Shown: positions 1-64,000 of the stretch, piece after piece
How the letters are laid out: every line of letters begins with the position of its first letter
Numbering within the stretch: the first letter of the stretch is position 1
NCBI RefSeq assembly: GCF_012516315.1
Contig: NZ_CP051185.1
Span: forward strand, 703,459 to 767,458
Origin: Limnospira fusiformis SAG 85.79
Lineage (GTDB): Bacteria > Cyanobacteriota > Cyanobacteriia > Cyanobacteriales > Microcoleaceae
Direction: 5' to 3'
DNA length: 64,000 bases
Position numbers and translations under genes: made by a program
Notes under the pieces: generated by a model
The model's input: only the letters and a program-made list of their open reading frames with translations
The model's database searches: none
Told to the model about the DNA's origin: nothing

Positions 1-64
1 CTGGGCTGCATTTTGCGCCATTGGACAGATAAATTGACCTGTATTGTATGAGGAAGAATCCCCA

Positions 65-409
65 ATGAATCCCCAAGATTTAATTGCTGCGTTTCTGGAA
101 GTGTGGGACAGTAACCCCGATAATATTTGGCAAAGCTCAGGCGCTATCGAAGGCTTAGATCAGCTTAACGATAGTTTAGCAGCTTGTCAAGATAAGTCGG
201 ATTTGGAATTGGCGAATGAACTGGGGAAATGGTGTGCTTCCTATCCTCAACTGACTCAAAAAGTGATGGATAAGTTGGGGGAAAGGAAGCTAAAAGGTTC
301 TGATAACGATTCCCCCAATACAGAGGACACGGCTTATATAAATCTCTATCCGAAAATTACGGAAATTCTGCTAACCCGCGCCCCGAAAATGGGCAAAAAA
401 GAGGGTTAA
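65..409 (+). CDS. Small hypothetical protein (114 aa)
   Basis: Unrecognised soluble protein, rich in Asp, Glu, Leu and Lys, with no signal peptide or membrane segment. An upstream in-frame ATG at 44 would add seven residues. The ATG at 65 is preferred because a purine-rich AGGAAG lies about nine bases upstream. The next gene follows almost directly (stop at 407-409, next start near 415), so the two are probably co-transcribed. The helical, Trp-containing sequence resembles the small accessory proteins found beside cyanobacterial signalling or conflict genes, but that is impression only. No function is assigned. Confidence 0.6.
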   Translation: MNPQDLIAAFLEVWDSNPDNIWQSSGAIEGLDQLNDSLAACQDKSDLELANELGKWCASYPQLTQKVMDKLGERKLKGSDNDSPNTEDTAYINLYPKITEILLTRAPKMGKKEG

Positions 410-414
410 TCTTG

Positions 415-795
415 ATGGTTTTTATGGCAACTTTCAATAAACATCCGGTTTGGGAAAATTTATCAGAGGTTGTTAAGGGTATTGATGCTAATGCTCTGGT
501 TTGGGAGCATTTGGCATTATGTGATTATCAAATATCCGGCTATTGGGATGAATGCGATCGCTTTTATGAAAATATCACCCTCCCTCGTCCTCTGTCGCCC
601 GAATTAATCAGCAGTGGGGTGATTTTCAACGGAGATAAACGCCGCATTCAACTGAAATTTACCCTCAATCTCGAAACCACTAACCCTCCCATTTCTATCG
701 CGGAACTGATGTTAGTCTATGATGAAAACCTAGAATTTGTTGATGAAAATTGGCAAATTGACCTGAACTCGGAATTTATTAAAGTTCCATCTTAA
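415..795 (+). CDS. Small hypothetical protein (126 aa)
   Basis: Unrecognised protein downstream of and probably co-transcribed with the preceding small gene. Possible starts are TTG 412, ATG 415 and ATG 424. GAGG at 401-404 best fits 412 or 415. The sequence alternates hydrophobic and polar residues in its C-terminal half, suggesting a small mixed alpha/beta domain, and shows no transmembrane segment. It carries a cluster of aromatic and acidic residues (Trp, Tyr, Asp-Glu-Cys-Asp) around residues 45-60. A palindromic repeat begins five bases after its stop codon. No function can be assigned. Confidence 0.6.
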   Translation: MVFMATFNKHPVWENLSEVVKGIDANALVWEHLALCDYQISGYWDECDRFYENITLPRPLSPELISSGVIFNGDKRRIQLKFTLNLETTNPPISIAELMLVYDENLEFVDENWQIDLNSEFIKVPS

Positions 796-799
796 AATC

Positions 800-970
800 G
801 TAGGTTGGGTGAAGCGACAGCGCAACCCAACAAATCTGGGTAAAATGTTGGGTTACATTCCATTCGGTCTAACCTACAAAGCGCTTAAAATCGTAGGTTG
901 GGTGAAGCGACAGCGCAACCCAACAAATCCGGGTAAAATGTTGGGTTACATTCCATTCGGTCCAACCTAC
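800..970. repeat. Two copies of a 78-bp palindromic repeat
   Basis: Two nearly identical 78-base units lie at 800-877 and 893-970. Each opens with GTAGGTTGGGT and closes with CCAACCTAC, and holds an internal GTTGGGT/AACCCAAC pair, so each can fold into a long hairpin. The same unit recurs in a larger array at 4388-4806, on the other side of the ATPase/HEPN gene pair. The units contain open frames on both strands, but these only translate the repeat. Confidence 0.9.
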
Positions 971-1008
971 AAAGCGCCAACCAACAAATTCAGCCAAAAC
1001 GAAAATAA

Positions 1009-3633
1009 CTATTTTCGCTGCCCCTGCCTCCGCTTAACGCCAAACCCATAAACGTATAAATCAGCCACAGCATAGCCATAACGCTTTTTATTCCTTCTTT
1101 CAGCTATCAAACCAATTTGCTGCAATCTTTTTAAGAAATTTTCAAAAGACCAATTAGATTGAGTAGCAACACTATCCCGCCATAAAGGCTCTAACTCTTC
1201 CACATTAAACAAAGAACTTAATTTATTCATACGCTCAAAAAATGCTAAGAATTCTGGATATTCATTTTTGATCGCATCACACCGTTCTTGAGAAGCAGCC
1301 TCCAAACCCTCAGTTAAAGACTTCCAACCTAATAAACGATTACTCGCTACATTTTTGGTTGGTGCGGCTAACTCTACCTCTCTGGCTTTCTTCAGTAAAA
1401 TATTTAAAGAACGCGGATAAGTGTTGTTACTGGCATCAGTTAACCGGGAATACACCCATTGAGACACATAAGCATTTTTGCCCTTTTGAACCTTCAAACC
1501 CCATAACGGCCCCAATGCTTGACGTAAAGCATCTTCACTGGCTTCATCAATCTCATTATCCGTTAGGGGCCGAACACGGTTAGAAAGCATTTTGAAATCG
1601 ATAGACCCCCCAATTGCTAAACGATAGGCTAAACGCAAAAAATCAATTTTTCCCCACTGCAATAGTAAAGTACGTGCTTCACCAAAATGACTTTTATTGG
1701 TGAAAATCAAATTACTCCAGATATCCTCTCGCAAAAATACTTTAAAACGAATATGATATAAACCTTGATTATTGAAATCGTAAATTAGACGCATAAACCC
1801 GCCCAATGCGGCTTGTTGGTAAGGACTATTTTCTTGAATATCCTGATCTAAATCATCATAAAGTAACCAGATTTTTTGTGCAACTTTACCCAAGGAGCGA
1901 TCGTAATAACTCAAAGCATCTCGGCAACAGGAATTTAAATCGTCATCCGTGACAAATTCAACCAGTTTATCAGTATGTTTTGCTTCCCAAATATTGTACC
2001 TATCTAGGGAAAAGTTATATTTTAATCGAGACCGCAAACCTTTAAATTTATCCTGCTTCAATATTTCAAGGAATTCAGGAACTGAACGATAAATCCGAAT
2101 AACAGCATAAGCCCGCCATAAGGATAACCAATCTTTTTGATGTTCATCAAGCTTTTGGTGAATTTGAGCAAAAACATCACCTGTGGGTCTAAATTGGTCA
2201 CTATTGCCGTGGCCTGACAATATGGTTATATTTTCTAGCCGACCCCGTGCATACTTTTCAGCATTTTCACGATGCTGAGTAAATAAGGTGTATAGCGTTG
2301 ACTTACCTGTACCTTTCCGCCCCCGAATTACCCAAACAGCATCGTCCAAGCAACGCTCAAAATCAGTTGTCTTTTGAAAAATTTTATCAAAATCATTGTC
2401 TAAAATACTAGCAGCATCACGTTCTGAAAAGGATAAAGATCTAAGTAAACTTAAACGGTTAGATGGATTAATTAGTGCGTCAGTTTCTAATACACTACTT
2501 TTTTCGAGTAAATAATTTGCAATGGGAGCGTAGTAAGGCAAAGCAGTCTCAACCGGAAACTGAGTTACACCCGCGATATTAGGATGATAAGGAATTTGGA
2601 ACAGTTCTTTTTGCTGATCATTAGTTAACTCTAAAGAGTCTTTTATATTTTCAACTAAATTAGCGCCAATGATACCTTCAGGAACAGGGGATAACACTAA
2701 TTTGACATCAGCATGACTCAGTTCATTTAAAGTGTTTTTCACAAAACGAACACCTTCAGCATTTTGTTCACTAGGATATAAGACGATAAAAATATCATCT
2801 GCCAGCCCTAACAAGGTGAAACCGCCCCATTCATTGAGGCCTGTTCGTGCATCAATCAGCATGATATCAGGTTGAAACTGCTCCCAAAGTTCCTGCTCAA
2901 ACTGCAACCATGGATCATCAGCCTTATCAAAAAGGTGTGTAGTCGTCAACAGTGATAATCGTTGCACATATCTACGCCCAATATTTCCCGCAGGTACAAC
3001 AAATAAAGGACGTTTAGAATGTGAATCGGTGACGCTATAGATAATGCCTTCCTCGCCCCCCAACTCAACTTGAGGTTGATGAACTTCATTTAAAAAACAA
3101 GTTTGGCGTTCCCATAAATAATCGACTAAACCTAGTTTTAAAGTGACTTTTTGAGGAGGGAGTAAAGTATGTAATCCCGGTGCCTCAACATCCATATCAA
3201 CAATAACAACTCGCTTGCCAGAACGCATTAACTGAAAAGCAGTTTGGATTAATGCGGTAGTTCTACCGACCCCCCCCTTGTAAGAATAAAATACGACACG
3301 CTTGATCCGATGACTGTCTTTTTCGGAAAAAGTTTTGCCCGATGCTAACATATCCACAGCTTTTTGCCATGATGTCGGAATATCATTGTTTGTATCTGAT
3401 AGTGCTATCCCTTGCTCGACTGCTTCATCAGGAGTATATAACTCAATGATGCCAACGGATAAATCAGCTTTTTTAATTAATGGTTCAACCTCTTGTAATC
3501 GCTCTGCCCTACTCTTTCCATTAAACTTTTCGGCAATAACGGTTAACAAAACAAAACCACCATCTCCAACATCCAGTTGAAAATTATGGGAGAATTTATG
3601 CTTCAGTTCCTCACGCAGTTTTGAGGGATTCAT
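1009..3633 (-). CDS. BolA-like / KGGVGR ParA-type ATPase / second P-loop ATPase fusion (874 aa)
   Basis: Multidomain NTPase. Residues about 1-75 look like a BolA fold: a helix, beta strands, then an F-x-G-K-S...R...V pattern resembling BolA's F-x-G-x...R-H-R. Residues 110-380 form a MinD/ParA-like ATPase with the deviant Walker A KGGVGRTT at 119-126, a D-M-D-V-E-A-P-G strand near 146-153 and D-A-R-T-G at 261-265. A second P-loop, GRKGTGKST (438-446), with a Walker B-like LLYDDLD near 590-595, defines a C-terminal ATPase resembling cyanobacterial Sll1717-type P-loop proteins. Its ATG overlaps the stop of the upstream HEPN-like gene by four bases (ATGA), implying translational coupling. KGGVGR ATPases are known from predicted bacterial conflict and apoptosis-like systems. 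The role here is inferred, not shown. Confidence 0.75.
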   Translation of the reverse strand: MNPSKLREELKHKFSHNFQLDVGDGGFVLLTVIAEKFNGKSRAERLQEVEPLIKKADLSVGIIELYTPDEAVEQGIALSDTNNDIPTSWQKAVDMLASGKTFSEKDSHRIKRVVFYSYKGGVGRTTALIQTAFQLMRSGKRVVIVDMDVEAPGLHTLLPPQKVTLKLGLVDYLWERQTCFLNEVHQPQVELGGEEGIIYSVTDSHSKRPLFVVPAGNIGRRYVQRLSLLTTTHLFDKADDPWLQFEQELWEQFQPDIMLIDARTGLNEWGGFTLLGLADDIFIVLYPSEQNAEGVRFVKNTLNELSHADVKLVLSPVPEGIIGANLVENIKDSLELTNDQQKELFQIPYHPNIAGVTQFPVETALPYYAPIANYLLEKSSVLETDALINPSNRLSLLRSLSFSERDAASILDNDFDKIFQKTTDFERCLDDAVWVIRGRKGTGKSTLYTLFTQHRENAEKYARGRLENITILSGHGNSDQFRPTGDVFAQIHQKLDEHQKDWLSLWRAYAVIRIYRSVPEFLEILKQDKFKGLRSRLKYNFSLDRYNIWEAKHTDKLVEFVTDDDLNSCCRDALSYYDRSLGKVAQKIWLLYDDLDQDIQENSPYQQAALGGFMRLIYDFNNQGLYHIRFKVFLREDIWSNLIFTNKSHFGEARTLLLQWGKIDFLRLAYRLAIGGSIDFKMLSNRVRPLTDNEIDEASEDALRQALGPLWGLKVQKGKNAYVSQWVYSRLTDASNNTYPRSLNILLKKAREVELAAPTKNVASNRLLGWKSLTEGLEAASQERCDAIKNEYPEFLAFFERMNKLSSLFNVEELEPLWRDSVATQSNWSFENFLKRLQQIGLIAERRNKKRYGYAVADLYVYGFGVKRRQGQRK

Positions 3634-4100
3634 CCAATTCTTACCTCATTCTTTTCTAGCCAACCATAAACATAATCAAAGCTCTTTTTCCACTCATCCC
3701 GCTGAATGGATGATGCCTGATCTACATAACGTAAACCGATATAATCAACAGAGGTTGCACCAAGAGGGTAAATCAGACAGTTTAGGTGCTTTAGAAGTTG
3801 CTGATCTGATTTTGCCAATTTGAATAATTCTGGCATATGGCGTAGGGCTGTTGTCAAACTATGTCCTGGATTATGGATCTGCTGATTAAACATAGAGTCT
3901 TTCTTTCTGCGACTTTTTTCATCCCATTCACTGATGCTATGATAGTCAGCGAGCAATGACTTTAAACGACACTCAATACTAATGCCACCCAGATGCAAAG
4001 CGGCTATATTGTGGTCTTGTAGCTTCAGTAGAGCCTCAGCATCTTTTTTTCTTGCTAAACACGCACCAGCAAAATCTTCCATAACCAACTCAGATGTCAC
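3630..4100 (-). CDS. HEPN-like domain protein (156 aa)
   Basis: Helical protein with the signature of small HEPN-family proteins: a helix reading A-A-L-H-L-G-G-I-S-I-E-C-R-L-K near residues 33-47 (compare the usual A-Y-L-A-G-Y-x-x-E-x-x-L-K) and a later G-H-S-L-x-x-A-L motif. The RNase-type R-x4-6-H pair of toxic HEPN proteins is not evident, so it may be a non-catalytic sensor or regulator. It starts with GTG at 4100; an ATG at 4082 is an alternative. It forms a 4-bp ATGA overlap with the downstream BolA/KGGVGR ATPase gene, so the two very probably act together. Confidence 0.6.
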   Translation of the reverse strand: MTSELVMEDFAGACLARKKDAEALLKLQDHNIAALHLGGISIECRLKSLLADYHSISEWDEKSRRKKDSMFNQQIHNPGHSLTTALRHMPELFKLAKSDQQLLKHLNCLIYPLGATSVDYIGLRYVDQASSIQRDEWKKSFDYVYGWLEKNEVRIG

Positions 4101-4387
4101 CTATCTAAAAAGCCACCAACTTTATAAGTAGGAGGGACTAATGATTTGTGAAATGCGGTAAGCTGTTAAATCCTGAAACCCTTGACCACTAAAGGTTACA
4201 CAGGTTAAACCTATTTTACATTTAATTTTGCCTACCTACTTACTCAATTTATTTTACCACTTTCGATAATAATTAGCCTCGACGGTAGCACTCTCTGCAT
4301 GAACCGGTCAATCAACCTAGATCCTCGCTCTGCCTCATTGTCAAGGAACCCCAATGGCAACTAACCCTCGCCGTTGAACTTAAAATC

Positions 4388-4806
4388 GTAGGTTGGGTGA
4401 AGCGAAGCGCAACCCAACAAATCTGGGTAAAATGTTGGGTTACATTCCATTCGGTCCAACCTACAACCCAACAAATCTGGGTAAAATGTTGGGTTACATT
4501 GCATTCGGTCCAACCTACAACCTTAAAATCGTAGGTTGGGTGAAGCGACAGCGCAACCCAACAAATCTGGGTAAAATGTTGGGTTACATTCCATTCGGTC
4601 CAACCTACAACCCAACAAATCTGGGTAAAATGTTGGGTTACATTGCATTCGGTCCAACCTACAACCTTAAAATCGTAGGTTGGGTGAAGCGACAGCGCAA
4701 CCCAACAAATCTGGGTAAAATGTTGGGTTACATTCCATTCGGTCCAACCTACAACCCAACAAATCTGGGTAAAATGTTGGGTTACATTGCATTCCACCCA
4801 ACCTAC
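4388..4806. repeat. Array of three ~143-bp composite palindromic repeats
   Basis: The palindromic unit seen at 800-970 is expanded here into three composite units starting at 4388, 4531 and 4675 (spacing 143 and 144 bases). Each composite consists of one full unit plus a second partial unit lacking the first arm. The first composite is one base shorter, in the GAAGCGAAGCG segment. Long open frames run through on both strands but are repeat translations. The 280 bases between the HEPN-like gene and this array (4101-4380) show nothing recognisable. Confidence 0.9.
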
Positions 4807-4824
4807 ACGCCTTGAGGAAAAATA

Positions 4825-6228
4825 ATGACCGATCGCATTTTCGCCCCTAATCTCTATTTATGCGCTTATCATCTCCGGGAAGATGACACAGAGGGAGAGA
4901 CTCATCCTCTATGGTCAAATTGCGATCGCCTTTTGTCTCACCTCACTGACACCCGGCTAACCCCGCATCTTCACATCACCCAAAATCGTATCCTTCTCAC
5001 CCCACCTAAAAAGCAGATTTCCTTCACCTTCACGGACTCTCCCGATATCGAAGGCTTTATCCAACCCGTCCAAATTCAAGACAGTTATGGGGTTTTTCTG
5101 AATATTGGCTATGATGATACCGACACCACCAACATTGTGGAAATTCTGGCGGTGGAACAGTTCAACCCTCACCAGATTTTACCCTTTCCCCAAACTCCTT
5201 ATTTTCTCGGACAAACTCTCCTGTTAACCCTCCATTTGACCCCGGAAAATCAAGATTTGCAAGGTTCGGAATTGACGGAATTAGCCAATCAATCCTATCA
5301 GGCTTTATTCCATCAAAAGACTTCCCCATCCCGTCTGGGGGAATTATTTGGGAGTCCTATTTTTGAATATGGCAACCCCCGCGAACCGGATAAATCCCCC
5401 CATATTCTGGTCTGGCTATTCCGTGATGAAATCGCAGATACAACTCTAGGTAAGTGCTTTCAGTTGACCTTTGACCTATTTTTATATCGCCATAAAGTCA
5501 CGAAAGCGTTTCAAGATAGCCGGGAAATTTATCAACAACTTAAACAATATTATCTCAGCCTAGACCCGACTTTAGACGCAATTCAATCCCAAATTGATGC
5601 GGCAACACCTGACCCGGAAAATAATGCCTATCTCCAACATTTTAAAACTCAGTTAAAACAACTAGCGGCTGATTCTTTGATTTACGATCGCCTCCTCCGC
5701 AAAATTAAGGATTTATTGAATACAATTAACATAAATCTTAACAATTATAATGAGACAATCGAGCGGATTTGTGCTACACTAGGAACCGATAAGGAAGAAC
5801 TATCGTTTTGGCGACACTTCGGGGAACAAACAGCGCCCCAATTCCGGGGTCAAATTGCGGCGGATTTAAGTTATTTTGAACAGGGGACGGGGTTAATTTC
5901 CCAGGCGATCGCCTCTATTCGCGCCATTGTGGAAATTGACCAAGCACAATGCGATCGCCAACGCCAACAAGCGGAAGCGGACTACTACAGAAAACAACAA
6001 AAGGCTAACGGGGACCTACAAAACCATATCCAAGCGGTGGGTGTGGGAATTGCGGCGGGTGCGATCGTCGCTTCAACTTCCGGGTTAATCACTGAACCTT
6101 GGGAGCGTCCTGATAGCGATCGCTTTTGGCTACCTCCCCACCCGTTTATTATAGCATTGGTGGCGAGTATTATTTGTGCAGTTGGTGCGTGGTGGGTCGC
6201 CGAGAAATTGATTAAAAGGGTGAAATGA
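4825..6228 (+). CDS. Hypothetical protein with two C-terminal membrane helices (467 aa)
   Basis: Unrecognised protein. Residues 1-190 look like a globular beta-rich domain. Residues about 225-390 are helical and coiled-coil-like (rich in Gln, Arg and Glu). Two hydrophobic segments follow near residues 400-420 and 437-460, ending in a short basic tail, so the large N-terminal part is probably cytoplasmic and membrane-anchored from the C-terminus. The start at 4825 lies 18 bases after the palindromic repeat array, with GAGGAAAA just upstream. The helical-domain-plus-two-helices topology is loosely reminiscent of CorA-like membrane anchors, but no GMN motif is seen. It may belong functionally with the small genes and ATPase pair to its left; this is not demonstrated. 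Confidence 0.65.
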   Translation: MTDRIFAPNLYLCAYHLREDDTEGETHPLWSNCDRLLSHLTDTRLTPHLHITQNRILLTPPKKQISFTFTDSPDIEGFIQPVQIQDSYGVFLNIGYDDTDTTNIVEILAVEQFNPHQILPFPQTPYFLGQTLLLTLHLTPENQDLQGSELTELANQSYQALFHQKTSPSRLGELFGSPIFEYGNPREPDKSPHILVWLFRDEIADTTLGKCFQLTFDLFLYRHKVTKAFQDSREIYQQLKQYYLSLDPTLDAIQSQIDAATPDPENNAYLQHFKTQLKQLAADSLIYDRLLRKIKDLLNTININLNNYNETIERICATLGTDKEELSFWRHFGEQTAPQFRGQIAADLSYFEQGTGLISQAIASIRAIVEIDQAQCDRQRQQAEADYYRKQQKANGDLQNHIQAVGVGIAAGAIVASTSGLITEPWERPDSDRFWLPPHPFIIALVASIICAVGAWWVAEKLIKRVK

Positions 6229-6298
6229 AATGTAACCCCCCATGAGGTTGTGATGAGGAATACAATTTAACCGCCTTAATTGGTGGCTTGGGGAGAGA

Positions 6299-6631
6299 TT
6301 ATACTTGGTTATCGCCATCTTCAGCAGTTAATGGGGGTTGTCTACAATGGCGGACATGAAGCACATAAACCACATCATCTCGAATCACAAACAGAATACG
6401 ATAAATATTTGGCTGTTTTTTACCGTAGAGAAGTTGCCTAATTTCTTCAGGAAAAACATCATTTTCTATAGCCAAAGCGCAGCGCCGGGGCTGTTTTTGT
6501 AGGGTCGCCATTCTATTCATCAAATCGCGAAACCACTGATCAGCATAGTCAGGGGTTCGTTCTTTGAACCATTGGTAGGCTGCTTCAATTTCAATTTCTG
6601 CTTGACGACTCAGCCTAACTTGAAATTCCAT
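6299..6631 (-). CDS. RelE/ParE-family toxin
   Basis: A 110-residue protein with the ParE/RelE pattern: an N-terminal strand followed by a helix-rich segment (Q-A-E-I-E-I-E-A-A-Y-x-W) , a central R-x-L-x-Y-G-like segment with Y-R-I-L-F-V-I, and a final V-L-H-V-R-H strand. Such toxins inhibit gyrase (ParE) or cleave ribosome-bound mRNA (RelE). ParE is favoured because the R-H pair sits in the last strand. It overlaps its upstream antitoxin gene by 17 bases, the usual toxin-antitoxin arrangement. Confidence 0.85.
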   Translation of the reverse strand: MEFQVRLSRQAEIEIEAAYQWFKERTPDYADQWFRDLMNRMATLQKQPRRCALAIENDVFPEEIRQLLYGKKQPNIYRILFVIRDDVVYVLHVRHCRQPPLTAEDGDNQV

Positions 6632-6905
6632 ATTTTTCCTGCATTTTCTGTTGAAATTCTGCTAGAGAAGAAGTGCGATCGGCGTTGACATCAGCTAATC
6701 CTTGTTTAATCGCCGCAAGTGTTTCCAAATATTCCATCATGTCTAACAATTTTTGGTAGGATACAGCATCTTGGACGACTAATTCAGCTTTCCCGTTTAC
6801 AGTCAAGACAATAGGTTTCCCAGTTTCTTTCATCTGTGCTATAAATTCAGATGTATGGCGCTGGAAGTCGGAAAGGGAATGAATATCACCACTTAGGTTA
6901 ATCAT
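6615..6905 (-). CDS. Phd/YefM-family antitoxin
   Basis: A 96-residue protein with the Phd/YefM fold signature: an N-terminal segment followed by E-F-I-x-x-M-K-E-T-G-K-P-I-V-L-T-V-N-G-K-A, which is the conserved dimer and DNA-binding region, then a flexible acidic C-terminus that would wrap the toxin. It is the first gene of a two-gene operon with the RelE/ParE-like toxin. By analogy with the family it should repress its own promoter together with the toxin. Confidence 0.88.
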   Translation of the reverse strand: MINLSGDIHSLSDFQRHTSEFIAQMKETGKPIVLTVNGKAELVVQDAVSYQKLLDMMEYLETLAAIKQGLADVNADRTSSLAEFQQKMQEKYGISS

Positions 6906-7016
6906 AGCTAGACAAACAGTAAATAATTGGCATGGAATTTCATCTTAACACAGGTCATCGGAATCTGATGGCACTTTGACGAGTCCATGAAAGCCAAGGT
7001 AGAGGGTTAAAGTAGG

Positions 7017-7304
7017 TTAATCTTCGGTGGGTTTGCTACTATTCCATAATAGGCGAGTTCCCATAATTGCAAAGCCGATCGCCGCCGCCATTTTCACCCA
7101 TTGAGTCGGTAAAATTTCCGCCACACCCTGACCTACCAACACCCCTATCAGACTAGCCAGGACTAGGGCTGATGCTGTCCCAAAAAAGATGGCTTTAGGG
7201 GATTTGGTCGTACCACTTAGGGCGATCGCTGCTACTTGGCTTTTATCTCCCAACTCCGATAAAAATACCGTAATAAAACTCAGTCCTAACAGTTGTAAAT
7301 CCAT
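7017..7304 (-). CDS. TMEM165/GDT1 family half-protein (Mn2+/Ca2+ exporter subunit)
   Basis: A 95-residue membrane protein carrying one copy of the GDT1 hallmark E-x-G-D-K-[ST]-Q (E-L-G-D-K-S-Q near residues 17-23) and three hydrophobic helices. GDT1-family exporters normally have two such repeats. Here the other repeat is in the separate gene 34 bases upstream, so the two probably form a heteromeric exporter. In cyanobacteria the single-chain relative Mnx exports Mn2+ across the thylakoid membrane, and two-chain versions have been described. The substrate here is inferred. Confidence 0.85.
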   Translation of the reverse strand: MDLQLLGLSFITVFLSELGDKSQVAAIALSGTTKSPKAIFFGTASALVLASLIGVLVGQGVAEILPTQWVKMAAAIGFAIMGTRLLWNSSKPTED

Positions 7305-7338
7305 TGATATTCAGTATTTAATTTTACCAGCCAATCAC

Positions 7339-7806
7339 TTAGTGGAAAACCTCCCAGAATATGATAGCAGAAATCACTAACAAAGTCAATCCCGCCGCCC
7401 GTTCTAAAGTTTGGGGTTGAATATGACGCGCCAACCATTGACCTAGCAAAACCCCCAATAAACTGGTGGTAATTAAAGCGCTTCCCGCGCCCAAAAACAC
7501 CACCCAAGGATTATGAGATTCCGCCGTAATTAATAAGGTAGTAATCTGGGTTTTATCCCCCATTTCCGCCAGAAAGATGGTGAAAAATGTCGAAGTAAAA
7601 ATCGCCCAAACTTTGATAGATTCAGCCGCACCCGAAACCATATCTGGCTGTGTGGAAGAGTCACCTGGGAGGCGCGCGGGGTCAATTATGGTAGTTTCAT
7701 TTAACGGTTGTTCCTGAAAGTTAGGACTCACAGGAAGGCTATTAGACTGATTTGGGGAAGAATCCACAGGCTCGGAAATTAGTGTCACGGATATTTTATG
7801 AAACAA
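7339..7806 (-). CDS. TMEM165/GDT1 family half-protein with N-terminal extension
   Basis: A 155-residue protein. The first 60 residues are polar and Pro/Ser-rich, then come three hydrophobic helices with the hallmark E-M-G-D-K-T-Q. It is the partner of the shorter GDT1 half-protein downstream on the same strand. A full transporter needs two E-x-G-D motifs facing each other. The N-terminal extension is not typical of the short half and might be cytosolic or regulatory; an internal start near M-V-S-G-A would remove most of it. Confidence 0.85.
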   Translation of the reverse strand: MFHKISVTLISEPVDSSPNQSNSLPVSPNFQEQPLNETTIIDPARLPGDSSTQPDMVSGAAESIKVWAIFTSTFFTIFLAEMGDKTQITTLLITAESHNPWVVFLGAGSALITTSLLGVLLGQWLARHIQPQTLERAAGLTLLVISAIIFWEVFH

Positions 7807-7848
7807 TTATGAAATCCAATTTAACCTAATCTGCCCGAAGATGCAAGG

Positions 7849-8217
7849 TTATTCGTCCCAACCAACAGCCTGGTTAAACCGCTCCATTTCTGGGGAGTCC
7901 TCCCCATAAACCCCGATAATCTGTTGCTGACAGCAATCGATCGCAAAATCATTTAACTGGTCTGGTTCAATACCATAGAGGTCTTCAAAGACATCAGCCT
8001 GGACTCGACAAAACCGAGGGCGATCGCTGTAGATACTACATTCACGGGTATCATGATTGAAATGGATGCACCAACCATCAGAACCCACCAAGCTGAGATA
8101 AAGTTTGAGTTCCTCCGTTCCCAGATATTGGTCTAATTCCGGGCGTTCTGTCGGGTCAAGATGACAGCAAGCGCCACACTGTTTAACACAAAGCCAGGTT
8201 GCCACTTTTTCCCCCAA
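7849..8217 (-). CDS. YkgJ-family cysteine cluster protein
   Basis: A 122-residue protein with the Cys cluster of the YkgJ/CxxCxxCC family: C-x3-C-G-x-C-C near the N-terminus, then C-I-H, C-S-I-Y-x-x-R-P-x-x-C-R and C-C further on. The family is predicted to bind zinc or an iron-sulfur cluster, and its biochemical role is unknown. It is on the same strand as the Ycf66 gene, 31 bases downstream of that gene's end, so the two may be co-transcribed. Confidence 0.85.
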   Translation of the reverse strand: MGEKVATWLCVKQCGACCHLDPTERPELDQYLGTEELKLYLSLVGSDGWCIHFNHDTRECSIYSDRPRFCRVQADVFEDLYGIEPDQLNDFAIDCCQQQIIGVYGEDSPEMERFNQAVGWDE

Positions 8218-8248
8218 ATAATGAATCGGATCGATATGTAACCTTAGA

Positions 8249-9871
8249 TTATCTCTTGCGTTTAGGCTTTCTGGGACGTTTCAAGGCGCGGGGGGTTTTG
8301 TCGTCCTCCTCCTCGTCCTCCTCCTCGTCCTCCTCTTCCGCAACAACAGAATCAGATTGAGATTCAGATGAACTTCCCTTCTGCTCCTCTGTCTCTGTTG
8401 ACGACTTCTCAGATTCTATCTTATCTGAGGTTTCAGGTTCTGGAGTCGCCATGATTGTCTCGGAGTCCGCCTTTTCCGCAGAATCTGTTTTTACCTCCTC
8501 AGAGTCCGCTACTTCAGAAACAGCCGTTTCAGCTTCTTTGGTGTCTTTCTGTTCCCCCGTTTCTGATGTCTCTATAGCGCTAGGTTCCGCCTCAGCTTTG
8601 ATATTACTATCTGTAGCCTCCTCATCTGTAGGTTCTGGGGTGGGGACAGTCTCCACATCAGTAGCATCAGCTTTGATATTACTATCTGTAGCCTCCTCAT
8701 CTCTCGGTTCTCCCGTTGAAACTGGGTCAGCAGCAGCACCACTATGCTCAGAGTCTATATCTGGGGTTGAAACTTGACCAGCTTCTGCTGTATCGGGGGA
8801 GTTAGTTTTTTCCGCCTCAGAGGGGGAAGCATTATCAGCCTCGGTTTCCCAACTATCATCATTATCATCCCAATCAGAAGCATCCGCTTGTTTTTCTGGA
8901 GCTTTCGGGTTGTCCAGAGAAGTATCCGGCGCTTCAGTTTTGGCGGGTTCTTTCTTTTTGCGATCGCCAAATATACCTTTTAAACGACCCAACAAGCTAC
9001 CTAATCCTTTGGATTTCTTCGCTTCACTAGGTTTATCTTCTGGCACTTTAGCAGATTCTACCCGATCAGGTTTGCTGACCTCTGGAGTTTCTTTCACCTC
9101 CTCCGTGGGGGTTTCCTCCGCCTTCGATACTTCCTCGGATACTGTCTCCGATACTGTCTCGGATACTGTCTCGGATGCTGTCTCCGATACTTCCTCAGTC
9201 GTGGGGGTTTCCGCTGGCGCTGTTGTCGCGGCTTCGGGTACAACTTCCACAACTTCTGGCTGAGAAACCGCTAATTCTGGTTCCTCCGTGATAGTTTCTG
9301 GTTCAACTACTGGCGCAACCGCTTCACTGTCCGCCACCACAGGGGATGGTTCTGCTGGCGCTTCTGCTTCTTCTGTAGTAGCTACAGGTTCCGCCACAGG
9401 TTCCGCCACAGGTTCCGCCACAGGTTCCGCCACAGGTTCCGCCACAGGTTTTACTTCTTCTGGTGTCACCGGAGTGGCGGCGGGGGTTGGGGGTTGAGAA
9501 GCCTTTTTAGCCTTTTTAGATGATGGTTTAGGGGTGGTAGATTTTTTAACGCTACGGCTGCTAAATAAGCCTGAGACCTTCTGTTTTACGGGGTCTGGGA
9601 GGGGGGTTTGTAAATGAGGTGGCGTGACTTCCCGGCGCAATAACAGGGTCTGCCAACCTAACCAACCCAACAAGGCGACACTAGCAGTTTGACCCAAAAG
9701 AATTGCCCCGGTGAAGCGTGCTGCACACACCCATAGAATTAGGGCGTAGAAGAAACCCACACCACTCCAGATAAAGTCACTTTTGCGATGAACCTCTGGA
9801 AAGAAGAAGGCAGCCATGTATAGGGTAAAGCTCCCTAAGCCAACTGCGATCGCTAGGATGTATGCCAGCAT
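8249..9871 (-). CDS. Ycf66-family protein with a long repetitive acidic tail (540 aa)
   Basis: Residues 1-100 contain three hydrophobic segments typical of cyanobacterial and plastid Ycf66 (M-L-A-Y-I-L-A-I-A-V-G...Y-M-A-A-F-F-F-P-E-V-H-R-K). The remaining ~430 residues are low-complexity: Glu/Pro/Ala/Val repeats, T-V-S-E repeats, long Glu/Asp runs and a basic C-terminus. Tandem DNA repeats underlie this, notably five exact 12-base units (ACAGGTTCCGCC) at 9384-9443 encoding Pro-Val-Ala-Glu. A GTG at 9883 could add four residues, but the ATG at 9871 is preferred because GGAG lies six bases upstream. The function of Ycf66 is unknown; it is conserved in photosynthetic lineages. Confidence 0.85.
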   Translation of the reverse strand: MLAYILAIAVGLGSFTLYMAAFFFPEVHRKSDFIWSGVGFFYALILWVCAARFTGAILLGQTASVALLGWLGWQTLLLRREVTPPHLQTPLPDPVKQKVSGLFSSRSVKKSTTPKPSSKKAKKASQPPTPAATPVTPEEVKPVAEPVAEPVAEPVAEPVAEPVATTEEAEAPAEPSPVVADSEAVAPVVEPETITEEPELAVSQPEVVEVVPEAATTAPAETPTTEEVSETASETVSETVSETVSEEVSKAEETPTEEVKETPEVSKPDRVESAKVPEDKPSEAKKSKGLGSLLGRLKGIFGDRKKKEPAKTEAPDTSLDNPKAPEKQADASDWDDNDDSWETEADNASPSEAEKTNSPDTAEAGQVSTPDIDSEHSGAAADPVSTGEPRDEEATDSNIKADATDVETVPTPEPTDEEATDSNIKAEAEPSAIETSETGEQKDTKEAETAVSEVADSEEVKTDSAEKADSETIMATPEPETSDKIESEKSSTETEEQKGSSSESQSDSVVAEEEDEEEDEEEDDKTPRALKRPRKPKRKR

Positions 9872-9954
9872 CTTTAGCTCCACAAATCTCTACTGCAGAC
9901 ATTGTACATCTCAGCGCGACCTAAAGTAATCGATAATTAATAATGGCCTATCCT

Positions 9955-10138
9955 GATGGGTCAGTTTTCGATTTTCCGGTGATGAATGGGGTGGCTGGTT
10001 CTGACCCACCCTACCATATTCGCGGCTCTGGTGGGTCAGTTTTCGATTTTCGGGTGATGAATGGGGTAGCTGGTTTCTGACCCACCCTACCATTCTACCA
10101 TTTGATTTTCGGGTGATGAATGGGGTAGCTGGTTCTGA
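9955..10138. repeat. Tandem repeat of ~76 bp (two copies plus a partial)
   Basis: Two copies of a unit beginning GGGTCAGTTTTCGATTTTC and ending with CTGACCCACCCTACCAT run from about 9955 to 10097, followed by a truncated third copy to about 10138. GGGTCAG at one end and CTGACCC at the other make each unit a potential hairpin. An open frame on the minus strand is only repeat translation. Confidence 0.85.
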
Positions 10139-10208
10139 GGCTAGGGGAATATATTGCGAAATGATAAGCGTAATTAAAAATACAGAAGCTCTCTAGGGAT
10201 TTTGCTAA

Positions 10209-10224
10209 TGTGACGGAAATCACA
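10209..10224. promoter_or_regulatory. Perfect CRP/SyCRP1-type operator
   Basis: The sequence TGTGACGGAAATCACA matches the cAMP receptor protein consensus TGTGA-N6-TCACA at every defined position. It lies 130-145 bases upstream of a small ORF (10354) and about 470 bases upstream of the EAL-domain gene, in an AT-rich intergenic region. Spirulina/Arthrospira is known for strong cAMP responses, so a functional site is plausible. Regulation itself is not shown. Confidence 0.55.
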
Positions 10225-10353
10225 ACAATTGAGTGTAGAAGATCATGATGATAACTGCATCAAATCATGGTCGTTATCTAACTAATTGTTTATAATCGAT
10301 CCTAAATTCACAAAGGGTGCGGTTAATGTTTATCTGAAAAGGAGCGATCGGCT

Positions 10354-10512
10354 ATGCTGGAAAAATTAATCCTGGCTGCACTTATCACTTTATCACTACA
10401 CCTGCATTTAGGGTGGAAATGGACTTTTGATAACCGATTCTGGTTATTGAGTATCACCCCTAATACAGAGACAGTGCAAGTTTTCACGTCTCAGTTCGTA
10501 AATTTAGATTGA
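10354..10512 (+). CDS. Small single-helix membrane peptide (52 aa)
   Basis: A short frame starting at ATG 10354 with a good AGGAG at about 10339-10343, ten bases upstream. It encodes a hydrophobic first ~20 residues (L-I-L-A-A-L-I-T-L-S-L) followed by a Trp-rich, then polar C-terminus, consistent with one membrane helix. It is downstream of the CRP-type site. It could also be part of the untranslated leader of the EAL gene. It is supported only by its start region and composition. Confidence 0.4.
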   Translation: MLEKLILAALITLSLHLHLGWKWTFDNRFWLLSITPNTETVQVFTSQFVNLD

Positions 10513-10691
10513 CAACTGTGGATTTTCCGGTAAGTTTTCAGGGTCTCCGCAGACTATCAGACTTGGCTCGCCATAACTAACCTAAGAAAAATCTCATCAA
10601 ATCTTCATGGTTATTTTACCTAGGCTAGTTATCGTACAAGTAGGCAATAATATCTGCTCACCTGTTTGAGCTAAGTTGGGGGTCAAGTTTT

Positions 10692-11540
10692 ATGAGAAGG
10701 TCTGCGGCATTAAAAACTGATTTAAGTAATCGGTCTAAAGTTATTTGTTTACCTGGTGGCGATCTGGACGGCTGTGGCGATCGCATTCACCAGATTAACC
10801 GCCTGAAAAAGACTCGATCAGCACAGCGGTTTGGTCTGTATACTCAAGAAGCAATCTCCCTAAACAGTGGGGAGTCGAAGCGATACTGTGAAATTCTAAT
10901 CCGCTTCATTGATGAACCAGAGCAAGTGGTTCCAGCTTCGTGGCTTGTACCAATAATAACCCAAGGCTATAGATTAGCTGAAAAAATAGACCGCTGGGTA
11001 ATTGAAACAGTATTAGATTTGTTGTCGGAAACTAGCCCCGAAAATCGGGAAAAATATCGTTTCGCTATTAACATATCGAGTCGGACTCTATATGATTACC
11101 GACAGTGGCGAAAATTAGAGCGAGAAATACTTAAACGAGACCTGACACCGGATCTATTCTGCTGGGAAATTGCGGAATCAACTATTCTAGCTAACCCTCA
11201 AAAGGCGGCGGATGCGATCGCTAACCTGCAAATTCAGGGCTATTATGTTACAGTAGATCAGGTCGGTGGTCGGTATTCCTCATTGGACTATCTTAACTAT
11301 GTCACCGTTGACTATCTGAAAATAGCCGATGACTTGGTGAAAGATATCGCGCAGGACTTAGGCGATCGCTCAATTGTCCAAATAATTCAGTTGGTGGCGC
11401 AGTCTTTAGCTATTGAGACCATAGCCAACGGGGTAGAAACTTCCCCAGCCTTTGAAACCCTCCGAGACCTGGAAATAGATTATGCTCAGGGATATTATCT
11501 GACTCAACCTCACCCCCTAGCCGCCAAATTTTTGGGGTGA
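10692..11540 (+). CDS. Degenerate EAL-domain protein (282 aa)
   Basis: The C-terminal ~220 residues follow the c-di-GMP phosphodiesterase EAL fold: the family's E-A-L-x-R becomes E-I-L-I-R, N-x-S-x-x-x-L is kept as N-I-S-S-R-T-L, E-x-x-E as E-I-A-E, and the late A-N-G-V-E-T is intact. The metal-binding D-D-F-G-T-G loop reads D-Q-V-G-G-R, so one catalytic Asp is lost. The K in the usual K-x-D is present in L-K-I-A-D. It probably binds c-di-GMP or a partner rather than hydrolysing it. There is no GGDEF or sensor domain, and residues 1-60 are unrecognised. A CRP-type site lies upstream. Confidence 0.8.
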   Translation: MRRSAALKTDLSNRSKVICLPGGDLDGCGDRIHQINRLKKTRSAQRFGLYTQEAISLNSGESKRYCEILIRFIDEPEQVVPASWLVPIITQGYRLAEKIDRWVIETVLDLLSETSPENREKYRFAINISSRTLYDYRQWRKLEREILKRDLTPDLFCWEIAESTILANPQKAADAIANLQIQGYYVTVDQVGGRYSSLDYLNYVTVDYLKIADDLVKDIAQDLGDRSIVQIIQLVAQSLAIETIANGVETSPAFETLRDLEIDYAQGYYLTQPHPLAAKFLG

Positions 11541-11869
11541 ACTTTGGGAATGGCAACTTTTTTAAGTGATTGTGAGTCTCAAATACGGGTAGAATATAGT
11601 TATGGTATCACACCCTGTGTAGTAGGGGCGATCGCTGTTTTCCACAGCCAATCTGCACCTAAGCGCGTCAATTAGATGATTGACCACCAAACCAGGGAGA
11701 AAGCCAAGGATTAAAAATGCGAACAGTAACATTAAGGAGGAACACACATTTTTTTCCTGAATTGTAGACGTTCACCCGAACTATTAAATAGTGCAACCAT
11801 ACCCTTTCAGCCTTTGGGATTCCTCGTAATGTTCTAGCCTGGCTTTTCCACCTTAACAACTGTTTAATT
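11541..11869. other. Intergenic region, no gene recognised
   Basis: This 329-base stretch between the EAL gene and the M48 protease gene contains short open frames on the minus strand that lack ribosome binding sites. Nothing was recognised with confidence. It presumably holds the protease promoter. Confidence 0.5.
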
Positions 11870-12721
11870 ATGTTTAAAAACTACCTGCCACAACTCCGAA
11901 AAAATACCCGTCGCTTGCTGTATCCAATGCTATCAGTAACGGTGGTCTGTGGGATTTTATTAAGTTCTATATCCGCTACCCAAGCGATTTCTATCCCGGA
12001 GTTGATTTTTAGAGGAATTCAAGTTATCCAGCTTTCTACTATTTCCGATCGCCAAGAAGTCAATATTGGTAAACAGATCAATGATCAGATGGTAGGTCGC
12101 GAGTTTCGTTTGCATCGTAACCGCGATTTAACTATGTATGTTAACCAAATTGGTCAGCGACTGGCACAAACTAGCGATCGCCCTAATATTCCCTATACTT
12201 TCCAAGTAGTTGATGATTCCCGGATTAATGCTTTTGCTACTATGGGGGGATTTGTTTATATCCATACAGGTTTAATTAACGCCGCCGATAATGAAGCACA
12301 ACTGGCTAGTGTAATTGCTCATGAAATTGGGCATATTGTCGGTCGTCATGCTATTCAACAAATGCGAGAAATGGCGATCGCTCAAGGTGTGGCTTCGGCG
12401 GCTGGACTTGATACTAATAGGGCGGTACAAATTGGGGTAGAATTAGCCCTAAGACGGCCGAATAGTCGCAGTGCAGAATTTGAAGCAGATGAACTGGGAA
12501 TCATTAATTTGGGTAGGGCTGGATATGCTCAACAAGCAGCTCTAGACTTTATGACCAAACTTCTAAGTAGCAGTTCTCCTCCCACATTTTTAAGCACTCA
12601 CCCCGCCACCCGCGATCGCATTGAAGCCATGAGACGGCATATTGATCCACAACTAGCAGGACAAAACGGAGGGATGAATAATGAAAGATACAGACAAATA
12701 GTCACACAACTGCTATCTTAG
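11870..12721 (+). CDS. M48-family zinc metalloprotease, secreted or membrane-anchored
   Basis: A 283-residue protein with a signal sequence or anchor (hydrophobic residues 19-40 ending A-T-Q-A) and the zinc protease motif HEIGH at 151-155. The third zinc ligand lies in the E-A-D-E-L-G segment at 205-210. This is the M48 (BepA/Oma1/HtpX-like) arrangement, and its size fits periplasmic M48C proteases without a TPR domain. Such enzymes degrade misfolded envelope proteins. It stands alone, with a downstream two-component cluster on the same strand after about 160 bases. Confidence 0.9.
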   Translation: MFKNYLPQLRKNTRRLLYPMLSVTVVCGILLSSISATQAISIPELIFRGIQVIQLSTISDRQEVNIGKQINDQMVGREFRLHRNRDLTMYVNQIGQRLAQTSDRPNIPYTFQVVDDSRINAFATMGGFVYIHTGLINAADNEAQLASVIAHEIGHIVGRHAIQQMREMAIAQGVASAAGLDTNRAVQIGVELALRRPNSRSAEFEADELGIINLGRAGYAQQAALDFMTKLLSSSSPPTFLSTHPATRDRIEAMRRHIDPQLAGQNGGMNNERYRQIVTQLLS

Positions 12722-12884
12722 TTGAGAAGCGGTGGGAGAATTTGGCTCCCGGTTAAACTCTTCCCTTTGGTGAGGGGAGGGTTTATTATTATATGTGGTA
12801 TGATTATGGGCGGTAGTCCCCAACCGACCGGCAACAGTTACCAGATAATTTCTGGAAAGTCCCCTATTGTTTTAATCGAATTTT

Positions 12885-13310
12885 GTGAACAGCTTAGAGC
12901 CAGAAAAAGGTAGCATTTTAATAGTTGACGATACACCTGATAATTTGCGGGTATTGTCGGCAACTCTTGGCGATCGCGATTATGATGTACAATGTGCGAT
13001 TAACGGCAAATTAGCACTAATGGCAGTTGCCAACCAACCGCCGGATCTCGTGTTGCTAGATATTAAAATGCCGGAAATGGACGGTTATCAGGTCTGTGAA
13101 GCCTTAAAATCTCAACAGAAAACGGCTGAGATACCTGTAATTTTTCTGAGTGCTTTGGATGATGTTATCGATAAGGTGAAAGCCTTTGCGGTGGGGGGAG
13201 TGGACTATATCACCAAACCTTTTCAAGTTGAGGAAGTTTTGGCGCGGGTTGAACATCAACTGACCATTAGAAGACTACAGAAACAATTACAAAATCAAAA
13301 CTTTCGTTGA
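12885..13310 (+). CDS. Response regulator receiver, N-terminal part of an interrupted RR-kinase
   Basis: A 141-residue REC domain: acidic pair D-D near residues 16-17, phospho-acceptor Asp in V-L-L-D-I-K-M-P-E-M-D-G (about residue 58), Thr/Ser in F-L-S-A, and Lys in T-K-P-F. It starts with GTG at 12885. The frame ends at TGA 13308-13310 and continues in the same frame (Gln-Gln, then the coding sequence from 13317) straight into a histidine kinase. The linker helix L-Q-K-Q-L-Q-N-Q-N-F-R | Q-Q-L-N-E-D-L-K is continuous across the stop. It was therefore probably one hybrid REC-HisKA-HATPase protein, now split by a nonsense codon or read through. Confidence 0.85.
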   Translation: MNSLEPEKGSILIVDDTPDNLRVLSATLGDRDYDVQCAINGKLALMAVANQPPDLVLLDIKMPEMDGYQVCEALKSQQKTAEIPVIFLSALDDVIDKVKAFAVGGVDYITKPFQVEEVLARVEHQLTIRRLQKQLQNQNFR

Positions 13311-13316
13311 CAGCAG

Positions 13317-14072
13317 TTGAACGAAGATCTGAAACGTTCTAACCAAGAACTGGAACAATTTGCTTATATTGTTTCCCACGACCTACAACAACCACTACAG
13401 ACCATTACCGGGTTTGCGGAATTGATGCTGACCCTGAAATCGCAAATTAACCTGGAGGAGGAAGCAGAAGAATATGTGCTGCCGATTTTAGATGAGGGAA
13501 TGCGACTACAGCAATTAATTAAAAATCTGCTACACTATAGCCGGGTGGGAACGAAACAAGCTGCTTTTGAGGCGATCGACTGTAATATTATATTAGAGGA
13601 AACTCTGAGTAACCTAAGTTTAGCGATTCAGGAAAGTGGGGCGATTATTACCTCAGAGAAACTCCCAATGGTATTTGGCGATCGCCTTCAGTTAGGACAG
13701 CTATTTCAAAATTTGATTGCTAATGCAGTTAAATATCACCGTCCTGGTATACCCCCCCAAATCACGGTTTCTGTGATGCCGAAAAATCAAAATTGGCAAT
13801 TTGGTATTCATGATAATGGGATTGGTATTCCGGCGGATAAAACCCAGATAATTTTTCAGATTTTCCAACGACTACATACCCAGCAGGAATACCCAGGAAA
13901 TGGTATCGGTTTAGCGATTTGTCGGAAAATTATTGATCGCCATCGAGGGGATATTTGGGTAGAGTCTGATCTGGGTTTAGCCACCAGTTTCTACTTTACT
14001 TTACCGATATATGAATCACAATCACCGTCAATTACACCAGAAATTACAACAGCTAGAAACCGCCCTAGCTGA
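13317..14072 (+). CDS. Histidine kinase core (HisKA + HATPase), C-terminal part of an interrupted RR-kinase
   Basis: A 251-residue kinase core from a TTG at 13317: H-box V-S-H-D-L-Q-Q-P-L near residue 21, N-box N-A-V-K-Y-H, G1-box D-N-G-I-G-I-P and G2-box G-N-G-I-G-L-A-I. It is in frame with the upstream receiver domain, separated only by a TGA and two Gln codons. No clear Shine-Dalgarno precedes the TTG, so reinitiation or readthrough would be needed for expression. Its 3' end overlaps the next kinase gene by 62 bases in another frame, suggesting an operon. Confidence 0.85.
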   Translation: MNEDLKRSNQELEQFAYIVSHDLQQPLQTITGFAELMLTLKSQINLEEEAEEYVLPILDEGMRLQQLIKNLLHYSRVGTKQAAFEAIDCNIILEETLSNLSLAIQESGAIITSEKLPMVFGDRLQLGQLFQNLIANAVKYHRPGIPPQITVSVMPKNQNWQFGIHDNGIGIPADKTQIIFQIFQRLHTQQEYPGNGIGLAICRKIIDRHRGDIWVESDLGLATSFYFTLPIYESQSPSITPEITTARNRPS

Positions 14073-16668
14073 GAGTCAAAATCGCCTGCGAGATTTATTT
14101 CATTTAGCCCCCATTGGGATTGCGGAAATCTCAACGGAGGGCTATTTTTTAGAGGTAAATACGGCTTTTTGTCGGTGGGTGGGCTACTCCCAAGCGGATT
14201 TAATTAACTTGGATTTTAATGAAATTACCCACCCGGAAGATGGGGATATTTGTCGGCAAAAATTTGAGCAATTAATTACCCAACAAATTGATGAATACAC
14301 CCTCGAAAAACGCTACCGTCATCGAGACGGACATTGGGTTTATGGGATTGTTACTTGTTATCTGCGTTTGGATGTCAAGGGAAATCCTCTCTGTGCGATC
14401 GCTCAAATTATTGATATTACCCAACGCAAACGTTCCGAACAAGAAATTCGCGAAAAAGAGGAGTATTTACGTCTACTTCTGGATAATATCCCCCAACAAG
14501 TATTTTGGAAAGATACTAATTTAGTATTTCGAGGTTGTAACCGAAATTGGGCGATCGCCGCCGGACTCGATAGTTCAGAATCAGTAGTCGGAAAGACAGA
14601 TTTTGATTTATTTGCAGATGCTAATATTGCCGAGTTTTACCGGGAAAAAGATACACAGGTTTTGGAGTCTCGCACCCCGGAAATGAATGTGGTAGCCCCT
14701 AAACAAAAGCTGGGACCGGGAGGGCGGCGAATTTGGCTAGATGTTAGCAGAATTCCTATGTTAGATTCCCAGGGTAATGTGTTGGGAATTTTGGGGGTTT
14801 TAGAAGATATTACCGAAAGTAAGGAAATCGACGAAAAGCTGCGTTTAACTCAATTTTCGATTGATAAATCTAGGGATTATGTCTTATTTAGTGATATTAA
14901 TGGCAGGTTTTTTTATGTGAATGAAGCGGCTTGTCAAATTCTGGGATATTCTCAAGAGGAATTACTGACCATGGAAGTGGGAGATATAGATCCCCTCGCT
15001 TCCCCTGGTGGTTGGTCAATTTCTTGGGATGATTTGCGAGACCAAGGTTCATTTACTTTTGAATCAACTCATTATACTAAAACTGGTCAGGCGATCGCTG
15101 TGGAAATTACCCTGAGTCATTTAGAATATAATCACCGGGAATATGGCTGCGCTGTAGTCCGAGATATTCGCGATCGCAAACAAACTGAAATAGCCCTTCA
15201 ACAAGCCAAGGAAGCCGCCGAAACCGCTAGTCGGGCTAAAAGTGAATTTCTCGCCCGCATGAGTCATGAATTACGCACACCACTTAATGCTATTCTGGGA
15301 TTTACTCAATTAATGGAAAGGGAATTATATCATAATCCTAATATTCCTCTATTTGACCATAAAGAACATTTAGAAATTATCGGTCGCAGTGGTGAACATC
15401 TCTTAGAGTTGATTAATGATGTTTTGGAGATGTCGAAAATTGAGGCGGGTAGAGTTTCTCTGAATCCCACGAATTTTAATTTAATCTCCTTACTTAATTC
15501 CCTGCGAGAAATGCTAGAATTGCCAGCCTCCTCGAAAAAATTAACCCTGGATTTTGCCATTGATGATCAGATCCCGACTTATATTTATGCCGATGAACAA
15601 AAACTGCGTCAATGCTTAATTAATTTGCTGGGAAATGCCATTAAATTTACTGTGAAAGGTGGGGTGATTTTGCGGGTGAAATTGGGTAAATTTAACCATG
15701 ATTTTGGGCAACTATGGTTTGAAGTTGAGGATACCGGACCCGGTATTGACCCCTCGGAAATGGATTTACTCTTTGAACCGTTTTCGCAAACAGAAACTGG
15801 TCGTAATTCTCAACAGGGGACGGGTTTGGGACTCTCGATAACTCAAAAGTTTATTGGTTTAATGGGTGGGGAGATTCAAGTTAGCAGCGAGAGAGGAAAA
15901 GGCACAATTTTTCGGTTTGATATTCAAGTGACTATGGCTGAGGCGGCGACTAGAAACTCCGAAAAATCTCCAGGGAGGGCGATCGCTTTAGCAGAAAATC
16001 AGCCGGAATATCGGATTTTGGTGGTTGATGATAACTGGACTAACCGCAAATTAGTGGTCAAATTATTGAACCCCTTGGGTTTCCATGTCCGAGAGGCGGA
16101 AAATGGTCAGGAGGCGATCGCTATTTGGGAGGAATGGAAGCCCCATCTCATTTTTATGGATATGCGAATGCCAGTTATGGATGGCTATGAAGCCACTCAG
16201 CTAATTAAACGCCACCTCAAGGGTCAAGCTACTGTAATTATTGCCCTAACCGCCAGCGCCCTCCAACAAGAAAAATCTATTGTTTTATCGGCTGGGTGTG
16301 ATGATTTTGTCCGCAAACCTTTCCGGGTAGACCAGCTATTACAAACTATCGTTAAACATCTCGGAGTCCGTTTTATCTATGAACAAAATCAATCCCAATT
16401 AGCCGAAAATCTGGCTATTTCTGAATCCCAAAACTCAGCCAATCGCAATTATAACACATCTGTTGATACAACGGAAATCAATCTTTCCGTAATGCCGGAA
16501 CCGTGGCTAAAAGAATTACATCAAGCTGCCACTAAACTAAACGGTCGCTTAATTGCTGATACTATTGCGAAAATTCCTGGTCAATATAAACCCCTAGCTG
16601 ATTATCTTAGCAAATTAGCTAATGATTTCCGCTATGATATTTTAATTGATTTAACCAAGCCCAAGTAG
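14011..16668 (+). CDS. Hybrid histidine kinase: PAS repeats, HisKA, HATPase, receiver (885 aa)
   Basis: Domain order: a short coiled coil, then three PAS domains (about residues 25-145, 150-275 and 280-395), HisKA with S-H-E-L-R-T-P-L-N-A near 420, HATPase with N-box N-A-I-K-F, D-T-G-P-G-I and G-T-G-L-G-L-S-I (to about 640), and a receiver domain from about 668 with V-V-D-D, phospho-acceptor D in F-M-D-M-R-M-P-V-M-D-G and K in R-K-P-F. A ~110-residue tail follows without clear similarity. There are no membrane helices, so it is probably a cytoplasmic sensor. It overlaps the preceding kinase by 62 bases and likely belongs to the same signalling relay. Confidence 0.92.
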   Translation: MNHNHRQLHQKLQQLETALAESQNRLRDLFHLAPIGIAEISTEGYFLEVNTAFCRWVGYSQADLINLDFNEITHPEDGDICRQKFEQLITQQIDEYTLEKRYRHRDGHWVYGIVTCYLRLDVKGNPLCAIAQIIDITQRKRSEQEIREKEEYLRLLLDNIPQQVFWKDTNLVFRGCNRNWAIAAGLDSSESVVGKTDFDLFADANIAEFYREKDTQVLESRTPEMNVVAPKQKLGPGGRRIWLDVSRIPMLDSQGNVLGILGVLEDITESKEIDEKLRLTQFSIDKSRDYVLFSDINGRFFYVNEAACQILGYSQEELLTMEVGDIDPLASPGGWSISWDDLRDQGSFTFESTHYTKTGQAIAVEITLSHLEYNHREYGCAVVRDIRDRKQTEIALQQAKEAAETASRAKSEFLARMSHELRTPLNAILGFTQLMERELYHNPNIPLFDHKEHLEIIGRSGEHLLELINDVLEMSKIEAGRVSLNPTNFNLISLLNSLREMLELPASSKKLTLDFAIDDQIPTYIYADEQKLRQCLINLLGNAIKFTVKGGVILRVKLGKFNHDFGQLWFEVEDTGPGIDPSEMDLLFEPFSQTETGRNSQQGTGLGLSITQKFIGLMGGEIQVSSERGKGTIFRFDIQVTMAEAATRNSEKSPGRAIALAENQPEYRILVVDDNWTNRKLVVKLLNPLGFHVREAENGQEAIAIWEEWKPHLIFMDMRMPVMDGYEATQLIKRHLKGQATVIIALTASALQQEKSIVLSAGCDDFVRKPFRVDQLLQTIVKHLGVRFIYEQNQSQLAENLAISESQNSANRNYNTSVDTTEINLSVMPEPWLKELHQAATKLNGRLIADTIAKIPGQYKPLADYLSKLANDFRYDILIDLTKPK

Positions 16669-16725
16669 GGTGCGTCCGACGGATTAATCATCATGAATAA
16701 TATAGAATAATCCCACTGACGCACC
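16669..16725. terminator. Long inverted repeat between convergent genes
   Basis: GGTGCGTC at 16669-16676 pairs with GACGCACC at 16718-16725, directly after the kinase stop codon and just before the convergent moeB end. It may act as a bidirectional terminator. The loop is long (41 bases), so this is tentative. Confidence 0.35.
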
Positions 16726-16738
16726 ATTTTACACCCTG

Positions 16739-17911
16739 TTAGTATTGTGGAACCGAAGGATCAACCTCTTTACTCCAGGCAGTAATTCCGCCTTTAACAT
16801 TAATCCCCTCAATACCAGCTTCCTTGAGAATGCCTAAAGCCTTAGCCGATCGCCCTCCCATTTTACAATGTGCAATTAGACGATTACCATTGAGAATTTC
16901 TTTAACCTGTTCAACCCCTTTACCCTGTTCAATGTCGGGTAGAGGAATTAAAACAGAACCCGGAATTTTGGCGATTTCGTACTCATTAGGGTTGCGAACA
17001 TCAATCAACACAAAATCATCCGCACCACTGTCAATCAGAGATTTTAATTCCGTCACCGTCATTTCCGCGAGAGATCCGGCTGCTTGTGCTTCCTGCTGTT
17101 TAGCTTGGGGAATGCCGCAGAATTGTTCGTAGTCGATGAGTTTTTCAATCACCGGACGTTCAGGATTAGGCCGTAATCTCAATTCCCGGAAACTCATATC
17201 TAGGGAATTGTAAAGCAGTAAGCGACCGCTAAGAGTCCGTCCCTGTCCCAAAATAATTTTAATGGTTTCAGTGGCTTGAATAACGCCAATCATGCCTGGT
17301 AGAATCCCTAAAACTCCACCTTCAGCGCAGGAAGGAACCATCCCAGGGGGTGGGGGTTCGGGATATAGGTCGCGATAGTTGGGTCCGCCTTCATAATTGA
17401 AAACGGTAGCCTGACCCTCAAATCGGAAAATAGACCCGTAGACGTTGGGTTTATTTAACAAAACACAAGCATCATTGACCAGATAACGGGTGGGGAAGTT
17501 ATCGGTGCCATCTACGACGACATCATAGGATCTAATAATATCCAGGGCATTTTCGGAACTGAGGCGGATATTGTATAACTCTACCTGGCAGTTAGGATTA
17601 ATTTCGAGAATCCGATTTTTGGCAGATTCTATTTTAGGTTTTCCCACCCAGGAGGTCCCGTGAATGATTTGGCGTTGGAGATTGGAATTGTCTACAATAT
17701 CAAAATCGACAATCCCAATGCGACCAATCCCTGCTGCAGTTAGGTATAATAGCAGAGGTGAACCGAGTCCACCTGTGCCAATACAGAGGACGCTGGCCGC
17801 TTTCAGACGCTTTTGACCCTCTAACCCGACTTCTGGTAAAATCAGGTGACGGGAGTAGCGTTCGTATTCGTCTGGCTGTAACTGGATTTCATCCAAATTC
17901 GGATTTAACAT
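16739..17911 (-). CDS. moeB: MoeB/ThiF-type adenylyltransferase with C-terminal rhodanese domain
   Basis: A 390-residue E1-like protein. The N-terminal ~270 residues contain the ATP-binding G-T-G-G-L-G-S-P and R-Q-I-I-H-G segments typical of MoeB/ThiF. The C-terminal ~110 residues form a rhodanese domain with active-site loop C-K-M-G-G-R-S. Such proteins adenylate the C-terminus of MoaD or another ubiquitin-like sulfur carrier and supply persulfide sulfur for molybdopterin. An upstream in-frame start at 17938 exists, but ATG 17911 (M-L-N-P-N) is the usual start of cyanobacterial homologues. It is a stand-alone gene, divergent from sbcD. Confidence 0.92.
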   Translation of the reverse strand: MLNPNLDEIQLQPDEYERYSRHLILPEVGLEGQKRLKAASVLCIGTGGLGSPLLLYLTAAGIGRIGIVDFDIVDNSNLQRQIIHGTSWVGKPKIESAKNRILEINPNCQVELYNIRLSSENALDIIRSYDVVVDGTDNFPTRYLVNDACVLLNKPNVYGSIFRFEGQATVFNYEGGPNYRDLYPEPPPPGMVPSCAEGGVLGILPGMIGVIQATETIKIILGQGRTLSGRLLLYNSLDMSFRELRLRPNPERPVIEKLIDYEQFCGIPQAKQQEAQAAGSLAEMTVTELKSLIDSGADDFVLIDVRNPNEYEIAKIPGSVLIPLPDIEQGKGVEQVKEILNGNRLIAHCKMGGRSAKALGILKEAGIEGINVKGGITAWSKEVDPSVPQY

Positions 17912-18059
17912 GGCAAGGTCTGGCAAGGGAATATGCAACCGTTCTCAAAAACCTACAATACCACAAAGTTTCTGGAAAACGACAAGCCCTTCAACCCCAA
18001 TCTTTGGTACACTACTCAGTTAACAGTAACCTGCCATTGATACATTGGGCGAGAATTTG

Positions 18060-19289
18060 ATGATTAAAGTCCTGCATCTTTCGGATATCCATTTGGGTAG
18101 TGGTTTTTCCCAAGGACGGATCAACCCGGAAACTGGCTTAAATACTCGTCTGGAAGATTTTACCAGAACTTTGGGGCGATGTATAGATCGGGCGATCGCA
18201 GAACCTGTGGATTTGGTTTTGTTTGGGGGGGATGCTTTCCCTGATTCTACCCCGCCACCATTTGTTAAGCAGGCTTTCGCTCAGGAATTTCGCCGCCTGG
18301 TAGATGCGGAAATTCCCACGGTGTTACTGGTGGGGAATCATGACCAACATTCCCAAGGACAGGGGGGGGCGAGTTTGGGGATTTATCGGACTCTGGGAGT
18401 GCCGGGGTTTGTGGTGGGCGATCGCTTAGAAACCCATCCCATTCCAACTCGCCACGGTTTAGTTCAGGTGATTACTATCCCCTGGTTGACCCGTTCAACC
18501 CTACTGACTCGACCGGACACTGAGGGGCTGTCTTTGGAGGCGGTTAATAAATTACTCATCGATCGCCTAACGGTAGCCCTAGAGGGAGAAATTCGACGGC
18601 TTGATCCGGATATTCCCACGGTATTGTTAGGACATTTAATGGTCGATCGCGCTAGTTTCGGGGCTGAGAGGTTTCTGGCGGTGGGGAAAGGTTTTAATCT
18701 TCCCTTGGGGTTGTTGACTCGTCCTCAGTTTGATTATGTGGCTTTGGGTCACGTTCACAAACACCAAAATCTTAATCCTACTAATAACCCTCCGGTGGTG
18801 TATCCGGGGAGCATAGAAAGGGTGGATTTTTCAGAGGAAAAAGAAGACAAGGGGTTTGTGTTGGTGAATTTGGCGAAGAATCAAACAACTTGGGAATTTT
18901 GCCCTTTACCAGTGCGCTCATTTTGTACAATTAGGGTGGATATTTCCCAGCAAGATGACCCCCTAACCGCATTGCTGGGGGCGATCGCTAAGAAAAACAT
19001 TGATCAGGCTGTGGTGCGACTACTGTATCAGTTGCGACCAGATCAATTAGATGCGATCGATATGCCGAAACTGCACGCCGCCCTCAGTGCAGCCCATAGT
19101 TATACTATCCAACCGGAATTAATTAGTCAACTAGCCCGCCCTCGTGTCCCTCAATTGGCTGCGGGAAGTGCGATCGACCCCCTAGAAGCCCTAAAAACCT
19201 ATTTGGATAACCACGACCATTTAAAGGGTTTACAGCAGGATATGATCGAGGCGGCTAGGGCTTTATTAGCTGAGAATACCGCCGAGTAA
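18060..19289 (+). CDS. sbcD: SbcD/Mre11-type metallophosphoesterase exonuclease
   Basis: A 409-residue calcineurin-like phosphoesterase with the nuclease motif set L-S-D-I-H-L-G (D-x-H, residues 9-11), G-G-D-A-F, G-N-H-D-Q-H, L-L-G-H-L and a late G-H-V-H-K-H. The fold and length fit SbcD, the nuclease partner of the SMC-like SbcC ATPase in processing DNA ends and hairpins. No sbcC is nearby. TTG 18045 could extend it by five residues, but ATG 18060 gives the standard M-I-K-V-L-H-L-S-D start. It is divergently transcribed from moeB. Confidence 0.9.
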   Translation: MIKVLHLSDIHLGSGFSQGRINPETGLNTRLEDFTRTLGRCIDRAIAEPVDLVLFGGDAFPDSTPPPFVKQAFAQEFRRLVDAEIPTVLLVGNHDQHSQGQGGASLGIYRTLGVPGFVVGDRLETHPIPTRHGLVQVITIPWLTRSTLLTRPDTEGLSLEAVNKLLIDRLTVALEGEIRRLDPDIPTVLLGHLMVDRASFGAERFLAVGKGFNLPLGLLTRPQFDYVALGHVHKHQNLNPTNNPPVVYPGSIERVDFSEEKEDKGFVLVNLAKNQTTWEFCPLPVRSFCTIRVDISQQDDPLTALLGAIAKKNIDQAVVRLLYQLRPDQLDAIDMPKLHAALSAAHSYTIQPELISQLARPRVPQLAAGSAIDPLEALKTYLDNHDHLKGLQQDMIEAARALLAENTAE

Positions 19290-19356
19290 ATTTAAACGCT
19301 ATACTGAAAACTAATTATCCCAACATAGTCAATAGCACTAGAACTTATCTAATATT

Positions 19357-21417
19357 ATGAGCAATCGTCTAGCCCAATCATCAAGCCTTTATCTCCGCAA
19401 ACACGCAGATAATCCCATTGACTGGTGGCCTTGGTGCGATGAAGCCTTAGAAAAATCTCGAACTGAAGATAAGCCCATATTTCTGTCTATTGGCTACTCA
19501 AGTTGTCACTGGTGTACAGTTATGGAGGGGGAAGCGTTTTCTGATGCGGCGATCGCTGAATATATGAACGCTAATTTTATCCCCATCAAAGTCGATCGCG
19601 AAGAACGTCCAGAAATCGATAGCATTTATATGCAAGCCCTACAAATGATGACTGGTCAAGGAGGCTGGCCGTTAAATGTATTTCTCACCCCAGGCGATCG
19701 GATCCCCTTTTATGGTGGGACTTATTTTCCCATTGAACCTCGCTACGGAAGGCCGGGGTTTTTGGATTTATTGAAAGCCATTCACAACTTTTACCAGACT
19801 GACAAAAATAAACTCGAAACTGTCACCGAGGAAATTCTGACCCAACTGCGACAGTCTATGATTTTACCACCCTCGGAATTAACCGAAGATTTACTGAAAC
19901 AAGGACTAGAAACTAACACGGGAGTAGTTGGTCGTAATAACTACGGCGGTCCTCGGTTTCCGATGATTCCTTATGCGGATATGGCTTGGCGGGGAACTCG
20001 CTTAATTTCTTCACCTAAAGTAGATGGTAAAGCAGCCTGTTTGCAACGGGGAAAAGACTTAGTGACTGGAGGAATTTATGACCATGTGGCGGGAGGCTTT
20101 CATCGTTACACGGTTGACCCGACCTGGACAGTTCCTCACTTCGAGAAAATGCTTTATGATAACGGTCAAATTCTTGAGTTTTTGGCAGACCTATGGTCTG
20201 ATGGCGAGAAACAACCTGCTTATCAAAGGGCGATTAATGGTACAGTGGAATGGCTGAAACGGGAAATGACTGCACCGGAGGGCTATTTCTACGCGGCACA
20301 AGATGCTGATAGTTTTGTCACCTCCCAGGATAAAGAACCGGAAGAAGGTGCGTTTTATGTATGGACTAACCAAGAGTTAGAAACTTTCCTGAGTCCGGCA
20401 GAATTTGGGGAGTTACAAGCACAATTTACGGTGACAAAATCTGGTAATTTTGAAGGTAAAACGGTATTGCAGCGCTGGAATTGTGATGAGTTAGAGCCTT
20501 TGATAGAAACTGCTTTGGCTAAACTATTCGCAGTCCGTTATGGTGCGCCACCAGCGGAGGTTACAACTTTCCCGGTGGCTGAGAATAATCAGGCGGCTAA
20601 AGAAAGGGACTGGCCGGGTCGTATTCCGGCGGTTACTGATACTAAGATGATTGTAGCATGGAATGCTCTGATGATTTCGGGGTTGGCGAAAGCGGCGCGG
20701 GTTTTGGATAATTCCGAATATTTGGAATTGGCGACTAAGGCGGCAAAATTTGTCCTAGAACATCAGTGGGTTGATGACCGTTTTCACCGGGTTAATTATG
20801 ACGGCAAGGTGGCGGTATTATCGCAGTCGGAAGATTATGCTTTATTTATCAAAGCGTTAATTGATCTACATCAAGCTAGTTTGCAACATCCGGAATTGGC
20901 AGATTTTTGGCTGACAAATGCTGTCAAAGTTCAGAATGAGTTTGACCAGTATCTCTGGAGTGTGGAATTGGGGGGCTACTTTAATACAGCCCTTGATGAT
21001 GCTGAAACTTTGCTAATTCGTGAACGTAGTTATATGGATAATGCTACTCCGGCGGCGAATGGGGTGGCGATCGCTAATTTGGTGCGCCTATTTCTGTTAA
21101 CAGAAGACCTCAACTATTTGGATCGCGCCCTCCAGGCTTTGGAAGCCTTTGCTAGTGTTATGCGCCAGTCTCCACAAGCCTGTCCGAGTCTGTTTGTGGC
21201 TTTTGATTGGTATTGTAATAATACTTTGGTTCGCACTAATTATGAGCAAATCGCTAAGTTAAACAAGCAGTATCTACCTACTGCTGTTTTTAAACTTGAT
21301 CAAAATTTGCCTCCCGGTGCGATCGCCCTCGTTTGTCAGGGTCTCAAATGCAAAAAACCCGCCCAAGATGAGGCGGAAATGCTAACTCAATTGCACGAAA
21401 GTCTTACCCGTACATAA
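19357..21417 (+). CDS. DUF255 / YyaL-type thioredoxin-domain protein (686 aa)
   Basis: An N-terminal thioredoxin-like domain with C50-H-W-C53, preceded by the family hallmark H-A-D-N-P-I-D-W-W-P-W, then a long alpha/alpha-toroid region resembling glycan epimerases or cellobiose 2-epimerases (for example A-G-G-F-H-R-Y, H-F-E-K-M-L-Y-D-N). This is the YyaL/spermatogenesis-associated protein 20 family, whose biochemical role is not established. It lies 67 bases downstream of sbcD. The length is normal for the family. Confidence 0.92.
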   Translation: MSNRLAQSSSLYLRKHADNPIDWWPWCDEALEKSRTEDKPIFLSIGYSSCHWCTVMEGEAFSDAAIAEYMNANFIPIKVDREERPEIDSIYMQALQMMTGQGGWPLNVFLTPGDRIPFYGGTYFPIEPRYGRPGFLDLLKAIHNFYQTDKNKLETVTEEILTQLRQSMILPPSELTEDLLKQGLETNTGVVGRNNYGGPRFPMIPYADMAWRGTRLISSPKVDGKAACLQRGKDLVTGGIYDHVAGGFHRYTVDPTWTVPHFEKMLYDNGQILEFLADLWSDGEKQPAYQRAINGTVEWLKREMTAPEGYFYAAQDADSFVTSQDKEPEEGAFYVWTNQELETFLSPAEFGELQAQFTVTKSGNFEGKTVLQRWNCDELEPLIETALAKLFAVRYGAPPAEVTTFPVAENNQAAKERDWPGRIPAVTDTKMIVAWNALMISGLAKAARVLDNSEYLELATKAAKFVLEHQWVDDRFHRVNYDGKVAVLSQSEDYALFIKALIDLHQASLQHPELADFWLTNAVKVQNEFDQYLWSVELGGYFNTALDDAETLLIRERSYMDNATPAANGVAIANLVRLFLLTEDLNYLDRALQALEAFASVMRQSPQACPSLFVAFDWYCNNTLVRTNYEQIAKLNKQYLPTAVFKLDQNLPPGAIALVCQGLKCKKPAQDEAEMLTQLHESLTRT

Positions 21418-21427
21418 TACCTCAAAA

Positions 21428-21454
21428 TAGGCTTGGGATTAATTCCCAAGCCTA
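21428..21454. terminator. Strong hairpin after the DUF255 gene
   Basis: TAGGCTTGGGA (21428-21438) and TCCCAAGCCTA (21444-21454) form a perfect 11-bp stem with a 5-base loop, eleven bases after the stop codon. It is a likely transcription terminator, although there is no long T-run after it. Confidence 0.6.
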
Positions 21455-21880
21455 CATACACCCTCACCCATACCCTCACCCAACAGTTGGCGCTATCGTC
21501 CCCAAATAGTTAAGTTTTGCTAATACATACGGCTAGAGAGTTTTGTTATTTTCAACGACATTAAGAATTAATAAGAATTTATTGCCAATTATTCTCAAAT
21601 TATTGACGAGTTTATAGGGGTTCTGGTAGACTGTAATTAATGTTACCCAAGGGTTTATTGTGCCTAAATGCCAAAAACAGGGTCTATAACCCTTGTCATA
21701 TAAGGATTTAGCATAATTCGCCGTCTCAAACTTGCCTCTGGCGATGCACGAATTTTCCCGAAAAAATGGACAGCCCCCAATAGGCATCTTGACAAAAGAG
21801 ACATTTTGTGAATACCATCGCCCACCAGTTCCAGACAATAGGCAGAAATATGAGCTGATCAAGACTAGGAAAATGGAGAA
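21455..21880. other. Intergenic region, no supported gene
   Basis: This 426-base stretch before the membrane GTPase gene has an open frame of 118 codons on the minus strand. That frame lacks a ribosome binding site and overlaps the GTPase start. The region could contain the GTPase promoter or a degraded element. Nothing else was recognised. Confidence 0.4.
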
Positions 21881-23800
21881 ATGGTACACTTAAAGCCTTG
21901 GCAATGGGCAATTATAGTCAGTCCGATCGCGATCATAGTTGGATTTTTATTAATCTCAGCGGGGTGGCAAATTCATAGCTGGGGTATTAACTGGATCTGG
22001 GGAATTGTCACGCTGCTATTATTGGGGTGGCGATGGTTATTAGTAAGGTGGACAAAGCCAGTTCTTGCCCAGATAGAAGCGGCTCGTGACGAAGCAGCCG
22101 CCAAGTTTGAATTAACGGAAGAAATGGCAGCAGCCACGGGAGGGAGTGAAGCGATCGCCCAGGTAGAAAAAGCGGTACAAGACATCCTGATACAATCGCG
22201 AAATGATCCGCCATTTTGGTTAGACTGGGGGCAATTTTGGGAACGCTGTAAACAGCTAGTAATTGTGATTGCTAATATATATCATCCCGAGGTAAAATAT
22301 CCCCTACTTGATATTTATGTACCCCAGGCTTATGGATTAATTCGGGGAACAGTAGATGATTTAGATCGGTGGATGCAAGAACTATCCCCAGTGCTAAATA
22401 AAGTAACGGTAGGACAAGCCTATCAAGCCTATGAAGTTTACCAGAAATTAGAACCCTCAGCCCGGAAATTATGGCAGGTCTGGAGTTGGGCTTCATGGAT
22501 ACTTAATCCGGTATCGGCGGCGGCGAGGTTAGCGAGTCAGAAACCGAGCAATAAAGCGACTCAAGAACTATTAGTTAATTTAGGTCAAATGATGCGAGAG
22601 GTAGCCCTACAAAACCTCTCCCGACAAGCGATCGCCCTTTATGGCGGCGAACAAATTCCCCTGACGGCGTTAACTGTTACCGAGGAAAATTTACCCCAGG
22701 CGCAAACCCAAACTTTACAGGAGATTATCTCCCAGGCTGACCCTCCCGAAAAGGTGGAACAAAAACCGGTTAGCATTCTGTTAGTAGGACGCACTGGGTC
22801 AGGAAAAAGCAGCTTAATTAATACGCTATTTCAAGCTAACCTCGCGGAAGTTGATGTTCTTCCCAGCACCGATCGCATTAAAAATTATCACTGGAGTACA
22901 CCGACAGGAGAATCCCTAAATTTGTGGGATACTCCCGGTTATGAACAAGTGAAACGAGAAGACCTGCGGGAGTTGGTGGTTAGTGAAGCCCAAACAGCAG
23001 ATTTGCTATTATTAGTCACACCCGCCCTCGATCCAGCCTTACAAATGGATCGGGATTTTTTGCAGGATATGCGTGTGGAAGTTCCTGACCTGAAAGCGAT
23101 CGCTATTGTCACCCAAGTTGACCGTCTGCGTCCGGTCAGAGAATGGGAACCTCCCTATAATTGGGAAACCGGAAATAGACCGAAAGAAAAAGCTATTCGG
23201 GAGGCGACAGAATATCGTCACCAACAGTTAGGAGAATTTTGCGATCTGGTTTTACCCCTAGTTACCAGTGATTCCTCAACTCAGAGAAATCCTTGGAATG
23301 CTGAGGTTTTATCCAACCATTTAGTGGAAGCAGTCGGACCGACCAAACAATTAAGATTAGCCCGATTTTTACGAGAGCAAAAATCCCGCACTCTCGCCGC
23401 CGCTAAAATTATTGACCGCTATACCCGGCAAATGGCAACCACCCAAGGGTTAACAGCCTTATTAAAAAGTCCTGTCCTCAAATTTATCTCTACCCTCACC
23501 ACCGGAAACCCTACCCTCGCCTATCTGTTGGCTGAACAAATACCCATAGAGCAACTTCCGGTGGCGATCGGTAAATTGCAGATGGGTTATGATCTGTTTT
23601 GTCTCCTCACTAGCGATCGCACTAAATCCCCTAATTTTGACCTTCTCGCCCTCTGGCCGCTACTTTTAAATAACCCCGATCCACCTGACCATAATGCTTG
23701 GGCTTTCGGACACGCTTTAGTTGAATACTGGACCCAAAATCTCACCGTTCAACAACTCGAAAAGCGATTTGATTACTATTTCCAATTAAAGAAAACCTAA
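21881..23800 (+). CDS. Membrane-anchored dynamin/Era-like GTPase (639 aa)
   Basis: Two hydrophobic segments at about residues 9-30 and 34-52 anchor the protein. The helical region to about 290 is followed by a GTPase domain: G1 G-R-T-G-S-G-K-S-S near 302-310, G3 D-T-P-G, and G4 T-Q-V-D (N-K-x-D variant) near residue 410. The C-terminal ~150 residues are helical. The arrangement resembles the cyanobacterial YcjF/DUF697-like and Era-like GTPases of unknown function. The G4 variant T-Q-V-D may alter guanine recognition. A long tandem repeat region begins just after the gene. Confidence 0.8.
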   Translation: MVHLKPWQWAIIVSPIAIIVGFLLISAGWQIHSWGINWIWGIVTLLLLGWRWLLVRWTKPVLAQIEAARDEAAAKFELTEEMAAATGGSEAIAQVEKAVQDILIQSRNDPPFWLDWGQFWERCKQLVIVIANIYHPEVKYPLLDIYVPQAYGLIRGTVDDLDRWMQELSPVLNKVTVGQAYQAYEVYQKLEPSARKLWQVWSWASWILNPVSAAARLASQKPSNKATQELLVNLGQMMREVALQNLSRQAIALYGGEQIPLTALTVTEENLPQAQTQTLQEIISQADPPEKVEQKPVSILLVGRTGSGKSSLINTLFQANLAEVDVLPSTDRIKNYHWSTPTGESLNLWDTPGYEQVKREDLRELVVSEAQTADLLLLVTPALDPALQMDRDFLQDMRVEVPDLKAIAIVTQVDRLRPVREWEPPYNWETGNRPKEKAIREATEYRHQQLGEFCDLVLPLVTSDSSTQRNPWNAEVLSNHLVEAVGPTKQLRLARFLREQKSRTLAAAKIIDRYTRQMATTQGLTALLKSPVLKFISTLTTGNPTLAYLLAEQIPIEQLPVAIGKLQMGYDLFCLLTSDRTKSPNFDLLALWPLLLNNPDPPDHNAWAFGHALVEYWTQNLTVQQLEKRFDYYFQLKKT

Positions 23801-23830
23801 GACACACCTGCCCCGCCTTACCATCTCCTT

Positions 23831-24474
23831 GTAATTAATAATTAACAATTAACAATTAATAATTAATAATTAATGACCGGGTGGCGGGTTTATTCATCTT
23901 CTGGTCGGGAAATGTAATTAACAATTAACAATTAATAATTAATAATTAATAATTAATAATTAATGACCGGGTGGGGCGGGTTTATTCATCTTCTGGTCGG
24001 GAAATGTAATTAACAATTAACAATTAATAATTAATAATTAATAATTAATGACCGGGTGGGGCGGGTTTATTCATCTTCTGGTCGGGAAATGTAATTAACA
24101 ATTAACAATTAATAATTAATAATTAATAATTAATAATTAATGACCGGGTGGGGCGGGTTTATTCATCTTCTGGTCGGGAAATGTAATTAACAATTAATAA
24201 TTAATAATTAATAATTAATAATTAATGACCGGGTGGGGCGGGTTTATTCATCTTCTGGTCGGGAAATGTAATTGACAATTAACAATTAATAATTAATAAT
24301 TAATAATTAATAATTAATGACCGGGTGGGGCGGGTTTATTCATCTTCTGGTCGGGAAATGTAATTAACAATTAACAATTAACAATTAACAATTAATAATT
24401 AATAATTAATAATTAATAATTAATGACCGGGTGGGGCGGGTTTATTCATCTTCTGGTCGGGAAATGTAATTGAC
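23831..24474. repeat. Nested minisatellite: seven ~90-bp units with internal AATTAAT expansion
   Basis: Seven units share a constant core (GACCGGGTGGGGCGGG, then a segment ending TCTGGTCGGGAAATG) separated by variable runs of AATTAAT/AATTAAC-type units. Core starts are spaced at about 85, 86, 91, 91, 92 and 106 bases because the inner run expands and contracts. The first core is slightly shorter. It lies between convergent genes. It is not a CRISPR array, because the units are contiguous and the spacers are the same short repeat. Confidence 0.95.
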
Positions 24475-24497
24475 AGCAGAACCCGCCCCTACAATTG

Positions 24498-25397
24498 TTA
24501 ATTATCAATTAAAAATTCTTGAATAATTTTAAGGTAATTTGTAGGGTCTTCTAACATGGGGAAATGGGCAGTATTTGGTAAAATATTAAGCTGAACGTTA
24601 GGATTGAGAGTAGCCGCTTGTTTAGCCATTTCCATAGGGATAATTTGGTCATATTCCCCAGCTACCAAGAGGGTAGGAACTGTTAACTTTTTAAATTCTT
24701 CGGGAAACCATTGGGTAGCTTCTTTGCTAACGGATGTTAAAACAGTACCATAGGCGGCGGCAAAATCTGCTAATAAGAAATCCTCTAAAAATTCTCGGCT
24801 GACCTGACTAGGTAGGGGATGATGCAGAAATCTCGCCATAAATATTTGATGAATTAAAGGCAGTTTTGCCATCCATTTAGGGCGAAACATGACTACATAG
24901 CGACTGAATTTATGGAAAGTAGTAAAAGATTGTTCATCATATTCAAAAATGCCACTACAGGTTAAGATAGCCCGAACTACCATGGACGGATAAAGATTCA
25001 TAAAAATGGCAGCCACGGAAGCCCCCATAGAGTGAGCGTTAATATAGACTTTGGGAATATTTAAAGCCTGTAAAAGGGCGGCTAAATCCTGAGCATATTC
25101 GGTTAATTCATAACCTCGATCGCTATCATTTACAGCCGGGCGATTAGACCGACCAAAACCGCGCATATCATAAAGTAAACAATGAAAGCGATCGCCCAAA
25201 GCCATAGCGGTACTTTCCCAATAGCGACCCGACCCACCCCAACCATGAATAAACACCATAACCGGCTTATAAGTTTCCCCATGGTAGGGAGTTCCCACCC
25301 ATTGATAATAGTGTTCTACGCCATTAATAGTAATATAAGAACTCTCGGTCTGCTGAGTTAAATTAATCATCAAGCTATCAATTTGGTAATTTGCCAA
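24498..25397 (-). CDS. Alpha/beta-hydrolase
   Basis: A 299-residue alpha/beta-hydrolase with the oxyanion-side H-G-W-G-G-S-G-R-Y-W motif, nucleophile elbow A-H-S-M-G (Ser about residue 125), an acid in G-E-Y-D-Q-I and a C-terminal His in N-T-A-H-F-P. The substrate is unknown. The first ATG overlaps the upstream gene by 20 bases; an internal ATG at 25370 would remove the overlap. The upstream gene on the same strand also encodes a hydrolase-like protein, so they are probably co-transcribed. Confidence 0.85.
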   Translation of the reverse strand: MANYQIDSLMINLTQQTESSYITINGVEHYYQWVGTPYHGETYKPVMVFIHGWGGSGRYWESTAMALGDRFHCLLYDMRGFGRSNRPAVNDSDRGYELTEYAQDLAALLQALNIPKVYINAHSMGASVAAIFMNLYPSMVVRAILTCSGIFEYDEQSFTTFHKFSRYVVMFRPKWMAKLPLIHQIFMARFLHHPLPSQVSREFLEDFLLADFAAAYGTVLTSVSKEATQWFPEEFKKLTVPTLLVAGEYDQIIPMEMAKQAATLNPNVQLNILPNTAHFPMLEDPTNYLKIIQEFLIDN

Positions 25398-25986
25398 GTT
25401 TTTTTAATATAGCAAATATTGCCTCAGATGCCATCATAGGAGAAGCTGTTTTTAAGCCAACTAACCCAGTTTCCAGCCACCAGCCCCAGGTCTGGTGAGG
25501 AAATCGCCACAAGTCCAAATGTTCTACAGGCGGGTCAGCATAGAAACCACCATCACCCGCACCTAATAGCCCAGAACTCCAGTGAGTAAAGCGATCGTGA
25601 CTGATACGGTAAAAGGGAAAATTCCCGACCCGACCAACACCCCAACCATCGATCGCAATTAATCCCCTCACCTGACCCCCTGATTGTTGCCATCTGTAAG
25701 CGCCTACCATAGCAGCCACCACACCCGCACTAAAACCAATAAATATCAATGGTGTGCTATGGCGCGCGCCAAGATTAGCCTGTAAAAACTCCCCCAGGGC
25801 TCGCGGTGAGAGAGGGGAAGATAGATCAGCCGGAAACACCAACAGCCCATTATCCCCCCAGTCTACTCCCAATCTATCCAAAAACTGAGCCGTAAAATGG
25901 GGCGGGTGAAATCCTGGACAGATAACAGTAGTTATAGTTGTTGAATTGTCAATTTCCGTAGACAAAACAATTAAACCCCTCAGCAC
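25378..25986 (-). CDS. Conserved alpha/beta-hydrolase-like protein (202 aa)
   Basis: The sequence shows the nucleophile-elbow pattern G-F-S-A-G near residue 87, preceded by a strand (L-I-F-I-G), an N-terminal V-I-C-P-G-F-H-P strand, and a Trp/His-rich C-terminal half. The lid and second catalytic residues are not obvious, so activity is uncertain. It appears to be the first gene of a two-gene unit with the downstream alpha/beta-hydrolase. Confidence 0.65.
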   Translation of the reverse strand: MLRGLIVLSTEIDNSTTITTVICPGFHPPHFTAQFLDRLGVDWGDNGLLVFPADLSSPLSPRALGEFLQANLGARHSTPLIFIGFSAGVVAAMVGAYRWQQSGGQVRGLIAIDGWGVGRVGNFPFYRISHDRFTHWSSGLLGAGDGGFYADPPVEHLDLWRFPHQTWGWWLETGLVGLKTASPMMASEAIFAILKKLGKLPN

Positions 25987-26062
25987 CTCAGAAATTAATT
26001 ATCAATATATATTAACCGTCTGGGGTGATTTATGCTAATCAAGCAGATTTCAGGTGCATGAT

Positions 26063-26644
26063 ATGACCAAACTATTAGTAGTGGCAACCGGAAACCCTGG
26101 TAAGTTAAATGAAATGCAGGCTTATCTAGGTGGTATCGATGTCAAATTGCAGCTTAAGCCGGATAATTTGGAGGTTGAAGAGACCGGAAAGACATTTTTG
26201 GAGAATGCCTGCCTAAAAGCCAGTGAAGTGGCAAAGGCGACGGGAGAATGGGCGATCGCAGATGATTCAGGACTAGCCGTAGATGCCCTAGGGGGAATGC
26301 CAGGAGTATATTCAGCCCGGTATGCGTCCACCGATAGCGATCGCATTAGTAAATTACTCAAAGAACTGGAAACCGCGGCCGACCGTAGCGCTCAATTTAT
26401 TTGTGCGATCGCCATATCTCGTCCTGATGGTTCTATTGTCCAACAAGTCCAAGGAATATGTCCAGGAGTGATTGCCCAAACCCCCCAAGGTCAAGGAGGC
26501 TTTGGCTACGACCCCATTTTTTATGTTCCTGAGCAGCAAATGACCTTTGCCGAAATGTCTCCAGAACTCAAGCGAAAAATCTCCCACCGAGGAAAAGCCT
26601 TTGACCTATTACTTCCCCAACTGAGTGCCCTTCTCAAGGGATAG
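26063..26644 (+). CDS. rdgB: RdgB/HAM1 non-canonical purine NTP pyrophosphatase
   Basis: A 193-residue Ham1/RdgB protein with the N-terminal A-T-G-N-P-G-K-L-N-E substrate loop, E-E-T-G-K-T-F-x-E-N-A, D-D-S-G-L-x-V-D-A-L metal site, G-F-G-Y-D-P-x-F and S-H-R-G-K-A. It hydrolyses ITP, dITP and XTP to keep them out of nucleic acids. The ATG at 26063 is preferred over GTG 26054 because AGGTG is six bases upstream. It is convergent with glnB. Confidence 0.95.
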   Translation: MTKLLVVATGNPGKLNEMQAYLGGIDVKLQLKPDNLEVEETGKTFLENACLKASEVAKATGEWAIADDSGLAVDALGGMPGVYSARYASTDSDRISKLLKELETAADRSAQFICAIAISRPDGSIVQQVQGICPGVIAQTPQGQGGFGYDPIFYVPEQQMTFAEMSPELKRKISHRGKAFDLLLPQLSALLKG

Positions 26645-26696
26645 TCAACCCGGCCACTGATCGACATAGCGATCGTCTCAAGGCGTGGATAAGAAA

Positions 26697-26724
26697 CTCC
26701 CACCACTACTTCCCCAGGTGGGAG
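26697..26724. terminator. Hairpin between convergent rdgB and glnB
   Basis: CTCCCACC (26697-26704) and GGTGGGAG (26717-26724) form an 8-bp GC-rich stem with a 12-base loop, between the rdgB and glnB stop codons. It is a plausible bidirectional terminator. Confidence 0.55.
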
Positions 26725-26758
26725 AGGCTTCATGGCGGGGAATAATCGCGGAAAGCGT

Positions 26759-27522
<764 letters not shown>

Positions 27523-29361
27523 GTGCAACTTCAAACTAAAATTGCTGCCAAGCGTGCAACAGGTGCGTTTGCGCTCATTGATAGTCTTAAACGTCATGGC
27601 GTACAGCACATTTTTGGCTATCCTGGTGGAGCCATTCTCCCCATTTATGATGAACTGTATCGAGCCGAAGCCGAGGGCGATATACAGCATATCCTAGTTC
27701 GCCATGAACAGGGGGCATCCCACGCGGCGGATGGGTATGCCAGAGCTACCGGACGAGTGGGAGTGTGCTTTGGTACATCAGGACCAGGAGCCACTAACCT
27801 AGTGACTGGCATTGCCACCGCCCACATGGACTCTATACCAATGGTAATCATTACCGGACAGGTAGCGCGCCCCGCCATTGGTACGGATGCCTTCCAGGAA
27901 ACAGATATTTTCGGCATTACCCTACCGATAGTCAAACATTCCTATGTGGTTCGTGAACCGGGTGACATGGCTCGCATTGTCGCAGAAGCCTTCCATATTG
28001 CCAGCACAGGCCGTCCCGGTCCGGTACTCATAGACGTTCCCAAAGACGTAGGTTTGGAAGAATTTGACTATATTCCCGTTAATCCAGGAGAGGTTTCTCT
28101 ACCTGGCTATCGTCCCACGGTTAAAGGCAATGTTCGCCAAATCAACCAAGCCATTAAACTTATAGAAGAAGCAGAACGTCCCCTGATGTATGTCGGTGGT
28201 GGGGCGATTTCGGCCGGAGCCCATGCAGAAATTGCGGAATTGGCAGAGCTTTTTCAGATTCCGGTAACTACCACATTAATGGGGAAAGGATCTTTTGATG
28301 AAAAGCATCCCCTATCTGTGGGAATGTTGGGGATGCACGGAACAGCCTATGCTAACTTTGCTGTTAGTGAATGTGATTTGCTCATAGCTGTCGGGGCTAG
28401 GTTTGACGATCGCGTTACCGGGAAACTTGATGAATTTGCATCTAGGGCGAAGGTGATTCATATTGACATTGACCCGGCGGAAGTTGGTAAAAACCGGACC
28501 CCGGAAGTGCCAATTGTCGGAGATGTTCGCCAGGTGTTGATAGACCTGTTGCGCCGCTGCCGAGAAATTGGAGATGTCGGGAACGATAATCAAACTCAAT
28601 CGTGGTTAGAGCGGATTAACCGTTGGCGGGAAGATTATCCTCTGGTGGTTCCCTCTTATTCTGATAGCCTCTCTCCCCAAGAGGTGATCGCAGAATTAGG
28701 AAAAATGGCACCGGATGCGTACTATACCACGGATGTGGGTCAGCACCAAATGTGGGCGGCTCAATTTTTGAAAAATGGCCCCCGTCAGTGGATATCTAGC
28801 GCTGGGTTAGGAACTATGGGCTATGGTATCCCGTCGGCTATGGGAGCTAAAGTGGCTTTGAGCGATCGCGAGGTGATTTGTATTGCTGGGGATGCCAGTG
28901 TGCAAATGAACATCCAAGAACTCGGAACCATAGCACAATATGGCATAAATGTCAAGACCGTAATTATTAATAACGGTTGGCAAGGTATGGTCCGCCAGTG
29001 GCAACAAGCCTTTTATGGTGAGCGTTATTCGGCTTCTAACATGGAAATCGGAATGCCAGATTTTGAAATGTTAGCACGTTCCTATGGCGTAAAAGGCATG
29101 GTCGTTAAGAGTCGTGACGAATTACACCAAGCACTAGCAGAAATGTTGGCTTATGATGGTCCTGTGCTGATGGATGTTCATGTTACCAAGGATGAAAATT
29201 GTTATCCTATGGTAGCACCAGGAAGGAGTAATGCTCAGATGATAGGATTACCTGAACGCCGCCAGTTAGAAAAAGCGGTTGAGTTAATCTATTGCAGTAA
29301 TTGTGGCGCGAAAAATGTCGCGAGTAACAATTTCTGTCCTGAGTGCGGCACTAAACTATAA
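27523..29361 (+). CDS. ilvB: Acetolactate synthase large subunit with C-terminal zinc ribbon
   Basis: A 612-residue ThDP enzyme. It has the N-terminal [13 protein letters not shown] motif, R-H-E-Q-G-A with the catalytic Glu, and the ThDP-binding segment G-D-A-S...N-N near residue 455. The first committed step of Val/Leu/Ile synthesis is its known role. It starts with GTG at 27523, seven bases after AGGAG. The tail carries C591-x2-C594...C605-x2-C608, a zinc-ribbon-like extension absent from the enterobacterial enzyme. The regulatory subunit ilvN is not nearby. Confidence 0.95.
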
Positions 29362-29424
29362 ACACTCCTCTATTACCTGTCAGACATCAGCAATGATTCG
29401 GTGGTGCTTTGATTAGTCGATAAG

Positions 29425-29452
29425 TAGAGACAGGGTTGGTCTTGTCTCTACT
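29425..29452. terminator. Hairpin downstream of ilvB
   Basis: GTAGAGACA (29425-29433) and TGTCTCTAC (29444-29452) form a perfect 9-bp stem between the convergent ilvB and membrane glycosyltransferase-like gene. Probably a terminator. Confidence 0.5.
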
Positions 29453-29497
29453 GTGTCAATTCTCGATGAGGGGTTATGCTGACACCTAGCAGTCAAA

Positions 29498-31318
29498 TTA
29501 ATAGGGAGAAGCGGTTAACCTCCCGTCGGAATAGAAAATCAGATGGTCAGCCAAATCTGGATTTTTTAAGAGTAGCTGATATTGGGTGGGTGCAAACTTA
29601 ATCACTTCGTAATCAAGAGTTTTTAAGGAATTTTTCGGCCAGGGTAAAAAGGAAGTTTCCGGGTTAGACAAGTTGAATTGATAAATCTCTGGGGTATCTT
29701 GTCTAATTAAAATTGTATCGTCCAATTCCCGTAAATTATGGTGCATGACTGTCTGAATGTTATTGGTGGTAAATTGTACCCTTTCAAAGGGTCCGTCACC
29801 GGGTTCGCGATTAAATGCGATCGCATATTTTTCACCTCCCCCAAATAGATACAAACCCTGTATTAAACCGGTCCGATAAATATAAGCACCCCGATAATTA
29901 TCAGGAATAGCAGTAATAATAGCGGGGAGATTAGGGTGATCTTGTAACATTCCCAAAAGAATATTTTGAGAAATGGAACCAGCCACCCGCCAATTTTGGT
30001 TCAAAGATTGAACAGTTAACCCAAAAATCAACAGTAAAATTGAGGAAACCACCAAAATCAGCCGGATATTCATACACAAACACGCTAGGACTACGGCTAG
30101 ATAAATTGACGCAAACCCAGAACCGAAATAGAGGTATCTTTCCCCTTGGGTATCTGTAATTGACACAAACACATTAATAGCAGGTAAAACCGCGACAAAA
30201 AAACTACCTGCTAAAAACAGCAGTAAAGGCGGGATACTTGGGTCGGGAGTGCGGCTTTTAAACAGTAAAGAAGTACAAGCCAAGGACAGGAGAACAATTA
30301 GCCAAAAAATCGATAACCACAGACTAAAACTAGAGTTAAAAATAGGGGGAAGAAAAGTTCTCGTTGGGTAGATAATCAAATTTTGGGCAATATGACCGAA
30401 ATCAAACCTTAAATGAATATCCTCGCCGTATCCCCCTACCAGTGTACCAATTTTGATAACTCTCCAGATAAAATAAACCGCCAAAACTGCCAAATATGGA
30501 ATAATTAAGCCTAGTCTTTTTTTCCACAATTTACCATCTTGTTTATGGGTAAAATAATGGTAAATTTCAAACAAAATAATCAACCCAGGAAAGGTGACGA
30601 GAGATTCCTTGGATAACACTGCCATAAAAAATAGGAGCAGGGATAATATATAAGGATATTTATATCGGGAATTTCTGCCGATTAAATAAGCGATAAAAGC
30701 GACAAACCCAAAAAAGCTAGAGATGACATCTGTGCGCGCGGAAATCCAGGAAACTGCTTCGGTGTGACTAGGAAGTAGTAAAAATACAAACCCGGAAATA
30801 TAGGGTAAAACTATTTTATAGTGGCGACGAATGGGAAAATTCCGAACTAATAAACTAGCAATCCAACCTACTGCTAAAGCATTGCTGAGATGGAATCCCA
30901 AATTAGTTAAATGATAACCGAGGGGATAGTTACCCCAAATTTGATAATCTAGGAAACTGATTAAACTCAGAACCGGACGAAAAAACAAGGATTGACCATG
31001 TTGTTGATTGACCCACAATCCCCAAGGGCCGACCTGTTGAAAGATGGCAATTAAAACTAAATCATCTGACAGAAAAAATGAGTTAATAATAGGATAATAA
31101 CAAACTATTCCGGCTAGAGCGATAATCACAACTAATATAGCCGGATAAATAATCAGCGATCGCCCTTGATTAATTTTGAACATTAAACTTAACTTTTCCC
31201 CAAATGATGAATTGAATATGCTCTCAGTATCAGTCTCGACCCCAGAGGCTGTCAAGGGATTGAGAATAACATAAAATCCTATCAATCCTATCAGTTGACC
31301 CTTAAATCTAGGAACCAA
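29498..31318 (-). CDS. GT-C-type multi-spanning membrane glycosyltransferase-like protein (606 aa)
   Basis: About ten to twelve hydrophobic segments. An early loop has S-D-D (the acidic pair typical of GT-C glycosyltransferases) followed by R-P-V-L-S-L and P-L-G-Y-H-L-T-N-L-G-F-H, a pattern of polyprenyl-phosphate-sugar-using enzymes. The last ~170 residues are soluble and probably periplasmic or lumenal. The M at 31183 is an alternative start that would remove 45 residues; the extra segment is hydrophobic. The acceptor is unknown. Confidence 0.75.
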   Translation of the reverse strand: MVPRFKGQLIGLIGFYVILNPLTASGVETDTESIFNSSFGEKLSLMFKINQGRSLIIYPAILVVIIALAGIVCYYPIINSFFLSDDLVLIAIFQQVGPWGLWVNQQHGQSLFFRPVLSLISFLDYQIWGNYPLGYHLTNLGFHLSNALAVGWIASLLVRNFPIRRHYKIVLPYISGFVFLLLPSHTEAVSWISARTDVISSFFGFVAFIAYLIGRNSRYKYPYILSLLLFFMAVLSKESLVTFPGLIILFEIYHYFTHKQDGKLWKKRLGLIIPYLAVLAVYFIWRVIKIGTLVGGYGEDIHLRFDFGHIAQNLIIYPTRTFLPPIFNSSFSLWLSIFWLIVLLSLACTSLLFKSRTPDPSIPPLLLFLAGSFFVAVLPAINVFVSITDTQGERYLYFGSGFASIYLAVVLACLCMNIRLILVVSSILLLIFGLTVQSLNQNWRVAGSISQNILLGMLQDHPNLPAIITAIPDNYRGAYIYRTGLIQGLYLFGGGEKYAIAFNREPGDGPFERVQFTTNNIQTVMHHNLRELDDTILIRQDTPEIYQFNLSNPETSFLPWPKNSLKTLDYEVIKFAPTQYQLLLKNPDLADHLIFYSDGRLTASPY

Positions 31319-31515
31319 ATAACCCCTAACTACGTCTAGCTAGGTCATGGCCATAATGATTAGCTGAGTGCTAATGAAAGGCGATCGCAAAACTTAAAAT
31401 ACCCTCATACCCTCCCAGACATCAACTCAAGACTTGAATTGTAGATCAAGGTTCCTCAGTTCCGGACGTGCTATCCTCCTCTGTGAGTGTGTGAACATCG
31501 AGAGGAGTGAATAAC

Positions 31516-32979
31516 ATGGTATCAACACCAGTCCCTTCCCAGAACATCAAACTATCCCGCCCAGTAGCAAATGCAGTCAACCCCGCCAAAACCCGTCCCG
31601 CATTTGGGGGGGAACTTCCTAGTAGTCCCCTATTTGGTACAGACGGCATTCGCGGGCGAGTCGGAGAACTTCTCAACGCGCCACTGGCGCTACAGGTAGG
31701 CTTTTGGGCCGGACAAATTCTCCGCCAGCAACAGGAAAATCTAGGGCCAGTCATCCTGGCACAAGATACCCGGATTTCGGGTAATATGTTAGCGATGGCC
31801 TTATCATCGGGGTTAACGGCAGCCGGACTAGAAGTATGGAATTTAGGAGTTTGTCCTACTCCGGGAGTAGCCTACCTCACCCAAACCTGTAAAGCTATGG
31901 GCGGGGTGATGATATCCGCCAGCCACAACCCCCCAGAAGATAACGGAATCAAATTTTTTGGCGCAGACGGCACAAAACTCTCCAGCGACCTCCAGAAGCA
32001 AATAGAAGCAGCCCTACGCGGGGCGGAAGCGTTCCCGGTTTATTCTGAGTCGTGTGGACAACATTACTACAGACCGGAATTAATCCAGAATTATGCTGAT
32101 TCGCTATATGGTCCCCTGCTACCAACTACTAACCTACAGGGAATGCGGGTTGTGTTGGATCTGGCTTGGGGTGCGGCGGTAAATATTGCCCCCCAAGTAT
32201 TTAGAGAAATGGGGGCGGAAGTAATTTGTTTACATGAGTCTCCCGACGGTCACAAAATTAATGTTAACTGTGGGTCTACGCACCTGGACCTACTCCGCCA
32301 AGCGGTTGTAGAACATCAAGCGGATTTAGGATTTGCTTTTGATGGGGACGCAGATCGGGTGTTAGCGGTCGATAGCCAGGGTCGTACCGTTGACGGGGAC
32401 TATATCCTATACTTCTGGGGTCAGACCCTCAGAAACGCGGAGCAACTGCCCCAGGATTTGATTATTTCTACGGTTATGGCAAACTTGGGATTTGAGAGAG
32501 CCTGGGAAAAACTGGGAGGAAAAATGATCCGCACCCCGGTGGGAGATCAGCACGTCCACAGCGAAATGAAGCGCACGGGATCTATGTTGGGGGGTGAACA
32601 GTCGGGCCATATCCTTTGTCATCACTACAGCATCACAGGAGATGGTCTACTGACAGCATTACACCTAGCAGCTTTAGTGAAGCGATCGCAAAAATCGCTC
32701 AACCAACTGGTGGATGATAGTTTCCTCACCTATCCTCAACTGTTACGAAATGTCAGAGTTGAGAACCCGGACAGCCGCCGTAATTGGAAAAACTGCGAAC
32801 CTCTACAAAATGCGATCGCTAATGCTGAAGCTGATATGGGGGATCAAGGTCGCATACTGGTGCGCGCTTCTGGTACTGAACCGCTGATCAGAGTTATGGT
32901 AGAAGCGGCTAACCCTAATCTGGTGCAATATTGGTGCGATCGCTTAGTGGGAGTGGTGCAACAATACTTAATTGCCTAA
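31516..32979 (+). CDS. glmM: Phosphoglucosamine mutase
   Basis: A 487-residue alpha-D-phosphohexomutase: F-G-T-D-G-I-R-G start, phosphoserine loop S-A-S-H-N-P-P, metal loop D-G-D-A-D-R, sugar loop G-G-E-Q-S-G-H and C-terminal phosphate loop R-A-S-G-T-E-P. It interconverts GlcN-6-P and GlcN-1-P for peptidoglycan and lipopolysaccharide precursors. GTG 31507 is possible, but ATG 31516 has AGGAG eight bases upstream and is preferred. The first ~30 residues before the conserved core are an unconserved extension. Confidence 0.94.
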
Positions 32980-33135
32980 TCTCTCCTCATGATGGGGATA
33001 ACAGGGCGGATCAGATTCGGCAGTCCCCTAGTTGTTGGTATATAATTTGGATTAGCGTGACCAACCAAGGCGGTTTTTAGTCGGGGAGCAAGTTACAAAT
33101 GCCTAGTTACTGCCCAACTTAGAATTGAACCCAAA

Positions 33136-34764
33136 ATGGCATCTAAGACTAAATCTAAAAAAAAGAAGTCCCGGAAAAAAAACTCCAAACAACAGCAGAA
33201 AAAGCCGACCCTAACTAAAGCCCAACTTAAAGCTAAACAGCGCCAGTTTGCTAAAGACGTTAAAGCTGTTCTAGGCACTGTAATTCCCACTCTAATTGTT
33301 GGTGCGATCGTTGGGGTGGCTCTGTTTTTCGTCAAAGATGAAAAACTCGCCATTGCTGGTGGTGGTGGCATATTAGTCTTGGTTCTGTGCTATAAATACC
33401 CCCGCCATGGTCTGTGGGGTTTCCTAATCTATATGCCCTTCTCTGGAACTATTACTTACTGGATTGGGGGCGGAAATGTCATATTTCAGCTTGCCAAAGA
33501 TGGCTTTTATTTTCCAGCCTTAGCTTCTATGTATAAAGACTGGAAAAGTAAAGGACTCCCTATCATTATTCCCAAGGCTATTAAACAACCTTTGCTCATT
33601 CTTTTGGGTTTTTGTATTCTCACCATCATTTGTGTGAATGGCTTGCAACAACTTGACCCCAGACCGGGCGATAAACCCATAGCTATGGGAATTTTGGGTT
33701 TAAAGGTATTTATGGGTTATATTCCACTAATGACCTGTGCCTACTACCACATTAGAGACAAAAAAGATTTGCTGTTTCTCACTCGCCTGACTCTAATACT
33801 GGCAATTATCTGTTGCCTTTTGGGGATGGTACAATACCAATTTCTTGCTAGTGGTCGCTGTCAAGGAACTGACCATCTGACAGGGGATGATCTGTTTCAA
33901 GCAACCATCGAGTATAAGTGTTTCGTAGGCGGTTCTTTAGTTTTTAGCCCCTCCCAAAATATGATCCGACTTCCGGGAACCTTTGTCGCTCCTTGGCAGT
34001 GGGCTTGGTTTTTAATTGCTAACGCATTTTTTACCTTTGCTACAGCCTTTAGTGATCCATCAGGGAAATGGCGTATAACCGGATTAATTGGCATGGCATT
34101 AGTATTTGTTAATGCTGTGATTTCTGGACAGCGTATTGCCTTAGCATTAGTGCCAGTCGTGACAATTATTCTACTGGTTCTCACTGGACAAATTGCTAAT
34201 CTAAAGCGCTTTATTCCTATTGCTGGAGGTCTCGGATTACTTTTGAGTATAGTCATGATTACTAACCCAGAAGTAATTCAGGAAAGAGTTGATAGTTTTG
34301 TCAGTCGATGGAATGCTTCCCCCCCCACTGGCTTTATTTCTGACCAGTTTGATCACAGCAGTGGTGGACAACAGGGAATCTTTGGTAATGGTCTAGGACG
34401 GGCGACTAACTCGGCTCGTGTTTTTGGCAGAACTCGATTGATTGAAACTTACTATCCTAAACTCATTTATGAAATTGGACCTCTAGGGACTATCGCCTTT
34501 CTATTTTTTGTAACTGTGATTACTTTCACAGCTTTTAAAACTTACCGTTCCGTTAAAGACAAAAGTATCCGCAGTTTTGGGGCTTCTTTCTGGGTGTTTG
34601 TTTTGGTGATTAGTTACAACACCTATTATTATCCCCTCGATGTTGACCCGGTAGCGGTTTATTATTGGTACTTTGCTGGGGTTATCTATAAATTACCAGA
34701 AATTGATAAGCAAGAAATTAAACGACTCATAGAAGAAGGAGAATTAGATGAAGATGAAATCTAA
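33136..34764 (+). CDS. O-antigen ligase-like membrane protein, possibly HpsL-like (542 aa)
   Basis: The first 40 residues are Lys/Ser-rich and basic, then about ten hydrophobic helices with a large external loop near residues 235-285. The topology is that of O-antigen ligase/polymerase-type proteins. A similar Lys-rich N-terminus and gene order with a glycosyltransferase is known from hormogonium polysaccharide (hps) loci, where such proteins help export the motility polysaccharide. That assignment is from memory and tentative. The following glycosyltransferase is on the same strand, after about 285 bases. Confidence 0.65.
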   Translation: MASKTKSKKKKSRKKNSKQQQKKPTLTKAQLKAKQRQFAKDVKAVLGTVIPTLIVGAIVGVALFFVKDEKLAIAGGGGILVLVLCYKYPRHGLWGFLIYMPFSGTITYWIGGGNVIFQLAKDGFYFPALASMYKDWKSKGLPIIIPKAIKQPLLILLGFCILTIICVNGLQQLDPRPGDKPIAMGILGLKVFMGYIPLMTCAYYHIRDKKDLLFLTRLTLILAIICCLLGMVQYQFLASGRCQGTDHLTGDDLFQATIEYKCFVGGSLVFSPSQNMIRLPGTFVAPWQWAWFLIANAFFTFATAFSDPSGKWRITGLIGMALVFVNAVISGQRIALALVPVVTIILLVLTGQIANLKRFIPIAGGLGLLLSIVMITNPEVIQERVDSFVSRWNASPPTGFISDQFDHSSGGQQGIFGNGLGRATNSARVFGRTRLIETYYPKLIYEIGPLGTIAFLFFVTVITFTAFKTYRSVKDKSIRSFGASFWVFVLVISYNTYYYPLDVDPVAVYYWYFAGVIYKLPEIDKQEIKRLIEEGELDEDEI

Positions 34765-35048
34765 TATATAACAATCTTTTGATGAAAAACTTATCAAAAA
34801 CTGGCAAGCATGATTAATAAATGCCTGGGAACACAGCCACAATTATTCCCCAAACACCTGGTGGTCTAGTTGGGTGTCTCCTGGTCTCTCAATTAGCTTT
34901 TTTGCCACAGTTAGGATAAACTATATTTATGGTATAGCACGGGTGAGCTGTTGATTAACTACGGCTTATTTAAGCCGTGGGAATATGCAATATCAATCAT
35001 TAACCTTTACCCTCGACCTAATTAGCAAACAACAGGCAATTGATAGCC

Positions 35049-36212
35049 ATGAAAATTATTGTCGCTAGTCACACTTATATTGTTGACCTCAACCGGGAGA
35101 AACTGCGGGTTTTAGCTAACCTTGAACCTGGTATTGAGGTGATCGTGGTTGTACCTCGTCTTTGGAACCCTGGCGGTGTCCAAAGTGAGCGGGTTAAATC
35201 TGAACCTGTGGATGAGGGGAATTTTCAGGTGGTTCCTATATCTAACCTCAGTCAAAATAACCAAGGTTTGCTCACTTTTGGTCTGGATCTAATTCCTCTG
35301 TTACAATCGTTTAAGCCTGATATTATCCAAGTAGAACAAGGGGCAAAAGCCTTAACATTTGCTGAATTTATTACTCTGAATAAACTGCTAGGAATAGGCG
35401 CTAAAAATGTGTTTTTTACCTGGTGGAATTTACCATATACTCTCAAATTTCCCGTGTCGCTACTGGAACAATATAACCTAGGTAACACTGATGGTATTAT
35501 TGTAGGAAACCAGGATGGGGCGGAAATTTTGCGCGACCATGGATATCAAGGACCGATGGAGGTGATGCCCCAATTAGGAGTCGATGAAACCCTATTTAAA
35601 CCGGAACCCCAACCAGAATTAAGGGCGGAACTAGGCATTGAACCCGATACGTTTGTGGTAGGGTTCGTTGGTCGGTTTGTGGAAGAAAAAGGACTCATCA
35701 CCCTAGCTAAAGCATTAGCTCAGGTTAAACATCACCCTTGGAAATGGTTACTACTAGGGCGGGGAGAGTTGCGATCGCCACTTTTAGACCTAGCCCAAGA
35801 ATTAGGCATTCAAGATAGGCTAATTATCGTTGAAAGTGTTGTCCATGACCGGGTTTGGCAATATATCAACGTCATGAATACCCTAGTTTTACCCTCAGAA
35901 ACTACCTACAAATTTAAAACCCTAACTTCCGTGGGTTGGAAAGAACAATTTGGCCACGTTCTCATCGAAGCTATGGCTTGCCAAGTTCCCCTAATTGGTT
36001 CAGACTCTGGGGAAATTCCCTATGTAATTGACCAAGCTGGGTTAGTCTTCCCCGAAGGGAACCCCGAAGCCCTAGCCGACTGCCTCGAAAAGTTAATCAG
36101 TAACCCAGACCTTACCCAAGAGCTAGGTCAACGGGGATATGAGCGCGCCCAGTCCTGCTACACTAACCACGCCCTAGCCAAGCAACAGCTAGAATTCTAT
36201 AAACAACTTTAA
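35049..36212 (+). CDS. Family 4 glycosyltransferase (GT-B)
   Basis: A 387-residue GT-B protein. The C-terminal Rossmann half has G-F-V-G-R-F-V-E-E-K-G-L, E-Q-F-G-H-V-L-I-E-A-M-A-C-Q-V-P and G-S-D-S-G-E-I-P, the nucleotide-sugar site of GT4 enzymes. TTG 35040 could add three residues, but ATG 35049 gives the natural M-K-I-I-V-A-S-H start. Together with the upstream O-antigen ligase-like protein it likely makes an exopolysaccharide, possibly the hormogonium or sheath polysaccharide. Confidence 0.88.
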   Translation: MKIIVASHTYIVDLNREKLRVLANLEPGIEVIVVVPRLWNPGGVQSERVKSEPVDEGNFQVVPISNLSQNNQGLLTFGLDLIPLLQSFKPDIIQVEQGAKALTFAEFITLNKLLGIGAKNVFFTWWNLPYTLKFPVSLLEQYNLGNTDGIIVGNQDGAEILRDHGYQGPMEVMPQLGVDETLFKPEPQPELRAELGIEPDTFVVGFVGRFVEEKGLITLAKALAQVKHHPWKWLLLGRGELRSPLLDLAQELGIQDRLIIVESVVHDRVWQYINVMNTLVLPSETTYKFKTLTSVGWKEQFGHVLIEAMACQVPLIGSDSGEIPYVIDQAGLVFPEGNPEALADCLEKLISNPDLTQELGQRGYERAQSCYTNHALAKQQLEFYKQL

Positions 36213-36528
36213 CTCCAGGAAAATGCAGTATTTGCCAAGGACACAGGTTCCGCCATAGAAATTGGTAGTCTAAAATACCGATTTCTCTACAGTTACCCCT
36301 AATATTAGAAAGCGATCGCATTATGAAACCACCACTGGCAGCCCCAAATCCTTTCCGCGCTCTCAAGATTACTGACCAAAGCACTAACCAGACCATAAAC
36401 TAGCCAAAGGCATATCTGAATGATTGTTTCAAGTTTATATTTAAGCTGCTGGGAATCAAATATTCACACTCAGAATATGTGGTCAAAGCCTGAGTGAGCA
36501 ACTGCCAATAAACTGTGTACGGGAGTTT
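36213..36528. other. Intergenic region, nothing recognised
   Basis: This 316-base stretch between the glycosyltransferase and GNAT genes contains one HIP1-like octamer and no convincing gene, RNA or terminator. Confidence 0.4.
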
Positions 36529-37032
36529 ATGGAGAATAACTTGAAAATTCGTGATGCACTCGAAAACGATTTACCCCAAATTATCGAAATTTACAATTTA
36601 GCCGTTCCCCAAAAAATCGCCACGGCTGACCTAGAGCCAATTTCCGTTGAGAGTCGGTTAGGCTGGTATCGGGAATGTCAGTCAGCCCAACGTCCCCTAT
36701 GGGTGGTGGAAATTGGCGATCGCATAATTGGATGGTTGAGCTTTCAAGCCTTTAAGAAGCGAGCCGCCTATGATGCCAGTGCTGAACTGAGTATCTACAT
36801 CCACACCGACTATCAGGGACAGGGAATTGGCAAAAAACTACTCTATCAAGCCATAGAAGAAGGGCCAAAGTTTGGCTGTGAAACTCTACTGGCTCTAATT
36901 TTTGCCCATAACCAACCCAGCCTGAAACTCTTTGACAGTTTTGGCTTTCAACAATGGGGTTATCTCCCACAGATAGCTGTCATTGATGGAGTCAAACGGG
37001 ATTTAGTGATTATGGGGCTGCACTTGTGTTGA
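36529..37032 (+). CDS. GNAT-family N-acetyltransferase
   Basis: A 167-residue GNAT protein of the phosphinothricin acetyltransferase-like group. It has the acetyl-CoA pyrophosphate loop Q-G-Q-G-I-G-K near residue 100 and the N-x-x-S-x-x-L-F-x-x-x-G-F motif near the end. The substrate is unknown. It overlaps the convergent alpha/beta-hydrolase by 30 bases. Confidence 0.88.
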   Translation: MENNLKIRDALENDLPQIIEIYNLAVPQKIATADLEPISVESRLGWYRECQSAQRPLWVVEIGDRIIGWLSFQAFKKRAAYDASAELSIYIHTDYQGQGIGKKLLYQAIEEGPKFGCETLLALIFAHNQPSLKLFDSFGFQQWGYLPQIAVIDGVKRDLVIMGLHLC

Positions 37033-37881
37033 GCCATGTTGAGCCAGAATATCCCGTAAGTGACCAACCACTTGCTCAGGCTGTTCGATCATGGCTAAAT
37101 GTCCACAATTAGCAAGTTCAATCACATTTTGATAGCCACTGCGAAACAGATGATGAAAACTAGCCAGGTGGCGAACATATTGAGGTTCCATGATCTGATC
37201 GCACATTCCTGCCAAAAAATACACAGGCTGCTGTAATTGAGCCACCACTTGGGGGAGGCGATGCACTTCTGTCTCCGTAGTCGAATCCAATAAAGCACCT
37301 AAGGCCGCCTCTGGGTCCGCCATCACAAAATCAATTAATCGCTGGCGGCCCCATTCCCTAGAAACCGGACTAGCGACTTGCGCCCTGGTAAACAGCAAAT
37401 CAATTAGAGGTAGGCAACAAAGCCATCGCGGACGAAACTTGACAATTTGTTCCCCTGTGACTCGGAAACGCTCAAATTCCTCTTTTAGGTAAATACCACC
37501 ACCAGCATTCACGCAAACCACCCCCGCAATGCGATCACTCAATTGCTGTGCCGCTAATAGTGCGATCGTCCCCCCTAAAGAATGTCCCACAAGCCAAGCC
37601 TTAGAGATATTTAACTCCTCGAGTAATATCCCTAAATCCTGAGCATAAGAAGCCGGAGCATAGTCACAAGAATATGGATGGCGACTGGCTAACTGAGAAT
37701 CGCCAAACCCTCGCAAGTCATAGCATAAGCACTGATACTGAGGTTTTAGGCGATCGATTACAGGTTGCCAATACCGACGACTCAGCAGCCAGCCATGAAT
37801 AAATACAACAACATTGGACCCATCTATTGGCTCCGTCAGATCATAGGCGTGTCCAACGCTGTGGATTTTAATAGTTGCCAT
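37003..37881 (-). CDS. Alpha/beta-hydrolase
   Basis: A 292-residue hydrolase with H-G-W-L-L-S-R-R-Y-W, nucleophile elbow G-H-S-L-G-G (Ser about residue 103), a D in G-M-C-D-Q-I and C-terminal C-G-H. It is similar in layout to the hydrolase at 24498-25397. ATG 37881 (M-A-T-I) is preferred over ATG 37890 because AGGA is about eight bases upstream. The substrate is unknown. It is the last cellular gene before the mobile-element block. Confidence 0.87.
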   Translation of the reverse strand: MATIKIHSVGHAYDLTEPIDGSNVVVFIHGWLLSRRYWQPVIDRLKPQYQCLCYDLRGFGDSQLASRHPYSCDYAPASYAQDLGILLEELNISKAWLVGHSLGGTIALLAAQQLSDRIAGVVCVNAGGGIYLKEEFERFRVTGEQIVKFRPRWLCCLPLIDLLFTRAQVASPVSREWGRQRLIDFVMADPEAALGALLDSTTETEVHRLPQVVAQLQQPVYFLAGMCDQIMEPQYVRHLASFHHLFRSGYQNVIELANCGHLAMIEQPEQVVGHLRDILAQHGSTQVQPHNH

Positions 37882-38462
37882 AGATAACATCCTACTCTGA
37901 ATCCGTCACCAGCTAAAAACTTGCGTACTAAGCAGATGATTCCCCTATAATTGACATAATTAGGGGTCGAGAGAGATGTCACCATCTCCCCCTCCCATTC
38001 AGAACCGCACGTGAGAGTTTCCCCTCATACGGCTCCTAGTCTGATTGTTCCATTGTTATGGACACAGCGTTGGCGTTATCTAACGCCGTCTTATCATCGT
38101 GGCAGTGGCGGTGCAGTAGCTGAAGATTCTTGTATTCATCCTTTCCACCGTGGCTTCGAGCTACAATGTGGTCTACTTCAACTAGGTCTGATGGGGTAAA
38201 GTATTGCCCACACCAGGTACACCTGCCTTTTTGCTTTTTGAGTAGTTTGGCTACCTTTGCTGGCGTGTCGATTGCTTGTCCTTTTCTGGTTGCCCAGTAA
38301 GTCCAATTTCCGTCATAAAGTGTTGCTTCGGGGCGCACTAGGGTATGTCTGACAATCGGCGTGTAGTTATGTTTCCACAACTGATGACCGTCCTCGGTTT
38401 GGAATAACCAAGTTTCATGCCTTTCTTTCCCATTACTGAGCTTGACCGTTCCGGGTCTAAAG

Positions 38463-39425
38463 TATAGCACAAGACAGAACACTTAGGACGTATAATGGAG
38501 AGGACGAGATGACTAAGAAGACCAAAAATGCCAGCCCCCTATAGTTACGACCTCAGACAAAAAGTTATTGATGCCATTGAACTAGACGGTATGCCCAAAA
38601 CAGAAGCCAGTCAAGTTTTCCATGTCAGCAGGAACACCATTAATCTCTGGCTGCAAAGAAAAGCACAGACCGGAGACTTCCTCCCTAAACCTCATCACCG
38701 ACCTGGCAATAACCACAAAATTACCGACTGGGAAAAATTCAAGGCTTTTGCCCAAGAGCATGGCGACAAAACAGCAGCTCAAATGGCTGAACTTTGGGAT
38801 GACGACATCTCTCCTCGCACCATATCCAGAGCCTTGAAGAAAATTGGCTTCACCAGAAAAAAAAACTTACGGCTACCAAGAACGTGATGAGCAACAGCGA
38901 GAGGAGTTTATGGCTCAGATTGAACAGATGAAGCCGGAAGAAGTGGTCTACCTCGATGAAGCCGGCATGAATAGTTAGGACTCGGATTACCCTTATGGTT
39001 ACTGCGAGGAAGGAAAACGCTTCCATGCACTCAAATCAGGGAAGAGGCAGGGCAGGGTAAGTATGATAGCCGCATGGTGTCATCAACAACTCTTAGCTCC
39101 CTTTAGCTTTGAGGGTTGTTGTAATCGGACAGTGTTTGAGTTGTGGTTGGAGTTCATCTTAATTCCAACATTGAAGCCAGGTCAGACTCTAGTATTGGAC
39201 AATGCAACGTTTCATAAAGGGGGACGGATTGCTGAACTGGTGGAGGCAGCTCAATGCCGTTTACTCTATCTTCCGCCTTATTCGCCAGACCTCAACAAGA
39301 TAGAGAAATGTTGGTCGTGGCTGAAAGCCCGTATTCGCCACTGCACGTGAGCAGTTTGATTCTCTCCATGATGCCATGGATTCCGTTCTCAAAGCTGCGT
39401 CCTAACCACCTTGACTAATGCTATA
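38463..39425 (+). mobile_element. IS630-family element, copy a (inserted in intron A maturase)
   Basis: Ends are TATAGCACAAGAC on the left and, read inward, TATAGCATTAGTC on the right, with the TA target dinucleotide of the Tc1/mariner-IS630 group. The element is about 960 bp. The transposase is broken by a ninth A in the poly-A tract, a TAG in place of a Gln codon, and a late CACGTGA variant shared with copy g. Confidence 0.92.
38528..39405 (+). pseudogene. IS630 transposase, frameshifted (copy a)
   Basis: Normally 291 residues: an N-terminal helix-turn-helix (to about residue 110), then a DDE catalytic domain with Y-L-D-E-A-G, L-V-L-D-N-A-T-F-H and P-Y-S-P-D-L-N-x-I-E-K. In this copy the HTH part ends at a 9-A tract near 38858 (8 A in intact copies). 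A TAG interrupts after M-N-S, and the final ~20 residues are altered. Confidence 0.9.
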
Positions 39426-39830
39426 ATTCCTCAGTTTTTCATGACTTGCCTTTCCGCATCTTGATACTGTCCATGCCCGTAACATCTGCCAGATTGTATG
39501 GTCTAGCTTGTTGAAGGTTTCGACTGAGACGACTCCTGAGTAGTAATTTGACCATCCCCGTATTATTGGGTTTAGTCTGCTTATCAGGGCTGACTGGGGT
39601 GCAGTTTTATGTTGTTTGATTACACCCTTAATCACTTCTGTATGAGCTTGAACTGCTTTGTTGCTGGGTTTTATATGGGTTTTGTGTCCGATTAATCGGC
39701 TTGCTGTCCCACCTGTTTTTCCAGTTTTGTATTTTCCTACCGGGTATTGTCTGATGTTGAATCCTAAAAAATCAAAGCCTGGCTCTTCTGTTTTACCCTC
39801 ACATTGTATGGGGTTAAGTGTATGACACAC

Positions 39831-41069
39831 TCCTAAGTACAGGACAAAAGTTGTAGAGCCTGGTGAAACCGCCCTGAAAACAAAGGCAGATTAGAGAAAG
39901 TGCGGCGTAGAAAATCGAAGCCAGTGCGGAAAAGACTCTGGGAGCGTCGTCCGTGAGCCTTCAAAGGAATGGGTGAACCTTGGTGAATCCACAAACCCAC
40001 CTTCATAGCCCAAGTAAAAGCCAGGCTAAGCAAAGCCAATAAACGGCTCAAGCGCTCAGGGTCCTTAAAGTGAGTCGATTCGAGACAGAAGCCCCGAGTC
40101 TTCAAGGCTCCGAAGAGGTTTTCAATACCCCAACGCCGAGCATAGTCGGGGAGGGCCGTTTCGGGGCAAGCGTTAGTGATGAGAATCAACAACTCCCCCG
40201 AATCAGCCAGACGAGAGCCAATGACGTAAACCTGCCGTCCCCAAACCCAACGGCGACCCGAAAGCTGGCGAAATTCTCCGGGTCGCAGAGAATCAAACAT
40301 TCGTTCGCCGCTACGCCGAGTTCCTCCTAACTTAGGACTAATCAGCTCGCTGTGGCGGATGCGTAGGCGGAAAGGAACCTCGGGGTCGATGAGAAGATAC
40401 GAGAGCCAATCTCGCCCCACAAATTCCCGGTCAGCGGTCAGACAAGCCACCTCCACGTCAGGAAATAGTGCCTCGAAGCGGTCGAATAAGTCCATGCGTT
40501 CGCCACTGTTGCTATTGCCCTTTTTGTCAAGCATCGTCCACAGCAGGGGAAAGGCAATCCCCTCGTGGACGACTGCCAACATCAAGATGTTGAAATGGGT
40601 TTGACCGAAAGACCAACAGGTGCGGTCGAGACTAAGAGTCCAAGGTTGGGGAATGTCAATGAGGCTAACGACGAAACGGGCAATCTCTGCCCGGTCAAAT
40701 TTGAATTGCCGAAAAAACGTTGTAATCGCTGGTAATTTGAGGAAATTTGCACAGGATTTGCGAATACAGTCGCTATTTCCATCAGATTAACCGTCTTTGT
40801 TTGGAATAGCGCCATCAGGAACAGGCAGACAAAGTTTAATCTCGCCCCGTGCCAGGGCAAGTGAGGGCGCAAAGTGTCTCGTAATCGGTTAAGCTCGTTC
40901 ATGAGAGGGAAGTTTGGTTTGTGGTAATTCCGATGTAACCCTCTCACCCCAACTTGGCGCTACCCCCCCACCCCTCGACTTTCACCTCAGCCCGGAGCGC
41001 CCCCTTCAGAATTTTCGGCTAGATTCCCTTTTGGCTAAGACTTTCAGCTTTTTTGTCCTGTACTGAGGA
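39831..41069 (-). mobile_element. IS4-family-like element, copy a, with 5-bp target duplication
   Basis: A 1239-bp element flanked by the direct repeat CACAC (39826-39830 and 41070-41074). Terminal inverted repeats are TCCTAAGTACAGGACAAAAG and TCCTCAGTACAGGACAAAAA. Removing it and one CACAC restores intron A's maturase reading across the junction (K-T-R-V-C-H-T-L-N-P). It is one base shorter than copy b because of a homopolymer deletion. Confidence 0.93.
39833..40947 (-). pseudogene. IS4-type DDE transposase, frameshifted by a one-base deletion
   Basis: Same protein as the intact copy at 46838-47908, but a run of seven T in the coding strand (C-G-T7-C-G-G) has become six near 40713. This splits it into an N-terminal piece (40582-40947) and a catalytic piece (39833-40585) in different frames. 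Apart from this the copies appear nearly identical. The break is therefore recent. Confidence 0.9.
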
Positions 41070-41947
41070 CACACTCTGGTCTTTTCAGGTTTTATTTCTA
41101 ATCCTACAGGTTTTAGCCATTCGGAAATAGCAGTTTTGCACTGTTCAATGATATCTAGTGATGGTGATATCACTACAAAATCATCGGCGTATCTCACTAC
41201 TGTGGCTTGTACCACCTTCTTTTTCTTAGGATAGATTGTTTCAATTAACCTACCGTGCGAGACGTTTAGGAGTCAAATAAGGCTGCAATGCCTGAAATAA
41301 CCTCCTAGTGGGACTTTCACCCCTTGGTGAAATATAAGGGACTCGTACCCTGACCATCCCATAACTGTTTATATGTCCCAACGTTAGGTATAGAAATATA
41401 CAAAACAAGGCAGGGAACTCAAGGTCAAAACGCTAAATTAGAAATCTTAATGATTCCTTAACAATTGCGTTGAGAGTAACGGCGATAGCCACCCCCAGTT
41501 TTAGGATTCACAACCCTGGGACTGAAGCGGGGAACGGAAGGCGTGAAGTAGAACCTACTACCAGAGGCGACCACTGCCAACCATCCATGATTAAGGAGAC
41601 TGAATGTCCGGCTTGAACCATCGTAAAAATTGAGTAGCGAAACAGGTTGATACGCTGCGTTCAAAAGAGCAAGGGGAAAAGTAGGAGGCTAGTAGTTCTA
41701 CCTACACAGACCTTTAAAAGTACCCCGGTGGAGAGGACAAGTCTAAAGATGGAATGCCCATATAAATGGAACGTTTTAAGTCCTCCTAGACTCTGATTAT
41801 CTGGTCGAGATATCAGTAGGAATAAGTGTAACCGCAAGTCTTAGAGGATGTGAGATGTGACCAGAAGCCAACGCCCAACTGTAATGGTAGGGATATGCTA
41901 ACAGGTCACGGTTTGATTGTAAAGAATAGAGTCTAGTAGGAGTTACT

Positions 41948-43784
41948 ATGACGAAAGCGAGTTTAAAGAAAGGCTTTGAGAAATCGAAGTTAATCAAGAC
42001 GTGCGTTCGGATGGAAACAAATTCCCTGGGCAAAAGTTCAGAGGAAAGTTTTCAAGCTCCAAAAGAGGATATTTCAAGCAGCTAAATCGGGACAGGATGC
42101 AAAGGCTAGAAAGTTGCAACGTCTATTGGTGAAGTCATATTATGCTCGACTCTTAGCAGTGCGACTGTAGGGGCGGGTTCCACGGTCAGCCATGCTTCCC
42201 AACAGTCAGCTTAATAAACCCGCCCTCCAAGATAATCAAGGCAAGAAAACGGCTGGAGTCGATGGAATGAGAGCAATCTCATCAAGACAAAGGTTTGAAC
42301 TTGTTGAGAATATTAAGGGAAACCTCAAAGCAAAACCACTGCGACGGGTGTGGATTCCAAAACCTGGTAGGGATGAAAAACGCCCTCTAGGAATACCCAC
42401 AATCCAAGATAGAGCCAGGCAAGCCTTGGTGAAGTCGGCACTTGAGCCCGAATGGGAATCAAGATTTGAAGGAACAAGCTATGGGTTTAGACCTGGACGG
42501 TCAGCCCATGACGCAATAGCACGAATCTATCTATGTATCAAACATAGTAGTTATTATGTGTTGGATGCTGATATAGCAAAGTGTTTCGACCGAATAAACC
42601 ATGATTACCTACTGTCCAAAATTCATTGTCCAAGCAGCCTAAAGAAAGACCTGAAACAGTTGCTTAAAGCTGGCGTGCTAGATAACGGTGTATTCGAGGA
42701 TACAGACTCAGGGACACCTCAAGGAGGGGTAATAAGTCCACTCCTAGCCAACATCGCACTGGATAGAATGGAAAGGTTAGTTAAGGAAATGTATCCAAAT
42801 AAAGGGACAACCACCCAGGTCAACCTAATAAGATACGCCGATGATTTTGTGGTCATATCCAAAGACTTAGGAATCATTGAACAGTGCAAAACTGCTATTT
42901 CTGAATGGTTAAAATCTGTAGGACTAGAAATAAAACCTGAAAAGACCCGAATCTGCCACACACTCAATCCTATCGAGTATAATGGCAAAACAGAAGAACC
43001 AGGGTTCGACTTTCTAGGTTTTAATATCAGGCAATATCCAGTAGGAAAGTATAAATCTGGAAAAACAGGTGGAGGAAACAGCCGATTAATCGGTCACAAA
43101 ACCTATATAAAACCCAGTAATAAAGCAGTTACAGCCCATACAGAAGTGATAAAAGGTGTAATTCAACAACATAAAACAGCACCTCAATCTGCCCTGATTG
43201 GTAAACTAAACCCAATCATAAGGGGATGGTCAAACTACTATTCAGCAGTAGTTTCAACAGAAACCTTTAATAAACTGGATAGCATAGTCTGGTTAATGTT
43301 ACGGGCATGGACAATTTCAAGATGCGGAAAGGCAAGTTACGAAAAGCTAGGAAACTACTTCCATAAAGGAACGGTTAAACTTAGCAATGGGAAAGAAAGA
43401 CATGAATCCTGGTTATTCAAGACTAAGGATGGACTCACATTATGGCAACATAACTGGACTCCATTGGTCAGACATACCATAATACGCCCTGACGCAACAC
43501 CATACGACGGAAATTGGACTTACTGGGCAACCAGGAAAGGACAAGCAATCGACACGCCAAACAGGGTAGCAAAACTACTCAAAAAGCAAAAAGGCAAGTG
43601 CGCCTGGTGCGGGCAATACATTACCCCATCAGACCTAATTGAAGTAGACCACATTGTACCTCGAAGCCTAGGTGGAAAGGATGAATACAAGAATCTTCAA
43701 TTACTGCACCACCACTGTCACGATGATAAAACGGCACTAGACAACGCCAACGCTGTGTCCTTAACAATGGAGCAGTCAAACTAG
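41948..43784 (+). pseudogene. Intron T1 maturase (RT-X-HNH), N-terminus broken
   Basis: The original ATG (41948, M-T-K-A-S-L-K-K-G) is followed by a frameshift and stop. A ~60-bp inverted-repeat element then interrupts the coding region at about 42166-42227. From 42226 to 43784 the frame is intact: RT with Y-A-D-D, maturase domain X, and C-terminal HNH (C-x2-C...H-I-V...C-H-D-D). An ATG inside the inserted element (42192) opens a 530-codon frame, so a truncated protein lacking about the first 70 residues could be made. Confidence 0.85.
42166..42227. mobile_element. MITE-like insertion in intron T1 maturase
   Basis: Compared with the related maturases, the GCGAGTGACC segment is replaced by about 60 bases bounded by GGGCGGGTT (42171-42179) and AACCCGCCC (42217-42225), a 9-bp perfect inverted repeat. 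Similar CCCGCCCCTACA sequence ends the minisatellite near 24480. It has no coding capacity and looks like a MITE. Confidence 0.65.
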
Positions 43785-44052
43785 GAGCCGTGTGAGGGGA
43801 AACTTTCACGCACGGTTCTGAATGGGAGGGGATGGAGGCGACTCCATTCTCGACCCCTACTCATACCATCCAGTGCGATGTTGGCGAGTATTGGACTTAT
43901 TACCCCTCCAAGTGGAGTCCTAGCTTCTGTATCCTCGAATACGCCGTTATCTAGCACACCCGCTTTTAACCATTGTTTCAAGTCTCTTTTCAGGCTGCTT
44001 GGACAATGAATTTTGGACAGTAGGTAATCATGGTTCACGGTAAGAGCATTTT

Positions 44053-44200
44053 GTTATGGTCGAAAGGGAAGTCGCCTTCCCCAACTCCAATTCCAAACCG
44101 TACTTGAGACTTTCACCTCATACGGCTCGTGATGTGGATACCCCTTTGTCATTGGGAACAGGGCTACAACCCCCTGCTTTATGACCTCAACTTTCGGAGC
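44053..44200 (-). mobile_element. Group II intron E (minus), 3' fragment of an ORF-less intron
   Basis: On the minus strand this holds the last ~150 bases of an ORF-less group II intron: a GAGCCG-type domain V near 44095-44130 and a terminal CGACCATAAC. The sequence matches the outer intron at 57147-57439. Its 5' part has been replaced by an IS630 element at 44201. It sits inside the RT domain of intron A, so intron A was probably also a twintron. Confidence 0.75.
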
Positions 44201-45161
44201 TATAGCATTAGTCAAGGTGGTTATAACGCAGCTTTGAGAACGGAATCCATGGCATCATGGAGAGAATCAAACTGCTCAATGCAGTGGCGAATACGGGCTT
44301 TCAGCCACGACCAACATTTCTCTATCTTGTTGAGGTCTGGCGAATAAGGTGGTAGATAGAGTAAACGGCATTGAGCTGCCTCCACCAGTTCAGCAATCCG
44401 CCCCCCTTTATGAAACGTTGCATTGTCCAATACTAGAGTCTGACCTGGCTTCAATGTTGGAATTAAGATGAACTCCAACCACAACTCAAACACTGTCCGA
44501 TTACAACAACCCTCAAAGCTAAAGGGAGCTAAGAGTTGTTGATGACACCATGCGGCTATATAGCTTACCCTGCCCTGCCTCTTCCCTGATTTGAGTGCAT
44601 GGAAGCGTTTTCCTTCCTCGCAGTAACCATAAGGGTAATCCGAGTCCTGACTATTCATGCCGGCTTCATCGAGGTAGACCACTTCTTCCGGCTCCATCTG
44701 TTCAATCTGAGCCATAAACTCCTCTCGCTGTTGCTTCCAACGTTCTTGGTAGCCGTAAGTTTTTTTTCTGGTGAAGCCAATTTTCTTCAAGGCTCTGGAT
44801 ATGGTGCGAGGAGAGATGTCGTCATCCCAAAGTTCAGCCATTTGAGCGGAGGTTTTGTGGCCATGCTCTTGGGCAAAAGCCTTGAATTTCTGCCAGTCGG
44901 TAATTTTGTGGTTATTGCCAGGTCGGTGATGAGGTTTAGGGAGGAAGTCTCCGGTCTGTGCTTTTCTTTGCAGCCAGAGATTAATGGTGTTCCTGCTGAC
45001 ATGGAAAACTTGACTGGCTTCTGTTTTGGGCATACCGTCTAGTTCAATGGCATCAATAACTTTTTGTCTGAGGTCGTAACTATAGGGGGCTGGCATTTTT
45101 GGTCTTCTTAGTCATCTCGTCCTCTCCATTATACGTCCTAAGTGTTCTGTCTTGTGCTATA
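44201..45161 (-). mobile_element. IS630-family element, copy b (intact transposase)
   Basis: About 961 bp, with TATAGCATTAG at the left end and, read inward, TATAGCACAAGAC at the right. It truncates the ORF-less intron fragment on the left and abuts an 80-bp IS630 end remnant on the right (45162-45240), so the flanks do not form a simple TA duplication. Confidence 0.9.
44221..45096 (-). CDS. IS630-family transposase, intact (copy b)
   Basis: 291 residues. An N-terminal helix-turn-helix (residues 1-65) and second DNA-binding region are followed by a DDE domain: Asp in Y-L-D-E-A-G near 142, Asp in L-V-L-D-N near 223 and Glu in L-N-K-I-E-K near 257. The poly-A tract joining the two halves has eight A, so the frame is open throughout. 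This copy could supply transposase in trans to the broken copies nearby. Confidence 0.93.
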   Translation of the reverse strand: MPAPYSYDLRQKVIDAIELDGMPKTEASQVFHVSRNTINLWLQRKAQTGDFLPKPHHRPGNNHKITDWQKFKAFAQEHGHKTSAQMAELWDDDISPRTISRALKKIGFTRKKTYGYQERWKQQREEFMAQIEQMEPEEVVYLDEAGMNSQDSDYPYGYCEEGKRFHALKSGKRQGRVSYIAAWCHQQLLAPFSFEGCCNRTVFELWLEFILIPTLKPGQTLVLDNATFHKGGRIAELVEAAQCRLLYLPPYSPDLNKIEKCWSWLKARIRHCIEQFDSLHDAMDSVLKAAL

Positions 45162-45240
45162 ACTATAGGGGGCTGGCATTTTTGGTCTTCTTAGTCATCT
45201 CGTCCTCTCCATTATACGTCCTAAGTGTTCTGTCTTATGC
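45162..45240 (-). mobile_element. IS630 end remnant
   Basis: An 80-bp piece identical to the transposase-start end of IS630 (from A-C-T-A-T-A-G-G-G-G-G-C to the TATA terminus) sits between copies b and c. It suggests copy b landed at a TA inside an older IS630, whose other half has since been lost. Confidence 0.85.
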
Positions 45241-46201
45241 TATAGCATTAGTCAAGGTGGTTAGGACGCAGCTTTGAGAACGGAATCCATGGCATCATGG
45301 AGAGAATCAAACTGCTCAATACAATGGCGAATGCGGGCTTTCAACCACGACCAACATTTCTCTATCTTGTTGAGGTCTGGCGAATAAGGTGGTAGATAGA
45401 GCAAACGGCATTGAGCCGCCTCCACTAGCTCAGGAATCCGTCCCCCTTTATGAAACGTTGCATTGTCTAGCACTAGAGTCTGACCTGGCTTCAGTGTTGG
45501 AATTAAGATGAACTCCAACCACAACTCAAACACTGTCCGATTACAACAACCCTCAAAGCTAAAGGGGGCTAAGAGTTGTTGATGACACCATGCGGCTATA
45601 TAGCTCACCCTGTCCTGCCTCTTCCCTGATTTGAGGGCATGGAAGCGTTTTCCTTCCTCGCAGTAACCATAAGGGTAATCCGAGTCCTGACTATTCATGC
45701 CGGCTTCATCGAGGTAGACCACTTCTTGTGGCTCCATCTGTTCAATCTGAGCCATAAACTCCTCTCGCTGTTGCTTCCAACGTTCTTGGTAGCCGTAAGT
45801 TTTTTTTCTGGTGAAGCCAATTTTCTTCAAGGCTCTGGATATGGTGCGAGGAGAGATGTCGTCATCCCAAAGTTCAGCCATTGGAGCGGAGGTTTTGTGG
45901 CCATGCTCTTGGGCAAAAGCCTTGAATTTCTGCCAGTCGGTAATTTTGTGGTTATTGCCAGGTGGGTGATTAGGTTTAGGGAGGAAGTCTCCGGTCTGTG
46001 CTTTTCTTTGCAGCCAGAGATTAATGGTGTTCCGGCTGACATGGAAAACTTGACTGGCTTCTGTTTTGGGCATACCGTCTAGTTCAATTGCATCAATAAC
46101 TTTTTGTCTGAGGTCGTAACTATAGGGGGCTGGCATTTTGGGTCTTCTTAGTCATCTCGTCCTCTCCATTATACGTCCTAACTTTCCTGTCTTGTGCTAT
46201 A
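45241..46201 (-). mobile_element. IS630-family element, copy c (intact transposase)
   Basis: A full-length element of about 961 bp with the same ends as copy b, in direct orientation with it. After its right end, 13 bases (CAATAACCCCTTT) precede a 109-bp 5' fragment of a group II intron. Confidence 0.9.
45261..46136 (-). CDS. IS630-family transposase, intact (copy c)
   Basis: 291 residues with the same HTH and DDE motifs as copy b and an 8-A tract. It differs at a few residues (for example P-N-H-P-P-G instead of P-H-H-R-P-G, and A-P-M for A-Q-M). It belongs to the same sub-group as copies d and f, while b is closer to a. Confidence 0.92.
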   Translation of the reverse strand: MPAPYSYDLRQKVIDAIELDGMPKTEASQVFHVSRNTINLWLQRKAQTGDFLPKPNHPPGNNHKITDWQKFKAFAQEHGHKTSAPMAELWDDDISPRTISRALKKIGFTRKKTYGYQERWKQQREEFMAQIEQMEPQEVVYLDEAGMNSQDSDYPYGYCEEGKRFHALKSGKRQDRVSYIAAWCHQQLLAPFSFEGCCNRTVFELWLEFILIPTLKPGQTLVLDNATFHKGGRIPELVEAAQCRLLYLPPYSPDLNKIEKCWSWLKARIRHCIEQFDSLHDAMDSVLKAAS

Positions 46202-46214
46202 CAATAACCCCTTT

Positions 46215-46323
46215 GTGCGAGACGTTTAGGAGTGAAATAGAGCTGCAATGCCTGAAATAACCTCCTAGTGGGACTTATACCCCTTGGTAGAATATAAGGA
46301 GTGCGCCCTGACCATCCCATAAC
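46215..46323 (+). mobile_element. Group II intron 5' fragment
   Basis: Starts with GTGCGAGACGTTTAGGAG and covers the first ~109 bases of domain I of an intron like T1, then is cut at a TA by IS630 copy d. The sequence on the far side of copy d (52029 onward) is not intron, so the rest was lost by rearrangement. Confidence 0.8.
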
Positions 46324-46670
46324 TATAGCATTAGTCAAGGTGGTTAGGACGCAGCTTGGAGAACGGAATCCATGGCATCATGGAGAGAATCAAACTGCTC
46401 AATACAATGGCGAATGCGGGCTTTCAACCACGAACAACATTTCTCTATCTTGTTGAGGTCTGGCGAATAAGGTGGTAGATAGAGCAAACGGCATTGAGCC
46501 GCCTCCACTAGCTCAGGAATCCGTCCCCCTTTATGAAACGTTGCATTGTCTAGCACTAGAGTCTGACCTGGCTTCAGTGTTGGAATTAAGATGAACTCCA
46601 ACCACAACTCAAACACTGTCCGATTACAACAACCCTCAAAGCTAAAGGGGACTAAGAGTTGTTGATGACA

Positions 46671-47910
46671 CCCTCAGTACAGGACAAAAAAGCTGAAAGT
46701 CTTAGCCAAAAGGGAATCTAGCCGAAAATTCTGAAGGGGGCGCTCCGGGCTGAGGTGAAAGTCGAGGGGTGGGGGGGTAGCGCCAAGTTGGGGTGAGAGG
46801 GTTACATCGGAATTACCACAAACCAAACTTCCCTCTCATGAACGAGCTTAACCGATTACGAGACACTTTGCGCCCTCACTTGCCCTGGCACGGGGCGAGA
46901 TTAAACTTTGTCTGCCTGTTCCTGATGGCGCTATTCCAAACAAAGACGGTTAATCTGATGGAAATAGCGACTGTATTCGCAAATCCTGTGCAAATTTCCT
47001 CAAATTACCAGCGATTACAACGTTTTTTTCGGCAATTCAAATTTGACCGGGCAGAGATTGCCCGTTTCGTCGTTAGCCTCATTGACATTCCCCAACCTTG
47101 GACTCTTAGTCTCGACCGCACCTGTTGGTCTTTCGGTCAAACCCATTTCAACATCTTGATGTTGGCAGTCGTCCACGAGGGGATTGCCTTTCCCCTGCTG
47201 TGGACGATGCTTGACAAAAAGGGCAATAGCAACAGTGGCGAACGCATGGACTTATTCGACCGCTTCGAGGCACTATTTCCTGACGTGGAGGTGGCTTGTC
47301 TGACCGCTGACCGGGAATTTGTGGGGCGAGATTGGCTCTCGTATCTTCTCATCGACCCCGAGGTTCCTTTCCGCCTACGCATCCGCCACAGCGAGCTGAT
47401 TAGTCCTAAGTTAGGAGGAACTCGGCGTAGTGGCGAACGAATGTTTGATTCTCTGCGACCCGGAGAATTTCGCCAGCTTTCGGGTCGCCGTTGGGTTTGG
47501 GGACGGCAGGTTTACGTCATTGGCTCTCGTCTGGCTGATTCGGGGGAGTTGTTGATTCTCATCACTAACGCTTGCCCCGAAACGGCCCTCCCCGACTATG
47601 CTCGGCGTTGGGGTATTGAAAACCTCTTCGGAGCCTTGAAGACTCGGGGCTTCTGTCTCGAATCGACTCACTTTAAGGACCCTGAGCGCTTGAGCCGTTT
47701 ATTGGCTTTGCTTAGCCTGGCTTTTACTTGGGCTATGAAGGTGGGTTTGTGGATTCACCAAGGTTCACCCATTCCTTTGAAGGCTCACGGACGATGTTCC
47801 CAGAGTCTTTTCCGCACTGGCTTGGATTTTCTACGCCGCACTTTCTCTAATCTGCCTTTGTTTTCAGGGCGGTTTCACCAGGCTCTACAACTTTTGTCCT
47901 GTACTTAGGA
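46671..47910 (+). mobile_element. IS4-family-like element, copy b, with 5-bp target duplication
   Basis: 1240 bp flanked by TGACA (46666-46670 and 47911-47915) inside IS630 copy d. The left terminus reads CCCTCAGTACAGG (first base differs from the T of the repeat) and the right, inverted, TCCTAAGTACAGG. It is in opposite orientation to copy a and one base longer. Confidence 0.93.
46838..47908 (+). CDS. IS4-family-like DDE transposase, intact
   Basis: About 356 residues from ATG 46838 (M-N-E-L-N-R-L); an in-frame codon at 46793 would add 15. Catalytic regions are S-L-D-R-T-C-W, L-T-A-D-R-E-F-V-G and Y-A-R-R-W-G-I-E-N-L-F-G-A-L-K-T-R-G (the R/W...E...K signature of IS4 transposases). The seven-T run that is shortened in copy a is intact here. 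It is likely the active source for copy a. Confidence 0.92.
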   Translation: MNELNRLRDTLRPHLPWHGARLNFVCLFLMALFQTKTVNLMEIATVFANPVQISSNYQRLQRFFRQFKFDRAEIARFVVSLIDIPQPWTLSLDRTCWSFGQTHFNILMLAVVHEGIAFPLLWTMLDKKGNSNSGERMDLFDRFEALFPDVEVACLTADREFVGRDWLSYLLIDPEVPFRLRIRHSELISPKLGGTRRSGERMFDSLRPGEFRQLSGRRWVWGRQVYVIGSRLADSGELLILITNACPETALPDYARRWGIENLFGALKTRGFCLESTHFKDPERLSRLLALLSLAFTWAMKVGLWIHQGSPIPLKAHGRCSQSLFRTGLDFLRRTFSNLPLFSGRFHQALQLLSCT

Positions 47911-48138
47911 TGACACCATGCGGCTATATAGCTCACCCTGCCCTGCCTCTTCCCTGATTTGAGGGCATGGAAGCGTTTTCCTTCTTCGCACTAACCATAA
48001 GGGTAATCCGAGTCCTGACTATTCATGCCGGCTTCATCGAGGTAGACCACTTCTTGTGGCTAGTAGGGGTCGAGAATGGAGTCGCCTCCATCCCCTCCCA
48101 TTCAGAACCGTGCGTGAAAGTTTCCCTTCACACGGCTC

Positions 48139-50838
48139 CTAGTCTGACTGTTCCATTGTTAAGGATACAGCTTTGGCGTTGTCTAACGCCGTTTTATCAT
48201 CGTGACAGTGGCGGTGTAATAGTTGAAGATTCTTGTATTCATCCTTTCCACCTAGGCTTCGAGGTACAATGTGGTCTACTTCAATTAAATCCGATGGTGC
48301 GAAATACTGTCCGCACCAGGTACACCTACCCTTTTGCTTTTTGAGTAGTTTTGCTACCCTGTTTGGCGTTTCAATTGCTTGTCCTTTCCTGGTTGCCCAG
48401 TAAGTCCAATTTCCGTCGTATGGTGTTGCGTCAGGGCGTATTAGGGTATGTCTGACAATCGGAGTCCAGTTATGTTTCCATAGTTGGAATCCATCCTTAG
48501 TCTTGAATAACCAAGTTTCATGTCTTTCTTTCCCGTTGCTAAGTTTAACCGTTCCTTTGTGGAAGTAGTTTCCTAGCTTTTCGTAAGTTGCCATTCCGCA
48601 TCTTGAGACTGTCCATGCCCGTAACATTGACCAGATGGTAGGGGTCGAAAGGAAAGTCACCTTTCCCAACTCCCATTCAAAACCGTGCTTGAAAGTTTCC
48701 CTTCACACGGCTCCTGATGTGGATACCCTCTTTGTCAAAGGAACAAGGTTACTACCCCCTGCTTTATGACTTCAACTTTGGGAGCTATATGCTTGCGTTA
48801 GTCTTTAAACTCGCTTTCGCCATTAAACTCTTACTTATCGCAGTCTCTATATCCATATCGTGACTAGTGGGCATATCCCAACCATTACAGTTAGGCATTG
48901 GCTTTCAGTCACATCCCTTCCCCTTATGGGCTTGCGCTTACACTTTTCACTACTCTACGAGATGTACTCGCAGAGAGCCCAACAGGGGTTTCAACGTTCC
49001 GTATATATGGGCATTCCATCTTTAGATTTGTCCTATCCACCGGGGTACATTTTAAAGGTCTGTGTAGGTGATGACATAATTACCCTACTTTTCCCCTTGT
49101 CCTTTTGGACGCAGCGTATCAGCCTATTTCGCTGCTAACTAGTTACGGTGGTTCAAGCCAGACATTCGGTTTCCCTAATCATGGATGGTTGGCAGTGGTC
49201 GCCTCTGGTAGTAGGTTCTACTTCACGCCTTCCGTTCCCCGCTTCAATCCCAGATTTGTGATTTCTGAAACTGGGGGTGGCTACCGCCTTTACTCTTTCC
49301 CAAATCACCCCAAGTGGGTTGAAATACTCCTCCTTGTAGTATACTTGGAAGATAAAAGTGTATTCTGTGATTTCTTAAATGGGATTGACCCTGAGTTCCC
49401 TGCCTTGCTTAGATTCACAACTCCCTAAGCGTCGGGACATATATACAGTTGAGGGGTTAGACCGATACTGAGTAACCGTGTAAAGGTCTAATTGCCCTCT
49501 AGGAGGTTATTTCGGCATTGCAGCCTTATTTGACTCCTAAACGTTTCGCACTATGTGGTCTAATTTAACGAAGGTCTTTGATGAGACAACCCCTGAATAG
49601 TAATTTGACCATCCCCTTATAATTGGGTTTAGTTTGTTAATCAGGGCTGATTGAGGTGCTGTTTTATGTTGTTCAATTACACCTTTTATCACTTCAATAT
49701 GGGCTTTAACTGCCTTTTTGCTGGGTTTGATGTGGGTTTTAAATCCCCACATTTTATGTGGGGTCTTGTTAAATAGGAAGCCTCCTTTTCTTCTTCCCCC
49801 ACTCTTTCCAGATTTATATTTTCCTACTGGGTATTGCCTGATGTTGAATCCTAGAAAGTCGAATCCTGGTTCTTCTGTTTTGCCATTATACTCAATGGGA
49901 TTGAGCGTATGGCAAATTCGAGTCTTTTCAGGTTTTATTTCTAGTCCTACAGGTTTTAGCCATTCGGAAATGGCAATTTTGCACTGTTCAATGATTCTTA
50001 GGTCTTTGGATATGACCACGAAATCATCGGCGTATCTTATTAGGTTGACCTGGAAGTTTGTTCCTATATTAGGATACATTTTCTTACCTAACCTTTCCAT
50101 TCCATCCAGTGCGATGTTGGCGAGTATTGGACTTATTACCCCTCCTTGGGGTGTCCCTGCTTCTGTATCCTCGAATACGCCGTTATCCAAGACACCCGCT
50201 TTGAGCCATGATTTCAGGTCTCTTTTTAGACTGCTTGGACAATGAATTTTGGACAGAAGGTAGTCATGGTTTATTCGGTCAAAACATTTCGCTATATCTG
50301 CATCCAGAACGTAATAACCTCCTTTGTTGATACTCTGAAAGATTCTGGATATTGCATCATGGGCAGACCTTCCAGGTCTGAATCCATAGCTAGTGCCTTC
50401 AAATCTCGATTCCCATTCAGGTTCGAGAGCCGACTTAACCAAGGCTTGCCTCGCTCTATCTTGGATTGTGGGTATTCCCAGGGGGCGTTTTTCATCCCTT
50501 CCAGGTTTTGGAATCCACACCCGTCGCAGTGGTTTTGCTTTGAGGTTTCTTTTAATATTCTCAACAAGTTCAAACCTTTGCCTTGGTGAGATTGCTCTCA
50601 TTCCATCGACACCGGCTGTTTTTTTGCCTTGATTATCTTGGGTCACTCGCCGCACTGCTAAGAGTCGGGCATAATATGATTTCACCAATAGACGTTGCAA
50701 CCTTCTTGCCTTTGCATCCTGTCCCGATTTAGCTGCTTGAAATATCCTCTTTTGGAGCTTGAAAACTTTTCTCTGAACTTTCGCCCAGGGAATTTGTTTC
50801 CATACAAACGCACGTCTTGATTGGCTTTGATTTCTCAA
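48139..50838 (-). CDS. Intron B maturase (RT-X-HNH), interrupted by an inner intron
   Basis: The two exons are 49552-50838 and 48139-48636. Removing 48637-49551 joins ...L-D-H-I to I-W-S-M-L-R-A-W in frame and gives an intact protein of about 595 residues: RT motifs with Y-A-D-D-F-V-V, domain X (G-W-S-N-Y-Y), and HNH (C-x2-C...V-D-H-I-V-P-R-S...H-R-H-C-H-D-D). The start is unclear: TTG 50838 is the first in-frame start. The ATG used by relatives (M-T-K-A-S-L-K-K-G) is out of frame because of a two-base deletion shared with T1. It would be functional only if the inner intron splices. Confidence 0.8.
48637..49551 (-). mobile_element. ORF-less group II intron inside intron B maturase
   Basis: 5' end GTGCGAAACG at 49551 and 3' end CCCCTACC at 48637 (fixed by the restored maturase frame); 915 nt. 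Domain V is near 48680-48713. It carries only a stub of the maturase start (M-A-K-A-S-L-K-T-N-A-S-I, then stop), showing that it descends from a maturase-encoding intron by internal deletion. It should need a maturase in trans, possibly from its own host. Confidence 0.9.
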
Positions 50839-52138
50839 AACCTTTCTTTAAACTCGCTTTCGTCATAGTAACTCCTACTAGACTCTATTCTTTACAATCA
50901 AACCGTGACCCGTTAGCATATCCCTACCATTACAGTTGGGCGTTGGCTTCTGGTCACATCTCACATCCTCTAAGACTTGCGGTTACACTTATCCCTACTG
51001 ATATCTCGACCAGATATTCAGAGTCTAAGAGGACTTAAAACGTTCCGTTTATATGGGCATTCCATCTTTAGATTTGTCCTATCCACCGGGGTACTTTAAA
51101 GGTCTGTGTAGGTGTTTTATAGAGAACCCTACTTTTCCCCTTACTCTTTTGAGCGCAGCGTATCAACCTGTTTCGCTGCGGATTGATGACGATGGTTCAA
51201 GCCGGACATTCGGTTTCCCTAATCATGGATGGTTGGCAGTGGTCGCATCTGGTAGTGGGTTCTACTTCACGCCTTCCGTTCCCCGCTTCAATCCTGGGGT
51301 TATGATTCCCAAAACTGGAGGTGGCTATCGCCGTTACTCTCAACGCAATTGTTAAGGAATCATTAAGATTTCTGATTTTGCGTCTTGACCTTGAGTTCCC
51401 TGCCTTGTTTTGTATATTTCTATACCAAACGTTGGGACATATAAACAGTTATAGGGATGGTCAGGAGTGCGCTCCTTATATTCAACCAAGGGGTTGAAAT
51501 CCCCACCGAGCGGTTATTTCAGGTATTGCAACCCTATTTCATGCCCGAACGTCTCGCACCCATATGTTCAATCTGAGCAATAAACTCCTCTCGCTGTTGC
51601 TTCCAACGTTCTTGGTAGCCGTAAGTTTTTTTTTCTGGTGAAGCCAATTTTCTTCAAGGCTCTGGATATGGTGCGAGGAGAGATGTCGTCATCCCAAAGT
51701 TCAGCCATTTGAGCTGCTGTTTTGTCGCCATGCTCTTGGGCAAAAGCCTTGAATTTTTGCAAGTCGGTAATTTTGTGGTTATTGCCAGGTGGGTGATTAG
51801 GTTTAGGGAGGAAGTCTCCGGTCTGTGCTTTTCTTTGCAGCCAGAGATTAATGGTGTTCCGGCTGACATGGAAAACTTGACTGGCTTCTGTTTTGGGCAT
51901 ACCGTCTAGTTCAATTGCATCAATAACTTTTTGTCTGAGGTCGTAACTATAGGGGGCTGGCATTTTGGGTCTTCTTAGTCATCTCGTCCTCTCCATTATA
52001 CGTCCTAACTTTCCTGTCTTGTGCTATATAACATCGTGACGCTGTGTCCTGTCGAGCCAAAAGGATGACTAAGACCCCACCGATACTTGACCCCCACCTG
52101 CCTGTGGGGACGTGAACCGAGTGCGTCGCTCTTTTTGT

Positions 52139-52864
52139 TCAAAAACGCTGACCCATCAACCTTTGTCGGATACCCTCAGCAATTTTCTGACCCAAATATT
52201 CTGGGATCAAGCTCTCATTGGGGCCAAGAAGATACAGAATCAGACGAGTGCGACCCCGCCAGACCAGCAAGTTAGCATTGACCACCAACAGGTCTTCCTG
52301 CCAGATGGCATACATCACCTTATAGAATAATCCCGGCTGGTTATCTGCTTCAATTAACAAAGCTGGTAGGTGGAACACCGGGTCAACATAAAACTCCGTA
52401 GCTACATCCTCTAAACCCGCATCCAGGTTAAACTCGACGGCCAGCATTTCTTCTACCTCAAAATGCCCCGCCAATGCTTCTCTAATCGCACGACAAACGT
52501 TATCTGACGTTTTTTCTGTGAGTGCCTTACCACCCCTCGATACCACCAGCTTAATGAATACCAGCATCGGCGGGTAGATTTGTCCATACAAACTAAGATT
52601 ATGGATGGTTAACCCATAGGCAGCCAGAACTCCAAAAATATCGCTCAACAAAAATGATTGATTGCGATAGGCGAAGTGTAGGGCGCTTCTGCTCCCTTCT
52701 GGCTTAATCTCAATCACCGCTTGTGTAGTTTTATAAACATTGTAGGCCAATTTGAGATTTTGCAATTGAATCTCACTGCTAACAAATTGCTCATAAAACT
52801 GCGGAAACGCCCGATTGAAGCGCTTTAGAAGTTCTAACGTTGATGATTTTAAACCCGGAGCCAT
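52139..52864 (-). CDS. ACT-domain protein (241 aa)
   Basis: Two regions resemble ACT domains: residues about 60-135 (S-F-L-L-S-D-I-F-G-V-L-A-A-Y-G-L-T-I-H-N-L-S-L-Y) and 165-230 (A-L-L-I-E-A-D-N-Q-P-G-L-F-Y-K-V-M-Y-A-I). ACT domains sense amino acids or nucleotides. No catalytic domain is attached, and this resembles a conserved cyanobacterial family. It is divergent from the neighbouring GNAT gene, with IS630 copy d ending about 110 bases downstream. Confidence 0.75.
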   Translation of the reverse strand: MAPGLKSSTLELLKRFNRAFPQFYEQFVSSEIQLQNLKLAYNVYKTTQAVIEIKPEGSRSALHFAYRNQSFLLSDIFGVLAAYGLTIHNLSLYGQIYPPMLVFIKLVVSRGGKALTEKTSDNVCRAIREALAGHFEVEEMLAVEFNLDAGLEDVATEFYVDPVFHLPALLIEADNQPGLFYKVMYAIWQEDLLVVNANLLVWRGRTRLILYLLGPNESLIPEYLGQKIAEGIRQRLMGQRF

Positions 52865-52933
52865 AATTGAGGATCAGGTACGGGAGATATACTATCTAGT
52901 AAAGACATCATCTATTACCTTAACCACGCCTGC

Positions 52934-53482
52934 ATGGGTTTTTGGAAAAATTTCTTTAGCGGTTCTGATTCTACCTCAATGTCCAAAACGGCGGAACAAG
53001 AGGAATGCTCTATCGAGAACCAATCCTCTTGGTCCCAGGTAACTCGGCAACCAAACTCTCGGAATTCTCGGATTTTTTTCAGCACGGATCGGGACATTGA
53101 TCTATATGAGCTAGAAGAACTCTGTAATGCTGTCGGTTGGTCCCGTCGCCCTCTCAGGAAGGTCAAAAAGGCTATTCAGCATAGCTTTTTGGTCGTTTCC
53201 ATGTGGCAAATGCGGGGCAACCAACGACGGCTAATCGGTTTTGCTCGCGCTACTTCCGATCATGCCTTTAATGCTACCCTTTGGGATGTCGTGGTTCACC
53301 CAGACTTCCAAAACAAAGGTTTAGGCAAGGCTTTGATGCGTTTTATCATCAAAAAGCTTCGCAGCGATGATATTAGCAATATCACGTTGTTTGCAGACCC
53401 CCATGTGGTTGAATTTTATCGAAACCTAGGGTTTATCTCAGATCCCGAAGGGATCAAGGGGATGTTCTGGTATCCAGACTAG
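52934..53482 (+). CDS. GNAT-family acetyltransferase, plastid/Ycf52-like
   Basis: A 182-residue protein. The first ~50 residues are polar and unconserved. The rest is a GNAT domain with [16 protein letters not shown] (acetyl-CoA loop) and F-Y-R-N-L-G-F near the C-terminus. The layout matches Ycf52/NSI-type cyanobacterial and plastid GNATs, which act on protein N-termini and Lys or on amines. The specific substrate is not known here. Confidence 0.85.
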
Positions 53483-53483
53483 C

Positions 53484-53533
53484 CCATTTTTGACCCCAAA
53501 AATGGGCTTCAAGCCTCGCCCTTTTAGGGCGAG
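53484..53533. terminator. Double hairpin after the GNAT gene
   Basis: GCCCATTTTTG...CAAAAATGGGC (about 53484-53509) forms a long stem directly after the stop codon. A second stem CTCGCCC TTTT GGGCGAG follows near 53515-53533. Together they are a strong terminator candidate. The 195 bases from there to the IS630 copy at 53729 show no gene. Confidence 0.7.
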
Positions 53534-53728
53534 TATTGAGAGAATCCTACACCGACTCCCATGGTCAGACGGAACCTAACCCCAGATTTTTTCCTTGAGG
53601 AGATAAGCGCCTTAAGAGAATCAGGAGGGGCGGAAAGTTTTTCCCCCCTTTGGTGGGTAAAATCCCGTCGGGTATGGGAAATTTTACCATGAATCTGAAC
53701 CCCCTTCAAAAGGGTAGGTCAGACAAGC

Positions 53729-54323
53729 TATAGCACAAAACAGAACAGTTAGGACGTATAATGGCAAGGATATCTACAGAAGACCCAAAAGGCCAGCCCC
53801 CTACAGTTACGACCTTAGACAAAAAGTTATTAATGCAATTGAACTAGACGGTATACCCAAAACCGAAGCCAGTCAAGTTTTCCATGTCAGCAGGAACACT
53901 ATCAATCTCTGGCTGCAAAGAAAAGAACACACCGGCGACTTCCTCCCTAAACCTAATCGCCCACCTGGTCATAGCCACCAAATTACCGACTGGCAGAAAT
54001 TCAAGGCTTTTGCCCAAGAGCATGGCCACCAAACCTCCGCTCAAATGGCTGAACTTTGGGATGACGACATCTCTCCTCGCACCATATCCAGAGCCTTGAA
54101 GAAAATTGGCTTCACCTGAAAAAAAACTTACGGCTACCAAGAACGTGATGAGCAACAGCGAGAGGAGTTTATTGCTCAGATTGAACAGATGGAGCCGGAA
54201 GGGTTGGTTTACCTCGATGAAGCTGGCATGAATAGTCAAGACTCCGATTATCCTTATGGTTACTGCCAGGAAGGACAACGCTTCCATGCCCTCAAATCCG
54301 GGAAGAGGCAGGGCAGGGTGAGC
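53729..54323 (+). mobile_element. IS630-family element, copy e, 5' part
   Basis: Begins TATAGCACAAAACAG and runs through the transposase start and part of the DDE domain. At 54323 it is cut by copy f, which inserted at a TA. The remaining right half is missing; beyond copy f there is group II intron sequence instead. Confidence 0.88.
53790..54323 (+). pseudogene. IS630 transposase, truncated (copy e)
   Basis: The start codon is AGG instead of ATG, a change shared with copy f. A TGA replaces the Arg codon just before the 8-A tract, and the DDE domain is cut off by copy f. Confidence 0.85.
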
Positions 54324-55285
54324 TATAGCACTAGTCAATACGGTTAGGACGCAGCCTTGAGAACAGAATCCATGGCATCATGGAGAGAATCAAACTGCTC
54401 AATACAATGGCGAATGCGGGCTTTCAACCACGACCAACATTTCTCTATCTTGTTGAGGCCTGGCGAATAAGGCGGAAGATAGAGTAAACGGCATTGAGCC
54501 GCCTCCACCAGTTCAGCAATCCGCCCCCCTTTATGAAACGTTGCATTGTCCAATACTAGAGTCTGACCTGGCTTCAATGTTGGAATTAAGATGAACTCCA
54601 ACCACAACTCAAACACTGTCCGATTACAACAACCCTCAAAGGTAAAGGGAGCTAAGAGTTGTTGATCACACCATGGGGCCATATAGCTCACCCTGCCCTG
54701 CCTCTTCCCTGATTTGAGGGCATGGAAGCGTTGTCCTTCCTGGCAGTAACCATAAGGATAATCGGAGTCTTGACTATTCATGCCAGCTTCATCGAGGTAA
54801 ACCAACCCTTCCGGCTCCATCTGTTCAATCTGAGCAATAAACTCCTCTCGCTGTTGCTTCCAACGTTCTTGGTAGCCGTAAGTTTTTTTTTCTGGTGAAG
54901 CCAATTTTCTTCAAGGCTCTGGATATGGTGCGAGGAGAGATGTCGTCATCCCAAAGTTCAGCCATCTGAGCGGAGGTTTTGTGGCCATGCTCTTGGGCAA
55001 AAGCCTTGAATTTTTGCCAGTCGGTAATTTTGTGGTTATTGCCAGGTGGGTGATTAGGTTGAGGGAGGAAGTCTCCGGTCTGTGCTTTTCTTTGCAGCCA
55101 GAGATTAATGGTGTTCCGGCTGACATGGAAAAGTTGACTGGCTTATGTTTTGGGCATACCGTCTAGTTCAATTGCATTAATAACTTTTTGTCTGAGGTCG
55201 TAACTATAGGGGGCTGGCCTTTTGGGTCTTCTTAGTCATCTCGTCCTCTCCATTATACGTCCTAACTTTCCTGTCTTGTGCTATA
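54324..55285 (-). mobile_element. IS630-family element, copy f
   Basis: A full-length copy (~962 bp) inserted in copy e, with ends TATAGCACTAG and (inverted) TATAGCACAAGAC. The right end abuts the middle of the outer ORF-less intron (55286). Confidence 0.9.
54344..55220 (-). pseudogene. IS630 transposase, degenerate (copy f)
   Basis: Three lesions: AGG at the start position, TAA replacing the Glu codon in K-T-E-A-S (near 55144), and a nine-A tract that frameshifts into the DDE domain. The C-terminal DDE part (54344-54904) is still open. Confidence 0.88.
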
Positions 55286-55414
55286 CCTACACAGACTTTT
55301 AAAAGTACCCCGGTGGAAAGGACAAGTCTAAAGATGGAACGCCCATATAAACGGAACGTTTAAACCCCTCATTGGCTCTGCCTCACGGCAGAGCGTGAAA
55401 AGTGTAAGCGTATG

Positions 55415-57146
55415 GTGCGAGACGTTCGGGTATGAAATAGGGCTGAAATGCCCGAAATAACTACCCGGTGAGGATTCCAGCTCCGAATCTGGATATAAGG
55501 AGACCTCTCCTGACCATCCTCATAACTGGTTATATGTCCCGACGCTTAGGGAACTAAGCAAGGCAGGGAACTCAAGGTCATAAACGAACTGAGAAATCAG
55601 GGAGTAGAGAGTAACGGCGATAGCCACCCCCAGTTTTGGAAATCATAACTCCAGGATTGAAGCGGGGAACGGAAGGCGTGAGGTAGAACCTACTACCAAG
55701 ACGCGACCACTGCCAACCATCTATGATTAGGAAGACCGAATGTCCGACTTGAACCATCGTAATACACTAGCAGCGAAATAGGTTGACACGCTGCGCTCAA
55801 AAGGGCAAGGGGAAAAGTAGGGGGTTCGTGCGACTACCTACACAGACCTTTAAAAGTACCCCGGCGGAGAGGACAAATCTAACGATGGAATGCCCATATA
55901 ATCGGAACATTGTAACCCCTCTAATGCTCTGCCTATAAACAAGTGAGTAATGCTATTCACAAGGCAGTAGTGAAAAATGTAAGCGCATGGTGCGAGACGT
56001 TCGGGTATGAAATAGGGCTGAAATGCCCGAAATAACTACCCGGTGAGGATTCCAGCTCCGAATCTGGATATAAGGAGACCTCTCCTGACCATCCTCATAA
56101 CTGGTTATATGTCCCGACGCTTAGGGAACTAAGCAAGGCAGGGAACTCAAGGTCATAAACGAACTGAGAAATCAGGGAGTAGAGAGTAACGGCGATAGCC
56201 ACCCCCAGTTTTGGAAATCATAACTCCAGGATTGAAGCGGGGAACGGAAGGCGTGAGGTAGAACCTACTACCAAGACGCGACCACTGCCAACCATCTATG
56301 ATTAGCAAGACCGAATGTCCGACTTGAACCATCGTAATACACTAGCAGCGAAATAGGTTGACACGCTGCGCTCAAAAGGGCAAGGGGAAAAGTAGGGGGT
56401 TCGTGCGACTACCTACACAGACCTTTAAAAGTACCCCGGCGGAGAGGACAAATCTAACGATGGAATGCCCATATAATCGGAACGTTGTAACCCCTCTAAT
56501 GCTCTGCCTATAAACAAGTGAGTAATGCTATTCACAAGGCAGTAGTGAAAAATGTAAGCGCATGCTTAGAGGGTGAAGGATGTGACCAGAAGCTAAAGCC
56601 CAATTGTCATGGTTGGGATATGCCCACAGGTCACGGTGGGGATATAGATACTGCGGTCAGTAAGAGTATAATGGCGAGGACGAGTTTAAAGACTACGTGG
56701 TGCATATAGCTCTGAACATCGAAGTAGAAAGCAGGTCTCTTGATTCTGCTCCTTTGACAAATAGGGTATCCACACCAGGAGCCGTGTGATGGGAAACTAT
56801 CAAGCACGGTTCTGAATGGTAGAGGGTGAAGGTGACTTCACTCTCGACCCCTAACCTTAGAGGGTGAAGGATGTGACCAGAAGCTAAAGCCCAATTGTCA
56901 TGGTTGGGATATGCCCACAGGTCACGGTGGGGATATAGATACTGCGGTCAGTAAGAGTATAATGGCGAGGACGAGTTTAAAGACTACGTGGTGCATATAG
57001 CTCTGAACATCGAAGTAGAAAGCAGGTCTCTTGATTCTGCTCCTTTGACAAATAGGGTATCCACACCAGGAGCCGTGTGATGGGAAACTATCAAGCACGG
57101 TTCTGAATGGGAGAGGGTGAAGGTGACTTCACTCTCGACCCCTAAC
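55415..57146 (+). mobile_element. Middle ORF-less group II intron M, itself interrupted
   Basis: 5' segment 55415-55989 (575 nt, starts GTGCGAGACG) and 3' segment 56856-57146 (291 nt, ends CCCCTAAC). Domain V is at 57070-57103. It is interrupted after GTAAGCGCATG by the inner copy, at the position homologous to its own insertion site in the outer intron. Without the insert it is 866 nt. Confidence 0.95.
55990..56855 (+). mobile_element. Inner ORF-less group II intron I (complete, 866 nt)
   Basis: Starts GTGCGAGACG at 55990, ends CCCCTAAC at 56855, domain V at 56779-56812. Its 575- and 291-nt segments match the middle intron with only about three differences by eye (near 55737/56312, 55906/56482 and in the 3' part). 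The uninterrupted site in this copy (GCATG-CTTAGAGGG at 56561) proves exactly where the copies are inserted. It contains the maturase stub M-A-R-T-S-L-K-T-T-W-C-I then stop. Confidence 0.95.
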
Positions 57147-57543
57147 CCTTTAAGGGGAAAGGATGTGACTGAAAGCTAATGCCTAACTGTAATGGTTAGG
57201 ATATGCCCACTAGTCACGGTGTAGATATAGATACTGCGATTAGTAGGAGTTTAATGGCGAAAGCGAGTTTAAAGACTATCGCAAGCATATAGCTCTAAAA
57301 GTTGAAGTACGAAAGCAGGGGGTTGTAGCCCTGTTCCCACTGACAAAGGGGTATCTACATCAGGAGCCGTGTGCTGGGAAACTCGCAAGCACGGTTTGGA
57401 ATTGGAGTTGGGGAAGGCGACTTCCCTTTCGACCATAACTGCTTATTGATTAAGCCGTCAATAATTAAGATTTGTTGCTAAGGGATATGCGCTAATTATC
57501 CTGTGTGTTAAGACTTAATGGGGTGTATTTTGTGCGCAACGGT

Positions 57544-57580
57544 ACGACTATCGGGTTGAGCGATATTACCCGATAGTCGT
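57544..57580. terminator. Perfect 13-bp inverted repeat
   Basis: ACGACTATCGGGT (57544-57556) and ACCCGATAGTCGT (57568-57580) form a perfect stem with an 11-base loop, just downstream of the minus-strand tRNA gene. It may be a tRNA transcription terminator or a protein-binding palindrome. Confidence 0.55.
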
Positions 57581-57602
57581 CAGGATAAGGGTTTAAGTTA
57601 AA

Positions 57603-57676
57603 TCGGGATGACAGGATTTGAACCTGCGACTCCCTCGTCCCGAACGAGGTGCGCTACCAAGCTGCGCTACATCCCG
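57603..57676 (-). tRNA. tRNA-Pro (CGG)
   Basis: The minus strand gives acceptor arm CGGGATG/CATCCCG, a D-arm GCGCAGCTTGGTAGCGC, anticodon stem CCTCG/CGAGG with loop TTCGGGA (anticodon CGG) and T-arm with GTTCAAATC. About 73-74 nt; CCA is not encoded. It reads CCG proline codons. It lies between the two intron clusters. Confidence 0.95.
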
Positions 57677-58434
57677 GAGTTTTATCTCACATTTAGCTAT
57701 GATAGCACATTATATCTTTAATGTGCGAGACGTTCAGGCATTAAATAGGGTTTAGATACCTGAAATAACCGCCTGGTGGGGAATTCAACCTATTGGTTGA
57801 ATACAAGAAGCGCACTTCTGACCATTCCCATAACTGTTTATATGTCCCGAAAATTGGTATCATACGATACCAAATCAAGGCAGGGAACCCAAGGTCAACA
57901 CACTTTGCAACACAACGTAATAATTCTTAACATAACGGAATAGTTACGGCAAAGGTGAGGGTAACTGCGATAGCCACCCCTAGTTTCAGGATTCACAACC
58001 TTGGGACTAAAGCGGGGAACGGAAGGCTTCGAGGTGTAACCTAATACCAGAAATGAGACCACTGCCAACCATCCATGATTAGGGAAACCGAATGTCCGGC
58101 TTGAACCATCGTCAATACTGAGCAGCGAAATAGGTTGATACGCTGCGTTCAAAAGAGCAAGGGGAAAAGTAGGAGGCTATTAATACTACTTACACAGACC
58201 TTTAAAGTACCCCGGTGGAAAGGACAAATCTAAAGATGGAATGCCCATATAAACGGAACGTTTTAAGTCCTCCTGGACTCTGACTATCTGGTCGAGGTAG
58301 TTAGTAGGGATAAGTGTAACCGCAAGTCCTAGAGGATGTGAGATGTGACCAAAAGCCAACGCCCGGCTGTAATGGACGGGATATGCTAACAGGTCACGGT
58401 TTGATTGTAAGAATAGAGTCTAGTAGGTGTTTAA

Positions 58435-61066
58435 ATGACGCAAGCGAGTTTAAAGAAAGGCTTTGGCAAGTCCAAACCAATCAAGACTACGAATAACGTA
58501 TGGAAAGCTATTCCTTGGGCTAAGGTTCAGCGGAAAGTTTTCAAGCTCCAAAAGAGGATATTTCAAGCAGCTAAATCGGGGCCGGATGCAAAGGTAAGAA
58601 GGTGGCAACGTCTATTGGTGAAGTCATCTTATGCCCGACTCTTAGCAGTACGGCGAGTGACCCAAGACAATCAAGGAAAGAAAACAGCCGGAGTGGATGG
58701 AGTGATAGCAATATCCCCTAAGCAAAGGTTAGACTTAGCCGAGAAAATCAAAGGAAATATCAAAGCAAAACCACTGCGTAGGGTGTGGATTCCAAAACCT
58801 GGTAGGGATGAGAAACGCCCGCTGGGAATACCCACTATCCAAGATAGAGCGAGGCAAGCCTTGGTTAAATCGGCTCTCGAACCTGAATGGGAATCGAGAT
58901 TTGAAGGCACAAGCTATGGGTTCAGAACGGGTAGGTCAACCCAAGATGCAATTGGTAGAATTTACCCTGCCATCAAAACAAGTAGTTATTATGTACTTGA
59001 TGCACGTGCGAGACGTTCGGGTATGAAATAGGGCTGAAATGCCCGAAATAACTACCCGGTGAGGATTCCAGCTCCGAATCTGGATATAAGGAGACCTCTC
59101 CTGACCATCCTCATAACTGATTATATGTCCCGACGCTTAGGTAACTAAGCAAGGCAGGGAACTCAAGGTCATAAACGAACTGAGAAATCAGGGAGTAGAG
59201 AGTAACGGCGATAGCCACCCCCAGTTTTGGAAATCATAACTCCAGGATTGAAGCGGGGAACGGAAGGCGTGAGGTAGAACCTACTACCAAGACGCGACCA
59301 CTGCCAACCATCTATGATTAGGAAGACCGAATGTCCGACTTGAACCATCGTAAAGCATGAGCAGCGAAATAGGTTGACACGCTGCGCCCAAAAGGGCAAG
59401 GGGAAAAGTGGGGGATTCTGCATTCTACCCACACAGACCTTTAGAAGTACCCCGGTGGATAGGACAAATCTAACGATGGAATGCCCATATAATCGGAACG
59501 TTGTAACCCCTCTAATGCTCTGTCCATAAACAAGTGAGTAATGCAATTCACAAGGCAGTAGTGAAAAATGTAAGCGCATGCTTAGAGGGCTAAGGATGTG
59601 ACCAGAAGCTAAAGCCCAATTGTCATGGTTGGGATATGCCCACAGGTCACGGTGTGGATATAGATACTGCGGTCAGTAAGAGTATAATGGCGAGGACGAG
59701 TTTAAAGACTACGTGCTGCATATAGCTCTGAACATCGAAGTAAAAAGCAGGTCTCTTGATTCTGCTCCTTTGACAAAACAGGGTATCCACACCAGGAGCC
59801 GTATGAAGGGAAACTTTCACGTATGGTTCTGAATGGGAGGAGATGGTGGTGACTCCATTCTCGACCCCTAACATATAGCCAAATGCTCTTACCGTGAACC
59901 ATGAATACCTACTGTCACAAATTCATTGTCCAAGCAGCCTGAAAAGAGACTTGAAACAATGGCTCAAAGCGGGTGTGCTAGATAACGGTGTATTCGAGGA
60001 TACAGAAACAGGGACACCTCAAGGAGGAGCGATAAGTCCACTATTGGCCAACATCGCCCTGGATGGAATGGAAAGAATAGTAAAAGAAATGTATCCTAAT
60101 AAAGGGACGACCACCCAGGTAAACCTAATAAGATATGCCGATGATTTTGTGGTCATATCCAAAGACCTAGAAATCATTGAACAGTGCAAAACTGCTATTT
60201 CCGAATGGTTAAAACCTGTAGGACTAAAAATTAAACCCGAAAAGACTCGAATATGCCATACACTCAATCCCATTGAGTACGAAGGTAAAACAGAGGAACC
60301 CGGCTTTGATTTTCTAGGATTCAACATCAGGCAATACCCTATAGGAAAATATCAATCCGGGAAAACAGGTGGAGCGGCGAGCCGATTAATCGGACACAAA
60401 ACCCACATTAAACCCAGCAATAAGGCAGTTAAAGCTCACACAGAAGTGATTAAAGGTGTAATCAGGAAGCATAAAACAGCACCTCAATCAGCCCTGATAA
60501 GCAGACTCAACCCAATAATACGAGGTTGGTCAAACTACTATTCAGGGGTAGTTTCAACAGAAGCCTTCAATAAACTAGACCATATAGTCTGGGAAATGTT
60601 AAGAGCATGGAAAGTTTGAAGATGCGGAAGGGCAAACCTACATGAAAAGCTAAGAAACTATTTCAGTCACGGAACGGTTAAACTTAGCAATAGGAAAGAA
60701 AGGTATGAAACTTGGTTATTCAAGACCAAGGATGGATTTCAGTTATGGAAACACAATTGGACTCCGATTGTCAGACACACCCTAATACGCCCAGACGCAA
60801 CACTTGATGACGGAAACTGGACTTACTGGGCAACCCGAAAAGGACAAGCAATTGACACACCAAATAGGGTAGCAAAACTACTCAAAAAGCAAAAAGGCAA
60901 GTGTACCTGGTGCGGGCAATACTTTACCCCATCAGACTTAGTTGAAGTAGACCACATTGTACCTAGAAGCCACGGTGGAAAGGATGAATACAAAAATCTT
61001 CAACTGCTACACCGCCACACCCGCGACAATAAGACGGCATTAGATGACGCAAAGCTGTGTTCTTAA
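58435..61066 (+). pseudogene. Intron C maturase (RT-X-HNH), interrupted and decayed
   Basis: 5' part 58435-59005 (M-T-Q-A-S-L-K-K-G... to Y-Y-V-L-D-A) has an intact N-terminus, unlike T1 and B. After the inner intron the frame D-A-H-I-A-K-C resumes, but a 2-nt deletion near 59894 shifts it. The RT/X part is open from 59894 to a TGA at 60617-60619 (Ser codon in related copies), and further HNH-coding sequence follows to about 61066. It is not functional, even if spliced. Confidence 0.9.
59006..59872 (+). mobile_element. ORF-less group II intron inside intron C maturase
   Basis: Starts GTGCGAGACG at 59006, ends CCCCTAAC at 59872 (867 nt). Very similar to the inner and middle introns at 55415-57146, with a few differences. 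Inserted in the same orientation as its host after ...GATGCAC. The flank ATATAGCC continues the maturase motif D-x-D-I-A-K-C. Confidence 0.93.
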
Positions 61067-61859
61067 CAAAAGAAGCAATCAAACTAGGAGCCGTGTGAAG
61101 GGAAAACTTTCATGCACGGTTCTGAATGGGAGGGGTAGACCGTGAGGTCTATCTCGACCCCTAATTGAACTATAGCATTAGTCAAGGTGGTTAGGACGCA
61201 GCTTTGAGAACGGAATCCATGGCATCATGGAGAGAATCAAACTGCTCACGTGCAGTGGCGAATACGGGCTTTCAGCCACGACCAACATTTCTCTATCTTG
61301 TTGAGGTCTGGCGAATAAGGCGAAAGATAGAGTAAACGGCATTGAGCTGCCTCCACCAGTTCAGCAATCCGTCCCCCTTTATGAAACGTTGCATTGTCCA
61401 ATACTAGAGTCTGACCTGGCTTCAATGTTGGAATTAAGATGAACTCCAACCACAACTCAAACACTGTCCGATTACAACAACCCTCAAAGCTAAAGGGAGC
61501 TAAGAGTTGTTGATGACACCATGCGGCTATCATACTTACCCTGCCCTGCCTCTTCCCTGATTTGAGTGCATGGAAGCGTTTTCCTTCCTCGCAGTAACCA
61601 TAAGGGTAATCCGAGTCCTGACTATTCATGCCGGCTTCATCGAGGTAGACCACTTCTTGTGGCTCCATCTGTTCAATCTGAGCCATAAACTCCTCTCGCT
61701 GTTGCTCATCACGTTCTTGGTAGCCGTAAGTTTTTTTTTCTGGTGAAGCCAATTTTCTTCAAGGCTCTGGATATGGTGCGAGGAGAGATGTCGTCATCCC
61801 AAAGTTCAGCCATTTGAGCTGCTGTTTTGTCGCCATGCTCTTGGGCAAAAGCCTTGAAT

Positions 61860-63618
61860 CCTACATTCCGCAGGTTGATAGGTAATTAACCGGATGCGTA
61901 GTAATAGCGCTCAACGGGTGGACCGAAGAGGTGAATAATCAATCGCCGTTCATCATTGAGATTGCTAATCTGCCTTTGCCCATCGAGATTAACCCAGTGG
62001 ATTCCTTGAAACTTCTGCATAATCCAGCGAAAGGTCGGTTTAGCGGTGGGTTGTTGGCGTTGGTCGCGCACCGTTTGCTTCTGAGCATCTAGCGCCTGTC
62101 GCAGTTGGCGTTCGGCGAGGGTATACACCATAAGGGTTAGGGCCATGATGAGAGCTAAGGCCTCGACCCGCTGCGGCTTTTTGACAAAGACGCTACTGGC
62201 AAAGAAGAGGGGGTCTTTGAGGAAGCGAAAGCCTCTCTCGACGGTCTGTTGCCCTTTATATTCGCTCAAGCAGGTCTGAGCCGGCCAGAGGGATTGCTCC
62301 AGTTGATTGGTGGCTAGAATAAAGCGACTACGCTGACGGCTAAAGCGGTCTTCCGCCGTGGCGGTCTGCTGTAACGTGGCCTGGAGCCGATAGCCCTGAA
62401 CTGGGGTGGGTTCGGCGGATTTGGCGGGACGACCGGGGGTCGCTTGGCCTGCACCGTCTCCAGGGAGACCTGAGTGAGCTGATGCACCTCGAGTCCATCT
62501 TGAAACTGCATCAAGGCCTCGAGGGCATCGGGTTTGCAAGCAAAGACCCGCTGGGTCAGCTTTTTCAATTGGCGGTTGAGGCGGTGTTCGAGCTTCTCTA
62601 ATTCGGGTTGCCAGAGGTCGGCATTGGCTTTGCGGGTTTGGCTTTCGACGAGGCGTCAGCGCTGGCGCACTCCGGCATAGGTCTGCTCAATCTCCCACAT
62701 CCGGTAATCCTTGGAGTTGCAGGGGACTTCAGTCAGTCGGGTGACATCGCTGTGCACCAGCTCTTGAGCCGCTTTTAGGGTCAGCGACGCCGTGATAGCC
62801 ACCCCGTGGTCTCCATCTGCTGCAGATTGGCTGCTGTGTAAAAGGCGGCATCCATCACAACGATACCGTCGCTAGTCCATTGGTCACCAAACGCCTTGAG
62901 CACCTCTGCAAACTGCTGAGTGTCCTGTTCATTGCCACTGGCCAACTGCAACCATAGCGGCACGCCACCGTCGGCGGCACAGACTAGAGTCATCAAAAAC
63001 TGTTTCAAATCTGGACGATGGTCTCGGGAATAGCCTCGACACAGCCGAATTGGGCTGGGTTCTGCTGATGTCTCACCGGGGGGAGCTGACTCAAGTCCTA
63101 CCTCGGATTTCCCCTTCGAGCACCGCTGATACTTCCCTTCTACTGAGATCGAGGTGGCATCGAGATGACGCTGTTGAATATCAATTCCAAATCGTTCCAC
63201 AGCCTGGAGCGCCACCTGGAGAAAAAATGATGTCGTCCCTTCTGCGTAGAGTTCATCCAACACTCGACCTAAGCGGTCGTCATTCAAGTGACGAGCCTCT
63301 ACCCCTTCCCCGAGCAGATGAGACACCGCTTTACTCTCAAAAAACTCGCTGAATAAATACAACGGTGCACTGAGAAAGCCTAGGGCGTTCAAAATCATGG
63401 CTTTAACCACTTGTCCGGCACTCACATGCTCCAAGCTATGAGGTTCAATCCGCTTATCCGTCAACTCGACCAGGCCAAGTTCGTCAATCACTCCAGCCAC
63501 TAAACCCAGATGGTCTAAATTTTTAATCTGCATCGCCAGAGCCTACCGCTCGAAGGAACCCTTTCTAGCCTAGACTAGCACCATATCTTTTATTCCCTGT
63601 CAACCTGCGGAATGTAGG
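61860..63618 (-). mobile_element. IS1634-like element with 6-bp target duplication
   Basis: 1759 bp with perfect 19-bp terminal inverted repeats (CCTACATTCCGCAGGTTGA and its complement) and the direct repeat TTGAAT at 61854-61859 and 63619-63624. It interrupts IS630 copy g. Confidence 0.92.
61886..63533 (-). pseudogene. IS1634-family (DUF4277-type) transposase, frameshifted
   Basis: The N-terminal 250 codons (62781-63533) begin M-Q-I-K-N-L-D-H-L-G-L-V-A-G-V-I-D-E-L-G-style, typical of DUF4277 transposases, and hold the Y-S-R-D-H-R-P-D-L-K-Q block. The frame is lost at 62781. Further pieces (62314-62568 and 61886-62539) cover the C-terminal DDE part, with V-E-R-G-F-R-F-L-K-D-P-L-F-F. At least two frameshifts. 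Confidence 0.88.
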
Positions 63619-63935
63619 TTGAATTTTTGCCAGTCGGTAATTTTGTGGTTATTGCCAGGTCGGTGATGAGGTTTAGGGAGGAAGTCTCCGGTCTGTGCTT
63701 TTCTTTGCAGCCAGAGATTAATGGTGTTCCGGCTGACATGGAAAACTTGACTGGCTTCTGTTTTGGGCATACCGTCTAGTTCAATGGCATCAATAACTTT
63801 TTGTCTGAGGTCGTAACTATAGGGGGCTGGCATTTTTGGTCTTCTTAGTCATCTCGTCCTCTCCATTATACGTCCTAAGTGTTCTGTCTTGTGCTATAAT
63901 TGGCTAAAATCAAGCTAAACATATCATGAGCTACT

Positions 63936-64000
63936 ATGGTATCTAAACCCGATTGGTTGAGAGTTAAAGCGCCCCAGTTCGAGCGCGTTGGGAACGTTAA
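63936..64000 (+). CDS. lipA: Lipoyl synthase, N-terminal fragment at window edge
   Basis: The 21 visible codons from ATG 63936 read M-V-S-K-P-D-W-L-R-V-K-A-P-Q-F-E-R-V-G-N-V, the characteristic start of cyanobacterial lipoyl synthases (a radical-SAM enzyme that inserts sulfur into octanoyl groups). The gene continues beyond the window. IS630 copy g ends 37 bases upstream, so its promoter may be affected by that element. Confidence 0.85.
   Translation, partial: MVSKPDWLRVKAPQFERVGNV

Follow-up and report, generated by a model that had tools for sequence, protein, structure and literature searches.

We analysed a window of 64,000 nt, the whole stretch at positions 703,459 to 767,458 of contig NZ_CP051185.1 of Limnospira fusiformis SAG 85.79; five-digit positions below refer to this window and longer ones to a genome. 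The window holds ORF-less group II introns nested in one another, all on the + strand (Table 1), and we take their class to be IIB, CL-type. An uninterrupted inner intron of 866 nt splits a middle intron of the same length after nt 575, and this pair is inserted in a third, diverged intron, whose 3' segment resumes with CCTTTAAGGGG. The first-pass annotation, made from the letters, had named these junctions and the segment lengths of 575 and 291 nt, and they are present in the sequence; its "about three differences" between middle and inner intron are exactly three (intron nt 317, 495, and 831), and its placing of all levels on one strand holds.

Table 1. Features of the intron nest and its neighborhood in the window
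Feature	Position	Strand	Description or basis
IS, partial copy (+) and longer copy (-)	53726-55285		inverted repeats 53726-53770 / 55244-55288, long inverted arms
Outer intron, 5' remnant	55284-55414	+	from past EBS1, across domain II, into the 5' side of domain III; alignment
Target in outer domain III	55402-55414	+	IBS2 GTGTA 55402-55406, IBS1 CGTATG 55409-55414; EBS/IBS registers
Middle intron, 5' segment	55415-55989	+	nt 1-575
EBS1 of middle, CGTGCG	55827-55832	+	register analysis
Inner intron	55990-56855	+	complete, 866 nt
EBS2 of inner, TACAC	56338-56342	+	unsupervised register scan
EBS1 of inner, CGTGCG	56402-56407	+	register analysis
Domain III of inner	56492-56573	+	unit nt 503-584; fold and covariation in relatives
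Domain V-VI of inner	56777-56855	+	RF00029, 54.9 bits
Middle intron, 3' segment	56856-57146	+	nt 576-866; domain V/VI 57068-57146 (RF00029, 59.2 bits)
Outer intron, 3' segment	57147-57439	+	domain V/VI 57362-57439 (RF00029, 53.3 bits)
Sister ORF-less intron, EBS1 CTGCAT	59006-59871	+	inside RT gene of IEP intron 57723-61165

Each level has its own domain V/VI match to the covariance model RF00029 above the gathering score. The inner match scores lower than that of the middle intron because nt 831 is the sole difference there. This change, G831U in domain VI of the inner intron, is absent from all other 32 3' halves compared; it may weaken domain VI and, judged from the sequence, leaves splicing of the inner intron uncertain. 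Both the inner and the middle intron begin with GTGCG and end with CCTAAC, in agreement with the group II pattern of 5' GUGYG and 3' AY. The MFE of the 866-nt unit has a z-score of -5.0 (20 shuffles); its MFE fold recovers domain III and domains V/VI and merges domains I and II, and covariation was computed for domain III alone.

The 5' segment of the outer intron aligns to the unit only from about nt 421, the first 420 nt or so being gone. The outer intron thus has no 5' splice site and no EBS1 or EBS2 and lacks most of domain I, and is therefore unable to splice. Of the three-level nest first proposed, two complete introns nested in a third stand, but the third is a 5'-truncated remnant, and the suggested sequential splicing of all three levels fails at this locus. 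As read from its sequence, the window locus is two complete introns inside the remnant of another. The twintron arrangement, a complete intron within a complete intron, is found here (inner in middle) and at a second locus, L029, described below; a complete outer level is lacking in the window.

The IS marks the point where the outer intron is broken off on its 5' side, and its left junction is conserved in Arthrospira sp. PCC 9108 (CP066886.1; 6,763,964 bp), a separately sequenced genome used for comparison. It carries transposase-like ORFs on both strands and is presumably IS630-like; its inverted copies form a long palindrome adjoining the truncated outer intron. Upstream of the IS lie an acetyltransferase-like ORF (named by eye) and then intergenic DNA, and no intron was seen in either. 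On the other side, 57440-57600 is a short repeat, MITE-like by appearance only; of the 40 matches listed for the query in PCC 9108, some two dozen are partial matches to it. Further downstream, Pfam recognizes both split halves of the IEP intron's RT gene, and the equivalent domain III site of this intron lies 108 nt upstream of the ORF start. The ORF at 42192-43784 has RT, maturase, and HNH domains and lacks most of the N-terminal RT domain; the solved chain closest to it is 6me0_C, which we take to be the T. elongatus T.el4h maturase. Elsewhere in the genome, two 609-aa ORFs (L069 and L053) have RT, maturase, and HNH domains.

Position and recognition of the insertion site

The insertion point lies in the basal stem of ribozyme domain III. 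Of 54 distinct cores collected from empty sites, 52 were aligned; the two excluded were one interrupted by an IS and one that proved to be occupied. In this alignment the insertion point is on the 3' strand of domain III. Covariation was computed on 40 of the 52, after removal of 11 sequences of the 866-nt subfamily or its near relatives, whose 3' strands are offset, and of one sequence carrying an indel at the insertion site. RNAalifold predicted 17 pairs from the 40 sequences, 10 of them with two-sided changes. The insertion lies between alignment columns 104 and 105, and two-sided changes occur at 37-107, 39-105, and 24-114. In a structure named after inspection of the alignment, 85.2% of the cells of the 40 sequences pair, compared with 76.5% in shuffles, and for the same set and structure, likewise named after inspection, two-sided changes number 68 against 24.7 in shuffles. 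The pair-type count of this domain III structure is not above that of shuffles (486 of 500 reach it), and 21, 35, and 20 of the 40 sequences do not pair at columns 34-110, 35-109, and 36-108, respectively. The intron's own MFE fold gives domain III at nt 503-584 with an 8-bp stem and leaves the site unpaired beside the helix, not inside it. Domain IV, the ORF domain, is ruled out as the insertion site by the fold and the covariation.

Recognition was examined through the EBS1 loops, which were recognized in 86 of the 135 5' ends in the fetched stretches (49 were without one) and gave 54 distinct exon/EBS1 pairs. In the register of nt 413-418 a mean of 4.52 of 6 positions pair, compared with 1.69-2.89 in 14 other registers, and none of 20000 shuffles reached as high a value. 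An unsupervised scan returned EBS1 at nt 413-418 and then EBS2 at nt 349-353 with exon positions -13 to -9. The domain III strand TGTAAGCGYATG plus the preceding base contains the targets of both, so that EBS1-IBS1 and EBS2-IBS2 pairing, as in group II introns, are found together at the site.

EBS1 variants mostly track their targets: CGTGCG goes with CGYATG, CGTCCG with CGGATG (2894875), and CTTGCG with CGCAAG at 4730052 (by eye, in the same register). The exceptions are CGTCCG and CATCCG at CGTATG sites (1254218 and 3268042), and CGTGCG at CGGATG (1886598), CGTATA (244956, 1574062, and 1868752), and CGCAAG (3122395). At C1:4181271 (L035) an intron lies in apical domain III after GTGAGT, its EBS1 ACTTAC being 6/6 paired; this is a possible second domain III homing site.

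Use of the site across the genome

The first-pass annotation did not extend to the domain III site, its near-universal use by the subfamily, or the fully complete three-level nest at L029. Genome-wide there are 22 uninterrupted 866-nt copies with 99-100% identity, the inner intron itself included. A pattern search found 43 exact 28-nt subfamily 5' ends (some of them from copies cut short further on) compared with none in a reversed control, and 39 exact domain III/intron junctions, two with variant starts, again with none in the control; both counts are therefore far beyond chance. As many as 38 of the 43 exact 5' ends lie at the domain III point of another group II intron (37 with the exact motif and one with GCACATG). 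Four follow the RT-gene motif GATGC (GATGCAC, GATGCGG twice, and GATGCAG), and the last abuts the 3' end of another copy. Of the copies whose 3' end was examined, 23 of 25 end in CCTAAC, one in CCTACC, and one (2894875) is unclear. Directly after CCTAAC-ending copies inserted in domain III the interrupted strand restarts, with no target duplication.

Occupancy was scored by pattern at 147 domain III sites in 76 stretches (831,870 bases), 37 of which were occupied. Non-self sites reading CGNATG were occupied in 25 of 42 cases, compared with 6 of 66 other sites (7 of 66 if 3168680, scored empty, is counted, as it holds an intron with another start; Fisher p=2.8e-8 from 6/66), a test that, like the shuffles, overstates independence because copies and hosts are related. 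Matching non-self sites were empty in 17 cases, nine of them of one type reading TCGTATG. The subfamily also inserts in itself: self sites were occupied in 6 of 39 cases and empty in 33, and in seven hosts the domain III is that of the subfamily itself (the copies in them start at 759448, 3122970, 3123545, 3160593, 3349197, 3795758, and 3381483), the host of copy 3160593 being an RT-gene-homing sister that starts at 3161168. In the window, the inner intron keeps an intact, unoccupied target site of its own (56564|56565), and the domain III site of the sister intron at 59006-59871 is unoccupied too.

The L029 nest (C1:3347747-3350372, 2626 nt, minus strand) consists of host, middle, and inner intron, each with its 5' end and an RF00029 domain V/VI match. 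It lies at the 3' end of a TnpB-like ORF (L029:6359-7375, minus strand; Pfam OrfB_IS605 and Cas12f1-like_TNB). The corresponding site is empty in PCC 9108, where the flank runs uninterrupted as AATTTAGAA|AAATCGC with small differences after it; the flank match extends over 1047 nt on the 5' side (94%) but only about 125 nt on the 3' side, the next 3' part matching elsewhere in PCC 9108. The L029 host is 4/6 paired with its exon.

Other nests involve RT genes. At L026 the host is a sister intron lodged in an RT gene, and a copy occupies its domain III; at L025 three 5' halves and two 3' halves are stacked on a host that likewise interrupts an RT gene. By eye, the RT frame continues across the exon ends at L025 and L026 (YYILDADIAKCFDR and YYVLDADIAKCFDR). 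Among the five RT-gene insertions with both flanks examined the frame is kept in these two and lost in three (window 59006, 4430907, and 4524554). The 5' ends at window 59006-59871, C1:1142954, 3161168, and 4323544 fall at one codon position (VLDA|D) of IEP RT genes, and EBS1 reads CTGCAT in two of these four. In the outermost L025 copy (C1:3122395), nt 451-454 are changed from CGGA to TTCT in a 5' half otherwise identical to the consensus.

In PCC 9108 the domain III/intron junction type occurs 13 times. Searching one genome per species across 84,980 species, a set from which SAG 85.79 itself may have been withheld, we found the junction pattern only in PCC 9108; among 59 genomes of the family (SAG 85.79 included) it is present in 2. 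The pattern is strict, and distant equivalents would be missed by it. The arrangement of flank, IS, and truncated intron at the window locus is common to both genomes; what is nested there is not the same, and in PCC 9108 the flank on the tRNA side is found some 30 kb off, oriented the opposite way. PCC 9108 also has, at L097, a host of the window-outer type with a normal 5' start and one uninterrupted copy inside it (97.2% over 705 nt, 96.5% over 374 nt); another element breaks the 3' half of this host.

Origin and meaning of the nests

We propose, with a probability of roughly three in four, that two complete 866-nt ORF-less introns are nested here in a truncated third, that their subfamily likely retrohomes into domain III of its kin and of itself, and that the nests would have to splice from the inside out. 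Retrohoming would use the RT of a partner intron, that is, an IEP encoded elsewhere in the genome and acting in trans, and EBS1/EBS2 would direct it to the basal stem of domain III in related introns and in the subfamily itself. Since this target lies within the intron itself, every self-insertion would replace the site that it fills with a fresh one, and nothing built in would bring nesting to an end. Inner-first splicing would be obligate, domain III of the host being split: domain III helps to brace domain V (PMC4476101, citing Robart 2014), and an interrupted host should therefore wait for removal of the inner intron. We put at even odds a wider reading of the same data, in which a selfish ribozyme has tuned EBS1/EBS2 to a near-invariant domain III strand of kin and self, so that its target is hardly mutable and is renewed with each insertion, and each layer silences the one below until it is spliced, an open-ended but ordered recursion.

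The alternative that survives best, tentative but clearly worth weighing, is that the nests, though built by homing, no longer splice and persist as fossils ("zombie" nests) that pile up in non-coding DNA. The truncated outer intron of the window and the private domain VI change of the inner would fit such decay, as would nests that are IS-broken or have unmatched halves, the incomplete pairing of the L029 host with its exon, and the loss of the RT frame at three of five insertions. Group II mobility requires spliced intron RNA, however, and the near identity of the 22 uninterrupted copies points to recent movement; the RT frame kept at L025 and L026 also speaks against dead introns.

It is improbable that the stack arose by tandem duplication or by homologous recombination between repeats, with no nested insertion. 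Unequal halves occur at five loci (an extra 3' half at C1:3506605, 3801752, and 4428849; an extra 5' half at 3122395 and 3795183), and copy 1886598 directly precedes another copy's start. Homologous recombination therefore also adds or removes layers. As the source of the nests, however, it would have to produce a balanced order of 5', 5', whole, 3', and 3' segments at exact intron ends, and the use of one site across many different hosts with no target duplication. Moreover, private changes aside, the middle and inner haplotypes differ and each is found at other loci; together with the empty L029 site in PCC 9108, this led us to reject tandem duplication as the origin. At C1:4799950-4802415 (L040), one strand carries five 3' halves in tandem, one of them interrupted by other DNA, plus a fragment; this may be what a deep nest or repeated recombination has left behind.

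Collapsed or misjoined repeats, the doubt raised at first and one that a highly repeated unit invites, are a very remote explanation, as the 6,423,694-bp genome was closed with ONT reads >35 kb at 114x and Illumina-polished, and the separately sequenced PCC 9108 has the same junction type 13 times.

The proposed retrohoming into domain III can be set beside the nested group II introns known from Methanosarcina, Thermosynechococcus, Trichodesmium, and lycophyte mitochondria (PMC4424553, PMC2882425, PMC4649490, PMC10012718). In Methanosarcina acetivorans, up to five introns are nested at a perpetual homing site (Dai & Zimmerly 2003, as cited in PMC4424553 and PMC2882425), and the same two sources ascribe the nests to repeated site-specific homing into group II introns and deletion by homologous recombination. 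Repeated insertion into related introns and changes by recombination are found here as well. Going by the 2003 title, however, homing there is into related intron ORFs, whereas in Limnospira an ORF-less invader enters a domain III helix; 38 of the 43 5' ends lie there, and only the 4 of 43 RT-gene insertions form a Methanosarcina-like minority. In T. elongatus, identical ORF-less F3 introns occupy one conserved site of diverged F1 relatives (Mohr et al. 2010, PMC2882425); their hosts, according to the same source, include the ORF-less TeI3h, and F3 was mobilized in trans in assays. The F3 site is described as lying in domain IV, between the first and second ATG of the IEP ORF, not in domain III, and the PMC2882425 passages describe no self-insertion of F3, whereas the Limnospira subfamily inserts in itself.

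The twintron of Trichodesmium erythraeum, with the inner intron in domain I and sequential splicing demonstrated (Pfreundt & Hess 2015, PMC4649490), is likewise a cyanobacterial group II twintron with the inner intron in a structural domain. As described, it is one case of two distantly related IEP-bearing introns, whereas the target in Limnospira is common to a subfamily. Self-invasion of a group II intron has a counterpart in the hypermobile cox1i1149g2 of Phlegmariurus squarrosus, the source of the internal intron in its own twintron (Zumkeller 2020, as reported in PMC10012718), but that intron is plant mitochondrial. A pipeline described in PMC8919778 misses the outer introns of twintrons. 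Judged by title or abstract opening, no domain III homing site was found in the open-licence PMC literature searched. Within the literature covered, a self-renewing target in domain III used by an entire ORF-less subfamily appears to be new, and is set apart from the known nests as their sources describe them.

The nests would offer a natural system, in a culturable organism, where RNA structure by itself would determine the splicing order of the introns. They make it testable whether ORF-less introns can go on spreading after ordinary targets fill, by way of a constrained part of their own core, and they bear on the rise of layered, protein-dependent splicing from self-splicing introns.

A second intron type probably nests at the domain II/III junction, to judge from breaks in the unit. 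In at least seven places in PCC 9108 among the matches listed (C1:2078669, 5756379, 5528675, 4883515, 1792221, 2381858, and 2326933), the match to the unit ends at nt 498 or close to it, and a match to another intron follows immediately. L086 also shows such a break, and the intron found there resembles the IEP intron at 57723 of the window.
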